From: Polytrichum commune
Lineage: Eukaryota > Streptophyta > Polytrichopsida > Polytrichales > Polytrichaceae
DNA length: 64,000 bases
Assembly (NCBI GenBank): GCA_950295325.1
Contig: OX485803.1
Span: forward strand, 59,413,554 to 59,477,553
Reading direction: 5' to 3'
Shown here: positions 1 to 64,000 of the stretch, one piece after another
Numbering within the stretch: position 1 is the first letter of the stretch
How the letters are laid out: every line of letters begins with the position of its first letter
Translations under genes and position numbers: made by a program
The notes under the pieces: generated by a model
Told to the model about the DNA's origin: nothing
Seen by the model: the letters and a program-made list of their open reading frames with translations, nothing else
Database searches by the model: none

Positions 1-294
1 TACTTTGTTGATATAAACCAAATCATCCCGGATGATCACATATGACGAATACCCACTCCCCCTCCGCCACCGAAAGTTCCTCACCACTGTAAGTTTTCTT
101 GTACACAGAAAGACACACACATCACCTGCACACGCATTCGTATCACAGTTTGCGGGAGCTTCCGAAGCCAGATTACACAAACATGTTCTTGAAAACCATG
201 AGCCTTCGGCGGCAGATAGCAGGTGGACGCTGCTAGTTTGTGAGTAAAAGTTTTAGGTGATTGGAGTGATAATTCAGTTGGAGGTCGGCAAGCT
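1..294 (+). promoter_or_regulatory. 5' flank / probable 5' UTR of the plastid-protein gene
   Basis: This is the sequence directly upstream of the start codon at 295. It is pyrimidine-rich around 55-80 and contains a gatataaacc string near 8-17 that could be TATA-like, but I cannot place a transcription start. Small open frames here are not credible proteins. The promoter may lie partly outside the window. Confidence 0.4.
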
Positions 295-3200
295 ATGGCC
301 AATTCTTGGGTTGGAGTGTTCGACCCTACTAGGCTAGTGAGCTCTTTGTCTGGGTGTGTGCTCTCTTCTCAAACTCGGTGTCCCAATTTGTCAGTTTCTA
401 ATTCTTGTCATAAAATCCCACCTTCGCCCTTGAAAACTGGCAGTTTGAATGTTGGGTTAGGGTGTCAAAACTTGAATGGGAGGAGACCAAGTGCACGGGC
501 ATCATCTCTCCCACAAGATTCAGATTTGGGTTCAATTGGAGAGCCACATTCTAGCAACATTGATGGAGCTTCGGTTCAGAGAGCTGGGTTAAGTTCCGAG
601 AATTTGGAACTGGATTCATTGCTCCCTTCCAGAAAGGTGAAACCTGAGGCGGAGGTGAAACCGAAAGCCAATTCTGTGCAATCCGCTATGGAGAGAGCCG
701 CAGCTTACAAGAAATCGAAATCAAAAACGCCGCCGGATGCCCTAACCAAATTTTCTTCTTCTTCTTCTTCTCCTTCTCCAGTACCTCCTTTGAATTTACC
801 CAAAGTGGAGATAGTGGTTGGTAAGCAATTCCAATCGAACATTAAATCTCCTATTTCCTCCCTAGATTCACCTACCCCTTCGACTCCCGAAGTTAGTAGT
901 ACCTCGTGTGGAGGGTTTGATTATGAGTCAATTGCATCAGTTCCAAGGTTGGAGCCTCCGAAGCAATTGAATGATGGACTTGTAATGGAGGACAAATTGA
1001 ATGGAGGTGGTGGTGAGGTTAGTGTACCCAAACAAGGAGGTAGTGATGAGGAGGTTAATGTAGTTGATCTATCGGCCTTTGAGAAAGCCCTGGCTTACAA
1101 ATTGCAGAAGGCCGAGATGATGGATGCTCTGAAAAAAGAAGAGAAGGTCCAGGAGACTCCTGCAATATCCGCGATCAAGGAGGAAGATGAAAAAGTTGTG
1201 GAAGTAGAGATCCACACTCGAGAAGGCATCATCAGGAGGAAAATGTTGAAGCCTGAAACAACCTTTGCTAATGTCAGGGAATTTAAAAAAACAGGGGTTT
1301 CGGACATGGATTTTGTGGGTTTAGGTTTTGCAGACAAGAAGACCTCAACATCCATTCCTGCCAGAGTGGGAGAAGAGTATGCAGTACCTACAGGTATGTA
1401 CATTCTGAATTTTTTTTGTACCAGTGCATGTCCTCTCTCATTCATTTGGCCAACTTCAATTTTGAAGTAAATCTCAATTCGGTGCCTGTGAGCTGATGTT
1501 CCTCAGTGTGCAAATCTGCCTCATGTGTTTTACCTTCAATCGGTTCCTGGACGCATTGGACACCAAGTTTCTCAACAAATTGTGAGTGACATTATGTTCT
1601 GCAATCAAGGCGGTGAGCATGGGTTAGTGCTTTGTGAGGTGCATTCAGATTTTTTTTCCAGAGCCTTGGGGAGGGATAACCAATGACTTCTTTCACTGGA
1701 TGTGCAGGTGCATTGCCGGAAGTTGAGATTTTGACAAGGGATGCTGGTCTCCAAGCACCAAACTTTATGGAAGAGAAGAATGGAGATGTTTATAAACCAC
1801 GAGTCACAACATGGGGTGTTTTCCCTCGACCTGCGGACATATCCAAAGCAGTAAGTTGAGTATCGTTTTATTGTGATTTCCTACTTTTCACAAATTATGT
1901 TGAGTGATGAATTTACTGGGTTTAGATATAGCATTACATGAAGTAAAGTGTATAGAAATCGCATCATCCCTGCTTGACTTTTTTGTTCTTTGTCTCTAAG
2001 TCAACATCCAAATTTCTGGGTTGAGGTCACACATCTGACAAATACTCTAGAAGTACGTAGTAGCCCTGCAATTGAATTAGATTAAGGTGGAGTTGACATT
2101 TTACTGGCTTCTCTGTAATCGCTCCTCACATTTGTGAATCAATCTGAACCAAACAATCTTGTGCAGGCCGACCACATTTGTGATTGATGACATAATTTCC
2201 CATTATTTGTATGATGTTGATTTGTGACTGTAGTATGGAGGAGGTCGCAACATCAAGCCTGGTCAAAAACTTGAAACAGAAGAGGAAAGGGTAGCACGAG
2301 AGACTCGGACCAAGAAAATGTATGATGATTATCGCAAGAAGATGGGTTTAGACGTTGATCCCAAAGTCAAGGCACGCAGTGAGAGGGTGAGCGGTTTGTG
2401 TTCCCATTGGAACAGTTCAATTCAATTCAGGTTCTTGAAGCTTTGTATAGGTGTTGACTTTTACTAGTGCTTTGTGTTCACTTATTTGTGGTTCAAATCA
2501 ATTTAAATTTTGGCTGCCCAGCCCTGCTCCAGCTCACTTGTATCTTTAATGGAGGCAAGTTGGGTTAATTGACAGGCTATGAAGCAGGGGGAGATGTTAA
2601 TGGATACAGGGCGATTGAGAGAAGCTCTTGTTGTCTTTGAGAGTGTCATGGAAGACATGGTTTTCCAGGTACCAGACCTTTCACACATCAATGTAGAATG
2701 TTTTCTGGATGTGCCAGGAAGCTGCTTTCTGGCAGTGGCTCTCAAGAGTACTAAAGAGTGCTCATGCTTCAGCTTTAAGTCTTTCATTGGTTGAGATCCA
2801 CTTAGATCTTGCATGGATGTTTTGATTCGACATGAAAGAAAATGAACCAGGAAGCACCTAATGGTGTTGAAGTTATTTTGAGATTTCCTTATCATGCTCA
2901 AGATTGAAGTTGGGCAGTTGGTAAAATTATGAATTTCTAGTTTATCACGATTCAGGATCCAGTTGGTATTGAATTTGAAGGTCAATAAAGAGTGATCTGT
3001 ATGCAGAGTGAACTGCATGGACAGGCAGCACTGCAAGAGGCTGTGTGCTTAGACTCTATCAACAGGTGGGTGCTAACTTGCTCACCCTCCCCATAAATTT
3101 CTGGAATATGTTTTCTGAAAATTTGGGATATTAGACGACTTTTGCTAGTACTTTCTTTGGCATTAGTATGTCTGAGGAACTCATTTTTAGGGTTGGACGT

Positions 3201-3673
3201 AGGCAGATCTGATGAAGCCAAAGTGAAGTATGAGAAACTGGTGTCTCACCCAAATGGAGCCATTCGGAAGAAGGCGCGACAATTTCTTTTTGGCTTTAAG
3301 GTTCTTCCTCTTATTGCCCTGAAAGTTTCCTCATTTTTGAAGTCACAGAGGTATGCTAATTAGAAGAGAGGACGGGGTTGATGAGAACCACTTGAAACTT
3401 AGGTCAAGTTTACTGAGCCATTAATCAGGTTAGTTGAAACTTGGCAAATGGTTGCAGGCTGCTGAAAAATTGAAAGTGAGTGGAGGTTACAATTGGGATG
3501 GCTCTATCTACCGCAAGTACTTCGATTCTTTCGCTGATGGCTACAACACATCATACAAAGGAAACGAAGAGGATATGAGTACCGAATCATTCATCCAGGC
3601 GCTGCCATATGCTCTCTTTCTTATTTTTCCAGTTGTCCTTGTTTTCACACTTGCTGCACTTAAGAGCAGTTGA
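295..3673 (+). CDS. Predicted plastid-targeted TPR-like protein with C-terminal membrane segment (LPA1-like/At4g28740-like)
   Basis: Seven exons read through in frame: 295-1393, 1708-1850, 2234-2386, 2576-2668, 3007-3065, 3207-3300 and 3458-3673. All have GT-AG borders and the phases match, giving about 618 aa. The start at 295 (gctATGGCC) is the first in-frame Met in a good context. Residues 1-70 are Ser/Thr-rich and poor in acidic residues, as in a chloroplast transit peptide. Residues 100-300 are low complexity, with two similar short blocks (MERAAAYKKSK near 131, FEKALAYKLQK near 261). The conserved part starts near 300 (EVEIHTREGIIRRK...). It continues through a helical TPR-like region in exons 4-6 (MKQGEMLMDTGRLREALVVF; SDEAKVKYEKLVSHPNGA) and ends in a hydrophobic helix at about 597-615. 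The architecture recalls LOW PSII ACCUMULATION 1-like plastid proteins. That name is from memory and needs a search; a thylakoid role is inference. The donor after 3300 (AAG|GTTCTT) is the weakest splice site. No inactivating mutation is seen. Confidence 0.85.
1394..1707 (+). other. Intron 1 of the plastid-protein gene
   Basis: The donor is CTACAG|GTATGT and the acceptor is TGTGCAG|GTGC, splitting a Gly codon in phase 1. Reading through the donor would add a short unrelated tail ending near 1470, so an intron-retention transcript would truncate the protein before its conserved half. No repeat is recognised inside. Confidence 0.8.
1851..2233 (+). other. Intron 2 of the plastid-protein gene
   Basis: The donor is GCA|GTAAGT (consensus) and the acceptor is GACTGTAG|TATGG, phase 0. 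It is AT-rich and unique-looking. Introns 3-6 (2387-2575, 2669-3006, 3066-3206, 3301-3457) are also short, without recognisable transposon insertions. Confidence 0.8.
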
Positions 3674-3984
3674 AGCTACAGCAATGTTGAAGCCTTTTGT
3701 ACAATGAGCTACATCCAAGTTGGGCAGGAAATTCAAGGGGACTGAAGCTGATATATGTATAATTGGCACCATTTCATGAAGAATACCTAGATGAGATGAG
3801 TGCATTTTCATACACAGATCTTAATCTCGGTCATCAGCCAACAGGCATAGCTAAAAAATGAGACATTTAACCGTGATACTTTTAAAGGAGTGTTGGGCAT
3901 TGTGGATTTACACGATTCAAGGTGGTGCAGTTTATCAAGAAAAACTACCTCATGTATGTGGGTTGCTGATTCATCCCAATAAAT
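3674..3984 (+). other. 3' UTR / downstream flank of the plastid-protein gene
   Basis: This begins right after the TGA at 3671-3673. An aataaa at about 3978 is a candidate polyadenylation signal, just before repeat-derived DNA starts near 3990. No coding potential is seen. Confidence 0.45.
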
Positions 3985-3989
3985 CCTCT

Positions 3990-4070
3990 ATTTAGTCAAC
4001 TGCTTTTAGTTCCATAAGTCTTATGGGTTCCCAGACTTTTAAATCAATTTCAATATTATTTCATTGAGAT
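3990..4070 (+). repeat. LINE 3'-tail copy
   Basis: The segment with 'ccataagtcttatgggttcc' followed by 'gacttttaaatcaatttcaa' matches the tail found after the LINE coding region at about 5965-6035. It also matches tails at 51.05 kb and, reversed, at 59.58 kb. It is probably a severely 5'-truncated LINE insertion, or the end of an older copy directly upstream of the LINE body. Confidence 0.55.
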
Positions 4071-4089
4071 GTTCTCTGACCCTGATGTA

Positions 4090-6050
4090 CGGGTTACATT
4101 GAGGTTACTAAGCTTGCAAATGTTTTTACAAAAGGGGAAATATGGACCAATATGAAAAATTTAGCAAATCATAAATCATAGGTTAAAACTTCAGTTTCTA
4201 AAATGGGTTTCAATTAATCTATGTGAGTCAATCACAGAGCTATTTAATTTAGTGGCTAGAGAAGGTTTTCTGGCTTCATGGACTACCAACATTATTCAAA
4301 TGATTTTGAAATCATGTGAAAGAAACTCCTTGGGGAACCATAGGACTATAACACTCGGCACAATCTTTGGCAAGCTCTATGGCTCCATTTTAGAAAGAAA
4401 AAAAATTGGTTGATGGGTGAAATTCAAAGGGGTTAGAACAAGAGGCCAAGTAGGTTTTAGGGAAGGTAGATCTATTGTGGACCACATCCTTACATTATGG
4501 ATTTTGATTGAACAAGAAATATTTTTGTTTTGTTGACTTCAAAAAAACTTCCAACACAATTCCACATGACAAGCTTTGGGAACGTCTCCAACTAATAGGC
4601 ATACCACTTCATTTCCAACAAATCAACGGAGATACACATGGTGAAGTAATGTTTGACATTGGAGTCAAAGAAGGTTGCCCCCTTTCCCACACTATTCCAC
4701 TTGTACATTGATGAACTTGAAATTTTTTGGGACAAGATCGATGGGGATTCTCCATATTTATTTGATACAATGGTCGGCATTCTTAATTATGTTGATGATG
4801 TTGTTATGCTCTCTAAATCAGGATTGGGCCTACAAAGACATTGAACAAACTACATGAGTTTTGCACTTTTTGTAGCCATGAAGTCAATCTATCTAAAACT
4901 AAAAATAATGATCATTGGCCACAACAAAAGGAAATTAAACCAAGAGGCACTTTACCTAGACAAGGACCAAATTGAGATAACCCACAAATATATATATTTT
5001 TGGATTGATTCCTATTCACATGGTTATTTTGAGCCATCGAATAAAAGGCAAAGAATGGCAAGTATGAAAACCTTGATGGACACTTTAAGGAAAGAAGCAA
5101 CTAGTTGGCATCACATGTTAGGAACTCAAATCCCATCTATTCAAGGCATTTGTGCTTTTAATGTTCACATATGGTACTAAAATTTGAGAAGACTTTAAAA
5201 ACTCTCATTGAAAGGTTTTTGAGAAGGGCATGAGGATAAATATGATGTCTCATGTCAAAATATGTTCTTTGACAATCTATCGTATTTTGTTGACTAATTT
5301 GGAGAACTCCCCATAGAAATATACGTCCTTAAGCTCACCATGGGTTTTCAACAACAACTTTCTCACTTACCCTCCTCTTGGTTAGTCAGTCATGTAGCCT
5401 CATTTTCCCGTCACCTAGCCAAACAAGGATTTTACACTTGGCACAAATCAACAACCATGTGAAAAGCATCATGGGGTCTTGCTCATTGGGAAACCCATGA
5501 CAACCCAACAACATCAAAAATTATATTACATGATATCAAGGAGTCTTTTCTTGCTAAAGGAAGAAACTAGTTTACCTCCACCTCAAGGTTTTTCTCAAAT
5601 TAAAATGTGAATTGTGCTTGAAGCGACCATTGACACCACCAAAATGCAAGATCATCGCTACTTTCCACACTGCAAACCATAGACTTGCAATTCAAAGTAA
5701 ACGGTGGTCAACTATCTCTATCTCTAGAGATAATAGAGTATGCCACTTTTGCTCTTACAATGCAGTTGAAACTAAGACACACTTTGTGTCAAAGTGTCCC
5801 CTACACAACCCCATTAGGGATAAATCTCCATCAATATTTGAGAATGTAGTATTAGGGAGCCTAAAGTCTTTCTTTCAATCGGATCATCAACTTGACATTA
5901 GTCTCTAACTCATGGAGCTACTACACTCCACCACTCTAGGGAATTAGCTAGTTTGAAACCATCTTAATGTACTTTAAGTCCCATTAGCCTTTTGGCTTCC
6001 TGGACTTTAAAATCAATTTCATTGGGATCTAAACATCGGAATCAACGTTT
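4090..6050 (+). mobile_element. Degenerate non-LTR retrotransposon (LINE) with reverse transcriptase and C-terminal zinc-binding region
   Basis: Reverse-transcriptase blocks appear in order but in shifting frames. RGQVGFREGRSIVDHILTL is near 4440-4505 and FVDFKKTSNTIPHDKLWERL (catalytic block A) near 4525-4585. EGCPLS follows near 4668, then the YVDD catalytic block (LNYVDDVVMLSKSGLGLQ) near 4783-4836, and VNLSKTKIMIIG near 4880-4915. The C-terminal part at 5612-5908 has a zf-RVT-like CxxC...HxxxxC cluster (VCHFCSYNAVETKTHFVSKC). The element then ends in a short tail at 5965-6035 that is repeated elsewhere in the window. Several frameshifts and stops make it non-autonomous. The 5' half (endonuclease) is not recognisable. 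The order of motifs and the tail define plus-strand orientation. Confidence 0.85.
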
Positions 6051-6342
6051 TTACCCCACCCGCTTGTAGGAGCTACAAAACATTAGCCATCCTAATCATT
6101 TGTGGCACAAGTGATTGAGGGGTTGTTTACACCATGGACCATGAAGTCGTCCCAATGTGATTGGTTGTTGAACTCGTCCTGGACCACTTTAATTTACACC
6201 CAAAATTTTTTTTAGAGTGACCATGAAGTTCGAGGTCCCCAAACGACATATTTGAAAGCCTACATAATCCACTGACATGGTCCAATGGGTTTTTTGGTGG
6301 GAGGGGCAAAATAGGTGTTCTAGTAGAAAAAAAACAAGGGCA

Positions 6343-6889
6343 TGTTGAGATCTTTGACATAAAGACAAATGATATAAAAATCACAATTTAAAGATACCAA
6401 AAATATATGTAGCTCTCACCCTTGTTAAATTCTCAAGGCCAAGGCCTTAATACAAACTCTACTTATAACTCTAACACTCAAGTCTATCCTACATCACGCT
6501 ATCCCTCATTTATAATTCTAACACTAAAGTCTATCCTACGTCACACTATCACTCTCATATGTACTAGAATAGAAACGTTGAACTCTTTGCTGAGAGCCCT
6601 TAAATACTATGAATTATGAAGCTTCACTCGAAATACCTTATATCTACTTACTCGTAGATATGACACATAAATCTATAAGAAAATAAATATGACTAATCTA
6701 AAAATTCCTACCCCATCATCTTGATAACGTGCAAACTTTGTCACCGTTCTATCGACTTTGGACATTGGCAAGCAATAACCACTTCACCAATATCTTCTAG
6801 AATTTATCACAATACCTAGCAACTTACATAGTTTCTAATCCTAAATAATTTTTCACAATGTTAATAAATCTATAAATTTACCCATAACA
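6343..6889 (-). repeat. 3' LTR of the Gypsy element (left copy)
   Basis: It starts TGTTGAGATC on the plus strand and ends ...CCATAACA, so it has TG...CA-type ends. It aligns along its length with 11863-12414 with many scattered substitutions and a few indels. Shared blocks include 'tagctctcaccc', 'aattctcaaggc' and 'accaatatcttctagaa'. The divergence between the two copies implies an old insertion. Confidence 0.85.
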
Positions 6890-7690
6890 TTTTGCCCATA
6901 CTTATGGTGAAATCCGTTTTCGGAAATTTTCTAGTTCAACAAGTCTATATAAGCCTTCTTCAACTTGTCATGGTTAACTCGATCCGGATAATCCGTTCCA
7001 TCCAAGTTGCGTAAAAAATAATACCGTTTTTTTTAAAAAAAACTTTATAGATCTTATATGGTCCAAATAATTTGGGTGGTAGTTTCTGTGAGCACTTCAA
7101 AAACGCCTCGTATCATACACCAAATCTCTGGCTTTAAACATTCACTTCTTCACCTTCATGTCCAACGTCTTTTTCATTTTTTTCTTAAACAATTTCAATC
7201 GCTTGTCTCGTCCTCATTTAAACCTCATCCAATACGTTAAGTTGTACTAACCGCCTTTATTAAGACTCGTCTAAATTCGATTGTATTTTTGTAAGAGTCC
7301 AAAAGGTCATAACTTTGAAATCTATCATAAGCAAAGCCTCAATGTCATAGGCTAAACAAAATAGACAAAATCTGATAGTTTTGGAAGTTGTGTTATATAT
7401 CCACATCGTATGATGAATCTTGAGATCCCAATCACTAGTAGTTCTTCTCATTTCGGTTTTTTTTGCAATCATAGGACACAACGTTTTGTTTGTTCATTCC
7501 ACTAGTCCATTTGTATTTGGTTTATACATAGTTGTAAACATGTGTTTGATTCCTAATCATTTCATCAAATCCTCATACATATCACTTGTGAATTGAGATC
7601 CGTTATCTCATATAATTTTCAAGTGAATGCCAAAGCAAGTGACGATTCGCTTGTACACTACCCATACAACCTTCTTCTTAATAGAAAATT

Positions 7691-8020
7691 TTAAATTTTA
7701 GTAAATTTTATGAAATAATCTATAGCAACGATAATAAAAAGATGTCCCCTCATAGTGATCGGCAAGATATCCATAAAATCAATACTTTGTTTTTCAAATG
7801 GCCATAACGGAGAAATAGGGCTCAAGTTGCCGCTTCCTATAGATTTAATTACAAATATTTTATACACTTTGTAACGTTTGCGGTAATGAAAAATATTCTT
7901 GAACATTGTTGGCCAATCATATCTTGCCACAAGGATTTTTTCCACTGTAACCCATTTTTGCAAAATGTCCTCCGCAAAAAAATTCATAAAACTCTTGCAA
8001 TAATTTTAGAACAACTATTT
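7691..8020 (-). pseudogene. Integrase fragment of the Gypsy element
   Basis: The longest clean pol frame (7987 down to 7691) carries the integrase core region: SPISPLWPFEKQSIDFMDIL, then HLFIIVAIDYFIKFTKI. This matches the plant Ty3/Gypsy pattern W.FD..GP... followed by I.VAIDYFTKW. Just upstream, in another frame, is the zinc-domain remnant (CGGHFAKMG). The first catalytic Asp (IDFMD) and the second-Asp neighbourhood (AIDYF) are still visible. The frame stops before the DDE glutamate. Confidence 0.8.
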
Positions 8021-8138
8021 TTCTCATAACATGTTGAAGAATATTATCTCTCTCACAAAAATAAAGCAATTGACCTATCTAAGTGTAAGAACGACTTTTG
8101 TATATAATTATCATTTTTATCTATTTGGTTGTACCATC

Positions 8139-9400
8139 TTAAAAATCCATAACTTTAAGTCTATTCTCAATGTTCACCAATATTAATATTGCATCGAAAA
8201 AATCATCATTATCAGAAATAACTTCTACTTTCTTCTTCATTTGTGAAAAAATCAATATTTCCATATTTAGTACCCGCATGATGTACGATCTCCAAGTCGA
8301 ATTTTTGAAGCAAAATGATTGACAGTGCAATTGTTTTTGCTGCATTTAGTTTTTTGAGAAAATAATCTAATGTCTGATGGTATGTCGCCACTGTTGTTTT
8401 CGTTTCTTATAACTATTATGAAAATTTCTTCAACGCAAATATAACTTCTAGTCCCATTTGTTTTGTAATTGCATAATTCATCTCTACTAATGTAAATTAT
8501 CTATTATTATAATATATAGGATGGTCGAATCATTTTTCATTCAATTGTGCTAACATTCCACCTACTCCTTCTCTTAATGCATCTGTAAACTCTACAAATG
8601 GTGCCGGAAGTAACGCATGCTTTAATTTTTTGAAGGTTTTGAATACATGCTTAGCTTTTGGAGATAAGCATCATTATTTTAGAGCCTTAGCGATCATAGC
8701 GTATTTTAGAATGAATCAATGATTGTAAACCATAATTCCTAAAAATACTCTTATCCTAAGTTTGGTCGTAGAGAATGGTGTTCTTATAATTACTTGAACA
8801 TTCACCGGATTAGTACCAATTTTCTATGTTAAAACGATGTGACCAACCAAATGTCTAGATAAAATTCAAATTTCATTTATTCTACGCTTATTGTGATTCA
8901 TGATTCATCTAAACGTTGGAAAAACCTCTCCAACTTCTCCAAATGTGAGGATGATCTTTATAGAATCCAAAGACATTCATAAATACTGTCACAAAGTATT
9001 ATAAGTTTTATTCCAAAACTTTGTTCATTAGTCTTTGAAAAGTAGCCGGAGTATTGCAAAGTCTAAATAGCATTACCTCACAACAAAAGGTACTCCATAT
9101 TAGAGTAAATGTTGTTTTCAGATGAACTTGATGATATCCATAATATCCATCCATAAAGAACTACAACTCGTATTTTTCATCTCTTCAATATTTTTATTAT
9201 AAAATTAAAAGGGATATGAATATTTTTTTGTAACATCTTTGAATTTTTTTATCATTTATGAGAACTCTCAATATTCTCCAAGTTTTTTTTAAACCAGGGT
9301 AATTGAAAATACCCATTTAGTATTTTTTTATCGATTATATAAATCTTGCTTCTAACAAGTTCTTTAATTCTATCTTCATAAATTCAGCGTATTTGAGATC
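8139..9400 (-). pseudogene. Reverse transcriptase / RNase H remnants of the Gypsy element
   Basis: Reading leftward from about 9170, one finds an LFFMDGYYGYHQVHL-like block, then LCNTPATFQRLMNKVLE at 9012-9070. These match the palm/fingers motifs of Gypsy RT. RNase H begins near 8590 with DALREGVGGMLAQLNEK. All pieces are separated by stops or frameshifts, so there is no functional polymerase. Confidence 0.75.
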
Positions 9401-11842
9401 CATTCGATAATTTTTTATCTTACGGCTTTATTGTTTGGACGAATTCAATCTTAAATAACTCCAAGATAACTTTACAATTTTTTTTGTAATTAAAGACAAA
9501 ACTATGATAAAGTTACACAAGAATTTACGAAAATGCTCTCTCTCTTGAGGAAATAATTTTGCCTTTAATCGAATTTGATTCAACCTCTATGTTATCTTCT
9601 CATCCGACAAACCCGGTTTTTTTGGTTTTGCTAGAATTTGTCTATGAGATGGAATTATTCCCTTCAAAATTGTTTTAATTGCACAAAGTCCACCTTCATC
9701 ATCCAAAAAATAATATACATAAATTATTTTTTATTTTGAATTGTTGGCCTCTTGCAAATTATAGTCGGATTCGTTTGATGCTAGCGCTTTTTTTAATACT
9801 ACAAACATAATTATTTTGTTGATGTGGCACCTTTCTAATTATCATGTATCCTTCACCTTAATAATTTCGAACATGTGTTTTTAAAACCACAGCCAGTTTA
9901 AGATCATTGAATACGATCTAAATTTTTTTAATACCATATGGAAATTTCATGGCTGTGAAAATTCCTAAGATATTGATACATACATTGGATATCATATAAA
10001 TTTGAACATAATTGACGAAAGTTTCTTGATTATAAGGCTTATGTACTTTATTGATGGAATAGTCATCACATTGACACCCACTGCGCCATTCACTAACACA
10101 TTCTTTAACATGAATCAATTATATGCAAAATTTGTGATTCGATCATACTTTTATTGAAACTCCAGTGTGTTGGAATATTCAGGAACGGATGAAACTTTAT
10201 GTGCAGATAAATTTTTTCTCAATACTTTACAAACTTATTAAACCATTGCTACGAGTTGTCAAATTGTGATGTTTATTTTTTTAACTCTTACTCCATCTAG
10301 AATTGAGTATAAACCTTGATTTTTAGAAACTAGAAAATTATGAAAACCTAGCCGCCTTCGCCAAGATTTCTTCGATCTTTTGTCTTTTGCCATCTTCTTC
10401 ATCCACTTCACACCTCTTGGTTGTGATTCTTCATGCATTTTTTTACCGCCATTATATCAAATTCATTGTGCAAATATTGTCCGAAATCTGCAATCGTTTT
10501 CTCTTGAGTCTCATTTTGAGTCTCGACAAGGTTAACACTCCCCTACTTTTGTCATTCATAAAAATAACTCGTCTTTACGAAGGCATATTGGATATATGTA
10601 CTGAAACTGTCAATGACGAAGCCCCTCTAAAGTAACATTAACTTTCGTTGTATTTCTCAATGATATTATCGATGTTGACTCCAAACTAATCTATTTCTTG
10701 ACTGCAATGTGAATAACATCCCCTTGAGTATCAACACCCTCATACTTAACTTCTCATATAGCAAATCAATCATGAAATGTTTTACTACCAATGCCTTAAT
10801 CCATTCAAAAGTTGAATTTTGGACACTACATTCTTGAGTCCGTAGGCTCTAAGTAATCCGAATGGACAATCTTTGTACCCTATCAGTGTAAACTTTCACA
10901 TTCTTTGAAGTTCTTTGTTTGACTTGACTAAACTTACAAATAAGAGTTTTGTAAGGATTTTTTTAATAAATGTTGTGATCAACTCAACACGTAAATGTTC
11001 CTAAGATATTTTGATAGCCTCCAGTTGTCTCTTATAGCATTGACAAGCTCTTTATTCTAGAAATTTTGATAAAAATATGATCCAATCTTCTGTTGTTCTA
11101 CCCCATGTATTTATGCATATCTTTTTATAAATTTTTAGAATCATTTATGAATTTTTATCCTTAACCTCATTGAACAATGGAATCGTCATTATAACCTCTG
11201 CTCCTAATATTTAAATTTCAAATACTTACAAATATTAAAATTCAATCAAAGTATTTCATCACCTCTCAAAAAAATCAAAAATACGGATAGCTATGAGTAT
11301 CACATTCATTACAATATTTACATCATGTAATTTATTCCACGGGCCCCTAACATCTAATGTTTCCCACACTATCCTCTGTTGAATATGTATTGAACGAATG
11401 TTCGGTTTAGGCCCCTCAAAAATATCCATAAAAAATGGCATCTGTTGGATTATTAGGATGATATATTGCTTGTAACCACAACACCAAAACGCGAGCAAAT
11501 ATTTATAAACTTTAACAAGTTAGCTTTGACATTTTTCAACTCATGTCCAAAAATTCTTCGAAGGTTGCGTCAATAGTCCACTCCCATCCTTCTCCACTAG
11601 AATTTTAGAGTCCTCTGGATTTTTTTCTAACATTGTACAAATATAAGCCAAACTTTAGAATATCACAACTCATTCTGACTTGTTTCGAATATGTTCAATT
11701 TTTGACGGTTATTAAAAAAGCTAATTATAAATCAACTCTCAAAATTTCAACTTATTCTTATTTTCTGTCTTAAAGTTTTATCCCTTTCAATACTAAAAAA
11801 AAACTCCCATATATTAGCTCTCAAGAAGTTGTCAATTCGGGT

Positions 11843-11862
11843 CTTGGCAATGGAACCGAAAA
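11843..11862 (-). promoter_or_regulatory. Decayed primer-binding site next to the 5' LTR
   Basis: On the element (minus) strand, immediately inside the right LTR, the sequence reads CGGTTCCATTGCCAAGAC. It lines up with the tRNA-Asp type binding site used by many plant Gypsy elements (TGGCGCCGTTGCCGGGGA). Most differences are C-to-T or G-to-A transitions, as expected from deamination of methylated DNA. The tRNA assignment is inference from this alignment. Confidence 0.5.
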
Positions 11863-12414
11863 TGTCAAGTCTTTTGACATAGAGGCAAATGGTATAAAAA
11901 GAGAGAGAATCATAAAATTAGAATTTTAAAAATAAATGTAGTTCTCACCCTTATTAAATTCTCAAGGCTGAGGCCTTAATCTACCCATAGCTCTAACACT
12001 CAAGTCTATCCTACATCACGCTATCCCTCACTTATACTTCTAACACTCATGTCCCTCTTAGGTCATATTATCACTCCTATATGCACTAGAAAAAAATGTC
12101 AAATTTTTCGCCGAGAGCCTTTAAATACTACAAATTACGAAGCTTCACTCAAAATACCCTATATCTACTCACTCGTAAATGTGATACATAAATTTTTTTT
12201 AAATAGATTTGACTAGTGTAATCCAAAAATTCCTACCCTGTCAACTTCATAAGGTGCAGGTATTGTCACCTTTCTATCGACTTTGGACATTAGCCAACAA
12301 TGACCACCTCACCAATATCTTCTAGAACTTACCACAATTTCTAGTAACTTACCTACTTTCTAATCGTAGGTAAATCTTCACAATGCTAGTAAATCCACAA
12401 ATTTAACCATAACA
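11863..12414 (-). repeat. 5' LTR of the Gypsy element (right copy)
   Basis: It starts TGTCAAGTC and ends CCATAACA on the plus strand, pairing with 6343-6889. In element orientation this is the upstream LTR, and the primer-binding-site remnant lies directly inside it. Confidence 0.85.
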
Positions 12415-13088
12415 GGCCCATAGCAGAGAAATATTGTTATAAAAAAATTGATGAATTTTTTTGGGGGAAAGAGAAGATGAAGACAAAAGCAGACAAAAAA
12501 ATGGTCGAACTTGAATTTTTTTTTCAAAACTGCCTTTTTTTGGACATATATTAGAAAAATCAATACATTCATTTTTTTGTGCATGCATAACATTAAGTAA
12601 CAATGCTAGGATTTGGGCAATTCAACCTATACACTCATTTCTTTTTGGATGTCTAAACCCTTGCCTCCAAGGAACCAATGTACAAGTTAGTTCGCCCCAA
12701 CCCAATGCTAGGAGGGTACCCTTCGAGTACCCGCAATATTACCTCAACAAGAAGGGAAAAGCTTGCAAAGCAAGGGTGAATGAATGTATAATTAATTTTA
12801 AAAAATAGTAGCTTCAAATATGTATCAAAGAGGTTTCCAATCTGGGTGTCGGGAGGCTTTTCCAAAAAGTGCAACTACCTTTTTGACCTCACCAACTTTT
12901 CCCACTACTTTATAGCTATTTAAATTTGTTTAGATCGTAATTTAGCCTAGATTAGAACCTTTACCATTACTTGGCATTAGTTTTGTCCTAAAAACTAACA
13001 TGATTAATTCTAAGCATTGAAAGTAACTACCCAAATAAATTGAAAATAGCCTAAGTAAAACTCAAAAGTAGTGCCACCTTTGCTCTTG

Positions 13089-13128
13089 AAAGAGCATCAA
13101 ACCGGCACGTGCCGGTTTGATGCTCTTT
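13089..13128. repeat. 40-bp perfect palindrome centred on CACGTG
   Basis: The left half AAAGAGCATCAAACCGGCAC is followed directly by its exact reverse complement, with no spacer, centred between 13108 and 13109. The centre CCGGCACGTGCCGG contains a G-box (CACGTG). It lies about 170 bp inside the right end of the putative DNA transposon. Confidence 0.9.
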
Positions 13129-13324
13129 TGAGAAGGTCATTCCAGGCTTGCTACTTAATGTTATGTGGTCATTCCCATTGGTCCACATTTAGTCTACATC
13201 TAGTGAGTGCCCCAAAGGCTCTGTAAGTTGATTATTTAAGAAATCAGACCCTGGAAGTTGAACCACGAAAGAAGGCCATCTTCCATGGTCCAACTTCATG
13301 GTCCATGGTGTAAACCAGTCCTGA

Positions 13325-16180
13325 ACTCTGCGTATTTAGATGTAGGTTTAGAAGTCTGGTGGCTTCATTTTGGATTCCATGGAATTTGCTGCTGAGAACA
13401 CTTTCATCCTATACTGTCAGTTTTCATGTAATCTTGGACACTGCAATCACTTAATCCTTTCAAACAGTAAGGATTTGAACAAAAGAATCAGGAATTTGAA
13501 TAGGTGCCAGAGAATGTGCTTGTCGAACATACTTATCTCCTAGCTGTTAGAATAGTTGATTGAAAATCTCTAATCTCTTATGCCCTGTTCATTCTCCAGA
13601 GTTTAATTAGACTAGGTATTGATCTTCCTGGTAACAAAATCTTTACATTGTTCCAGCTTAAGATTCCCAATATTTGTTCAGACAAACTGTGTCAGCTGGT
13701 AACTTTTTTTGTGATGCAGTTTACATCTTACATGCAAGGATAGGTTTGGGTTAACATGTTTGCATTCATGAAAGTGTGGTAATTGTCATTCATCATAAGC
13801 TTGGAGGTAGTACATTGATGACGCTTTGAAGATTCTTACAGAACTCTAATTCGAAACAAGAAAACCTTGTCTTACATCTGTCCACTTTGGAATGACAGCC
13901 TGACAATTATTTTGGTGGAAAGCCAAATACCCAGCTTTCATTAAGATATAGAATAACAATGCAGGAGAATATATCACATTTGGTCTCAGAAAGTGTTCAG
14001 TCTGGAACAATGTGCATGGGATTAAAAGATGAAGGATAGAAAACTAGGAATTCCAGGACATGATGTGGGGTCAGACGTGGGTGTGTGCGCTCATTGCATT
14101 TAAGAAGTGCGAGAGAGCAAACAGAGTTGTATTAAAGAGTGCATAAATAAATCAGGACACACATACATTCAAAATTGCCAAGCCTCTAGCACATAAGTTC
14201 TCAACCACCCCGAAAGAGGATTCTGTAGTAAATATACAATATCATAAAGTGTACTGACCTCCTTCCTGTGCAAAGTACTTATATCAGATTAGCGTGCATT
14301 CATGGATATTATTTGAGTGGACCTATACTGCTGAATGCATGTAATACAAAGTGGGAAAAACCAGTTACTCAATCAATTATCTGGTTGAAATCACTTTGCT
14401 ACATTTGATGGAAATAAACAGTGTTTAGAACCTGGACTAGGAGCTTCCCACACAGATAGACAAAATACATTAATATTACTCCTTCCCAATGTGCCCCAAA
14501 ACTTGCGAGTCTTATCAAGTGCTCAAATTCTTCATTGTTGCAAGGAATGGGTCCTGTTTGATAAGAATATTATTGGACACTTGGTAGACACAACAGTAGT
14601 AAGATATATGCAGACATAAGGAAGGAGAGATGCTGAAAGCTGAAGTTATACACCGCAGATTTTATACAGATAGTTCATTTAATACTACACTCACAATGAC
14701 CACTATTGGTGCCATACGAGTCCCATGCAACCTGTCTTGTGGTAACTAGAAAATTTGCAAATCTACCTCGGCGGTTGATTTTGCAACTTTTACAGTGACA
14801 CAGGATGTATTGTTTGGGGCTTGTATGGTAGTGGTGACGCCTGCTTTGAGGTTCCAATTCCAGAGTGCTATTGGGCAATCACAAATACAAGTTTGGAGGT
14901 ACTCTCTTTACATCGGTTCTTTGAAGCATTTGCATTAGATTAGGGTTGTATATTGTACGGCTTGTAACATTCTACAATACCACCCAATTCTACTCAAGCA
15001 GCTCATGAGTTGATAATCAGCGAGGGACTATCTGTGCTCAACAGGACTTTTGGTCATGAGTTGGTTGTTTTGTGTACAACACTCCCCATGTCTGGTAAGT
15101 TTTTGGCATCCCAAGAATTTGACCTTGAATGAGCCGATATAGAAAATTATTTAATCAAACCTACACTCCAACTCCAAGCATGCACCCAAAACTTACTGAA
15201 CAGGGAAAGAGTTGTATGCAAATCAACCAACTCCCAACCAAAAGTTCCAATGATGTAATGGATAAGTGTAATACCTTGGACATAAGACAACAGGTCTCTG
15301 CAATGTTGGTTGTTGTCCATTACATCAATGAATAAGCAAAAGTGCTTTGGGAATAAATGAAAAGTGGAAAAGAACGGGTTACGAGGGCAAGGGGATGTTA
15401 AAATCATTAATGTAAAAGAGTGCCTTATATCAACAGAGGTATGGTCAGTGCAATGGCTATTTGGGTAAGCAATTACAAATAGACATGAACAGATATCCTC
15501 CAGAGAATATGCTTCACAATCCACTCCAGTATGGAGCTGCCCCCCTCACAAATCTCCTACTATTGATAGTAGGTTTAGATTATACTCCAAGACCAGTTGG
15601 CAATCCACAATCCCTTATTCTATTTGGTCAAAGATAAAGCAGACCACACTCGGGTACGGAAGGATACCAAATAACTGTGGAACACAAGTAGCACGATATT
15701 GGTAACTGATCTTCAAGTTCTGGGTCAATTGATTCGTCCACAGAAAATACGTGCAGTGAATGAAGTGCAGTCACAACAGATGTGCTCTACCAAATTTTAG
15801 TTAGACATGTTATTACTGCTCACATAAGACATTATCCCACCGTGCAACACAATGAGACGTGACAAATCATGTCCCATGATTGTGAATCACGACTCTCAAT
15901 TTTACTCACCAATAAATGCACTCAGAATTTTCAGTGTGTTGCAAAGCTCCCAAACTGCTCGAGAAATTTTAGAATTTTACATACTACAGCCGCCTGACTC
16001 AGATGTACATACATTTTAGGTGACAAACAACAGTACTTCTGTTTTGGCTTTTAATGGCAATACTTTGTCTTGTCTCCAAATAAAGAGAAGGAAGGAGAAC
16101 AGTAGCTAGTATTTACCTGTAATTTGCTAGAGGGTGCCACAAGGGCAGGTGCCCAGAACTTTCTGAATGTAGCGGGAGAA
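13325..16180. other. Unassigned, relatively non-repetitive DNA
   Basis: No open frame here shows a recognisable domain or consistent splice structure, and I see no transposon motif, LTR pair or RNA gene. The composition is closer to the flanks of real genes than to the AT-rich repeat blocks, so it may be intergenic or non-coding transcribed DNA. Confidence 0.35.
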
Positions 16181-16286
16181 TAGTATCTTGCACCCACAGA
16201 AGTTGGAAACCATCAAGTTCACGTACTTACCGTCTGAAATAAGCACCTTGGCACGTCGGGGCACGCCTTGGATAACCATGATGAGG

Positions 16287-16310
16287 GCTGCCTGCCTGCC
16301 TGCCTGCCGA
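16287..16310. repeat. (TGCC)n microsatellite
   Basis: About five consecutive CTGC/TGCC units within gggCTGCCTGCCTGCCTGCCTGCCG. A simple tandem repeat with no other annotation. Confidence 0.8.
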
Positions 16311-16639
16311 TCGTTGACCTCCTGGAAGACAAAGTTAGGGCTAATTCACTGCTTGGGGCACATGACACTCAACGGCAAGGAAAAGAAAAGAGAGGCAAAT
16401 GCGGGAGTGGAGTGGGTTTAGGTCATGTACAGTTCACTTGCACAACGTTTCAGCCGCCATGGATTTCGGAGTAGTGGGGAGAGGAGAGAAGCCGGGGACC
16501 GCCGAGCGCCGTTGAATCCGATCCAGCTGGTAGACTAGAGAGTGCTGCATGCGCATCTTCAGCTGGGTGGAAGGAAATCCCTCCCTTCTCAAACATGCAA
16601 ATGTTTCTTTGTTTATCTCGCACAACATAGTGCGGTCGA

Positions 16640-17575
16640 GAAATCAGGTTGGTGTTGCCGCCGTGATCGCATTCATTGAGAGCCTGCTACCCACGCACTT
16701 CTTGCAGTGCTGCATCTCCTTAAAATGCCTCCGAAATCTGAGTCACCCCGAATCGCCACACTTTTCGTGCTCAATTTTTAAAATTCTCAGTAGCACAGAA
16801 TTCTCAGTGCTTTGGCAGATTTTCTGAGTCCATCCTTGATAGATCTGGGTGTTTAATCAATCTGTAAACATGGCGAAAGGGGTGGCAGACTTCGGAGAAT
16901 ACAGATCTGAAGATGCAGTACTCCAAGATGTAGGTGACCAACAGGCAAAATATTGTGCTGTCAACTTGAAGTCTCGTTCCCACCCAACAGCCTGAATTCC
17001 CATTTCCTCATCCAATGTTGGAGGTCACGTAAACGTGTGAAATGCGGCTCTGCAAGACTTGGGACTTTGCTTGCATTTCATCACAATAATGTACAGCAGC
17101 AGTCTGGGAAAATCCTGCGCAAGTCCTTGCTTGGAACGACCTGGATGAAATCCCCATTTTGACTACAAACTGCTGATTGGAGGAAGAATAATGATCGGAG
17201 GACACGACTCAGGGAAAGGAAGCTACTGAATTGACACACGGAAACATTACTACCTGGAAGAACCGTGGTGCTGTTGCTGCCGTAAATCCGAATTAAGAGC
17301 CTTGTTTTCAGTCTGTTGCCCACGCACTTCTTGCAGTGCTGCATCTTGGAATAACATTTCCAAAGTCTAGTATTCCCAAATCGCCATGCTTGCGAATTTT
17401 TTCTCCACGACTCTGAATTCCCTCCAGTGACATGAATCTGGGAGAAACGTGCTACTAGCATACCCTCAGGAAGTGAGGATCTTGCCGAAGCTGAGCATGG
17501 TGATTTGGGTGCCAGACTTCGAGAAACAAATTCGAAGATGCAGTACTCCAAGATGTAGGTGCACAAAAGACAATC
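16640..17575 (+). repeat. Diverged direct duplication (two units about 610-630 bp apart)
   Basis: Two anchor strings recur in the same order. 'cccacgcacttcttgcagtg' is at about 16690 and again at 17319, and 'gaagatgcagtactccaaga' is at about 16910 and 17533. Between the anchors the copies are only loosely similar, including 'gcagacttcggagaa' against 'ccagacttcgagaaa'. This fits an old local duplication. Neither unit has a convincing reading frame. Confidence 0.65.
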
Positions 17576-18429
17576 TGCTACATTTCAAGTAACTCCAGAA
17601 AACGGTGTCGAAAGTCGATTCGCAAACAAATGCGATTTAAGTCCCAACACTTCCAACACTTCCAGCAGCTGGTAGATCAACTCAAACTCACTAGAATTCG
17701 CGTTCCTGGGGCATTTAGGGGCACACAACGCGTGCCTTGCTGTCCCACTTGCAATTTCTCTAAAACTCATCGATCGGTAACAAGTAAGATTGTATCAATG
17801 ATCAACACAGCTAGCTGATGGGTAAGGTATGCAGGACGCGATGATTAACTACAAACCTAGAAGCACTGTGGTCCGACATTGCTTATTTCAGAAGCTTTGA
17901 AAATTCCAAGTTTCAAAGGGTGCGTGACAATTCAGCAAGCATTTTCCGAGCAGCCCCGAAACTCTTCAGGAATTTTCTGAACCTCCACATTGCACTCTTC
18001 AAGCAAAACAAATTACGCAACAAACCAGACATCAGTGAACACCGAACACCGGAAAATACAGTAACTCCCCCAACAAGAGACAGAATTCTACCGGGAGCAT
18101 ACATAGGCCGCCGGGTCAGTAAATTGCCCCACACATTCAAAGATGTGATCTTGTGGGCTCGAATTCACGTGAGAAACGAGGACGACTCATCTACCCAATG
18201 TCTTGAAGGTGCCTACTACACCTCCTCCTCACCCACGGCAACTGATGTGCTGCAAAGAGCTGGAGTCAGCTGCCAACAGGTGCTTGAAGCACACACAGAC
18301 AGATTCAGGAGCATGGGATTGCATCTTTGGAAGCCGCATGTAGACTTATAGGCTCACCGGCGGGGAGTTTGTCTCACATGCGAAGACTTGAGGTAGGCAT
18401 TAATTTGGCAACTCGACACGCTGTCACGG

Positions 18430-19700
18430 AGGGGGCTTCGCACACACGCCCACCACGTTCAAGGACAGGCCGAAGAAAGATAGTAAAGTGGCAGAATAAC
18501 ATGGCCACGTTATATTTAAGATAAGCAAGCGGAGGGAGGGGAACGGGGCCCGGCGGGGGGAGGGGCAGAAGCTGGGCCGGGCGCTGAATATTGAAAGGTC
18601 GAGTGGCACGGCCGGAGGAACAAGCGGGCTCGCCGTTGTATTAAAAGAAGGCCGCAGGGTCGGAGATGATAAGACTCTGACACCACCAGTACAACAAAGC
18701 TCCAAATTTGGAGGCAACCCACCCCACCCCACCCAAGAAAAGCAAAGCAAAGCAGGGCAGGGCAGGGCAGGGCTGCGACGGGACGGGACCCTTGCTGGGT
18801 GACTTCAGTCTACTGACTGGCCCTCCCGGTGGTGGCCACTGGCTTCCTAGCCTCCTCCCCCCCACCTAGCTCTGCACGCCTCCCGCCCGCCCTCCCTCCG
18901 GTGAATCTCGCATTCAAGGCGCTGCACGCAGTCTTAATCCTACAACCCCCTGTCGTGCTCTGGTGTCAGTATGTATAGTAACTAGATGGACCCATGCCAT
19001 CCGGCCCTTTGCACCCGTACATATGACACATCGCTTTAGCGTGGGCCCCGCTATTCGGAACGGTGCAGAACGGCGCAGAACGGCGGGCTGACGGGCCTCA
19101 GCACAACGTTGTATATAGATAGATGTACAGGAAGTGGACCCTAAACCAGGAGATGTGCAACATGGGCAGGAACGAGCAGGAAACCCCCACCCGGCCCCCA
19201 TCCCTCCGATAGTGCAGAGTAAAGTCGACTGCTGCCAAATATTGAGGAGCTCTGATGATAAACATGCATCATCCATCAAGCGCTGCAGCAGCTGACCCGC
19301 ATTGAGGACTAGCCCACGCTCTAACTTAACTCAACTTAAGTTAGGGCCATCCATCATCCTGCAAGCTCCCATGAGCTAGCTGCTGCTCCCAGGTCCCTGC
19401 AGTGCCGATGTGTGCACGTTTCCTCATGGCGTGCCTGCCTTCCCCTGATGCCCTCCGCTCCCGACTCCCCATTGGCCTGAATGTCCTCATTACGCTTACA
19501 TTCCCTAGCCCCACCATCTGGACCCACCTCCAAATTGTCCCTGGGCCCAGCTCCCTGGCTTCGACCAACAGAAGCAGGAAAAAGAAAAAGAAAAATAGGA
19601 CCCTGCTCCTGTAGCTCATACTCCAGGCCCTCGCCTCTCCATTACTTCCTCATGGTGGAGGGAGGGAGGGAGGGAGTTGCTGTGACTCGTGAACAATTTA
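18430..19700. other. GC-rich island-like stretch with G-quadruplex motifs
   Basis: Base composition jumps from AT-rich to strongly GC-rich. Canonical four-run G motifs occur at about 18534-18574, 18755-18772 (GGGCAGGGCAGGGCAGGG) and 19660-19674 (a GGGA repeat), with C-rich runs at 18721-18734 and 18856-18898. The open frames across it come from the low stop frequency of GC-rich DNA and contain no domain I recognise. It could be a promoter or first-exon region of an unidentified transcript. Confidence 0.5.
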
Positions 19701-22700
19701 GTTACTGTGCAAGCTCTTTAACCCAACGGGAATAACCTCGAACTTTCTCAGATACAGTGCAGTAGGTAATGGTCTGTGAAATCCATCCCGATTCCTTAGT
19801 GTCAATTACCAAAGGTCTGGGAAAATAGAGTAACTTTTGAAAGGTCCTGAGTCATCACATTGAGTTAACTTATTGTCGCTTGCTGCTGCCGGGCCATTGA
19901 CGTAGCTTACAGTTCCCGCAAGGTGTAAATTGCAGTGGACTACATCCTACCGCGGGCTTTACTCTTCCACAAGTTGGGATTAGTTACAAACTTCAAGTTA
20001 CATAACGCTATCGCCCGGGATACCTTACCCCCGACTCCCCATGTACATCCACAGTTGTGGTGGACAGGGGAAGGCGACGAGTTTCAGCTTTTTAACATTG
20101 TCACTTGGCACTGGACCTGGTTTGAGTAATGCCGAGCCTGGGATATTTACCACGAATGAGTCCCCGGAGCCTTTTGGGTACCACATTACATAATCCGATG
20201 CTTTCTATATAAGTGGCTTCAGCTTATTTAAGCGGTTCAAGTTTCTAGAAGCTGGATTTACAAGCTGCAGCCTGATCCGATGATCATTCCCACCTGAAAT
20301 TCGTTGAGATGGGAATCTTAGGAGATCAGTGGTCCCTCGGAATGATCAAGTTTTGTCAACATGTGTAAGAAATTCTCCTCTAGCACCCGTGACCTGTACT
20401 CGGTAGGTCATGTGCACTAGAAAGCACACCTAATTAGTAGCCCATTTGTCTGTTGGATGCCGAGGAATAATGGACATGCAGCACTAGAAGGCCGACTCCT
20501 GATCAAGGAGGACTGATTATCCAGGTAGCCAGAGGGCCGGGGGATGCAACTGGACTGCCAAACAAAATGGTCTGAACCTAACGCCATCCATTAATGCAAG
20601 GTTGAGGCCACAAAGAGGTGGTCTAGTCCCTCCCTCCTTCCCACCTCCTTATACTGCACGCAGCCCTCCACTACCGCCTTATTACTGATCATCTGCGGGC
20701 GGGGCTAATTTCTTGTTTGGCGTAAAGCTGGAATTGCAGTGACAAAAGCAAGGCCTCGCCGAATCTACAAACTTGGCGGGGAGGGAGCTTCTCGCACCAG
20801 GAAATGGCCACTGCCACTACTGCCCCCCCCCCCCCTCCCCCCTAATTATATCGCTTCGCCTCTCATGCCCTCCACGTACCATCCACCCTTTTAGTAGTTT
20901 GGCAGTCTTAAATTCCTTTTTATTCAAAATAAGTTGTCAGTGGTGTACCGCACCATGGTATATAACCTTCGTGTTGGAGGGGCCGCTAGAGATTCGTGGT
21001 GTGTACGTAAACTCATCCATCGGGAGCCTTGGGCTTGAGGTTGGATCATGGCCACTACATTTGGAAGGTGGGGGTGAGCGGTAATAACACACCTCTTCCA
21101 AAATTGTTCTTAATTTATTCCAACTATGTCTCGGTCTGTGGGATCTAAATTCTAAAAACATTTTTTTATCGGGTCATAGAATGTTTCTTTGCATTTTCAC
21201 CTTCCACATTCATGATACATTCACACCTGATGTTTTTGGAATCACTCGGCGGCAACTAGAGAGGATGTCACATGACACTTGGTGTTATATAACGAGTTGT
21301 AACAAAGACCATTTTTTATGCCATTCTAAATCATTTGTGTTCTATCATGAAAATCCACAAGTTAACAATACATATTGATTTTAATGCCACATGAATTCGA
21401 ATAGTTAGTGTGGTTTCACTTGATGCTTGGGACTTGTGGTGGCCATGTTAGGGGATCCAATAAAAAAAACACATCCCCTGCATGTTTATGGTTGATTCAT
21501 CCCAACCTTTTTCTTGCTATACTAAGTCGATATTTTGGGTGTTTATTCCATGGGAATTGAACAAACTTTAAAAAGTCAATGATGAGCTAAAAGAAGCCTC
21601 CAACATTTTCAATGAAGCTATATTAAGATATAGCATTGGGAAGGTGAAAATGCATCGAGCTATTCTATAGCTTGAAATTTTTGTTTCTAGATGGTTTGAC
21701 TCCAAGAATAGCATGAGATATCCCAAATTAATATGGCTTAAGGATCCTTGTGAAATGTGTTGGCCTTCTACATGTAGGAAAAATGTTTCAACTAGAGCCT
21801 TACATCTATGGCACATAATGATTGAGTTTACATAGACACCAAAAAAATTCAACGAATTAGATTTGCCACCAAGAACTTCATTTGGGCCACACATGAATGT
21901 TCATGCCCATGTGTCATCAAACTTGTGTAAAGAGCAACTCCTATGGTCCTTGTACATTGTTAGGTCCCCAAAAAACTGAGTGAATGCCACATATTCATCT
22001 CACACATGAAGTCCACATAAATCATAATTTTTCTTTTGTCCACTAATCATCACTGAGAGACATAAGAATTCAAAGTCCTTTAATTTTAAGGGTGTGAAGG
22101 GATTTATATGGTTGCCTCTTTCTAAATACTTGGCGGGCAAAAAGGATTTGAAACAATTTGAGCTTCCTAATTGGGATGAGCATGCAATCTTGCCTCCAAA
22201 AATACCTAGAATTTTTTTCCAAAATGTGTATCAACCTAGTAAAAACAACCTAGTTTCTTTGATAACTTCTAATACATGGTTGTCTTGGATTTGAGTGTTT
22301 AAGATTGATATCTATGCTAATTTTTTTTTTGGAGATATACATTGTCCTCTTTACAACTCATGCTTATTAATATAACTTCAGATGCCTTACGAACAGAGCT
22401 ATCACCTGGTAAATAAGCAAGCAACCAAGTGCCAAGCCAAAGAGCACCCCGGCCCCCTCCCAATGAAGTTGCCATCGAAAGGAGGTCACTTTGGCTTCCA
22501 CTTAACAAAACCCCAGTCTACTCTTAAACTACTTTGAGAATATTCATCAATACTTGCATGCCCATTTATGGCCTTGCAATGCCAAGTATGTTTGCATCGT
22601 GCACCTAGCTATACATAGACTTGATCAGTAAAACCAGCTCTATATAGGTTGCGGGTAGATTTTTAGACGCAACTATACATATGTTGTACATTGGCCAAAC

Positions 22701-23560
22701 ATAGACTCAACTATATATGTGTGTACAAATACGCCTTGAGCCTTGAAGGTTAAAAAGGGAAAATCTCCTGGTGAATCGTCCATCTTTTAAAATAAATGAA
22801 TTCTGGGTTGGCAAGACTCCCAATAAGTTTATTGAGAAAGAAATCAGGGGTGAAACTTACAGACTACAGTAATTCCCCACCAGCATGTTGCTCAAAGACG
22901 ATTCAAAATTATTATTATTATTATATATCAGAATGCTAAATATCATGAAAATTAGAAGGCCACTGTACCACTTCACACACGAGCCAAGAGCTGTGACCAT
23001 GAGATTGTGAGAGCCCAAAAGAAAGTGTCCAAAGGCCATCCCAAGACACCTTCAAAATCATGTAGTGCGGTCATGGATCCTCAAGTGTAGTGTGAAGCCA
23101 CATGTGACCGGGTCCTCAACCAAACGCAATTTCAATGCATTTCTATTCATGTGGGCCCTTACACATGATAAAATATAATAAATTAGCGGTTGTAAGCATT
23201 CAGAGTGCCATGGTCACAGTTTTGTGTTAGGCCTACCTCCAAGAGTTGGTTTTTGAAAACAATGCAAGTGACCATGAAACATGATCCATTTGATGCCATG
23301 TAGGAATCCATGTATACACATCCATCTTGCATTTACATACTCCGTTGGTCCCTCAAGCTTAGTGTGAAGTGAACTTGGACTGGCTCCGCCTTTTCCACTA
23401 ATGAGAGTGCTTCAAGTGTAATGGTCATGGGCTCTTAGTCTTGTGTGTGAAGTGGCCCTTAGGCCACGAATGAAGTGTCTGAGGCAAACATGAAATTGTC
23501 CCCAATTCAAACCTTGATTAGGTAACTATCTTTACAATAAGGTAGGTGGCCCTTACTACA
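19700..23560. other. Unassigned DNA grading from mixed composition into AT-rich repeats
   Basis: It holds poly-C at 20822-20835 and a run of T near 22320. Around 21.67 kb the string 'tttgactccaagaatag' resembles part of the dispersed repeat described at 23.58 and 55.79 kb. No gene, RNA or delimited transposon could be supported. Confidence 0.3.
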
Positions 23561-23769
23561 TTGCTTCTCTTATTTTAACATCTATGTTCGAATGATATGA
23601 GGTTTGGTGTGACTCCAAGAACGAATATAAAAAAAAATACACATGTTTGAAAGAGGTGGGCGTACATGCTCATCAGAGAGTAACCATCCTAAATTTAGCA
23701 ATAATTATAATTGGGGAAACCTATATGACCATTTGATGAGCACAAGAATCTTCACATTGACAAGAAATA

Positions 23770-24755
23770 CAGTCAATAACTCTATAAGTGTTACCCCTAT
23801 AAGCGTTATAATTTCATATATGTTAATAAAATTTTACTCCCCTAAAAAACACAATTGGTAAGACTAGTGAGTGTTAGGTGTTAAATGTTATAACATGCTC
23901 TACTCCCTTCTTTGTTAATTGCACCCTTATAAGTGTTAATTTTGAGAAAACCAAGGTAATAATATATGAGAGCATACATTTTAAACATGTAATCACATTT
24001 ATCCCATATTCTTTGCGAACAATTCAAAATTGTTGGAGGCACACGGGTGTTCTTTTGATCTCTATTGAGAGGGAGATAGAGGAAGCTAGGCGGTTGATAG
24101 AGGTTGATGAAGTTGCTACTCTACTTCATCAACTGATGTTGTTGTCATCTGATAGTGAGGTGGGTGACGTGATGAATGCTCATAAATACCTCAATTATGA
24201 GATGGAGTTTGATTTAAACAACCCCTATGAACCTACCGATGAGGAGTTTTTGGATATATATTCCTCTAAACATCAAGAAATTGATGTTGATGAGGTTATG
24301 ATTATGGTTGATGTGGTAGAAGAAGTTGTAGGATTTAGTGTTGCTAAGCGTTCTCTAGAGACTTTGAAGAAATACTTTGAACAAAGACCAAATGATGGCC
24401 TATCACACATAAGGAGCATTCAAGGACTCCAGAAGGAAGTATCATCTATCATTTGGAAGCTTCTCGTCATACTACTATAGACTCTTTCTTTCGGTTAGTT
24501 TAGTTGGAAGAATCTCGTCAAGTTACTACTATATAGATTATTTCTTTCAATTAGTTTCGTTGAATTATGTATTATCATTTTTACTTAAATTTTTATATAT
24601 AAAATGTTACGCTCTTCATTTTTGGAAATTCTAAGTGTTATTTCTATAAATGTTATTAATCGTCAGTCTGAATTCTACAAGTGTTACTTGTTATAACTCT
24701 ATATATGTTATTTTTTTGCTACTCCCGACATGTAACATTTATAGAGTTTTGACTG
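23770..24755 (+). mobile_element. pogo/Emigrant-Lemi1-like Tc1/mariner DNA transposon, internally deleted
   Basis: The terminal inverted repeats are CAGTCAATAACTCTATAAGT at the left end and CAGTCAAAACTCTATAAATG, read inward, at the right end. Both are flanked by TA (23768-23769 and 24756-24757), the expected target duplication. The CAGT...CTCTATAAAT ends are the known signature of plant pogo (Emigrant/Lemi1) elements. The 986-bp element keeps only the end of a transposase frame (24052-24480). Secondary 'ataagtgttac/aagtgttac' motifs recur inside both ends. Confidence 0.85.
24052..24480 (+). pseudogene. C-terminal fragment of a pogo/Tigger-type transposase
   Basis: The frame reads IEREIEEARRLIEVDEVATL, then HKYLNYEMEFDLNNPYEPTD, and ends with SLETLKKYFEQRPNDGLSHI and a short tail. 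An acidic stretch (PTDEEFLDIY, DVDEVMIMVD) followed by a helix of the type 'A..AL..L..F..Q' is typical of the tail of Tigger/pogo transposases, after the DDE domain. The DDE catalytic region and the CENP-B-type DNA-binding domain are missing. Assignment rests on this pattern plus the surrounding terminal repeats. Confidence 0.6.
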
Positions 24756-24899
24756 TAAGAAATGTAGATGAGCTCCAAACAATATAATAAAAGTTGCTAC
24801 AACCTCAATTTAGATATGCTAACCATATTGTTTCATATCCTACGGAAGTAGGATAATCCCCAAAAAAGACCCATCTACCTTACATAAAGTGAACAACAA

Positions 24900-25865
24900 C
24901 TATATAATGACAAAGGATATTGATAGTTAGAGGTTCCATATAGTGGCATAGAGATAGGAAGACATTCCATAATCTTGAAATGAAGGCAGAGAAAGTATGT
25001 CTTAACTCACTTTCTGCGTTGGTATTAAGTGTCAACCATGCATTGAGGATGGCACATGAAAAGGGGCCATATATATATATAGAAGGCTCGCTGACTTTGC
25101 ATACAATACAAAGAGCTCCTGCATTTGACTTGCATTATGCATGCCTTATGCAGACACATGTCTAATGTGGCTAACTTATTTGGGGTGTTAATTGGACTTA
25201 ATCATAGTTATGTAGGTCAAATTCTATACATATGCATAATGTATGTGAACATGCCACTTTATACATACAAACAAAGTCATGATAGATATATAATCATTCA
25301 TGAAGCCTACATGAGGGGCATTACACTATTAAGCCGAATATGTACAATGGGTGGGGCCAGGAACAAAAAATATTCTTACCAAAAAAAACTTTTCATATTC
25401 TCACAACATAGCACTTCATTGGTAGATTCAGGCTAAAAAACTTGGATGAAGCAATGTATTGATGTTATTAGAATGGAACAACTGATAGCGGTTGGATAAT
25501 GTTATGAAACATGGTAAAATACAATGTTCTTATATTGTAATCATGTCACTTCCATGCATATCACAAGTAGCCTCACACGCAAAGTTTCAAACATGATACT
25601 TGCTTGTTTGAACGCGGTGGATTAGTTTGAATCATCCTGTGACACAAATAGATATGAACTCCAGCCTTCTTTTGAGGTTGGCGTGAATAGAGTGTTTGTT
25701 CGTCCTGACAATGAGCCAGTGCCCACAGGACAAAGGGCCATTGGTACAAGACTACTCTCCCCTTTCGGGAATAGACACTTTAGTAACCATGGATAAGTAC
25801 TAGTAACATTAGTAGCATTGATTGGTTAGATATCATGTGGGTATAAATTAGTATTTGTTTTTGTT
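24900..25865. other. Unassigned AT-rich DNA
   Basis: No supported gene. A short (TA)n tract lies near 25068. The segment 25680-25800 is less AT-rich and may belong to an older retroelement tail next to the SINE-like sequence, but I cannot delimit it. Confidence 0.3.
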
Positions 25866-26096
25866 GGTGGTCACCAAGTCATGGTTCCAAGGTTGGTTGG
25901 AGCATTTGTGTTACAATTATACGGTCCGGGTTCGATTCCCGTTAAGTCCGTTTGAGCGTTATTGTGATATACATGACTTGGTACTGCTAGTGACTTTATC
26001 ATAGGCAGGAAAGCTTGTTACATACTAGCCGGCCCTGTCCCCTCTTCCTGAGACAAGTGTTTACTTTGAGCTAGTCAGAAGATATAAATAAAAGTG
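25866..26096 (+). mobile_element. tRNA-derived SINE-like sequence
   Basis: GGTTGGTTGGAGC at 25891-25903 resembles an RNA polymerase III box A (tRNA D-arm), and GGTTCGATTCC at 25929-25939 is a canonical box B, with natural tRNA-like spacing. The T-arm CGGG-TTCGATT-CCCG pairs. The flanks do not pair into a tRNA acceptor stem, and the sequence runs on for about 150 bp to an A-rich 'ataaataaaa'. A SINE is therefore more likely than a functional tRNA gene. Confidence 0.55.
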
Positions 26097-26394
26097 GTTT
26101 TCACCATTACCCTCCTTTTCTTGTTAGTTTTGTTTTGATTTAGTAATCTATAGGTAATGGTTGGTTATTTTCTATTTTCCTTTTATGTAGAATAATTGAT
26201 CCGGCATGTTGTATGGCGATGGTCTTTATTTCCTTGAATGTGTGTTTAATGGTGGTTTCTGGTAGTTTGAATGTTGTTTCGAGGAGTTTCATTGATGGAG
26301 CGTGCGTTGTGCCTCTAGCTCATGCTGTGATGACTATGAGTGGATCGACTTTCCATCCTAGGTTAGTTATGTCATTTAACAGTGGTTGGTACTT

Positions 26395-26880
26395 CTATAT
26401 TTTATTTTTGATTGTTTCTTGTGGGAACCTATCGTTGCAGTATGCAAATTCAATAAATTGTATTGTAAGGTTGTCTAATGGGTTTGATGGTGGTTCATTT
26501 TTGTACGGGAGTCCTTTTATGCAGAGAATGTATGGTTTGAATATTGCGTTGCAGTGACATCTTTGTTGTTCGCATGTGCATGCTAGCAACCATGAGGACC
26601 CTGTGTTTTCTTGGGGGTTGTTGTTAAATGTTCCCGCGTTCATGAGAGTGTAGCATCTAGATTTTTGTGATGACATGATTAGTTTTCTTAGTTCCCATAC
26701 TGTTTTATTATGTCTTTTGACTCTGATGGCGTGTATGTGATGGTGGGTGCATTTTAGAAGTACATGTAGCCATGTGTCTGCATCTGCAGAGTTACAGATA
26801 GAGCATGTGATTGAGGGGAATCTTTCTCTTCCAAAGAATAGTTGTTTTCTTGCAACACAAGTAGGAACACATATGTACAT
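26395..26880 (-). pseudogene. LINE C-terminal fragment with zf-RVT-type zinc cluster
   Basis: A 161-codon minus-strand frame reads RERFPSITCSICNSADADTW and on to HVLLKCTHHHIHAIRVKRHN. This is the CxxC...H...C zinc-binding region that closes many plant LINE polyproteins, followed by a poorly conserved tail. The RT and RNase H parts are missing upstream. It differs from the LINE at 4-6 kb and may belong with the RNase H fragment at 30.9 kb. Confidence 0.65.
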
Positions 26881-29500
26881 ATTGGGGAATCAATAAAAAA
26901 AACACATTACTTGTTACCATTCTAGGCACATGGGAACCTTGGAATGGAACCCCTACATTGCCACTTGAAAATATGATGCATTAGTGAGATGCTTTGTTTG
27001 ACAAACTTGTTTAACAAGGTGGCATTTTTTATGCAACTAAAACTTTATCCACCCCCCCCCCCCCCAAAAAAACCCACACACTATAAAAATAAATAAATAA
27101 AGGCTGTATATATCTATATATATATAGCTGACTTTTCAAAAAAATTACAAAGTTTGCACTTCCTCTTTTCAGAGGCCAAATCCTTCAACAACTTCTTCAT
27201 TGCATACAAGGGTGGGTGGGTGGGAATTTTCACAAGATTCTTTCTATTTTCTTTGCATCTTCCTACTTGGTAACACAATAGCATTTTGCATAGTACAGTT
27301 GTTTGCAATCATGCTTATCTATGTGTTATATAACTTGGACATTTTGTGTTGTAACCTACTTTGCTTTGCAAGACTATGTACCTTACTTAGGGTTTATGCT
27401 ATAAATGGTATCCAACAACAAATGTTTAAGTTTGACTGTCCCATACCTTTGAGGTTTAATCACCTATCTTCTTGCTTCACTACAAAGTACATATATCTAA
27501 TTCACCACATGTATGGAGTACTTACAAAGGAAATGTTCCTAGTAACATCAACCAATAGAAATGCTTAAAATGTCATAATCACAATACATCCTTGTGTTGA
27601 GAGTGTGAAGGGCCTGCCTCACCTGTGCCCATGCAACCAACCAACAAACATTTGAGGATTAGTTACGTACACGAGGTAAATAACAACATGACCCAATTGT
27701 TATCCATGTCGCACACATATAAACAACATCAAATGAAATGCAGTATTTCAAATTATAACACTCATTGCAAAATGACATATGGGTGTTCAAACTTGATCCT
27801 TGGCCATGACTAGGTTACTCCACGTAGAATACTCCTCTTGGTGATTCGTCCTAGTTTCTCTCACTTTCCACACATATCTACTCTTCTAGTGAATATGCAC
27901 AAAGTCACCCCACCTTACGCTTGCATGAATGGTAAGAACAGGAGGCTTCTTTTAGGGTTAGGGGTTTATATTGGAGTTCTTACCTATGGTAATTTTTTCC
28001 AAAGCCTATTTTATACCATGGGTTACAGATGTGGTTCACAACTATAATCATGATTACCTTGCACCTTTCATCTACATCCTCGTTACATATCTAGTATGAA
28101 AAGTATGACCGTTTTCCATGTATGTATATGTAGGATCTCTTGAGTGTATTGTCATCTATTTGTAAAGAAGACAATTTTTAGTTGATTGATGTGGATTAAA
28201 AGATAAGGATTTGACCCGATAATGTCCAACTTTCATAGCAAGAGCACTCGATACTTAAAAGGGTAGCATTTTTGAGAGTTGGGAATAGAATATCGTTACA
28301 ATTTTGGAAGCTTCTAGTGGTGTACTATTGAACCCAATACATTGAAAATTTTATTCTCAAAAAAAAAATCAAGGTGAAAACATCTCCTATTTTTTATGCC
28401 TCGCAAGGTCATTTTAGGGCGGCCAACATGTAGGCCTTTAAGGGTTAGGTTTCGAGAGTGCTTGCATGTAACTCATTGAGTTAATGTAACACCACATTTA
28501 CGGAAGATGTCTAGATGTGGTTGGTGTGCCCTTGTATGCAATCAATGACTTCATAGTATTGAACATCTACATTCATACAAGAATTGATCATGAAACCCAC
28601 AAGGACAAGATGTAGTTTAGGCCATAGATTTGCGTACCAATCTTCCAATCCACAAGCAATGATTTGAGCAAGCAGTAGAGTGTCCCAACTTATAGTACCC
28701 CCAAAAGAAAATTGATCACCATCGCACGAGGTCATAAATGTGCCCTAAGCTTTGTTGTATGGCAAGGGATGGAATATTGTTAATGGAAGGATGATGATGT
28801 GATGCTTGTAAATGAGCACCTTTTATGTTGCTCATTGAATGTGGAAGGTGCCGGGTATTAAAGAAATGAATGGCACATAGTTTAGTAGGCTCTCATTGGC
28901 CTCTCATTAGCCAATAACTCCCATTATTACAAGTATCTAAAAACCGCTTCAAGCATTGTACATAAAACACTTCAATTACGCATAAACTTTAAAGATTTAT
29001 TTTCTCAACTTGGTAACATGGCTCCTTCTAGTGTAACAGGTTTAGGCTATTATTATCATATTGATGACCTAGTAAAATCCCATGACTGCACTTAGTGTTG
29101 AAAGTCAGATATAACGTGCATGTGTCACATGCATATTAATACCCCTATATATGGTCTTTCTTTCATTAGAAAAATGATATGCATACATATATATAATCCA
29201 AAAAGAAACCTAACATATGTATACATGTTCAAAGTAAATAAAAAAAACAAAAGCCTAACATACGTATACAATGAAAAAAATGGTCTAAAGAATAAGCCTG
29301 AATTTTTTTTCATTTTAAAAGTACTTATTTATTATTGATAAAATCATTAAACATTTTTCATTTGTAGGATGTAACTCATACAAGTTTTTTCTTCTACTAT
29401 AAAAGTTATTATAGCTAGTGTAATAATAGTCTCTCAAATTTACCATGATATGATTTGTCAACTCATAAGTCCACAGTGACCCATGATGTTTTTGGTATCA
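26881..29500. other. Unassigned AT-rich DNA with simple repeats
   Basis: It includes a poly-C tract (27052-27066), an (AAAT)n tract and a (TA)n tract at 27088-27125. No gene model, LTR pair or transposase motif could be supported. The small open frames look random. Confidence 0.3.
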
Positions 29501-30085
29501 ACACAATCCAAACTCCATATGAGGTAGTCAATCCAACAAATCTAATGGTTCTCTATATTCAACCCACCTATTAAGAAATTTTTCTACGCATTCTATAAAC
29601 CCTTCCAAATTCCAAGTTTTAGTGGTCAATGCTTTTGATTTGCTTGGCCTTCCTCTTTGTTATACTTTTCAATCATTTCTTTAGTAACAAAAGCCATATC
29701 ACAATCACATCCCAAATTCGGAGTTAAGTCATTATCAACAACTCTTTGATATTTTCTTCTCATGCTTGGTATACAACATACCAAACTTAATTCTAGTCAG
29801 CCTATCCTTGGACAATGTGAAGTTGCCATTTAATTGACTAATGAAGGCACTTTCAAAGATCTTGGAACCATCAACAACAAATGGCACCACAATATGTTCC
29901 AAAGGAATTTCTTCATCTTCATCAACCATACTATCCAAGACATGTCTTAATTCAAATTGCAAAATGGATGCATTAGTACCTGGTACTTCATGGATGTCAA
30001 CACTCTTTGATGGACAATTTGAACTTGGACCAGCTGCATCATGTTGGGATAAATCAAGATGTTGAAAGGGAATGGCCCTATGCAT
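29500..30085 (-). other. Unrecognised open frame, possibly a transposon remnant
   Basis: A 116-codon minus-strand frame at 29735-30085 contains a low-complexity acidic part (DSMVDEDEEIPLEH), then KIFESAFISQLNGNFTLSKD and RLTRIKFGMLY. The non-random composition suggests decayed coding sequence. I do not recognise the family. Just beyond its stop, another minus frame gives a CDCDMAFVTKEMIEKY-like continuation, consistent with a frameshifted remnant of a longer protein. Confidence 0.35.
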
Positions 30086-30899
30086 AAATTTACAATTCTT
30101 ATCACATTAAAAATGGGCTATGTATATTTACGAAATTGACCAAAGTAATATCCTAAGCTCATGTATATTTTGTAAGCCTACCCCACAATACCCCTTTTGT
30201 TCACTCACGTGGTTCCATATAAGATATTGTAGTGCACCCCTTGGAGTAAAATACGTGTCAAAACATATAGAGGCTAGGTAAAAAGGATATCTTGTAATGT
30301 TTTACCTTACATGGAATTAGCCAGTTGAGATTTGCCGCATACTATTCTCACATGATAAGCTCCTTAGATGGTCTAAGAAGGGCTCGACCAAGAGCATAAG
30401 CAGTCACAGGAACACTCGTATAGCTACCATTGAGCATGATAAGCTATCATTGAGCATAAGCTACTTATCCCAATGTCCAAAAGGATCCCTTAAATACAAG
30501 GTCAAATTGCCCCAAGGATGAAAAAATACTCCCAATTTAGCTAATACCATCACCACCACAAACATCAACACAATTTTGCTACCTAACACCTTATACACCA
30601 CACACCTTTTTCAAATACAACCCACAACATTGCATATATACCAATCATGGCTCATCCATCCCCCAAACAAATATGGAGTAGGTCACATAGTAGGCTTGGA
30701 AGTAAACAATCCAACTTAGAATAGTGGAGAGACTACTAAAATACCAAACCATTCTTATATTATAACTAAATGCCATTTTAATAACCTTTGCAACCATCAA
30801 AACCAAACACAAAGCACCTTCATACTCGCAAATAGCCTCAACAATATATACCTAATAAATAATCACATCAGATATCCTTCATCCCAATAACATTACCCA

Positions 30900-31160
30900 T
30901 ACAAACTTCTCATGGCCACTATGGTTCACCAAATTATATGGTCCATAGACAAAAATACAACCCAAAAAATTAATGCACACACTGGCATAAAAGGATACAA
31001 AATTGCAGACCACTTAGCAAATATTGGCACCGCCAAAGACAAACTCACTCACAACCCCCACATCCACATCGCAGATCGAGCAATCTGAAATCTACACACA
31101 TATATAAACAAAAGAACACCAAATACTATAACCATATATAGACAAGCTAAATTCATGTAA
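30900..31160 (+). pseudogene. LINE RNase H fragment
   Basis: The plus-strand frame contains AHTGIKGYKIADHLANIGTA, matching the C-terminal RNase H signature of plant LINEs (AHTG..GNE.AD.LAN.G). It is followed by a basic tail. The flanking sequence from about 30.5 kb is C/A-rich like coding LINE sequence but carries stops. Confidence 0.65.
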
Positions 31161-31180
31161 TCAAATCAATCATAAAACTC

Positions 31181-31611
31181 CTTGCCGCTCACATGTTACC
31201 GCTCGTTGCTCTATTGATAGTGAATCTCCCTCGCATTGGTGAGTTTGTAGTATCTTGTATGTTTGTTTGATTCAAGTGTGTTTGAAATTTATTGAATTGC
31301 CTTCTTATGTCTAGCGATGCATCGTCCCTTAATGTGCTAGTTCTAGTACACTTTGATAAGAAACGTGGTCATGTGTCAGTCTCACTACTTGGGCATAATG
31401 TGCAAGTTGGATTTAAGTGGGTTATTGGACATAATATATTTTTCTATGGTTGCCCATATATTGATCATATCGGAAATTTAGGGTTTGAATATTTGTGTTT
31501 TAGAGGTGCTTGATGCTTTCCAAAAGTGGTTTGAGAGTTTTATGATTGATTTGATGACCCACTCATTCGCTATCAATAGAGCAACAAGCGGTAACATGTG
31601 AGCGGCAAGGA
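31181..31611. repeat. Foldback element with about 46-bp inverted ends
   Basis: The left end CCTTGCCGCTCACATGTTAC (31181 onward) through 'gttgctctattgatag' is inverted at 31566-31611 with few mismatches. The 20-bp string 'tcaaatcaatcataaaactc' lies just outside the left arm. It also lies, inverted, just inside the right arm (about 31532-31552), so the structure arose by more than a simple insertion. No transposase is present, and no flanking duplication was found. Confidence 0.7.
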
Positions 31612-33280
31612 TTTTTTTTGAAAATAAATGCATTTTTGTCCTATAACCATGGATATGTAGCAACAAAATGGAATGGTTTACTATACACCAAAGTGGACAT
31701 GCAATTTTGGTTAAGGGATGTAACATAAGAATTTAACTGCCAACACATGTGGACTTGCTACGAGATTGTGTTTCTCGAAATTGTAGCATATTGGCACATT
31801 AGTTGGAAGGATAGAAGTGTGAAGAATTTTCTTGAACGCATGGCAAAGATGGTGGTGAAAAAGACAATTGCGCACATGATACAATGCCCATTTTGTTGTT
31901 AATTAAAATATATACTCAAAACCACATCACACACACTTAAATAAAATTTCCATAAACTAGTCATAAATTAATTTAAACCAATCATTCAATTCATTGTACT
32001 CTTCTGCCTCGTCATTAATGTATGGATGACAAACAATTCATTTATAACTACGGTGAAGATTTGGTGTCGATGATTAAGCTATGATTTTGAACAACACTCC
32101 GCATCAGGAGGCAAAGCTATAGAGCTCATAGGGGAAGTCATATACAACAAAGTGAAATCATGAATTTTAGACTTCAAGTTCACACTTCTCAAGCTATGGA
32201 TGTCAAGTTGGTAGAAAACATGGAAAACATGCAAACTTATGTACTCAATTGATTTTTTCTCACCACCTTCTTAATAGGCTCTTCATTGAAATCGACAAAC
32301 GCATATTATGCCATAGATCCACATGAACCATGACTTGGTAGTGTACCTCACAATGGTCATTTGGATTTCATCAATTAGTGCAAAGTCTTCCTCGTACATG
32401 ACTATATGGCAACTGCTATGTCTGCAAGCTTGAGTAGATGCACTTAGATATGAAACGTTGAAAGGTCATTAAATTTGCAATAGTAAAGAACAATGCTACA
32501 TTGACCTTGACACACGTTGAGAGCATGAGAAATACCAGCCAGTAGGCGCGTAAGCATCAAGGACAACCAATCAAGGTGTTGTTAAACCCTCAATTGGGAT
32601 TTGCATTGATTCAAAATCTTTCTCTCTACCACCTCTCCATGACATTTTTCCGTTTGTGACAACATAACAATCGCCCCCAAACATCAAAATCCTCGGAATG
32701 AGTGCTAAATCATACAAGTATCCACGTCCCCCTCGCATGCCATGCAAGACTACGACATGTCATCATTTGCATAAGTGGTGCCCACAATGAGAGCAAACCG
32801 CCAATTACCCCAACACCACATAACACCCACCAATTCATAGAATTCTGTCACAAAAAATTCCCCACCCTTCGATTTCGTCCTAACCCGAGTGGAAAAGTTA
32901 TAATGACACGTAGAAAATCCTCCCTTGATAATTCAATAAACATCATAAGTCAAAAACATCATAAGTCAAAAACTATAAGAGTGTATCACTATTTTTTTGG
33001 AAGTTTGGACATAGTCTCGGTTTTTTGGCTTTCAAAAATTCATATGAAGTCCAAAAAATGACTTTTTGGTATCCATTAATAGGTAATGAAGTCCTCTACA
33101 TGAATATGCAATAATATTTCTACTGCCACAAAGTATATGGTCGCAATTCTACGCTGTTCCCTCTCTCTTACTCTCCACACACACAAACTCACCTACTTCA
33201 ATAAGGTAACTTTGTAAGTCCAACAAAACTAAATGTTCCTATAAGAGACTTTGCACATCTGCATAAGTATAAGGCTAATC
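31612..33280. other. Unassigned AT-rich DNA
   Basis: It contains a 16-bp tandem doublet 'catcataagtcaaaaa' at about 32941-32972. No supported gene or delimited transposon. Confidence 0.3.
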
Positions 33281-33284
33281 AATA

Positions 33285-33877
33285 TAAATCCAAGTATTCA
33301 AACAAAAGCCATAAATTGAACTTTAAATCGTTCACGCCCAACTATTACTAACAAGAGGTCAAACCCTCTTCAAGGCCAACTAGCCTTGGTTCCTAACCTT
33401 ACACCCATGCACACACACGTGCTCCTATCTTGCTTCCCACGCACCCACACTTATAACATGTGGGGTGCCAAGAAGCACGAAAGAAAGAAATGAAGAGTGA
33501 GGGAAGAACGAGGTCTTAAATAGTGAGTTTGAGGAGGTAAGCACCCTCAAGGCTCACGATAAGCCTTCGAAATCTCCACCTACTTTGTAGGCTTTCATCT
33601 TATCTCTTGAGCCATTTTCCTAAAACAAACACCAAAGGTCCTAATTCAATCATTTAACTACCCTTGGATCTCTACCTACTACGCTCACCAACTACGGAGC
33701 TTCCTTTTACTACTACACTTTTAATAAATCCACTCCAAATGAGCCTAATGCTTAAACCTAGTTTTTTTCAAGCTTCACTCTTTTTATATTTTTGTAAATA
33801 ATCATAAAACACTAAAACATCACTTGTAATGGTTTACAAGAGTTAAAACAAACATGTGGGCCCATTTTGGGCTTACA
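33285..33877 (-). repeat. LTR-like repeat, inverted copy A
   Basis: Read on the minus strand from 33877, it begins TGTAAGCCCAAAATGGGCCC. It stays alignable to the plus-strand copy starting at 34151 for over 500 bp. Shared blocks are 'aaaatataaaaagagtgaag', 'ggcttatcgtgagccttgag', 'ataagtgtgggtg' and 'ggctagttggccttgaagag'. TG-start ends and a length of several hundred bp suggest an LTR. Confidence 0.7.
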
Positions 33878-34150
33878 AATTCACATATTGTCATGATAGA
33901 TTTCCAGTACAAGCCCTAAAAGAACAAAAACATGCAAAATCCAACCTTCTCACAACCACCCTCGAACACCTTTGTTGGAAGTAGTAAAAGGCGTAATACA
34001 TAAACATTCAATTGCAAAAATTACCTCCATATACAAACACATAAGATAAAGAAGTTAATGAAGTAAATACATCAAGTATCCATCAAGTACCTTAAATACT
34101 TAATTCTCAACAAACATAAACTAGACAGTAAGCAAAAATGGGTAGACCAC

Positions 34151-35815
34151 TGTGAGCCCAAATTGATGCCCAAATTGGTTGTTAACACTTGTAAAACATT
34201 ACAAGTGGTGTTTTGGTGATTTATGATTATTCACAAAAATATAAAAAGAGTGAAGCTTGAAGAAAGCTTAGTTTGAAGCATTTGTGGAGTGGATTTAAGT
34301 AGGAGAAGGACAAACCTTGGTAAAGTGTGGTAGGTAGAAAGCCAAGGTTAGTTAAATGTTTGAATTAGAATCCTTGTTGATCATTTGAGGGAGGAAGACT
34401 TAGGAGATAGGATTAGAGCCTACAAAGTAGGAGGAGATCTCGAGGGCTTATCGTGAGCCTTGAGGGTGTTTACCCCCTCAAACTCACTATATAATCCCTC
34501 ATTCTTCCCTCATTCATCCTCTCTTCCCTTCGTGCTCCAAGGCACCCCACGTATTATAAGTGTGGGTGTGTTGGAAGCAAGATTGGAGCACATGTGTGTG
34601 CTTAGTTTTTAGTTGGAGAGCCAAGGCTAGTTGGCCTTGAAGAGGGCTTGACCTCTTGTTAGAATTAGTTTTGGTGTGAATAATTTTAAGATATTTTATG
34701 ACTTCAAGTTGTAGTATTTGAGTTCATATTTCTTGGGTATTTCTTGAGTAGTCTAGGTTGTAAAGGGCATAGCTTCCGAGCAAAAGAAGATACTTCGTTG
34801 AAATTTAGAGGGTTAGTAAACAACTTGTTTATATGAACATGGTCAAAATCTGAGGATGTTTGGAGTACTGGAGCAGCAGTTATGACATTCTGAACTTTGC
34901 CTACATTTTTGAGCTGAAATGGGCATAACTCCTGGACAGAGGTTTAGAAACGCATGAAATTTTGAGGGATGCTTTGTTCTTAGGTTTTCTAGTTGTGGTA
35001 CAAATTTCAAGTCATTCCGAATAGATGAGAAGGAGATATATCATTCTGAAGTGTTTTCAAAAGTTGCAGACTAAAAATGCCATAACGTTTTGGCAGAAAA
35101 TGAAAATAGTTTGAAATTTCAGGGGGTCATAAACAATTAGTTTTTGTGATTGCTTCCAAAATTTGAAATTCTTTGGAGTCTGGGAGAGGAAGTTATGACA
35201 TTCTGAAATCTGGGTAGACTGACACACTAAAATGGTCATAACTGTCGGACAGAAAATGGGATAGGCTCACAAATTGGTGAGATGTTTTTTGCCTTGTCTC
35301 CCTAGTTACAGATAGAATTTCAGGACATTCTGAGAAGTAATGGGAAAGTTATACTATTAGCTAGTAAAGTCTAGGGGAACAAAGGAAGTTTGCTTGGTTC
35401 CATTAAGGATAACCATTAGTTCATTAAACCAATATAGTGGTTGAAGCGTGAGGAGAAAACTACAATAAGTGACAAGTATTTATCAATATTTAAACTTGTA
35501 TAATTCATGGAATCAATAAGCGAGAACTTATGTAGTAGTGTGGAGTCGACGGTAAGGACTCGCTTCACAAGAGGGATATCTTTGAAGGCATGCGTGGCCA
35601 AAGCGGCCGGGTGGACTTTAGAGAAGTACAAGGATGTGACATTACCCGAGGTTAAGGAGTGTAAGAAGACATAGTATAGACTTGGTTAAGTTGTGTATAT
35701 TCCAACGATAGATTGGAATCATACATTGTGTTACAAAAAGAGAAATCTCTACATGTCATTATAAACTTCTCCATTCGGGCTAGGACGAAATTAAAGGGTG
35801 GAGGTTTTTTGGTGA
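34151..35815 (+). repeat. LTR-like repeat, copy B, probably a solo LTR
   Basis: It starts TGTGAGCCCAAATTGATGCC. The first ~580 bp are the inverted partner of 33285-33877. The sequence then continues through degenerate ~155-bp repeats to about 35815, where 'ttcgggctaggacgaaatta' and 'gggtggaggttttttggtga' resemble the 3' end of plant Gypsy LTRs. No primer-binding site or pol sequence follows. The end point is approximate. Confidence 0.5.
34760..35370 (+). repeat. Degenerate ~155-bp tandem repeat within the LTR-like sequence
   Basis: A recurring phrase of the type 'cataactcctggacagaaaa' appears at about 34767, 34920, 35079 and 35234, so the spacing is 153-159 bp. Each is followed by 'tgaaatttnaggg' and later by 'ttatgacattctgaa'. 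Units are only moderately alike. Confidence 0.7.
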
Positions 35816-38490
35816 CAACCATTCCCCTCCCTTCTTCTTCTTTTCAGAATATGGTGACCACCTTTTGAAATGAAGTATCTTAATCCCAATGCTTGGTAAC
35901 ATGATTGGAGTAAATGAGAATTGTCGTCCATTCATGTGAGAGTGGAAAAAACTCCAATGTTTGTTTTATTCTATTTATGATAAATACTTTGCACCACACT
36001 ATACATGAGGAAACCAATACTAAGAACATCATGGATATAACTGTGAATGCACATTATATTCCAACCCACAATATATAACATTAGAGGTCTATATTGTAGG
36101 TTATATTATTTTTATTGGATGGAAAATAGTGTTTATTTAAGAGAATGACAACAAAGTGAGATCCAATTAACACATGTCCTTTCAGGGTGGTTTCAAGTTT
36201 AAGATTAGAAAATAAGTAATTTTAATAATATACTTCAAAAAATTAAAATCGTCATTTCCCAAAAAAAAATCCATGTTAAAAGTAGTTGATCTAAAAACAC
36301 ATTTCTAGAATGTTGGTATTGAACAAGATAATGTAGGTTCCATTGAAGCCACATGAGCAAGACATGTTTTTGAAAAGATTAACGCAATAAATTTCCTCGA
36401 GTGTAAGGTTCCATGCTATTTTAATCCATGATGGTGTATATGGGGGAACCCTAGTGGATCAAAAGGGTAAGTCACTATAAGTATGCCCACAAATATTTAC
36501 CATAAGCTATGTGGTTTTGAGACAAGGCTTTGACGAAAGCCATACCAACATTGTATACATGACTCTTTTATGTACCCAAAGACCAAAGTTGTTGTAGTCT
36601 GGCACTTGAATAAATGGATTGTGTACTTTGTAATAAAATTGACTTGTGTTGTGAATGCATGTGCAAATTTTTGTAACGTCTAGTATAAACTTAGTAGTTG
36701 AGTCTTCAGCACGGGGGGGGATGTCACTGGCAGTATTTTAGAAACGACGTGTGATAAAAGATAGGGTATTTAATATTCATTCGAGGTGAACTTTTGAAGA
36801 ATTCTATGTAAAGTATAGGGGGCAAATTAATGTTGGAAACCTCTTATAAAAAAATCCATGCAATGTGACATGTGTAATTTTCTTGTCTTTTTATATATTA
36901 AAAAATACCTTCAATAAGGGTATCCTAAGTTAAATACTATGTAGGCTCAAATGGGATGGATGAAAACTACTTGTATCTAGTTTATTTTTGTAGATGAATT
37001 GTGGTTTTAGGGTTTTGGGTGAGCCAAGGGGGTCAGCTGTCTCGACAATGGTCTTCTCTTTCATGGAGCCTAAGCTCATCTTTTGTTGTAGCCGTTGTAC
37101 TCTACTTGCATTCTCCATTACAATCTTGTTGGTGTAATTAATTTTTATTGTGTTTTCTTCTTGCCATACCACAACAATACAATCCCATTGTTAAAATGCC
37201 AATTCACAATGCACCCCCTCCCCCATCTAAAAATTAAAGGCTATACAATTTTTGTAAGAAAAACACTGTATTTCCAAAAATTTACTATGAGTGCCCCCCC
37301 CCCCCCCCAGTGTCTTCACACGTTAATGCCCAGTCTAAGAGTTAGCATTTTTGATGGCCATACTAGGGATTGAGCATTATAGAGCAGGAAAAATGCCCAC
37401 CATCCCCAATTTCATGTCCCATGACATGAATTTGTTTTTTTGAAATTGCAATCCTATGATTAGTTCCTTGATGTATATTTAAATTATCCCACAACATATG
37501 AATGCTATTCACAATAACCCGGGGGGAAACTCCCATGTAAATTAAGGGTTATGTGCAATAATGGAGTAATAATTGAGTGGGCATTATGGATTTTGGGGGA
37601 ATTTAAAGAACCTTAGAAATTTATAATTTTCTTAGGCTAGGTGTTTTTTAGTACCTACCAATATTCACAAATGGCTAAATCATGGAATTTTCTACACCTT
37701 ATGTTATTAGAAAGTATATTTTAGTTATTTTACATGCAAACTTGAATTGTGTTTTAGATTTAAATTATGGATGCAAAGTTGCAATCATTAATTCAACTTG
37801 TAAGCTTACTACCATTCACATCAAGTTAAATTTCAACATTGCTATATATATTGCTACATACATGATTGCTATGTAAAGAATGCAAACATACTCACAAATC
37901 CTTATTCAGGGAAATTTCATAAGAATAGTCATGCTAGGACATGGTCCCTTTTCTAAATCAAACATGCTAGATAATTTCCGCGATTAATTCACGCAAATTC
38001 TATGCGTAGTTGGTCCATGGCACCGAAGGTGGTTGATGAGTCATGCATGCTTTACATTGACAATGGTTGGATATCACATATTTGGTTATTGATAAATACA
38101 AGTTCCATTCCTAGGTTAGCCCTACATGGTTGTTCACTCTTGCAAAGTGAAAGATTCTAATGTCGTGTATTGTTTACTTTGCAAGGGTGACCCAACATAG
38201 GGGGGGGGGGATGATCCTTACAAAATTCCCGACACTAGGGGTGCAACACCCTGATACTAAGTAATGTTATGATGTTAATGGATACCATTTGCCAATTTCA
38301 AATGCAACCAAGTTTAAAAGTTGTAGTCACAACAAGTGTCAAGCATCATATTCATGTATCCTACTAATACATTGACAAATGCATGAGTAAACTAGAAATG
38401 CAAGTAGGAAGCTAAACAATCAATATTGAAAACATAACAAATTTGGCAACATGGAATCGGTTGACTATTGGCCTTGAGTCGTGGACATAA
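35816..38490. other. Unassigned AT-rich DNA
   Basis: It contains homopolymer runs (G8 near 36713, C13 near 37297, G10 near 38199). Minus-strand frame 36930-37172 (MVWQEENTIKINYTNKIVME...) is open but unrecognised. No gene or delimited element supported. Confidence 0.3.
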
Positions 38491-38503
38491 CATTACTCAT
38501 CGA

Positions 38504-38614
38504 TGTGCTTCTGTATTGTGGGCTATGGGAATATTACCATGGAATGTTGGGAGATCCATGTGGGCTATTGGTCATCCCATGGTTATATTTCCATGGCTCA
38601 TAGAACGGAAGCAC
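38504..38614. repeat. Imperfect ~110-nt hairpin
   Basis: The arm 'tgtgcttctgtattgtgggc' continuing through 'tatgggaatattaccatgg' pairs with the downstream 'ccatggttatatttccatgg' and 'ctcatagaacggaagcaca'. A loop of about 33 nt separates the arms. The size and mismatch level would suit either a miRNA-like foldback or a small MITE remnant. Confidence 0.65.
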
Positions 38615-38820
38615 AATGCTAATTAATCTTATGGACACCCAAATACATAACATCCAGCTACAAGTGTAGGATGGGTGGGGTAGGAATAAGTCAAATACTA
38701 TTTGGAACTATAATATGCTTAGAGTGAGTTATCATGTAGGCCGCTCACCCACCAAATTCTAGTGGGAATAAAGACAAACCCAACAAATCTAGATGAAATA
38801 TGGTGGTGTAGGGTTCGTAT

Positions 38821-39060
38821 GTGCCAACTACACCAAATATGATATTTGGTGTGACGTACTATTTGGATTTACACGGTGCTATATCTTTTTACTATTGAAA
38901 TAATTTTTTGCCAAGTAAAGTTGTCAATGTTCAATGATGTCCGAACTACAAATTTAACATTTGTTGGTAAAATATGAGATTTACAATAAATAGATACAAC
39001 ATTGCGTAATTTCAAACAGTAAGTCACACTAAATATCATATTTAGTGTAGCTACTCTCAC
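38821..39060. mobile_element. Small MITE-like foldback element, about 240 bp
   Basis: The ends are inverted copies of about 46 bp with several mismatches. Each end itself contains a palindrome, ACACCAAATATGATATTTGG on the left and its counterpart ACACTAAATATCATATTTAG on the right. There is no coding sequence. The flanking target duplication is not clear. Confidence 0.6.
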
Positions 39061-40388
39061 CTTCTCAAATCAAGACCCACCTACTAACCTCCTCCTCCAA
39101 AAACTGATCGTCAATCCTTTGGTGACCAACACATGTAGATTAAAAAGTGCTTTAGTGGGTGCATGGAGGTCTAGCAGCATGTGTCGACGGCCCTTCACAT
39201 TGTAATAGCCACCATAATGTAGTTGGTTAGTGGCTTGTGCTTATTTACATGCGAATACCTTTAACCCACTATTCTCTATAATCTAGTGGGCGAACGACCT
39301 ATAAAAAAACTCACCCTTATTCTATCTTACCAACAACTTCAGTATGATAAATCCGGGTGAAGCACTGTCACTGAATATTATTAGAATCAAGCAGCTTATA
39401 GTAGTTGAATAATGCTATGTAGGACCTCGACTGATTTTGCCCCAAATTTCCCTTCTTAATCACTGCAAGTGATTGTTTTTTAAAAGCACAACATGGTTCC
39501 AGGTCAATGCTAAATGTCAACTTGGTATCTTGGGTATTTTTCCAGACTTGTTTTCCATGCAGATAATACAAGGTATTGCATACTGGAGAAAAGTAAATTC
39601 AAATGCTAATCAAATTCAGTCAACTAAAGTGAATAGTGAATGAATCATACATGAGGCTAAAAGTGCTCTCCAGGTTTGGATGGCATCAATTACTGATGGC
39701 ATGTGCTCATAGGCTACTTCCACACACAAGCTTATGGGATCCCTTGAAATCGATGATGATAATGTTCATTTGATAAGGAGTGATACTCGCGCATGACCAT
39801 GATCAACAAGTTCAAGCCTTTTAAAAAAAAATTAAAATATTTTACTTTTATTTTAAAAAATTAAATGTTTAGATAGAAGGCTAAAAGCCAACGCCATACC
39901 ATTGAAGCCAAAAGAGAAAACGCACCCACTTCGAGGGGAGGTGGGGCCCCTCAAGCGCGTAACACCCACAGTCCGGGGAGTTTTATACAAAAATCGGTAC
40001 ATTTCCGATCTTTTATAAAGACATTTGGATTTTTATTTTTTTGCTCGGAAGCTACCTAAATCCAATTTTTATTCTCGGTTAAAAACCGATATTTAACTTT
40101 GCCATTCAGTAATTTTCCGACTTTCTGAATTTCATTTCGGTATGTTTCCGAAGATTTGTATTGTATGTCGGATTTGTTTTTTTAAATATTGTAAACAAAA
40201 ATTGGTGTTATGCTTTTAAAGGGGTGAATTTGTGTTGATAGAAAATCCAAGTATCTTTGGAAGGATTTGAACCTTGCCAAGCCCCCACCAACTTGGGGCC
40301 AAGGATTTAGCCTTTAAAAATATATACAAATCCAAAAAGGGTTCATACATTATTTAGAGGCTAGTTAGTACAACAATACATGCAACTT

Positions 40389-40875
40389 TTAAACATCCGT
40401 ATCTTCAGAATTAGAAAACATAGTTGAACTTACTGAACAAGATGCATCACTTGCAGAAGATACATAATGTGAAGGATTAGCATATAAAAACCGGTATTTG
40501 GTTTCAGTTTTCCACAAAGGAATTGCCTCTTCAATAATATTATCAAAGTTTTCATCTGGTCCCTCTAAAGCAATTCTAAACATAGCTTCCAAATTTTTAT
40601 TTCCAAGTATGATTCTCACTCGTGTTTTTATTAAATTTTGGACACTAAACGCCCTTTCACAAGTGGATGTTGATACACATTGTACTCTAGCCAAATCAGC
40701 AAGGACAAGCAAATTAGGATATCGGGTTTGCAAAGAATGATTCCATGTGATCATTCCCCATAAATCTCTACAAGTCTTATCTCCCCATTCAGTGGTGGCT
40801 TGCAGTTTGAAAGCTAGAAATTCACGCTTACAAGCCATCACATCAACGAAGGAGGGAAATTTTGAACCTTCTTGG
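40389..40875 (-). pseudogene. hAT transposase C-terminal (dimerisation) region
   Basis: The frame reads LAFKLQATTEWGDKTCRDLW, then YPNLLVLADLARVQCVSTST and CERAFSVQNLIKTRVRIILG, then NLEAMFRIALEGP. The 'YP.L..LA....' / 'S...CER.FS..' / 'K...R..L' pattern is the hAT family C-terminal dimerisation domain. This version resembles the ZNF862-like branch, whose naming is from memory. About 150 codons are open, after which homology stops abruptly near 40870. The zinc-finger and catalytic DDE parts are deleted. The tail after the domain is low complexity (SDASCSVSSTMFSNSEDTDV). Confidence 0.85.
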
Positions 40876-41048
40876 TAGCGATCATGCCCATAGTGTGCCC
40901 AGTCTCAGAATCGCTGTGAGAGATCCAGAAGATTTAAGAATTGTTGTGAGAGATTCAAGAGATCCAGGAGACGAGCATTGGTTCCGCACAAGTTTGTTTC
41001 CTACTCTTCAAGACTTATCTACAGGATTTCAAGAGATTCACGACCTCT

Positions 41049-41345
41049 GAAACAAATGTCTCCGACTGGATCGCAGTGGATCACCGCACCGAACTGGACC
41101 TCCGAACTGGACTTTCACCCTGGACCTCCGAAACAGATGTCTCCAACTGGATCGCAGTGGATCGCTACACCGAACTAGACCTCCGAAGTGGACCTTCACC
41201 CTGGACCTCCGAAACAAATGTCACCAACTGGATCGCAGGTGAATCGCTGCACCGAACTAGACCTCCGAACTGGACCTTCGAACCGGACCTCCGAAACATA
41301 TGTCTCCAACTAGATCGCAGGTGGATCGCCGCAGGTGGATGTATA
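41049..41345. repeat. 81-bp tandem repeat inside the hAT element
   Basis: The phrase 'gaaacaaatgtctcc' starts at 41049, 41130, 41211 and 41293, giving periods of 81, 81 and 82 bp. There are three full units and a partial fourth, differing by scattered substitutions. The unit is a multiple of three, and the plus frame 41076-41399 stays open with a 27-residue period (SETDVSNWIAVDRYTELDLR...). It lies in the element's presumed untranslated leader on the opposite strand, so coding is doubtful. Confidence 0.9.
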
Positions 41346-41939
41346 AACAAACAGAAGCGGAAGAGCAGTAACAAAGAGCACAGAGAGAAATCCCAGTAGA
41401 GGAGTGAGATACTTTGCACAAAGGACTCAAACTCCTTATACTCGTGAGAGAGGGTCCTTGGGTGCTTAGAGCCTCAAAACCCTAATCGGCCCAGTGAACG
41501 GAACCAACCCTAAATTAATTAGCATCCATGGTTCTTTACCTTATGAGTCATGACTCTAGTATTACCCTAGTAGAAAATTCCGCCCTACCCCTAGTCCCTT
41601 TGGCTACTTGCCTAAAATTTAAAAATTGGCTCGGTAAATATCCTAAAATATGATGCCTCAACCGGCTATATTGCCGATCTTTTCTCATTTGAACCGGTCA
41701 ATTTCCGACCTTAACAATTTTAAGTCGGTACCTCGTCCGAATCATTGCGAACTCATTCGGAAATCTCCAAAAAATTTCGGCTAGCTCGTAACTAAAGTTC
41801 GGTACCCCCCGTTCATTGGTAACACCACCACGGCCTTTTGAATCTTTGGAATGTATCCTCAAAATCCAAGAATTTGATGTGATTTTTGGAATATGATAAT
41901 ATATACAAACACATTGAAATATGTAAGCATGTTTTATGC

Positions 41940-41965
41940 GCAATGTACGTACATACATACATACA
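41940..41965. repeat. (CATA)n microsatellite
   Basis: Tandem 'gtac/cata' units (cgtacgtacatacatacata) just right of the hAT element. Confidence 0.75.
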
Positions 41966-42156
41966 TGATTCGCCATTTGACTATCAACAAGTTTCCACCA
42001 ATTTTTCTCATGACAAGGTTAAACATTATTTTTTAAAAACCAAAAATGAATAGGTTCTCCTGCACATCCTATTTTTTATTTTTTAATATTTTTTTGTTAT
42101 TGACAAAACTGAAAATGCCAAGACACTTATCAAACTTTGAAAAGCACCATTTGCAT

Positions 42157-42330
42157 AAAGTTATTCATATTCATAACAATATTATGTGGGACTAACAATA
42201 TTCCACATAATATCCCCAGATGTTTCCCACATTTAGTCTGAATAAGACCACATGTGGGAAATATCCGGGAATATTCCGTTGAATATTGTTAGTCCCACAT
42301 AACATTGTTACGGATATGAATATTGTTATG
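42157..42330. repeat. Imperfect inverted repeat, about 70-bp arms
   Basis: The left arm 'attcatattcataacaatat' plus 'tatgtgggactaacaatatt' is mirrored on the right by 'aatattgttagtcccacata' plus 'acggatatgaatattgtta'. Arms extend to 'tttcccacat/atgtgggaaa' near the centre (about 42225-42260). No coding sequence. It is probably a foldback MITE. Confidence 0.8.
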
Positions 42331-42639
42331 TAGGTATCTTAAAAAAATTAAATTGCTATAAAACTTGTTTTGATATAGTCACCATTTGGTCAAAGTCAAA
42401 CACTTCCCCTTCATTTTACTCAAATTGGGGGATTTGACACAACTTGGACATTCCTTAAACATTATGAAATATCATTTAACTTGGGCCACAAACCACTACC
42501 AAATCATCCGAGATTGCTGTCCTCTAGAATCTCAACTCTCTTTGGTGATTCAAAATATTGTAGATCTGAAAGCACACCCCAATTCTTGAAGCAATTATAT
42601 TTGAATTAAGTATGAAGACCATTGACTCAAACTCAATTA

Positions 42640-43034
42640 GAGCATCCTCAGTCGATCTAGGTAAAGCTCACTGCAAACCAAAACCTATCTTTTGACTGAC
42701 CTAAAATTAGAAACTGAAATTACCATCATTAGAAGCACACCTAAATAAACGTGAGATATTTCTCAAGAAAAAAGAATTGTAAAAATTTGATGTAGGTGAA
42801 ATCCCTCATTGAAAACACCACATTTTCAAAATTTAGAGGGAGTGCACCAAATCTTGCTTAAAAATGGAAAGATCCTCCCACACTCCCTCCAAATTTTTGA
42901 CATTTAGAGGGAGTGTGGGAGGATCTGTCCATTTTTAAGCAAGATTTGGTGCACTCCCTCTAAATTTTGAGCAATTTTAAGCAAGATAGGTCTTGGTTTG
43001 CAGTGAGCTTTACCTAGATCGACTGAGGATGCTC
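42640..43034. mobile_element. Tourist/PIF-Harbinger-type MITE with nested hairpin
   Basis: The ends are inverted repeats of 52 bp with one mismatch, starting GAGCATCCTCAGTCGATCTA. The flanking target duplication is an exact TTA (42637-42639 and 43035-43037). The G-start terminus and TTA duplication are those of PIF/Harbinger MITEs. A second, inner inverted repeat (about 42827-42970, arms around 'ttagagggagtgcaccaaat') lies inside, so transcripts could fold into two stacked hairpins. The near-identical arms point to a recent insertion compared with its surroundings. No transposase. Confidence 0.92.
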
Positions 43035-43037
43035 TTA

Positions 43038-43950
43038 GTATCTAACCAAAAATTCAATCTTATTGAACCATGTGAAAAGTTGGGATTAGGGTTAAGATTT
43101 TATGATAAAAGACTTGGAAGAACAAATTTTGGCGTGAGTTTGGTAGTTAGTTAGTTAGTAGTGAAGGGGCAATCTAGAATGATGAAAGTTAGAAGGAACT
43201 AACCATGATTGGGCATGGTAAGGTTGTGACTATGGTTACAAGACATGCAGGTCTAAGGAGACACAATCATCTAGCAAAGTGGTTATATCTCCAAAAGGGA
43301 ATGGGAGCAGTGGGGTGGACTTGACCAAACTCGAGGAGTAGACATGGTGTGGATCTAACCTTACTCAATGAGTGAATTAGTAAATACGTACAACCAGAAC
43401 CCTCTAGTCATGATCCTAGGTGAGTTAGTAATAAGGAGAGGCCTAAGGGGCAAGTTATGGCAGTAGGTTACGATGTCATGCCACAAGATTTAAAGAATTA
43501 GAGACAGATCGGAACTTGTCCACCAATCCAACGAAAAGGTTATTGGTTTGGGACTGACAAAGTCATGGCTAGACATGAGAGTAATTTGGAGGTGATAACC
43601 GGGTGTACAACGAGAACTAGAGCTAAGGAGAGATTGGTAGAGGAGGAGCAAGTGAGGGTGAGAAATTAACTGAACATCCCTTATTGTGCATAATATTGTT
43701 CTTAAAAATTCAATAAGATTATATCTTCCAATCAATTACATAATATTTTGATGGAGTGAAAAAATCATGTGGAACACAAACTTATGTGGGCCACCCTATT
43801 GATTGTCTTGCTACTTAGATGTGCACAACATCTTACCATCTTACTTGGCTCATTAGGGAAGCTAAGACATGATCGATGAGCGGTGAGAGGTAACATGTGA
43901 GCACTTTGTTGTAATACCTACCAAATTTAGTAAATATTCATAGTTTTAGG
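43038..43950. other. Unassigned DNA between the MITE and the MULE relic
   Basis: No gene supported. At 43889-43902 it holds the 14-bp string GGTAACATGTGAGC, also present in both arms of the foldback element at 31.2-31.6 kb. Confidence 0.35.
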
Positions 43951-44263
43951 GTACATATTCTAAATTGGTACTTGTATTTTTCAAAAATTTCAATTATAAA
44001 TTACTTGCATTTTGATAGAACAAGAGTGAAGGGAGCCTATTACCATGGATACTTTCAAGAACTATCAATGTATTGCTTATTTTATTATAACAATCCATAC
44101 CAATGCATGTCACATATTAAATTTCTCAAACATGCGGTTGAACACAACACTTGGAATATTACTCGCACTTTATCACACTTGCAAGTTCAAGTAGCCGCAT
44201 GACCTCATTATAGAAGTATGTTGGAGCGTGAATGAACTTGTCACTATTGTAGTCCACCTTGCA

Positions 44264-44632
44264 CTACAATCTAAACACATAATGAAGATGTTTGCAATAC
44301 ACCCATTTCCATTTCCTTCCCAACGGTTGAAATGACATTTTTGTGAAATCAGTGCATATACAAAATGATAATTCACCAATTGTGGCACGGTATGCAATGT
44401 ACTCCTTAGAGATGATGTTGATTAACACTCCAAATCTTGGATATGGAATGGCAATTACTTGAACCACATAATAATTGTCCTTGGGCTTGGTGCTCTCCCA
44501 TTTGTTTTTGAGATTTGCCATTGGTGCTGCTAGATTACGGCGCATTGCCTCTTTGAGCCTAGAAGTTGAATGGGTGTCCAAATTTAGTGGAGCATGGATA
44601 TCTATCCAAGGGATTGGGAATAATGTAATCAT
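44264..44632 (-). pseudogene. SWIM zinc-finger region of the MULE-type transposase
   Basis: FCICTDFTKMSFQPLGRKWK followed by VYCKHLHYVF gives the CxC...CxH pattern of SWIM fingers, which close many MULE transposases. Upstream in the same frame are AMRRNLAAPMANLKNKWEST and a conserved-looking segment. The frame is open for about 120 codons. It is part of the relic that runs to 47.4 kb. Confidence 0.7.
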
Positions 44633-45713
44633 GGGAGACCTGCGGTGAGGAGAAAGAACCTCCCTTTGCTAATTGGAACCTAGCGTCTATGAATGCCAAT
44701 ATATCATGCCTTGAGAGATTGGTACCTATCCTCATTAGCCATGTGTGGGTACTATAGGCCAAAATACTTCTTCTTGCTATCATTTACACAACACTTGATG
44801 TCGTAAGGGCAAATCCAAAACCCATCTCCACATTGTTGATGGAGTGATATTCCTTCTTTAATTCCTTACATGTAGGAGCAAGGGTGCCATGTTTGTCAAT
44901 TTTGACTTTGGCGTTCTACAAAGTCCCGGTATTGGTTTGCATTGCCTAATAATTTTTGGTAGAGTTGAGTGGTAATCTTGCAATGTGCCAATGGGAAGAA
45001 GGATAATCAATCTCTAATAATGATGTGGTATGTGCCATACCATGCTTTGCAAAATTCAAGGATTTTTCTATGCATGTCCTTTTAGCCCTAGTATTTGGAC
45101 AATGAATTGAAAAATTCACTTTGTCAAATCAATGTGAATTGCAACCTACATCTAGTGGTAGATAAAATTTCCATTCAGTAGATCCAAAAAAGCTCAAACC
45201 TCTTCAAAACACAATCCATAGTGTTGAGATCTTTCGCCTTTGGGTAGGACTTTATGGCATTTGCCAATAGCGTCAAATCTCCACACATGGCAACAACCTT
45301 CAATTTAAAGGGCACGGAATCGTGGTCCTTACCAGTAGAGACAACTTTCAACCACGACTTGTAATTTGTAATTTGCATGAATGTATGGATCAAATTATCC
45401 ATTGTTGCTTCAAACAAAGAAGTCATCTTGTTTCCAGATTGTTGGAGCCACTTGTTGTGCACCCTCTCTACAAGGTTACACATTGACATATCTGCATGTT
45501 TATCCATAGTCATATCTTGCAAATATTACACAAATTTTAGTAGATTGTATATATCATAAACACTCAAATTAAAGAATATTACAAAATACATAGTGATAAT
45601 GCACTTACAAGAATCATACGACCGTCTCATTGCCTATAACAAAAGAGCCAAAATCCAACTACTCAGAGAGCTTGATTTTTTTCTTCTTCTAATGACACTC
45701 CAAATAACATCCA

Positions 45714-46665
45714 TCATGAACGAATAACATGATATTTAGTTTTGGCTTCATCCATTGTTTTTGTTTTCTTGTAGTCTTTGCAAAAATGTTTCCGTTGAGA
45801 CTGCAAAGATGCTTTGATATATTTTTGCATAACCTTGTTCAAACTTTGCGACCAATGAAAGAGGAAAATGTGCTCACGACCCACCATTGGCAAACTAGGG
45901 TCACCTTCATCATATGTCTCCCTAACCCCAATCCAATTGGTCCGTGCACTGTCCACTATGAAATCCTTTAAATTCACATTCGACACTTCATTCTCCGCTA
46001 TGATAGAATTCAAGTTTTCCCAAAATAGAGCTTGAGTTACTCCAAGTTCAAATTGCATGTCATAACATATAATGGTCAGTACCTTACATTACTTGCTATC
46101 ATACACATGACACATTAAGATGGTCCAATCCTTTAGATGTTTGACGTGGTTAAATATTATTCTTGACTTCTCCATATCTCCTCCAACATGCATACACTTA
46201 ACAAGATCCACACCACTCCTTGGAAGATCTATTAGCATCTTAAAGACAATTACTTTGTCTTTGGATTGCCCTGGGAATATACTACCATGGACATACTTGA
46301 AGCCTTAATGGTCTTCAAGTGTCATGATACTATCCATTGTGCCCAATCCAATACAAACAAAACGGTTGAAGCCATATACAAAGTTATGACAATTTTGAGA
46401 AGCAAAAATATCATGTCATACCATACATGTCATGTCATGTCATTCGTTCATCGTTCACAAGTGTGGAATGACATACCTTACATTCCAATCTTGATTTTTC
46501 TAGGACAATATCACATGTATAAAATGGAATATGAGTCGATCCAATCCATTCGGTGTAGTCGAACATACCTCCATTGTGATACATATAATCACAATGTTTG
46601 TTTATACACTGCAAATGACCGGTACAAGAATGATACATGAAAAATAGTATAATTTTTTTGGACAT
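45714..46665 (-). pseudogene. Central transposase segments of the MULE-type relic
   Basis: Frame 45714-46058 reads ALFWENLNSIIAENEVSNVN, then LKDFIVDSARTNWIGVRETY and GDPSLPMVGREHIFLFHWSQ. This has the 'F..DSA..N' and 'C/H.FHW..S' layout of a DDE-type transposase core. Frame 46435-46665 supplies a Cys/His-rich N-terminal cluster (CTGHLQCINKHCDY ... LECKVCHSTL). Family assignment follows from these plus the SWIM finger downstream. Confidence 0.55.
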
Positions 46666-47659
46666 TTGTTGTGTTTGTTATGCACCAAGGGTGGCCGTCA
46701 CACATCTTATCAATGCCATCCATAGAGTGGCCATACACATTAGGAACACCCATATACATTGGAGGCAATAAAAACAATATATCACCATCAAAAGAGAGTG
46801 GCAAGTACATGACGTCACGCACATCTATGATATCATAATCAATTGTGGTAAGGTAAGATTTAGACCTTTTTCTAGACTTTGTCAATTTTAATTTATTGAC
46901 GATGCTCAAGCCTATAGAAGGTGAAGAAGGATATCCATGGAGAGAAGTGACATACATAGCGGACCGCAAGGGTTTTTATGAACATCTGTAAAAAACAAAG
47001 GTTGATTGGGACTTCTAGTTCTAAAAGTAAAAGATGATGTATCAAAAATATTAACAATATGACAAACATCGTCATTTGAATATGATAGTAGAATGTTGAA
47101 ATCCCTCATAAGACTGATAAACTAGGGTTTGCTATAGGAACCGTGTCAAGAAGAGTCTATTGTGGTTTGGCTTCTTCCTTGAGTGTTGTAGCTTGTTAGC
47201 TGTAGCATGTCTATGATGTTAAACCAATCGATTTGCATACCATGTCTAGGTAGCACTATGTACTCGAAAGTTTTGGTTGGAATTACCTCATAATGAAATC
47301 TCAAATAAATGGCTCCTAGGATACTTGCTATGTGGACAATCCAACATTCTTTAAGACGAGACATATACTATTTGATTTGCTCTGGGTTGGGTGTGCGTTT
47401 TGGCTCTGTCATAATGTCCTCAAGTTGTAGCTTTGTGTTTTTGGGGTTGCTATGGAGATGAAGATGGAGCTGTGAAGACAAAGATGGAGCTCGGTGGCAA
47501 AGACAAGGGCTCGAGAACGTGAGCCGCCCTCGGGAATGGATCGGGAATGTGACCAAGGCTCGGGAACATAATTGGGAACGCAACGACACCACTGGGACCA
47601 TAGGTGGCCATGGGAACACATGGATTTCATCTAAACACCTAGTTACATAGGAATGCTCT

Positions 47660-50600
47660 TAGATGAAAGTTGGATAGATGAAGAGACATGCCCAAAGGAT
47701 GATAATCCTTTGAATGAACATAACCACCTCAACCAATTTTGGATGAATATGACGGATGGGATACAATGAAATGACATGACACATCTAGGCATGTATGTAG
47801 AATGTATTTTGTGTCTCTCATGGGCACATGCTAATTAGAGATGAGTTAAATCTTAAAATAGACATACTGAGAAAAAATGGAATACAAACATATAATGCAA
47901 AAAATAGGTAATATGAACATTTGTAAATAGGGGAAGGAAGAGTAACCGTCCAATCAAGTAATTCATAGATCCTAGACTTAAATAAAGAGGGCACTTAGGG
48001 CACCTAAAGCACCTCATACAACAACGAGCATCTTACGCGAGCATTGCGAAGACTTATCGGGAGCATATTCTTTTGAAGACCTATTGACAACTTCTTGAAG
48101 ACTCTTTTTGCAAATGATGGAATGAATAAGTGATGTGATAGTAATGAAGAAGTGATAGTGATGTGACAGTGGACCAAAAAATGTCACATCAGAAGGAGGT
48201 AAATTTGATTGTTTACCTAGGGGTAAACTAACACAGTCAACCCCCTTGTCAATCTTTTGGTCAAATCCTAAGTTGACTACAAAAGAACAAAAGAACAAAA
48301 ATTAATGGATTATTAGATCTTTTGGCTACAAATCAAATGGTCCAATTTATTTTTTTAGATTTTTAGATTTTTGGTTTAGCAATTGATTGCTCTAGGTTGA
48401 TTATTGGTCGACTACTACTAGTAGTAAACTTCTAGGAGAAACAATACAATAACAAAAAAAATAGAATCTTTAATGAACACTTAGATCTTGCATCTAACAA
48501 GATTTAATCGTCTATATTTCTTTCTAAATGTTTTTGGAATTTTTGGAATTTTGTTTAGAAGTTGGTTAGTAATTGTAGTTAACTAGAGGAGTCGACCAAA
48601 GCAATATTTTTTTAAAATAAAAATGATGCAGTAAAAAAAATTATCACGTTAGTGTACGTCACGTCCCAACATGGCACGATGTGATGGCTCCACATCACTT
48701 GTGACAAGACATGAAGGTTGGGGCCGCGTCACGTCCATTTGCACATCCCTTGTAAGCATCTACTCCATTTGCCATCGCGACTTTTGGTAAAAGTTTTAAT
48801 AGTGCATCCTAGTCGATGCCATTATCAAAAATTAGGTATAGGTGTTGCATGCACTGGAAACGGCACATATATTGGCGGGTATGCCCAATAAGCCGGCGCA
48901 ATTATAGTTGGTCATGATGTTGTTGCCACTGGAGGTATTGTCATTGTTGGTGCCAATCGCATTGGCGGATTCAATGCGATTGCAGCTTGGAATATAGTTG
49001 GTGTTGGGGGAGCATTTGCTTCTTCTGTAAATAAAGCTTTGCATTTTCTCTTTGTTTTTTTTCCCAAAAAATTGAACAATCTATCCAATTTGTGGAAGTT
49101 GTCTCCAATTTTGGTTGTGGCTTCATACGATTCTTCTTTTGTAACATTTTCCACACCATGTTCTTTTTCTTGAGATGCATGTGACTATGGTTAGTTTTCC
49201 TCTTTGGATGGCTCTTTGACTGATGGATCCATCGCAATGATACATTTGTTTGTCTGTCTAGAGCCCTTTCGAATTTGTTAGTATCCCATCCTCAATGTGG
49301 TCGCCAAAATGTTTAGCCCCCGTTCTAGGTAAGGATTGGACCCCACTTTGATTCGTTTAGGCTCTTCACCTGGATCTCTACTTCTCAGCTACACAACCTT
49401 ACACACGAGTCAAAAATAATAATACACCAACTATTGGAGCCAAAATGGGTTGATTTATTCAAACAAAATCTCTTCCATCACTATGGCTATGAGTATTACA
49501 ATCGTTTGTACACTTGAGAGTGAAGTCGAATTGTTTGGACTACACTATATCCTCCAACTCAAATTCTACTATCATTTCATTCTCTATCCTCAACTAAAAT
49601 ACTCTCAAAGTGCCTCCTAGAGTGGTAGAGGGCTTAGCTCTTAGCCTATCACCTCCTAATCTTATCTTATCATCAATCTCCTTCACATATTCACGTTGGA
49701 AAAACTCTTGGGTAAATCTCAGTGAAACGTTGGCTTCCCGTATGATTACTTCAGTAAACAATCCAGTTAACAAAGCTTGATTCACAAAGGTTTCATTTTC
49801 TTGCTTTGAAACCTTCACTCTATAGCACATGAACAACTACATGTGTTGCTATGTGCAAAAGGCTTGAACCTTAGGGTTTAAGAGTGACTCTTGGGTCCGG
49901 AGGATTTGATATGGACATTTAACAAGGAAGGAAAAAAAACTAAAAAAATCTTAATTCTATGGGGAAAGGATAGCTAGCAAATTGGTGGTCTTTGCCATGG
50001 ACGCAGTACAAGATGGTTTTCTTGTGCTTTTAGTACTTATCCATGCCTAGAATTGGGACTAGTTATCCTAAAATAAATCATTTGGTTTGAATCTTATAAT
50101 TTTGTGGACTTGTTGGAACAGTGTCCAGAGAGATGTTGAGCACAAGCTGATTCTTTCCAAGTTCACCCGGTTATATGTTGATATCTGTTGGTTTTGCTTG
50201 ATCTATTGAAGGTATATTCTATAGATTCTTCTAAAATAATCAGCAACTTTCCTAAAGTCTTGAACTTGAACTGGTTATTTGTCAAACTCAACCAGATCAT
50301 TTGTAACTAGTGGTCAGATCTCCCCATTTGTAGTGTTAGAACTCTTGAAGAGGTACAGTGTTGAGTTCAGCATAGTTATTATAATTGCAACGTTTTTGGG
50401 GCTTTCTTGTGCTGCCATTGCATTTGCCAGTGCATCATAGCTTCCATGGAGTCCTGCAAATTTGTAGCATGCCCTAGGCCTGCTCCTTAGTGGTGGCCAA
50501 TGTATTGGTGACATAAATATGGAATTTTTGTTGCTTGGGAAAAAAATATTTTTAGGAGTAGCAGCCATTTGAGGGGACGCGAGGGGCAAAGAGTAAAACA

Positions 50601-51040
50601 AGTGTGTTAGAACAAGTGATCAATCAAGTTGTGTTCAATAAAGGGGAAGATTGACTTAAGGTAGACATGCGGAAAATAGTGATCATAAGCTGATTCGGTC
50701 AGAAATAGTAGCTTGAAATTGTGCAATATTTCTTAAAGATATAGGGGAAATGATGAGGAATGCAAGTTGTTTTGTGATTTAATTTTCATGTAAATAATTA
50801 GTTACATTTTCTTAAAGAGGCAAGTTAAACTCCCTACTTGTACAATAAAGTTTTCTCTAATTTGAACATCAAAATATATTACTTTGCATACGAATGCACA
50901 CAAAATGGTTAACTCAATGGCACCCAAAAGTGATCCCAAGTGGCATAGAATATTCCACAAGAACCATTCTACTCTTAGTCTAATGCACCAGTGGTGGTCA
51001 TTCACCATTTTTCATTTTTCTACCTTAACAAGGCCATAAA
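47660..51040. other. Unassigned AT-rich DNA
   Basis: Overlapping minus frames at 48832-49237 (a Lys-rich stretch and GDNFHKLDRLFNFLGKK) and 49594-49836 look like weak remnants of coding sequence that I cannot assign. The 47651-47661 string gaatgctcTTA resembles a Harbinger-type terminus, but no partner end was found. A GC-rich patch at 47470-47640 probably belongs to the MULE 5' end. Confidence 0.3.
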
Positions 51041-51044
51041 ACAA

Positions 51045-51112
51045 GACTTACATTGAAATAGTCCCATTAGCCTTTTTGGCTTCGGGACTTTAAAATCAAT
51101 TTCGTTTCATTA
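51045..51112 (+). repeat. LINE 3'-tail copy
   Basis: 'agtcccattagcctttttgg' followed by 'gggactttaaaatcaatttc' matches the tail of the LINE at 5965-6035 almost exactly. The LINE coding region is missing, so this is a strongly 5'-truncated insertion. Confidence 0.75.
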
Positions 51113-53488
51113 AGAAGTTCAGATTAAAATACACCACAAAAACAAAGACTTGATGCATAACTCAAGAGGAAAACTCAGTGTGACAAGGGACATACTCAAA
51201 TACTAGCCATTAGAAGCCACAAAAATCTCTGATAGTGAAAATTCTATAAGGTGTTTCAGTTTATGACAATAGACATGATAGTAGCACACAAAGAGGTAGA
51301 TTCAGGTCTCATGACATCTAGAGAATCTCATCCATTGTGGATGAAGGGGCTCTAGTAAAACCAAAGTTGATACATTCCAACTCGACTTCATTGAGCTCTT
51401 TTGGGGTCTATGATGTCATATTTGGAGCCACATTTATCAAAATAAGTTCAAGTTTAAGACACTAGGATAACTGCTACATTTTTTCTTTCAAAATGGATGA
51501 GTTTACCTCTGCACCACGAAGTCTAGCCAGATAGGTAATCATCATGGCCGTTGAGCAAGCAGCAGACGTACCTACAAATGGCACCAAACTATCAACTGGG
51601 GTGCAACTGAAATCTGGCACCATGATGAACTTGTCACAATGGACATGTTTCTTTAAAGGCAATCGGTCCATCAACGCAATCTCAGGGTTCATGGGGACTT
51701 CCCTGACTCTTCAGAACAATACATGATTGCAGAAGAAACTAATTCTCTCCTATTCACTAAGTAAGCTGCCAGCGGTCAATCCTCATATTTCACAATGTAG
51801 GCACATATGGCACTGCCTACTGCACAAAGTGTACATGCAATCTCGAGTTAGTGCTAAGTTATTCGTAATAATGTCCAATTCTTCTGTATCAGAAAGGCGT
51901 GTTCAATCTACGAGGCATTGGCAGTCGAGTGAGCACACTTTTGAGAAGGCAAGAAGACCACACCCAGCGGTACGCATCCGTTAGTACAAAAATTACTATC
52001 CACACGACGGAAAGACATAAAGATTTAGGGTTAAGAACATACAAGTAAGGGTCATTTGATGAGCTCAACTATCAGACTGTAGTATACTTTGCATTTTGGC
52101 CATAATACCTATGTCTCACCCTTCTGCCACAAATGCATCACCTCATAAAAGGTGGGTCCTGGATTTTAATCTTAGTGAGACACATGACGGCTGGTCGTAG
52201 TTGATGGAATCATCAGGTTGCCCTCTTGTCATGAAAAAAAGAAGGTTTGGCAGATATCAATATGCACCCTGGCCTTGCATGCATGTTATCACCAAAAAAT
52301 GTTGAATACCCTATCAAATTTGGCTCATGAGCACTGGTACCCTCAAAATGATTTAGCAAACAGAAATTTAAGACGAGGGATCCAAGTCACTCTCTCTTCC
52401 AAGTGTGTACATTACCACCTTTGATTTCTCAAGCATCTAGTAAGTGTTGCAGGACCTACCCCACTTGGCGTTCATCTTCCATTCTCACGCATCTAAGTGT
52501 TGCAGTGACTAATCTATTCAGGAGTGATGTCTCCTACTTGCTAAGTCACGTCGCTTCCTCACTATGGTTCACATGGCTGAATGAATTGAGGAGATTGATT
52601 TCATCTTTGCTTTTAGTTCCCTCATTTTAAAACCCCATCTCACATTGGGATAATTATTAAAAAATTGGAAAAGAAATATTGTCCTACGGAAAGTATCAGC
52701 TAGAAAGAGATGATGAGTACATGATCGGGGAGCTCAGATCAACCCTGATGATATTTCTTTCATGAAGCACCACTAGATGCACATCAAAGCCCACCAGGTT
52801 CACCGCTCTTTGCGTCTGAAGCATACTAGTTTTCCATAAACAAGGAATAATATCCATTCAAAGAATCCCAGGACCCGATATCTGCTGAGGTTTCTGCTTC
52901 TAAAAACTCATGAAAAAAAGAGGAGAAGTGCCGCAGAGGAAACCCTATCCCTCTCAACCTATTGTTTCTTTAGTTTGTTGCCTCCTGCAACTTTCTAATC
53001 TCCCTATTAATGCTCACCTTCTACTTGCTAAATTTTTTCCTACAAGAGACTCAAACAAGCGAGATCAGTCCTTGCAACTGCTTGTATGAGCCTCAGAAAA
53101 GGGGTCAATGCGATACTTGGCCACTGTTTGGTCTTGCAAACCCTACTCATTTCTTTCCAAAGGGTTTGCATCTTAAACCCCAAGAAACAAAGGGTTGTGA
53201 GGGGGGGGTCCTTTCTACATCACTAAAAGATTTCTATTAGTCGTGACGCGAAGCGATTTTAATCATTGATATAGCCAATTCTGATTGAATTTGAGGAGAA
53301 ACATTATCACCTGTAATTGATTACCCTACCATGGTTTGACCAATAACACATCTGATAATGGACACTTGTTGCCTTGTCCTTACTCAATTCTCATACACAT
53401 CCAATACGTACCTCACATCCTATCATGGGCGCCTGCTACAATCCAGGGCAGGACCCCTCGCATCCATTACCTTGTTCTTCATGGAGCT
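51113..53488. other. Downstream flank of the fucosyltransferase gene
   Basis: Mixed-composition DNA with no gene I can support. It may contain the 3' UTR and polyadenylation region of the minus-strand gene ending at 53489. No transposon is recognised. Confidence 0.35.
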
Positions 53489-56400
53489 TCATCTTTGTGT
53501 GGTGATGAGTTGAATCCCATATTGGGCATCGACTTGTAGGCAATCCTTCAAGTATGGCACAGTGGCTAAAACCCATTCGTTATCCAATTTGGGCTCATAT
53601 GGGCAGCTGAATTTGAACTCTGGGATTTGGTAGCAAGTGTCTACCGTTTGAGCGCGAACACAAACCTCTTGGCTGTTGGGTCGGTTGTCAATAAACCAAG
53701 GTGTGAGCGCCCCATAGCCTTGTGCAGTGCCCCCAAATGTCGATAAGGGAGTGACAAAAAGGTAATCTGAGAAGCTAAGACTGATAATCTCCGCCAATGC
53801 TTGCTTGTCTTCCTCCTCATTGAAATGTTGGTAGCGGCCATGAGTGACCTGGATGAAACCCACGTCGTCCATCGCCGGCGGGTTGCGCACATACCGCTCC
53901 GACAGGTTCGAGTGCAAGCTTGGGTAGAGTGAAGTGATGAAGGCAATGGTCCGCATCTTGTCCGTTGCATTGTAAACTATCTGGAAGTAGCACCCACATG
54001 GTTTGGAGCAATGTTGGACCGGTGTATAGGTGGAAACTTGGTATCAATATACAATATCAAAAACACCTTCCAGTTTGACATCAAATTGATAATGCTACTC
54101 CAATATTGATATTTTGGTGGGTATCACAAGATGAAAAAATCTTCATATAAGTTATTATTTGGGAAAATTTACCTTCCTAATGTTCTACTAATAAAGTGAT
54201 CTTACCTAGGTATGAACTTATTTCTTGCATCATATATGAAGTCCCCGTATGGATACAAGACTAAAGATATCCTCAAACTTACCGATACCCTATCAGCATC
54301 AAAAATTTGTAAAAACCTCATTATATGTGCCCAAAGTGAGATCCAAAAAAGGTGTTGCCAGTCCAACACTTGGTTTGGACTTATTAAAACATCATTTTCA
54401 AGATGCATGTTTTTGGATTCGATTTCGTATTAGAAGCATTCTGAAGACTATAAAGTCTAAGAATTTTAATACATGGAGGAAAAAAAATGGGAGGGTTTGG
54501 TTGGATGGTGATCCTTGCTTTATATTAGAAAACTTGCTTGTAACTGGCTTTAAACACTACACTTGAAAGTGTAAACCTTTTCTTATTCAAATGCAATTGA
54601 CATTAATGGATTCCTTTCTCTCAGTGTCTTCTTTCCAAGCACATTCAAGTTCTTTGTGAGATAGGTAACACATTATCAAGCCTTTTAAAAAAAATGCAAT
54701 TTTTGTATGTTCAATCAATTTCTTGCATATAATTTTAGGGATGTCAAGATGTTAAATTTAGCTTTAAATTCTATGAATGTAATCTTGATTCAATGACTTG
54801 TAATAACTGTTTTTTTCATGTGAATGACATTGAGCATTGAAAGATTGTCATCTTTGTTCATTTCAATTTCCTACAAGCACCAATTATGACCTTCGCAAAT
54901 TGAGAGTTGAAGTCTTCCAACATTTGGAATTAAGGCAAGGTAAAATTTCCACAATTTTCTCTGCCATGAGATTTCATGCTTAGATCTTTGATTCCCCGTC
55001 CCATGGAAAAATCTTATGAAGCTTAGTAATGTTATGCCAATCACCAATCTAGTAGTTTAGAGTTGAGGGGTTGGCACTCGTACCTGAGGAACAACAGGAG
55101 TTGAATTTGCTCCATCGCTAGGAAGAATGTTGTTGTCAAGAGCACACTTGAGAATCCTTTCGTTGATGAGCGCATGCATCTTATTGAAATCATCATCCCC
55201 GTATCGGTAGCGGACTTGAATGCCAAAGCGACGATTGGCATCTTTCAAGTAGGCCGAGTGAATCTGCTCAATGCGTCTCCACACTTCATCGGAGGGAAGC
55301 ATGGAGGAGCGTAGAAGATGAGTGAGCGCCATTCGGTCGGGAAAGAGTTCCTCTAGAGTAGAGCGGAATGAGGGGATGGCAAAGAGCTTGGGTAAGTAGT
55401 AAAGGCATCCGTTGATGTAGATCCACGGGATGTGGCCCAAGTAGCCCTGCTCAGTGTCACAGAAGAACCTCGCCCCGGGATGGCACCAAAAGTCATTGGC
55501 CGTGAGGGCGTAGATAGCCGTGCTATACATTTTTGGGGTGGTAACTCCTGTATAATAAACGGGAGTCATCTTCATAAGAAGTCAATTTAGAAGCTGAGAC
55601 TCAAATAATAGATTTTCATTTACAACAAATATATGTTTATTATAAAAGATAGTATTTTACTATATGATATGATAGCAAATTTCCTTGTAAGAAGTTCTTA
55701 AAACATTTCTAGAGAGCTAGGGGGTGTGGATGGTGACCCATCACTATGTCATAATAAATTTTATTTATAATAAATTATGAAAACATCAACTTGTGGAGGA
55801 CCTGGTCCATAAGTTGTATGATTTCATTGACACTTATGGTACTGTTAATGAATTCCTCTCAATGCCCTCTTTCTACACATGTTGTGAGAATTTACATAGT
55901 ATTGTGGACATGCCTAATTCGGTTATTGATCTTAGTGAAACACCTATATTTGAGTGGTATGTGGTTAGGTGTGACTCCAAGAATGGATACCCAAAAATAC
56001 ATGTTTAAGAAAAGGTAAACTCTATGCTCAAAAATGATAAGCATTCTAAACTCAATAGTTGAACATAATTAGAGGACATGTATGACCACGAGAATGAGCA
56101 CAAGAATCTTCACTTGCTAACGAATACAATATTCATACAAGCTCCAAAATGTGAGGAAAACGGCTATGGCCTCGATTTGAATTTGCTAATCAGATTGAAC
56201 TAATAGCATGTTTCCTATCCTTCAAGACAGTATCCATTTAAGACCCATCTACCATAACAAACGAGGCTTACTACGCATTAGGAGGGAATAATAGTAAGGG
56301 CTCAGGTGTTCTAGAGAGAAGAGTTGAGTGGTCACCCCGGGCCGTGGCGTCATCGACTTCGGTGTAGAATTGCGCAGCGGGCGACCAGTACTTCACCTTG

Positions 56401-57155
56401 GAGGCTTCGTACTCGGGGGTGAATTTCTTCTCGGGATCGAACAGCCACGAGGAGCCTTCGAAGGGCTCACACATGATGCCTGGCACCAGGGTTTCCGCGG
56501 GCACCAGAAACACTCGTTGTGTGAGAATTGCGTACAGGAGCGACGACACCATTGACAGGATCTTGTTCCCCAGCCCTGCGTCCAGGGCTATCCCGGCAAC
56601 CAGAAACCTGCACCCGCTCCCGTTGCTCTTGTTCAGAAAGTAATCCTCCACCGTGGTGCCCCCTAACCCTATGTTCTGGGTGCACGCTCGGTGCAGCTTC
56701 TCGTACTCTCTAAACACTTGCTTCCACTTGAGGTTGAGCTCCACGTCCTTGACGAACTTTCGGAGCGTGTAGAGAGGCTCCATCTGCTCTCGGCTCCGGC
56801 ATGGATTTTTTTGGTACCACAAAGCTCTGTCTTGTTCGGTGAACTCAGTTGGCTCCTGCCCTCCGGATGCGAACCTAGTTGCCTCGCGTAGAGCTCCTAT
56901 GAGAGACGGAACGTCCACTACAGATATGTCGGATGTGTTGAGCACTCGGTCGGTCGAGAATGCGAAAGTCGGTGGCTCAACTTGTGCAACCATGTTGGGG
57001 GTAGGGCTGGGAGAAATTACTGTTGAGGGATTTCTGTTGAGGGTGCAGAGGATGAGCCCCACTGCTAGAATGGCCACCAGGGAGATTCCTCTCGCTGAAA
57101 CAAACCATCCAGGAGTTACCCATCGCGGTAACCCAGAGGGTTTGTGAATATCCAT
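53489..57155 (-). CDS. Xyloglucan-type fucosyltransferase (GT37 family), Golgi type II membrane protein
   Basis: Three minus-strand exons, 57155-56336, 55547-55084 and 53980-53489, join in phase (1, then 0) to about 591 aa. AtFUT1 is of similar size. GT37 enzymes transfer fucose from GDP-fucose to galactose of xyloglucan or arabinogalactan side chains in the Golgi. Residues 1-18 are cytosolic, 19-39 form a single membrane anchor (ARGISLVAILAVGLILCTL), and a stem follows with N-glycosylation sequons. Catalytic landmarks are CRSREQMEPLYTLRKF (119-134), GLGNKILSMVSSLLYAILTQ (195-214), CEPFEGSSWLF (229-239), YLKDANRRFGIQVRYR (373-388) and STFGGTAQGYGALTPWF (508-524). The end GIQLI fits the family C-terminus. 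Met at 57155 is the first true ATG of the open frame. Reading through the donor after 56336 reaches a stop near 56271. No disruption is seen. Acceptor specificity cannot be told from sequence. Confidence 0.93.
53981..55083 (-). other. Intron 2 of the fucosyltransferase gene
   Basis: The donor is CCTCAG|GTACGAG and the acceptor is CTACTTCCAG|ATAG, phase 0. The 1.1-kb intron is AT-rich. A 105-codon plus-strand frame at 54249-54566 has no recognisable domain and is probably chance or a decayed repeat. Confidence 0.85.
55548..56335 (-). other. Intron 1 of the fucosyltransferase gene, containing a dispersed repeat
   Basis: The donor is CCCGGG|GTGACC, which is weak but the only one that keeps the phase-1 join to TATTATACAG|GAGTT and restores the family sequence (ATARG-VTTPKMY). 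About 60% of the intron is the repeat copy at 55790-56250. Confidence 0.75.
55790..56250 (+). repeat. Dispersed repeat copy (uninterrupted) in the fucosyltransferase intron
   Basis: It aligns with the two halves of the repeat at 23.58-23.77 and 24.76-24.88 kb, without the 986-bp pogo-like insertion. The TA at the equivalent site ('acgaaTAcaatattc', about 56129) is the empty target. The plus strand holds a 71-codon frame (MEDLVHKLYDFIDTYGTVNE...) that looks coding-derived but is not recognised. Confidence 0.7.
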
Positions 57156-59540
57156 TATTGGGTACCGGATGCAGCAACAAATTTCTAGTTGCCTCACCAG
57201 CTGGGTTTAATCAAATTCTTCTGCTCCATCCCGCCACTTGATGTACTCTATTTCTTGAACCCTCCATCTGGACCAATGGTAACTGCTGCAAGGTTATGAG
57301 TGCCAACTACAACAGATTGCAACACAAGAACAAATTTTGACAGAGATCCAAACGTCAAGTGAAATAGAAACATGTCAGTGTAACGAATACCAAATCATAT
57401 GGAAATGATGACTAGACGAGCATTAACTTCAGAAAATTGGCCCTCCCTGATGTGGGCTGCGAGCTTCACGGAATCCACAGGAAGTTTCCAACTTTATCCT
57501 TGCCACAAATTCATTATTACAACTATTTGATATTCTGACTCTTAGCTGCGGACCTACTTCGACAGAGCATTCTATTAGGTAAATTCGGCACATCTGTGAT
57601 CCTGTCGAGTGTGCCAGAAACCTAAATAGAATGCAAGGCCTGCATTACACGACCGGATTATTACATGAATGCAAAATAACGATGGCTCGCTTTGTTATTT
57701 TCAATAGCTGGTAAGTAATACATGTCGAAAATAAATTAGAAAGCAGAATTATTGCTCGCGCAACTTCAGATATATGTCATGCTTCTAAATACATCAGAGC
57801 GCTCATCCTCTGCTGCTTCCATATGACCTAAAGCCTTCGGATAGAACTCTCTAATTTCCCAGGGTGATTCACTAATCTCTAACACAGATAGAATGATGCA
57901 TTGATAGACTTTTCTCAATCAGCAAGACCTGAGAAAAGTCCTTACATAGCACCAAAACGGTATGCCAAAAAAGGATGCGACATTGGTTTCAATGAATATA
58001 CCTGTATATCGGTACGAGGATTGATCCTACGAAACCGCCAAAAACATTTGCAAGCAGCTCCAGGTATTCAGTGATCATAGTCCTCGAAAGGACCAAATTC
58101 CATCGACGCAGAATCTGCTGCACACCTACATCCTTGCGGGGAAAAAAATCCCAGCATCATCCCCAGGCGTGATCAGATCGCCATTCCCTCAAGAGAAGAC
58201 CTGAGCAGCTGTGAGCTTCTCGATCATACCGCGCATTTCTAGATGCCCCAAAACCTGCAAGCTTCCTTCTCTGTCGATTAGATCAGACAGACACTAGGTC
58301 GTCCACCATTTTCTATAACATAAATGCAGGTCGAGGATCCAGCCACTCCACACTGATGAGGTTGCAATTCCTGCATAACCCCATCGTGTCGGTGAACATC
58401 AATTCTTGTTTCTGAAATCTGTCCCTCACTTCCTGTACCGATTGTACACCCCGCAACCGCACGCTGATCAGACCTGGGTGCATTGTAGGCCTCGCGTCCC
58501 TCACTGCAAGCAGAATCTAAAGTTAGGCAAGATGGGAGGGCTTGGTGCGCTCCCAGATTTGCTTAGCCTTTGCCCCGAACTTGCCCCATGTAGAACCTGT
58601 GTGGTTAATAAAGCCCGGCTCGCCCAGAATCCGCACCTCAACCTTCAATGCCCGCAGGTTACAGAACTCTTTATCGAGTGTAGTGGCTCTCTGGAACCAG
58701 GGCCCGTGACTGGCAAGCTCTTTTACTAAGCTTTTTGTTATTACCCTTGTCAGTGGAGGTATAAGGTGCATCCGGATTCACCTCAAGGTGTCAGATCCTC
58801 CGACCTGCACTCTGAAACAAGGCGCATTCAAAGCTTATTCTTTTTTTTTAATATGTTTTCAAAACAAATCGGAGGGCCAATTCAAGGAACTTTTTTTTGT
58901 TTGTTGTTTTGTTTTGTTTTTTTTTCTTCACTTTTTTATTTACATGTCAAATTCCGCAATGTCACGCTTGTGGCAACCAAAGTGGTGCACGTGACATTAA
59001 GGAGTTCTCAAATGTTAACGCATGGATGCGTGATAAAAGAGAATTAGTGTAGCATGTGAGATTCTGGAATAACACAAAGTCAACAACGCAATAATGATAA
59101 TAATTACAATGATGACTCCATGATGCGTGCGAGCGTGTGGTTTGAATTCTTTGGTGGTTTACTTTAGTGTCAAAACCCGTGATATATGGTGGGAAACGTG
59201 GCAACAAAGAGTGAGATTTAAACTAAGAACATCTGCTCCCTAGGGTTTTAAGATATACAAGAAGGAGTGACATTAAGGAGGTTGGTATTACAAAGTTTAG
59301 AGTGTATATATTTGAGCCTTGCAGATGATACATTTTCATTATTTGGCGGATCATTGTAGAAACACAATACTTATTTGTGGAGTGGTTACAGGGGAGGCAC
59401 TAGGAGAAAACATGTCCATTCCAATTTTCGACCATTTGTTGCTATGGACAAGTTGCAACAAATGGTTGAAATGGACAAGCTTTTCTCCAAGTGAGGTTAT
59501 TATGTGGTTCTAGATTGCCAACTATACTTAACCCTTTAAT
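57156..59540. other. Upstream flank of the fucosyltransferase gene
   Basis: This includes the promoter and 5' UTR of the minus-strand gene. No TATA box could be assigned confidently. The composition stays mixed up to about 58.8 kb, then T-rich runs (58850-58925) mark the change to repeat DNA. No second gene is supported; frames at 58.3-58.8 kb have no recognisable domain. Confidence 0.35.
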
Positions 59541-59544
59541 ATTT

Positions 59545-59967
59545 CCATTAAGTGAATTCCAATGAAATGAAATAAATCGATTTCAAAGTCTAGGTTGCCA
59601 AAAGGTTTATGGGACTAGAAGTACATCAAGATCATGGTGACAAAAAGGTTGATTTCCTAGAGTAATAAGGTGCAAGGGCATGTGTGGGATAGAGGCTAAC
59701 ACCAACTTGGTGGTCTAATTGGAAGAAAAACTTGAGGTTGCATAGTACTATATTGTTGGAATAGGAAAGGAAGCCTATGTTTGAATTACGAAGTTGTAGG
59801 GTTATAATGAACTTAGAACTTTCATACCACCCTTGATGTTGAAAGCAATTCATCCCACTATCAACAATATATTCTATGCTTGTCCACTTGTATGTGGGGA
59901 ACCAACTCCATAATGAAGATTTGGGAAGAAACTTCTCTACATTGCAACAAAATTTAAGAATACCCAA
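59545..59967 (-). mobile_element. 5'-truncated LINE fragment, minus strand
   Basis: The minus-strand frame contains NIVLCNLKFFFQLDHQVGVS, matching NVVLGSLKSFFQSDHQLDIS at the C-terminus of the LINE at 4-6 kb. It is followed by the same non-coding tail in reverse orientation (59570-59635, 'gaaatcgatttcaaagtcta', 'aaggtttatgggactag'). The zinc cluster is lost or mutated. This independently confirms where that LINE family ends. Confidence 0.75.
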
Positions 59968-61600
59968 CGGTCACAAAGTTGAAGTTCCCAAGTTAGGGCA
60001 GTTGATGAAAATTTTGTTTTCCTAAATTTGGATGACATAATGGATGAGGAAGTAAAAAAATTTAAAATAAAAGGAACACATGTACATACTTACAATAAAT
60101 ATATGTGCGCATTTGAATTTCCAAATTTGGAGTTCATATGCCTATCCTAGAGGTGGTATGACAAAGTTCATTGACCCTATGATACAAGTGTCTCTCACCA
60201 TGAGCTTATGAGCCAGATTTGAAATATGTTTGGTTTGGAGTGTTCCGACATTATTAAAGATGGTTGATCTTGCAATGGGTAACATGCTTGGGCATGAAAA
60301 TTTGTTGAGTCCTCTTTCAAATCTTAACGACCTTCTATGAGCTTCAAAATAAATTTCAGCATTGTTTTTTTCTAAGTTTAAAACAAAATCAAACGTGACT
60401 TGTCACCTATCTATTCTTGAAACATTAAGGAATCTTCATGTTGAGTTTGGGGTCCATTTGAAGATGTGAAGTGGCTATGTGACGGTACCTTGTCTTTTTA
60501 AAAGAGAACCTGTGGGGCTCTTGGTGGCAATAGAGGATTAACACTTGAACATCAACTTTGAAGCCTGTCAAAGTGATTGCCACAAATGAAGTGCAAACCC
60601 ATTACTTTTATCCAAATAAAAGCAAGTTTGAACACAACAGAGCTATGATTTGGACTTTTTAACATGCGTCTAGATTCACCATAGTCATGCACTTTCGCAA
60701 AATTGGTAAGTAACCAAAGCTTCCAAAAACCCTTAAAATTCCCACCAGGTTTGTAGCATTTCTGGGGGTTTCAACAAGAAAAAGATTGCGAAATGATGCA
60801 TCCCCTTCCTTCCCACTACTAAAGATGTTTTAACATAGAACATTTAAGTGAAGCAGATACACAACTACACTAAATATTCCTATTAGTGTCGGTGGAAAAG
60901 CGTGGAATAATTAGCGTGGGTTACACCAATTTTCTAGTCAAGGTGGAATGCAAATGGATTCAAGACCATGGGGGTTCTCCTGAGTCTTCGCGAAAGTTGC
61001 CAACCAACACATTGAATATTAGTTGTAGGATAAAAATAGCACGAAACCAAATGATCACCCAAACTAATTTTCTATTGTAAATTTAGCATGGGTTGACAAA
61101 TAATGTGGGCCCACATTACTTTTCATTATGAGGATTAGCGTGGGCTCTAGAATATATTGTGACCCACAATATTAGGACTATGTACTGTAGAAGTCAAGTT
61201 ATGTGATAAGTATGACCTCATTTTTGCATTGGTGTCATCCAATTTTTTCCTAGAATAACTCATTTTTGAATTTGAATGATATATTAGCTGAAATCTTGTA
61301 TATGAAACGTTGATATAGTGAAGAAACCTTCAAATTAATAATTTCTAGGTCAAAAGAGGGTTAGTAGTTGCTAAAGTAAACATGCTGACTATTGACAAGG
61401 GTTAGTGAAGGGGCCATAGACATGTGGGTAATTAGTAAAACCTTTTGAGTTTGGCTATGGACATACACAACTCTTAAAAGTCAAACACCTTGCTCCTCTC
61501 ATCCATTTAATCCAGTAGGCCATAGTCGGAAAGTCATTTAGTGCATACTCAATAAAACAAGAAAAACTAGAAACCCTCTCAAGACAATAGTGGACTTTCT
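59968..61600. other. Unassigned AT-rich DNA
   Basis: No supported gene. Phrases of the type 'tagcgtggg...acac' and 'gtgggcccacattac' recur at 60.9-61.2 kb and may belong to an undetermined small repeat. Confidence 0.25.
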
Positions 61601-61619
61601 ATGATAGAGAATTCGGCCA

Positions 61620-62900
61620 AGTGCAGTAGTCTAATTCCAACTGTAGGGTATGTAGCCCTTATTCTTTGTAAGATTGTCTTTCATAGGTAAATGTTTGGTT
61701 GTGACAATTAGCTCCTTATAATTGTAGAAACAATTGTTTGAGCTCTCAAGTTAAGAATGGAATCATTGTGTGAATATTTGGAGTGACATGATCATCAAAG
61801 ATCAACTTAGTTCCGAGGTGAGAAGCCCTTTGCTGATATTCGTGCTGATATTGAGAGTTCTCGGATAAGCGTTGAATCTATCACATAGTCTTGCATGATG
61901 GCCATAATCTGAAATCAAGAAAGACACATGAAGAAACATGAACGGAGGATCCCTCTCATGAATATAGTGGGGTTCATTTGAAGTTTAAGAATCATGTTTT
62001 CATCACCATAGACTAAATGCAGAGTTGGGTGTGAAGCCCCTGCTTTTTGTACAACCCTTCTCTCTGAGTAATAAATGGTGGTGACCATCTACTCAATAAA
62101 ATTGGATAATCAATTGTTTTGCTCTTAAAAAAAAAGGTGAACTAAGTGAATAGAGAAGTTTGAGCATTACAATTGTTTGATGAGCTACCAAGGTGTGGAG
62201 TCCTAGCGGGAATAAACGGAGTGGAGAAGTGACCAATTATTTGTTATCCATTGAGTCCATAACACGCAAAAGTTCTATATGAATTGAATGGCCATATCGC
62301 TTGCTCTTTGAGAAGAAATTGAAATAGCTAAGTCAAGGATTCAATTCCGACCATTGGTTGAGAGTGAATGAGATTCAGGGTGAGAAGCCCTTAACCTTTG
62401 TGCAATTGTCTCTTCTAAATTTTGAGTTGGAGTTGACAATTGGCTCAATCTTTGCCTACCCAATTGACTGGACTTTCCAAAAGAAAGCAGAAGGACTAAG
62501 GCGAGGGATTGAGAAGTATCATTGTCTAAGTGAAGCTTTGTGCGATTGAAGAGATAATCTCCAGGTTGGGGTTTGTTCATGACGTATGGTCATGAGAAAT
62601 ATAACAATTAATTTGTTTGATTCTCATGTGAAGAATGAAAGATCAATCAGAAAACCAAACTATGGGAAGCAATATGCTAATTGAAAGAAGAGCCAAGATG
62701 GGAATCTTTGTGCTATGGTCGAAGTGAAACATCTATGGTTTAGAGCATGAAGCCTTGATATTGATCAAATAAGTTTTCTACCTTGTGGTCGTGTGTAGCT
62801 ATTTGCTTGTAGCCTAAGAAGGGCCATAAGCAGAGAAAAAACTGCGGATGAAGTGTGAAAGCGAGAAGCTTCAACCTGGCTACTGTCCTTTAGAATTCGA
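61620..62900 (+). repeat. Possible degenerate long-period repeat (about 350-380 bp)
   Basis: The phrase 'gggt.tg.agccc..' with a following 'ttgt.caattgtct' recurs at about 61645, 62028 and 62378. A related 'gtgacaattagctcc / gttgacaattggctca' appears about 60-90 bp after the first and third. Similarity is weak and judged by eye. Confidence 0.35.
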
Positions 62901-64000
62901 AGAGTCAAAGCAATTGGATGGATGATTGGCCACATAGCGAACAAAAGATAACACGCTACAAGCAATTGAAAAGCTTTGTAACAATGTCCGAATGGCCATA
63001 TAAACTAGACCATTGCCTTTGCACTTGTCTCAAGTAACTTAACAATGATAAATTGAACTTACACTTATAAAAATCATATAACAAAAGAATTAAACTCTAC
63101 AATTTGAGATGAGGTCTATGAATTCTATAAGTTAAACACCCAAGTTCTCACATGAATTAAAACTAAAATCAGTTGAAATTGAGGATTGACTTGTGGCATG
63201 AGCATATCAACTAACTTGTCATGGCCAATAGCACGGGATACTCATAGGAGGAAGTCCTTCAATGAACTCAGATAAGGAAATTTGTTTAACTGACTCATAC
63301 AACAAAAAATAAATCAATAAATGACACAACCCGCAGGGTTTGTTGTGCAATATTTATTGTTCCTCACAATTATCAAACAATTAAGGACAAATCATTGTTC
63401 AAATTGGGTGCCCATGGCCCTAGTTACATGTGGTTATTATTATTAATAAAATATTGATGAGCTGAGACTCCCTATCTTGCAATTCATGGTATAGCGAGTC
63501 ATTACTACTGGACTATGGTTGGTTATAAGAAAAGACCGCATCATTGCATACACTGCACTGAGTGACCCTCATAATCCACTCCTTAATCTTATAATTTCCT
63601 AAAAGCCACTTAAAACAAAGTTTCACCTAGGTTTTGTATCCAAATCTTATTACTAAATCATTGTGACCTATCAATTAATCTAATAATAACACTTAAGAGT
63701 TCGATCTGACACTTATTTAGCCTTCCTTGTGTGGTTTTCCTTAAGTGGGACCCAATCCAAAACACATGTCTACAATTGGCTCGGATTGGTTTGTTGAGAA
63801 AGTATTCTCCTCAAACTCCAATTTGGCAGCTTTGATTTTATTCCCGATTCAAATATATTCTTTTCTTTTTCTTTTCTCCTTAACGAGTGGTGACCTGGTT
63901 GTAAATGCCAAGTTGGTACAATGGAAACTGGCATATATTTTAAGAAAGTAAAATGAAAATAGTAGAATATACCTAATTTAATAAGTTGGTGTCCAAACTT
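62901..64000. other. Unassigned AT-rich DNA to the window edge
   Basis: No gene, RNA or delimited transposon could be supported. The open frames are short and without recognisable motifs. Confidence 0.3.

Follow-up and report, generated by a model that had tools for sequence, protein, structure and literature searches.

What does a transposase recognise at the ends of an element that no longer encodes it? The question is raised by a short hAT element in Polytrichum commune, found within the 64,000-nucleotide stretch analysed here (the window) at 39967-41818, i.e., 1852 bp between two copies of GTAACACC (Table 1). The original prediction, made from the letters alone, described a hAT element whose subterminal zones are dense in TCGG-containing motifs, suggesting a distinct transposase specificity, and this interpretation is partly supported by the present analysis. 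The main result is that both ends of the element carry rows of short sites placed at whole-turn spacing of the DNA helix. Elsewhere in the window, three minus-strand frames at 53489-57206 match xyloglucan fucosyltransferase (PF03254), a plant cell-wall gene, and a plus-strand open frame of 408 aa without a Pfam match lies at 244-1470.

Table 1. Features of the hAT element (window coordinates)
Feature	Position	Strand	Basis or remark
Left target-site duplication GTAACACC	39959..39966		Identical to 41819-41826
Left terminal inverted repeat CACAGTCCGGGGAGT	39967..39981	+	28-base pattern from its base 4 has 136 genomic matches
Left subterminal array, 9 TCGG/CCGA sites	39994..40171		Enrichment; phasing R 0.96 at 10.2 bp
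C-terminal remnant of transposase frame, 171 aa stop to stop	40389..40904	-	88-91% identity to five loci
hAT C-terminal dimerisation region PF05699, residues 43-109	40578..40778	-	23.2 bits, cut-off 21.4
Left deletion junction, element base 932/933	40898..40899		Longer-copy homology stops at element base 930-932
81-bp tandem array, 3.6 copies	41042..41333		TRF; longer copies have coding sequence and other arrays there
5' leader of transposase gene and right end	41352..41818	-	Homology of element 1386-1852 to longer copies, entire or piecewise
TATA-like TATAAGGAG (candidate promoter element)	41432-41440	-	Read from sequence
Right subterminal array, 8 TCGG/CCGA sites	41631..41802		Enrichment; phasing R 0.93 at 10.5 bp
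Right terminal inverted repeat, reverse complement CAATGAACGGGGGGT	41804..41818	-	Read from window and copies
Right target-site duplication GTAACACC	41819..41826		Identical to 39959-39966

Borders, termini and copies of the element

The genome was searched with the element plus its duplications as query (the element being query 9-1860; 40 of 438 candidates scored). On the left, 37 of 39 other copies start at query 5-13 and the remaining two at 19 and 65, and on the right the 24 pieces listed end at query 1860-1865. The predicted delimitation to the base is thus borne out, both by the exact GTAACACC pair and by the homology of other copies, which ends at the same borders. Allowing at most three mismatches, the 28-base pattern from the left terminus has 136 genomic matches (63 forward, 73 reverse), and its reversed control has none in the genome. 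As in other hATs, the terminal inverted repeats are short and start with CA (CACAGTCCGGGGAG / CAATGAACGGGGAG in most printed copies); the right one, as reverse complement, reads CAATGAACGGGGAGT in most copies printed and CAATGAACGGGGGGT in the window copy. The latter equals CACAGTCCGGGGAGT at 10 of 15 positions, counted by eye, in agreement with the partly matching 15-bp termini described before.

A search for 8-bp duplications at other copies had been proposed as a check, and the length typical of hATs was indeed found: among 41 distinct two-ended copies, the duplication is exact in 32, has one mismatch in five and two or more in four (one of these four, L009, matches after a one-base shift). 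Within the duplication, T at position 2 and A at position 7 each occur in 21 of 37, consistent with the nTnnnnAn preference of Ac-type hATs. The set of 41 leaves aside six duplicate loci (L001, which is the window copy; L002, L003 and L008, the same as L027, L026 and L028, respectively; and the segmental duplicates L010 and L029), the one-ended L036, L046 and L047, and L050, whose right end is damaged. Convincing ends were also looked for in L057 and L063, where none were found, and both were left out of the counts. L009 and L010 are near-identical, share their flanks and lie inverted to each other on contig C5, at a distance of about 6.5 kb, and L029 and L030, near-identical with the same flanks, lie 84 kb apart on C3; both pairs are segmental duplications and not separate insertions.

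A deletion derivative of longer relatives

The longer relatives that had been expected in the host genome exist as nine two-ended loci of 3885-5657 bp (L029-L035, L037, L038; L029 and L030, one duplicated insertion, both counted), all with an exact 8-bp duplication. When the 171-aa remnant was used as a protein query, 151 matches were obtained (150 of 1573 candidates scored), and some lie in open frames of more than 500 aa; five loci at 88-91% identity to the remnant have frames of 503-560 aa, two of them being one duplicated insertion. Reading toward the left end, the gene order in the longer loci is leader, finger, core and C-terminus. The dimerisation domain announced for the window scores above the cut-off there (Table 1) and reaches 25.7 bits in L030 (PF05699, Dimer_Tnp_hAT; cut-off 21.4), as expected of a hAT. 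The finger is zf-C17orf113 (PF25431; 45.8 bits in L030 and 43.3 in L031, cut-off 29.5), with a finger-region match in L037 as well; this is the finger of L030, L031, L058 and L060, and no BED match, the usual N-terminal finger of hATs, was returned in those Pfam scans. A zf-BED search gave no match in the genome and none in the control genomes either, and is for that reason uninformative. A 442-aa frame of L031, shortened by a stop, has no Pfam match. All frames are broken in the copies read of the window element's own family (family A), with no intact transposase gene among them, and L058, from the related family C, has a single 755-aa open frame with finger and dimerisation matches and a DUF4371 match below the cut-off.

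Homology to L029-L035 and L038 covers two segments of the element: bases 1-932, with the left end and the 3' part of the gene, and approximately bases 1386-1852, with the leader and the right end, this second segment matching whole or piecewise. What lies between 932 and about 1386 has no match in the longer copies except for 29 bp in L037. Since both ends are common to longer coding copies and the coding core is missing, the window copy is a non-autonomous, internally deleted derivative of the 3.9-5.7 kb relatives, in which both ends, the leader and the C-terminal codons were kept and are now joined by the 81-bp tandem array. Its non-autonomous nature, with leader and C-terminus retained, had been foreseen, and both parts do match the longer relatives. 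The accompanying claim that the catalytic part was lost is roughly right, the finger and most of the core being gone, but the retained C-terminal stretch would, as in other hATs, include the third catalytic acid. Two other non-autonomous copies (L052, L053) carry a 45-bp array instead, and deletion derivatives therefore seem to have more than one origin.

Where does the 81-bp array come from? Compared with 10 longer copies, it has no match in nine and the 29 bp of L037 lie at the array edge, the L036 and L037 sequences being incomplete in this comparison. A further longer copy similar to L037, L050, has a partial 81-bp unit in its leader; its left half, at 94%, is nearer to the window copy than those of the others (92-93%), and its leader is likewise at 94%, as in L037. 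Because of that partial unit the array looks native, its putative origin being a tandem expansion of a leader segment of its own lineage. Two other readings were discarded: a captured host gene as source, since each of the nine loci fetched in the genome search for it (L039-L047; 40 of 70 candidates scored) also has element sequence next to the array and none of them shows an outside source, and a role as extra transposase sites, since the array has 10 CCGA sites and yet they are unphased (R 0.34).

In the longer copies, other sequence fills the segment from the leader to about 40 bp before the start codon. It includes arrays of 31-69 bp units (L029, L030, L032, L033) or of 45-46 bp units (L031, L034, L035 and, seen in a piece, L036), and TRF reports other arrays in this segment of L037 and none in that of L038. 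Unrelated tandem arrays are thus seen in the same leader segment before the start codon (L031 2790-3740, L030 1690-2410, window 41042-41333). In pairwise comparison, the leader and the start region are common to the subfamilies and most of the segment between them is not, and the arrays seem to have been replaced or reborn repeatedly. Another small transposon is nested in the element in L039, where it interrupts the leader at 1614-2024; this insertion is 411 bp long, has the inverted ends CACGGGG...CCCCGTG and is flanked by two copies of AAACAGAA.

Subterminal sites and their helical phasing

Motif enrichment was tested in 39967-40181 and 41539-41818 against 1000 dinucleotide shuffles. TCGG/CCGA occurs nine times on the left (shuffle mean 1.96, reached by 0 of 1000) and eight times on the right (shuffle mean 2.33, reached by 1 of 1000). 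Two of the three motifs named in the original prediction are enriched, namely TCGGTA (two left, three right; reached by 4 and 1 of 1000 shuffles) and TTTCCGA (three left, two right; 1 and 3 of 1000), and CCGATC is not (one on each side; 90 and 115 of 1000), so that the enriched core is TCGG. AAACGG is absent from both ends, and the motif does differ from that of Ac, as had been stated.

The sites are mostly 11, 20 or 31 bp apart, i.e., on one face of the helix. The gaps in the window copy are 11, 40, 30, 11, 31, 20, 11 and 20 in the left array and 43, 31, 20, 12, 20, 20 and 22 in the right one, and the family A consensus has 11 left sites with gaps of 11, 20, 20, 30, 11, 20, 11, 20, 11 and 20, and right gaps of 31, 43, 31, 20, 12, 20, 20 and 22. 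A Rayleigh-type score, maximised over periods of 10-11 bp, was compared with 5000 random placements: the consensus reaches R 0.96 on the left (0/5000) and R 0.93 on the right (1/5000), and the window copy was equalled by 0/5000 on both sides, figures for which the sites are treated as independent, whereas a common tandem origin is possible, and that come from one genome with few copies per family. A test for a 31-bp period was weaker than that for the 10-bp one. Two inner stretches tried as further phase controls held only three and two sites. As control hAT families, F (L067, L068) and G (L069, L070) were picked from a search with the dimerisation domain; their enriched words show no clear phasing, one of 12 motif tests being nominal (ATCC in the second G copy, 52/3000), and the control is modest because the ends, one per family and without duplication check, were placed where two copies part.

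Related families with a like layout and other words

Relatives from four further families were taken from the remnant protein search: B (L055, L056) and E (L064-L066) at 63-69% protein identity, and C (L058, L059) and D (L060) at 48-49%. Copies of C, D and E have exact 8-bp duplications adjoining CA...TG termini, and the two B copies show theirs at the homology border. A ranking of all four-letter words by subterminal enrichment puts TCGG first in A, CCGG in both B and C, TAGG in D and CGGC in E (CCGG and TAGG were noticed by eye before the ranking). Given as the number of 5000 random placements reaching the score (left / right), phasing is 36 / 42 in L055 and 97 / 47 in L056; 191 (four sites only) / 28 in L058 and 2 / 0 in L059; 10 / 0 in D; and, with overlapping CGGC/GCCG pairs counted, which makes the values of family E optimistic, 18 / 1 in L064, 124 / 1 in L065 and 0 on the right of L066, whose left end has too few sites. 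If any CGG/CCG is taken as a site, the values for B are 5 and 7, and those for the left end of C are 745 (L058) and 104 (L059).

The positions of the sites can also be compared with those of family A. Sites no more than 2 bp from an A site (left and right, respectively) are 4/5 and 4/5 in L055, 4/4 and 5/6 in L058, 5/5 and 7/8 in L059, 5/5 and 7/10 in L064, 5/5 and 7/11 in L065, and 3/3 and 7/10 in L066. In D they are 4/6 (229/5000 random) and 7/8 (0/5000), a ninth right site lying beyond the A range, and the 11 coincident sites of both ends are all in the A orientation. Ungapped background identity to A goes from 0.29 to 0.56 across families, with 0.30 and 0.32 for D. Between family B and L031, 42 of 51 CGG columns are conserved and 219 of 422 others (Fisher p 2.3e-5), and in the inverted partner sites of B the CG is mostly lost. 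Taken together, the four families of the same genome appear to keep the layout with CCGG, CGGC or TAGG, with a support that varies among them, and the distinct transposase specificity proposed earlier finds only indirect support in these differing words (TCGG, CCGG, CGGC, TAGG) in a like layout.

The duplication of family D is exact in L060 (element at 1420-5294, minus orientation) and inexact in L075, the other D loci being one-ended. Searches with its two ends gave 235 and 224 first-look candidates, and the 40 scored in each are 96-100% identical, which suggests recent activity. Borders are consistent among those scored: all 39 other left ends begin at query 55-63, the true end being 61, and of 39 right ends 38 terminate at 236-249, against a true end of 240. 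Many of the latter finish at 236, which means that the final bases of the right end vary. Several paired ends are only about 0.66-1 kb apart, suggesting, at this high copy, a young MITE-like burst.

Proposed mechanism and rival explanations

The reading that we favour, with a probability of about 0.8, is that the window copy belongs to a plant hAT family and would be moved in trans, that the fingers of a transposase oligomer would dock on sites along one face of the helix, and that the geometry of these sites would be selected while their word changes. The transposase of full-length relatives would thus move the window copy, its finger binding the TCGG/CCGA sites along one DNA face; several fingers of one oligomer would sit along each end, with opposite-orientation pairs 11 bp apart. 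Docking would bring each end to the oligomer, which would cut at the terminal repeat and insert with an 8-bp stagger. Selection would hold site positions and orientations, counted from the tip, across families, and the word read by the finger would change between them from TCGG to CCGG, CGGC or TAGG; re-amplification of units or gene conversion among them might account for the joint change of some 20 sites. A bolder formulation, which we consider evenly balanced, is that the ends are a conserved ruler, with about 20 predicted finger sites per element at fixed tip distances and orientations on one helix face, and that the whole site set changes word between families; if the ruler is kept through such a change, fingers and arrays would have co-evolved into mutually blind systems in one genome.

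Could the spacing be a mere relic? The ends might have grown by duplication of a 31-bp unit with two TCGG-like sites 11 bp apart, both site and spacing being functionless, and in several longer copies TRF does find a 31-bp unit at the left end; since 31 and 11 both approximate whole turns, phasing within a single family would follow from duplication alone. We nonetheless regard this as unlikely, since the four 31-bp units of the left consensus have drifted apart outside the sites and stayed alike at them (58 of 66 comparisons equal at motif columns, chosen by eye, vs 45 of 120 elsewhere), and since site positions agree across families, with a D background near random, though the word has changed. 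Somewhat less probable still is that the sites bind a host protein (a transcription factor or chromatin protein) that regulates the transposase promoter: the right array adjoins the leader and the TATA-like box, but phasing is equal in the left array, which lies where the gene ends (3'), the sites persist in copies without the coding core, and CpG methylation is unfit for family D, whose TAGG sites contain no CpG.

The retained C-terminal frame could act as a functional transposition repressor, comparable to KP in P elements, and it is in fact open in the window copy (171 aa) and includes the dimerisation region. Its history makes this very improbable: with pairs summed, dN/dS comes to about 0.89 for 24 non-autonomous copies vs 0.59 for 10 longer ones (copies with at least 120 gap columns in the region or a match spread over more than 900 bases being left out), and of those 24, 18 have stops, two more only an indel and four are open. 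The remnant codons are nearly neutral and the frame is not maintained, and a repressor role was consequently discarded.

Comparison with known hAT systems and outlook

Earlier publications on hATs describe a finger that binds subterminal repeats and an oligomer that joins the two ends (PMC10368747, PMC3260210). Among the closest known systems is maize Ac/Ds, especially Ds2, which is alike in the 8-bp duplications, the ends shared with a longer copy, the internal filler and the repeated subterminal sites; Ds2 has about 200 bp of each end in common with Ac, internal filler is frequent, and Ac transposase binds subterminal AAACGG repeats cooperatively (PMC3260210). Unlike Ac/Ds, there are no AAACGG hexamers at the left or right end here, with helically phased TCGG sites instead, and the relatives code for a zf-C17orf113 finger; in contrast to Ds2, a tandem array apparently native to the lineage makes up the filler. 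Becker and Kunze (1997) reportedly found binding of the Ac transposase to ACG and TCG triplets as well, and TCGG may be less foreign to Ac than the original prediction stated.

Hermes likewise combines an N-terminal zinc finger, subterminal repeats, 8-bp duplications and an oligomeric transposase; its fingers bind a quasi-palindromic site pair cooperatively, and mutating some inner sites left about 70% activity (PMC10368747). The AAGT/AAGC sites of Hermes are reported as asymmetric between the ends, with only two palindromic pairs (PMC10368747), whereas here each end is a phased array in which inverted pairs recur, at positions that are alike from family to family. Kat1, a domesticated hAT, also has a repeated subterminal word, a hexamer thought to aid the transposase, but that word is TGAATT and regular spacing is not mentioned in the available portion of the source (PMC4763223). 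A search of the literature on the phasing, spacing or periodicity of subterminal sites, with most subscription journals outside it, found no report of helically phased hAT ends, which is a weak negative.

The use that hAT transposases make of their many subterminal sites is a standing question, and ends in which the geometry is kept and the word changed would make it testable by comparison. The comparisons that are opened concern the finger residues that would read the changing letters, the joint change of some 20 sites, and a possible blindness of the families to each other's ends. The layout may also be a signature for locating the ends of this hAT clade in other plants.
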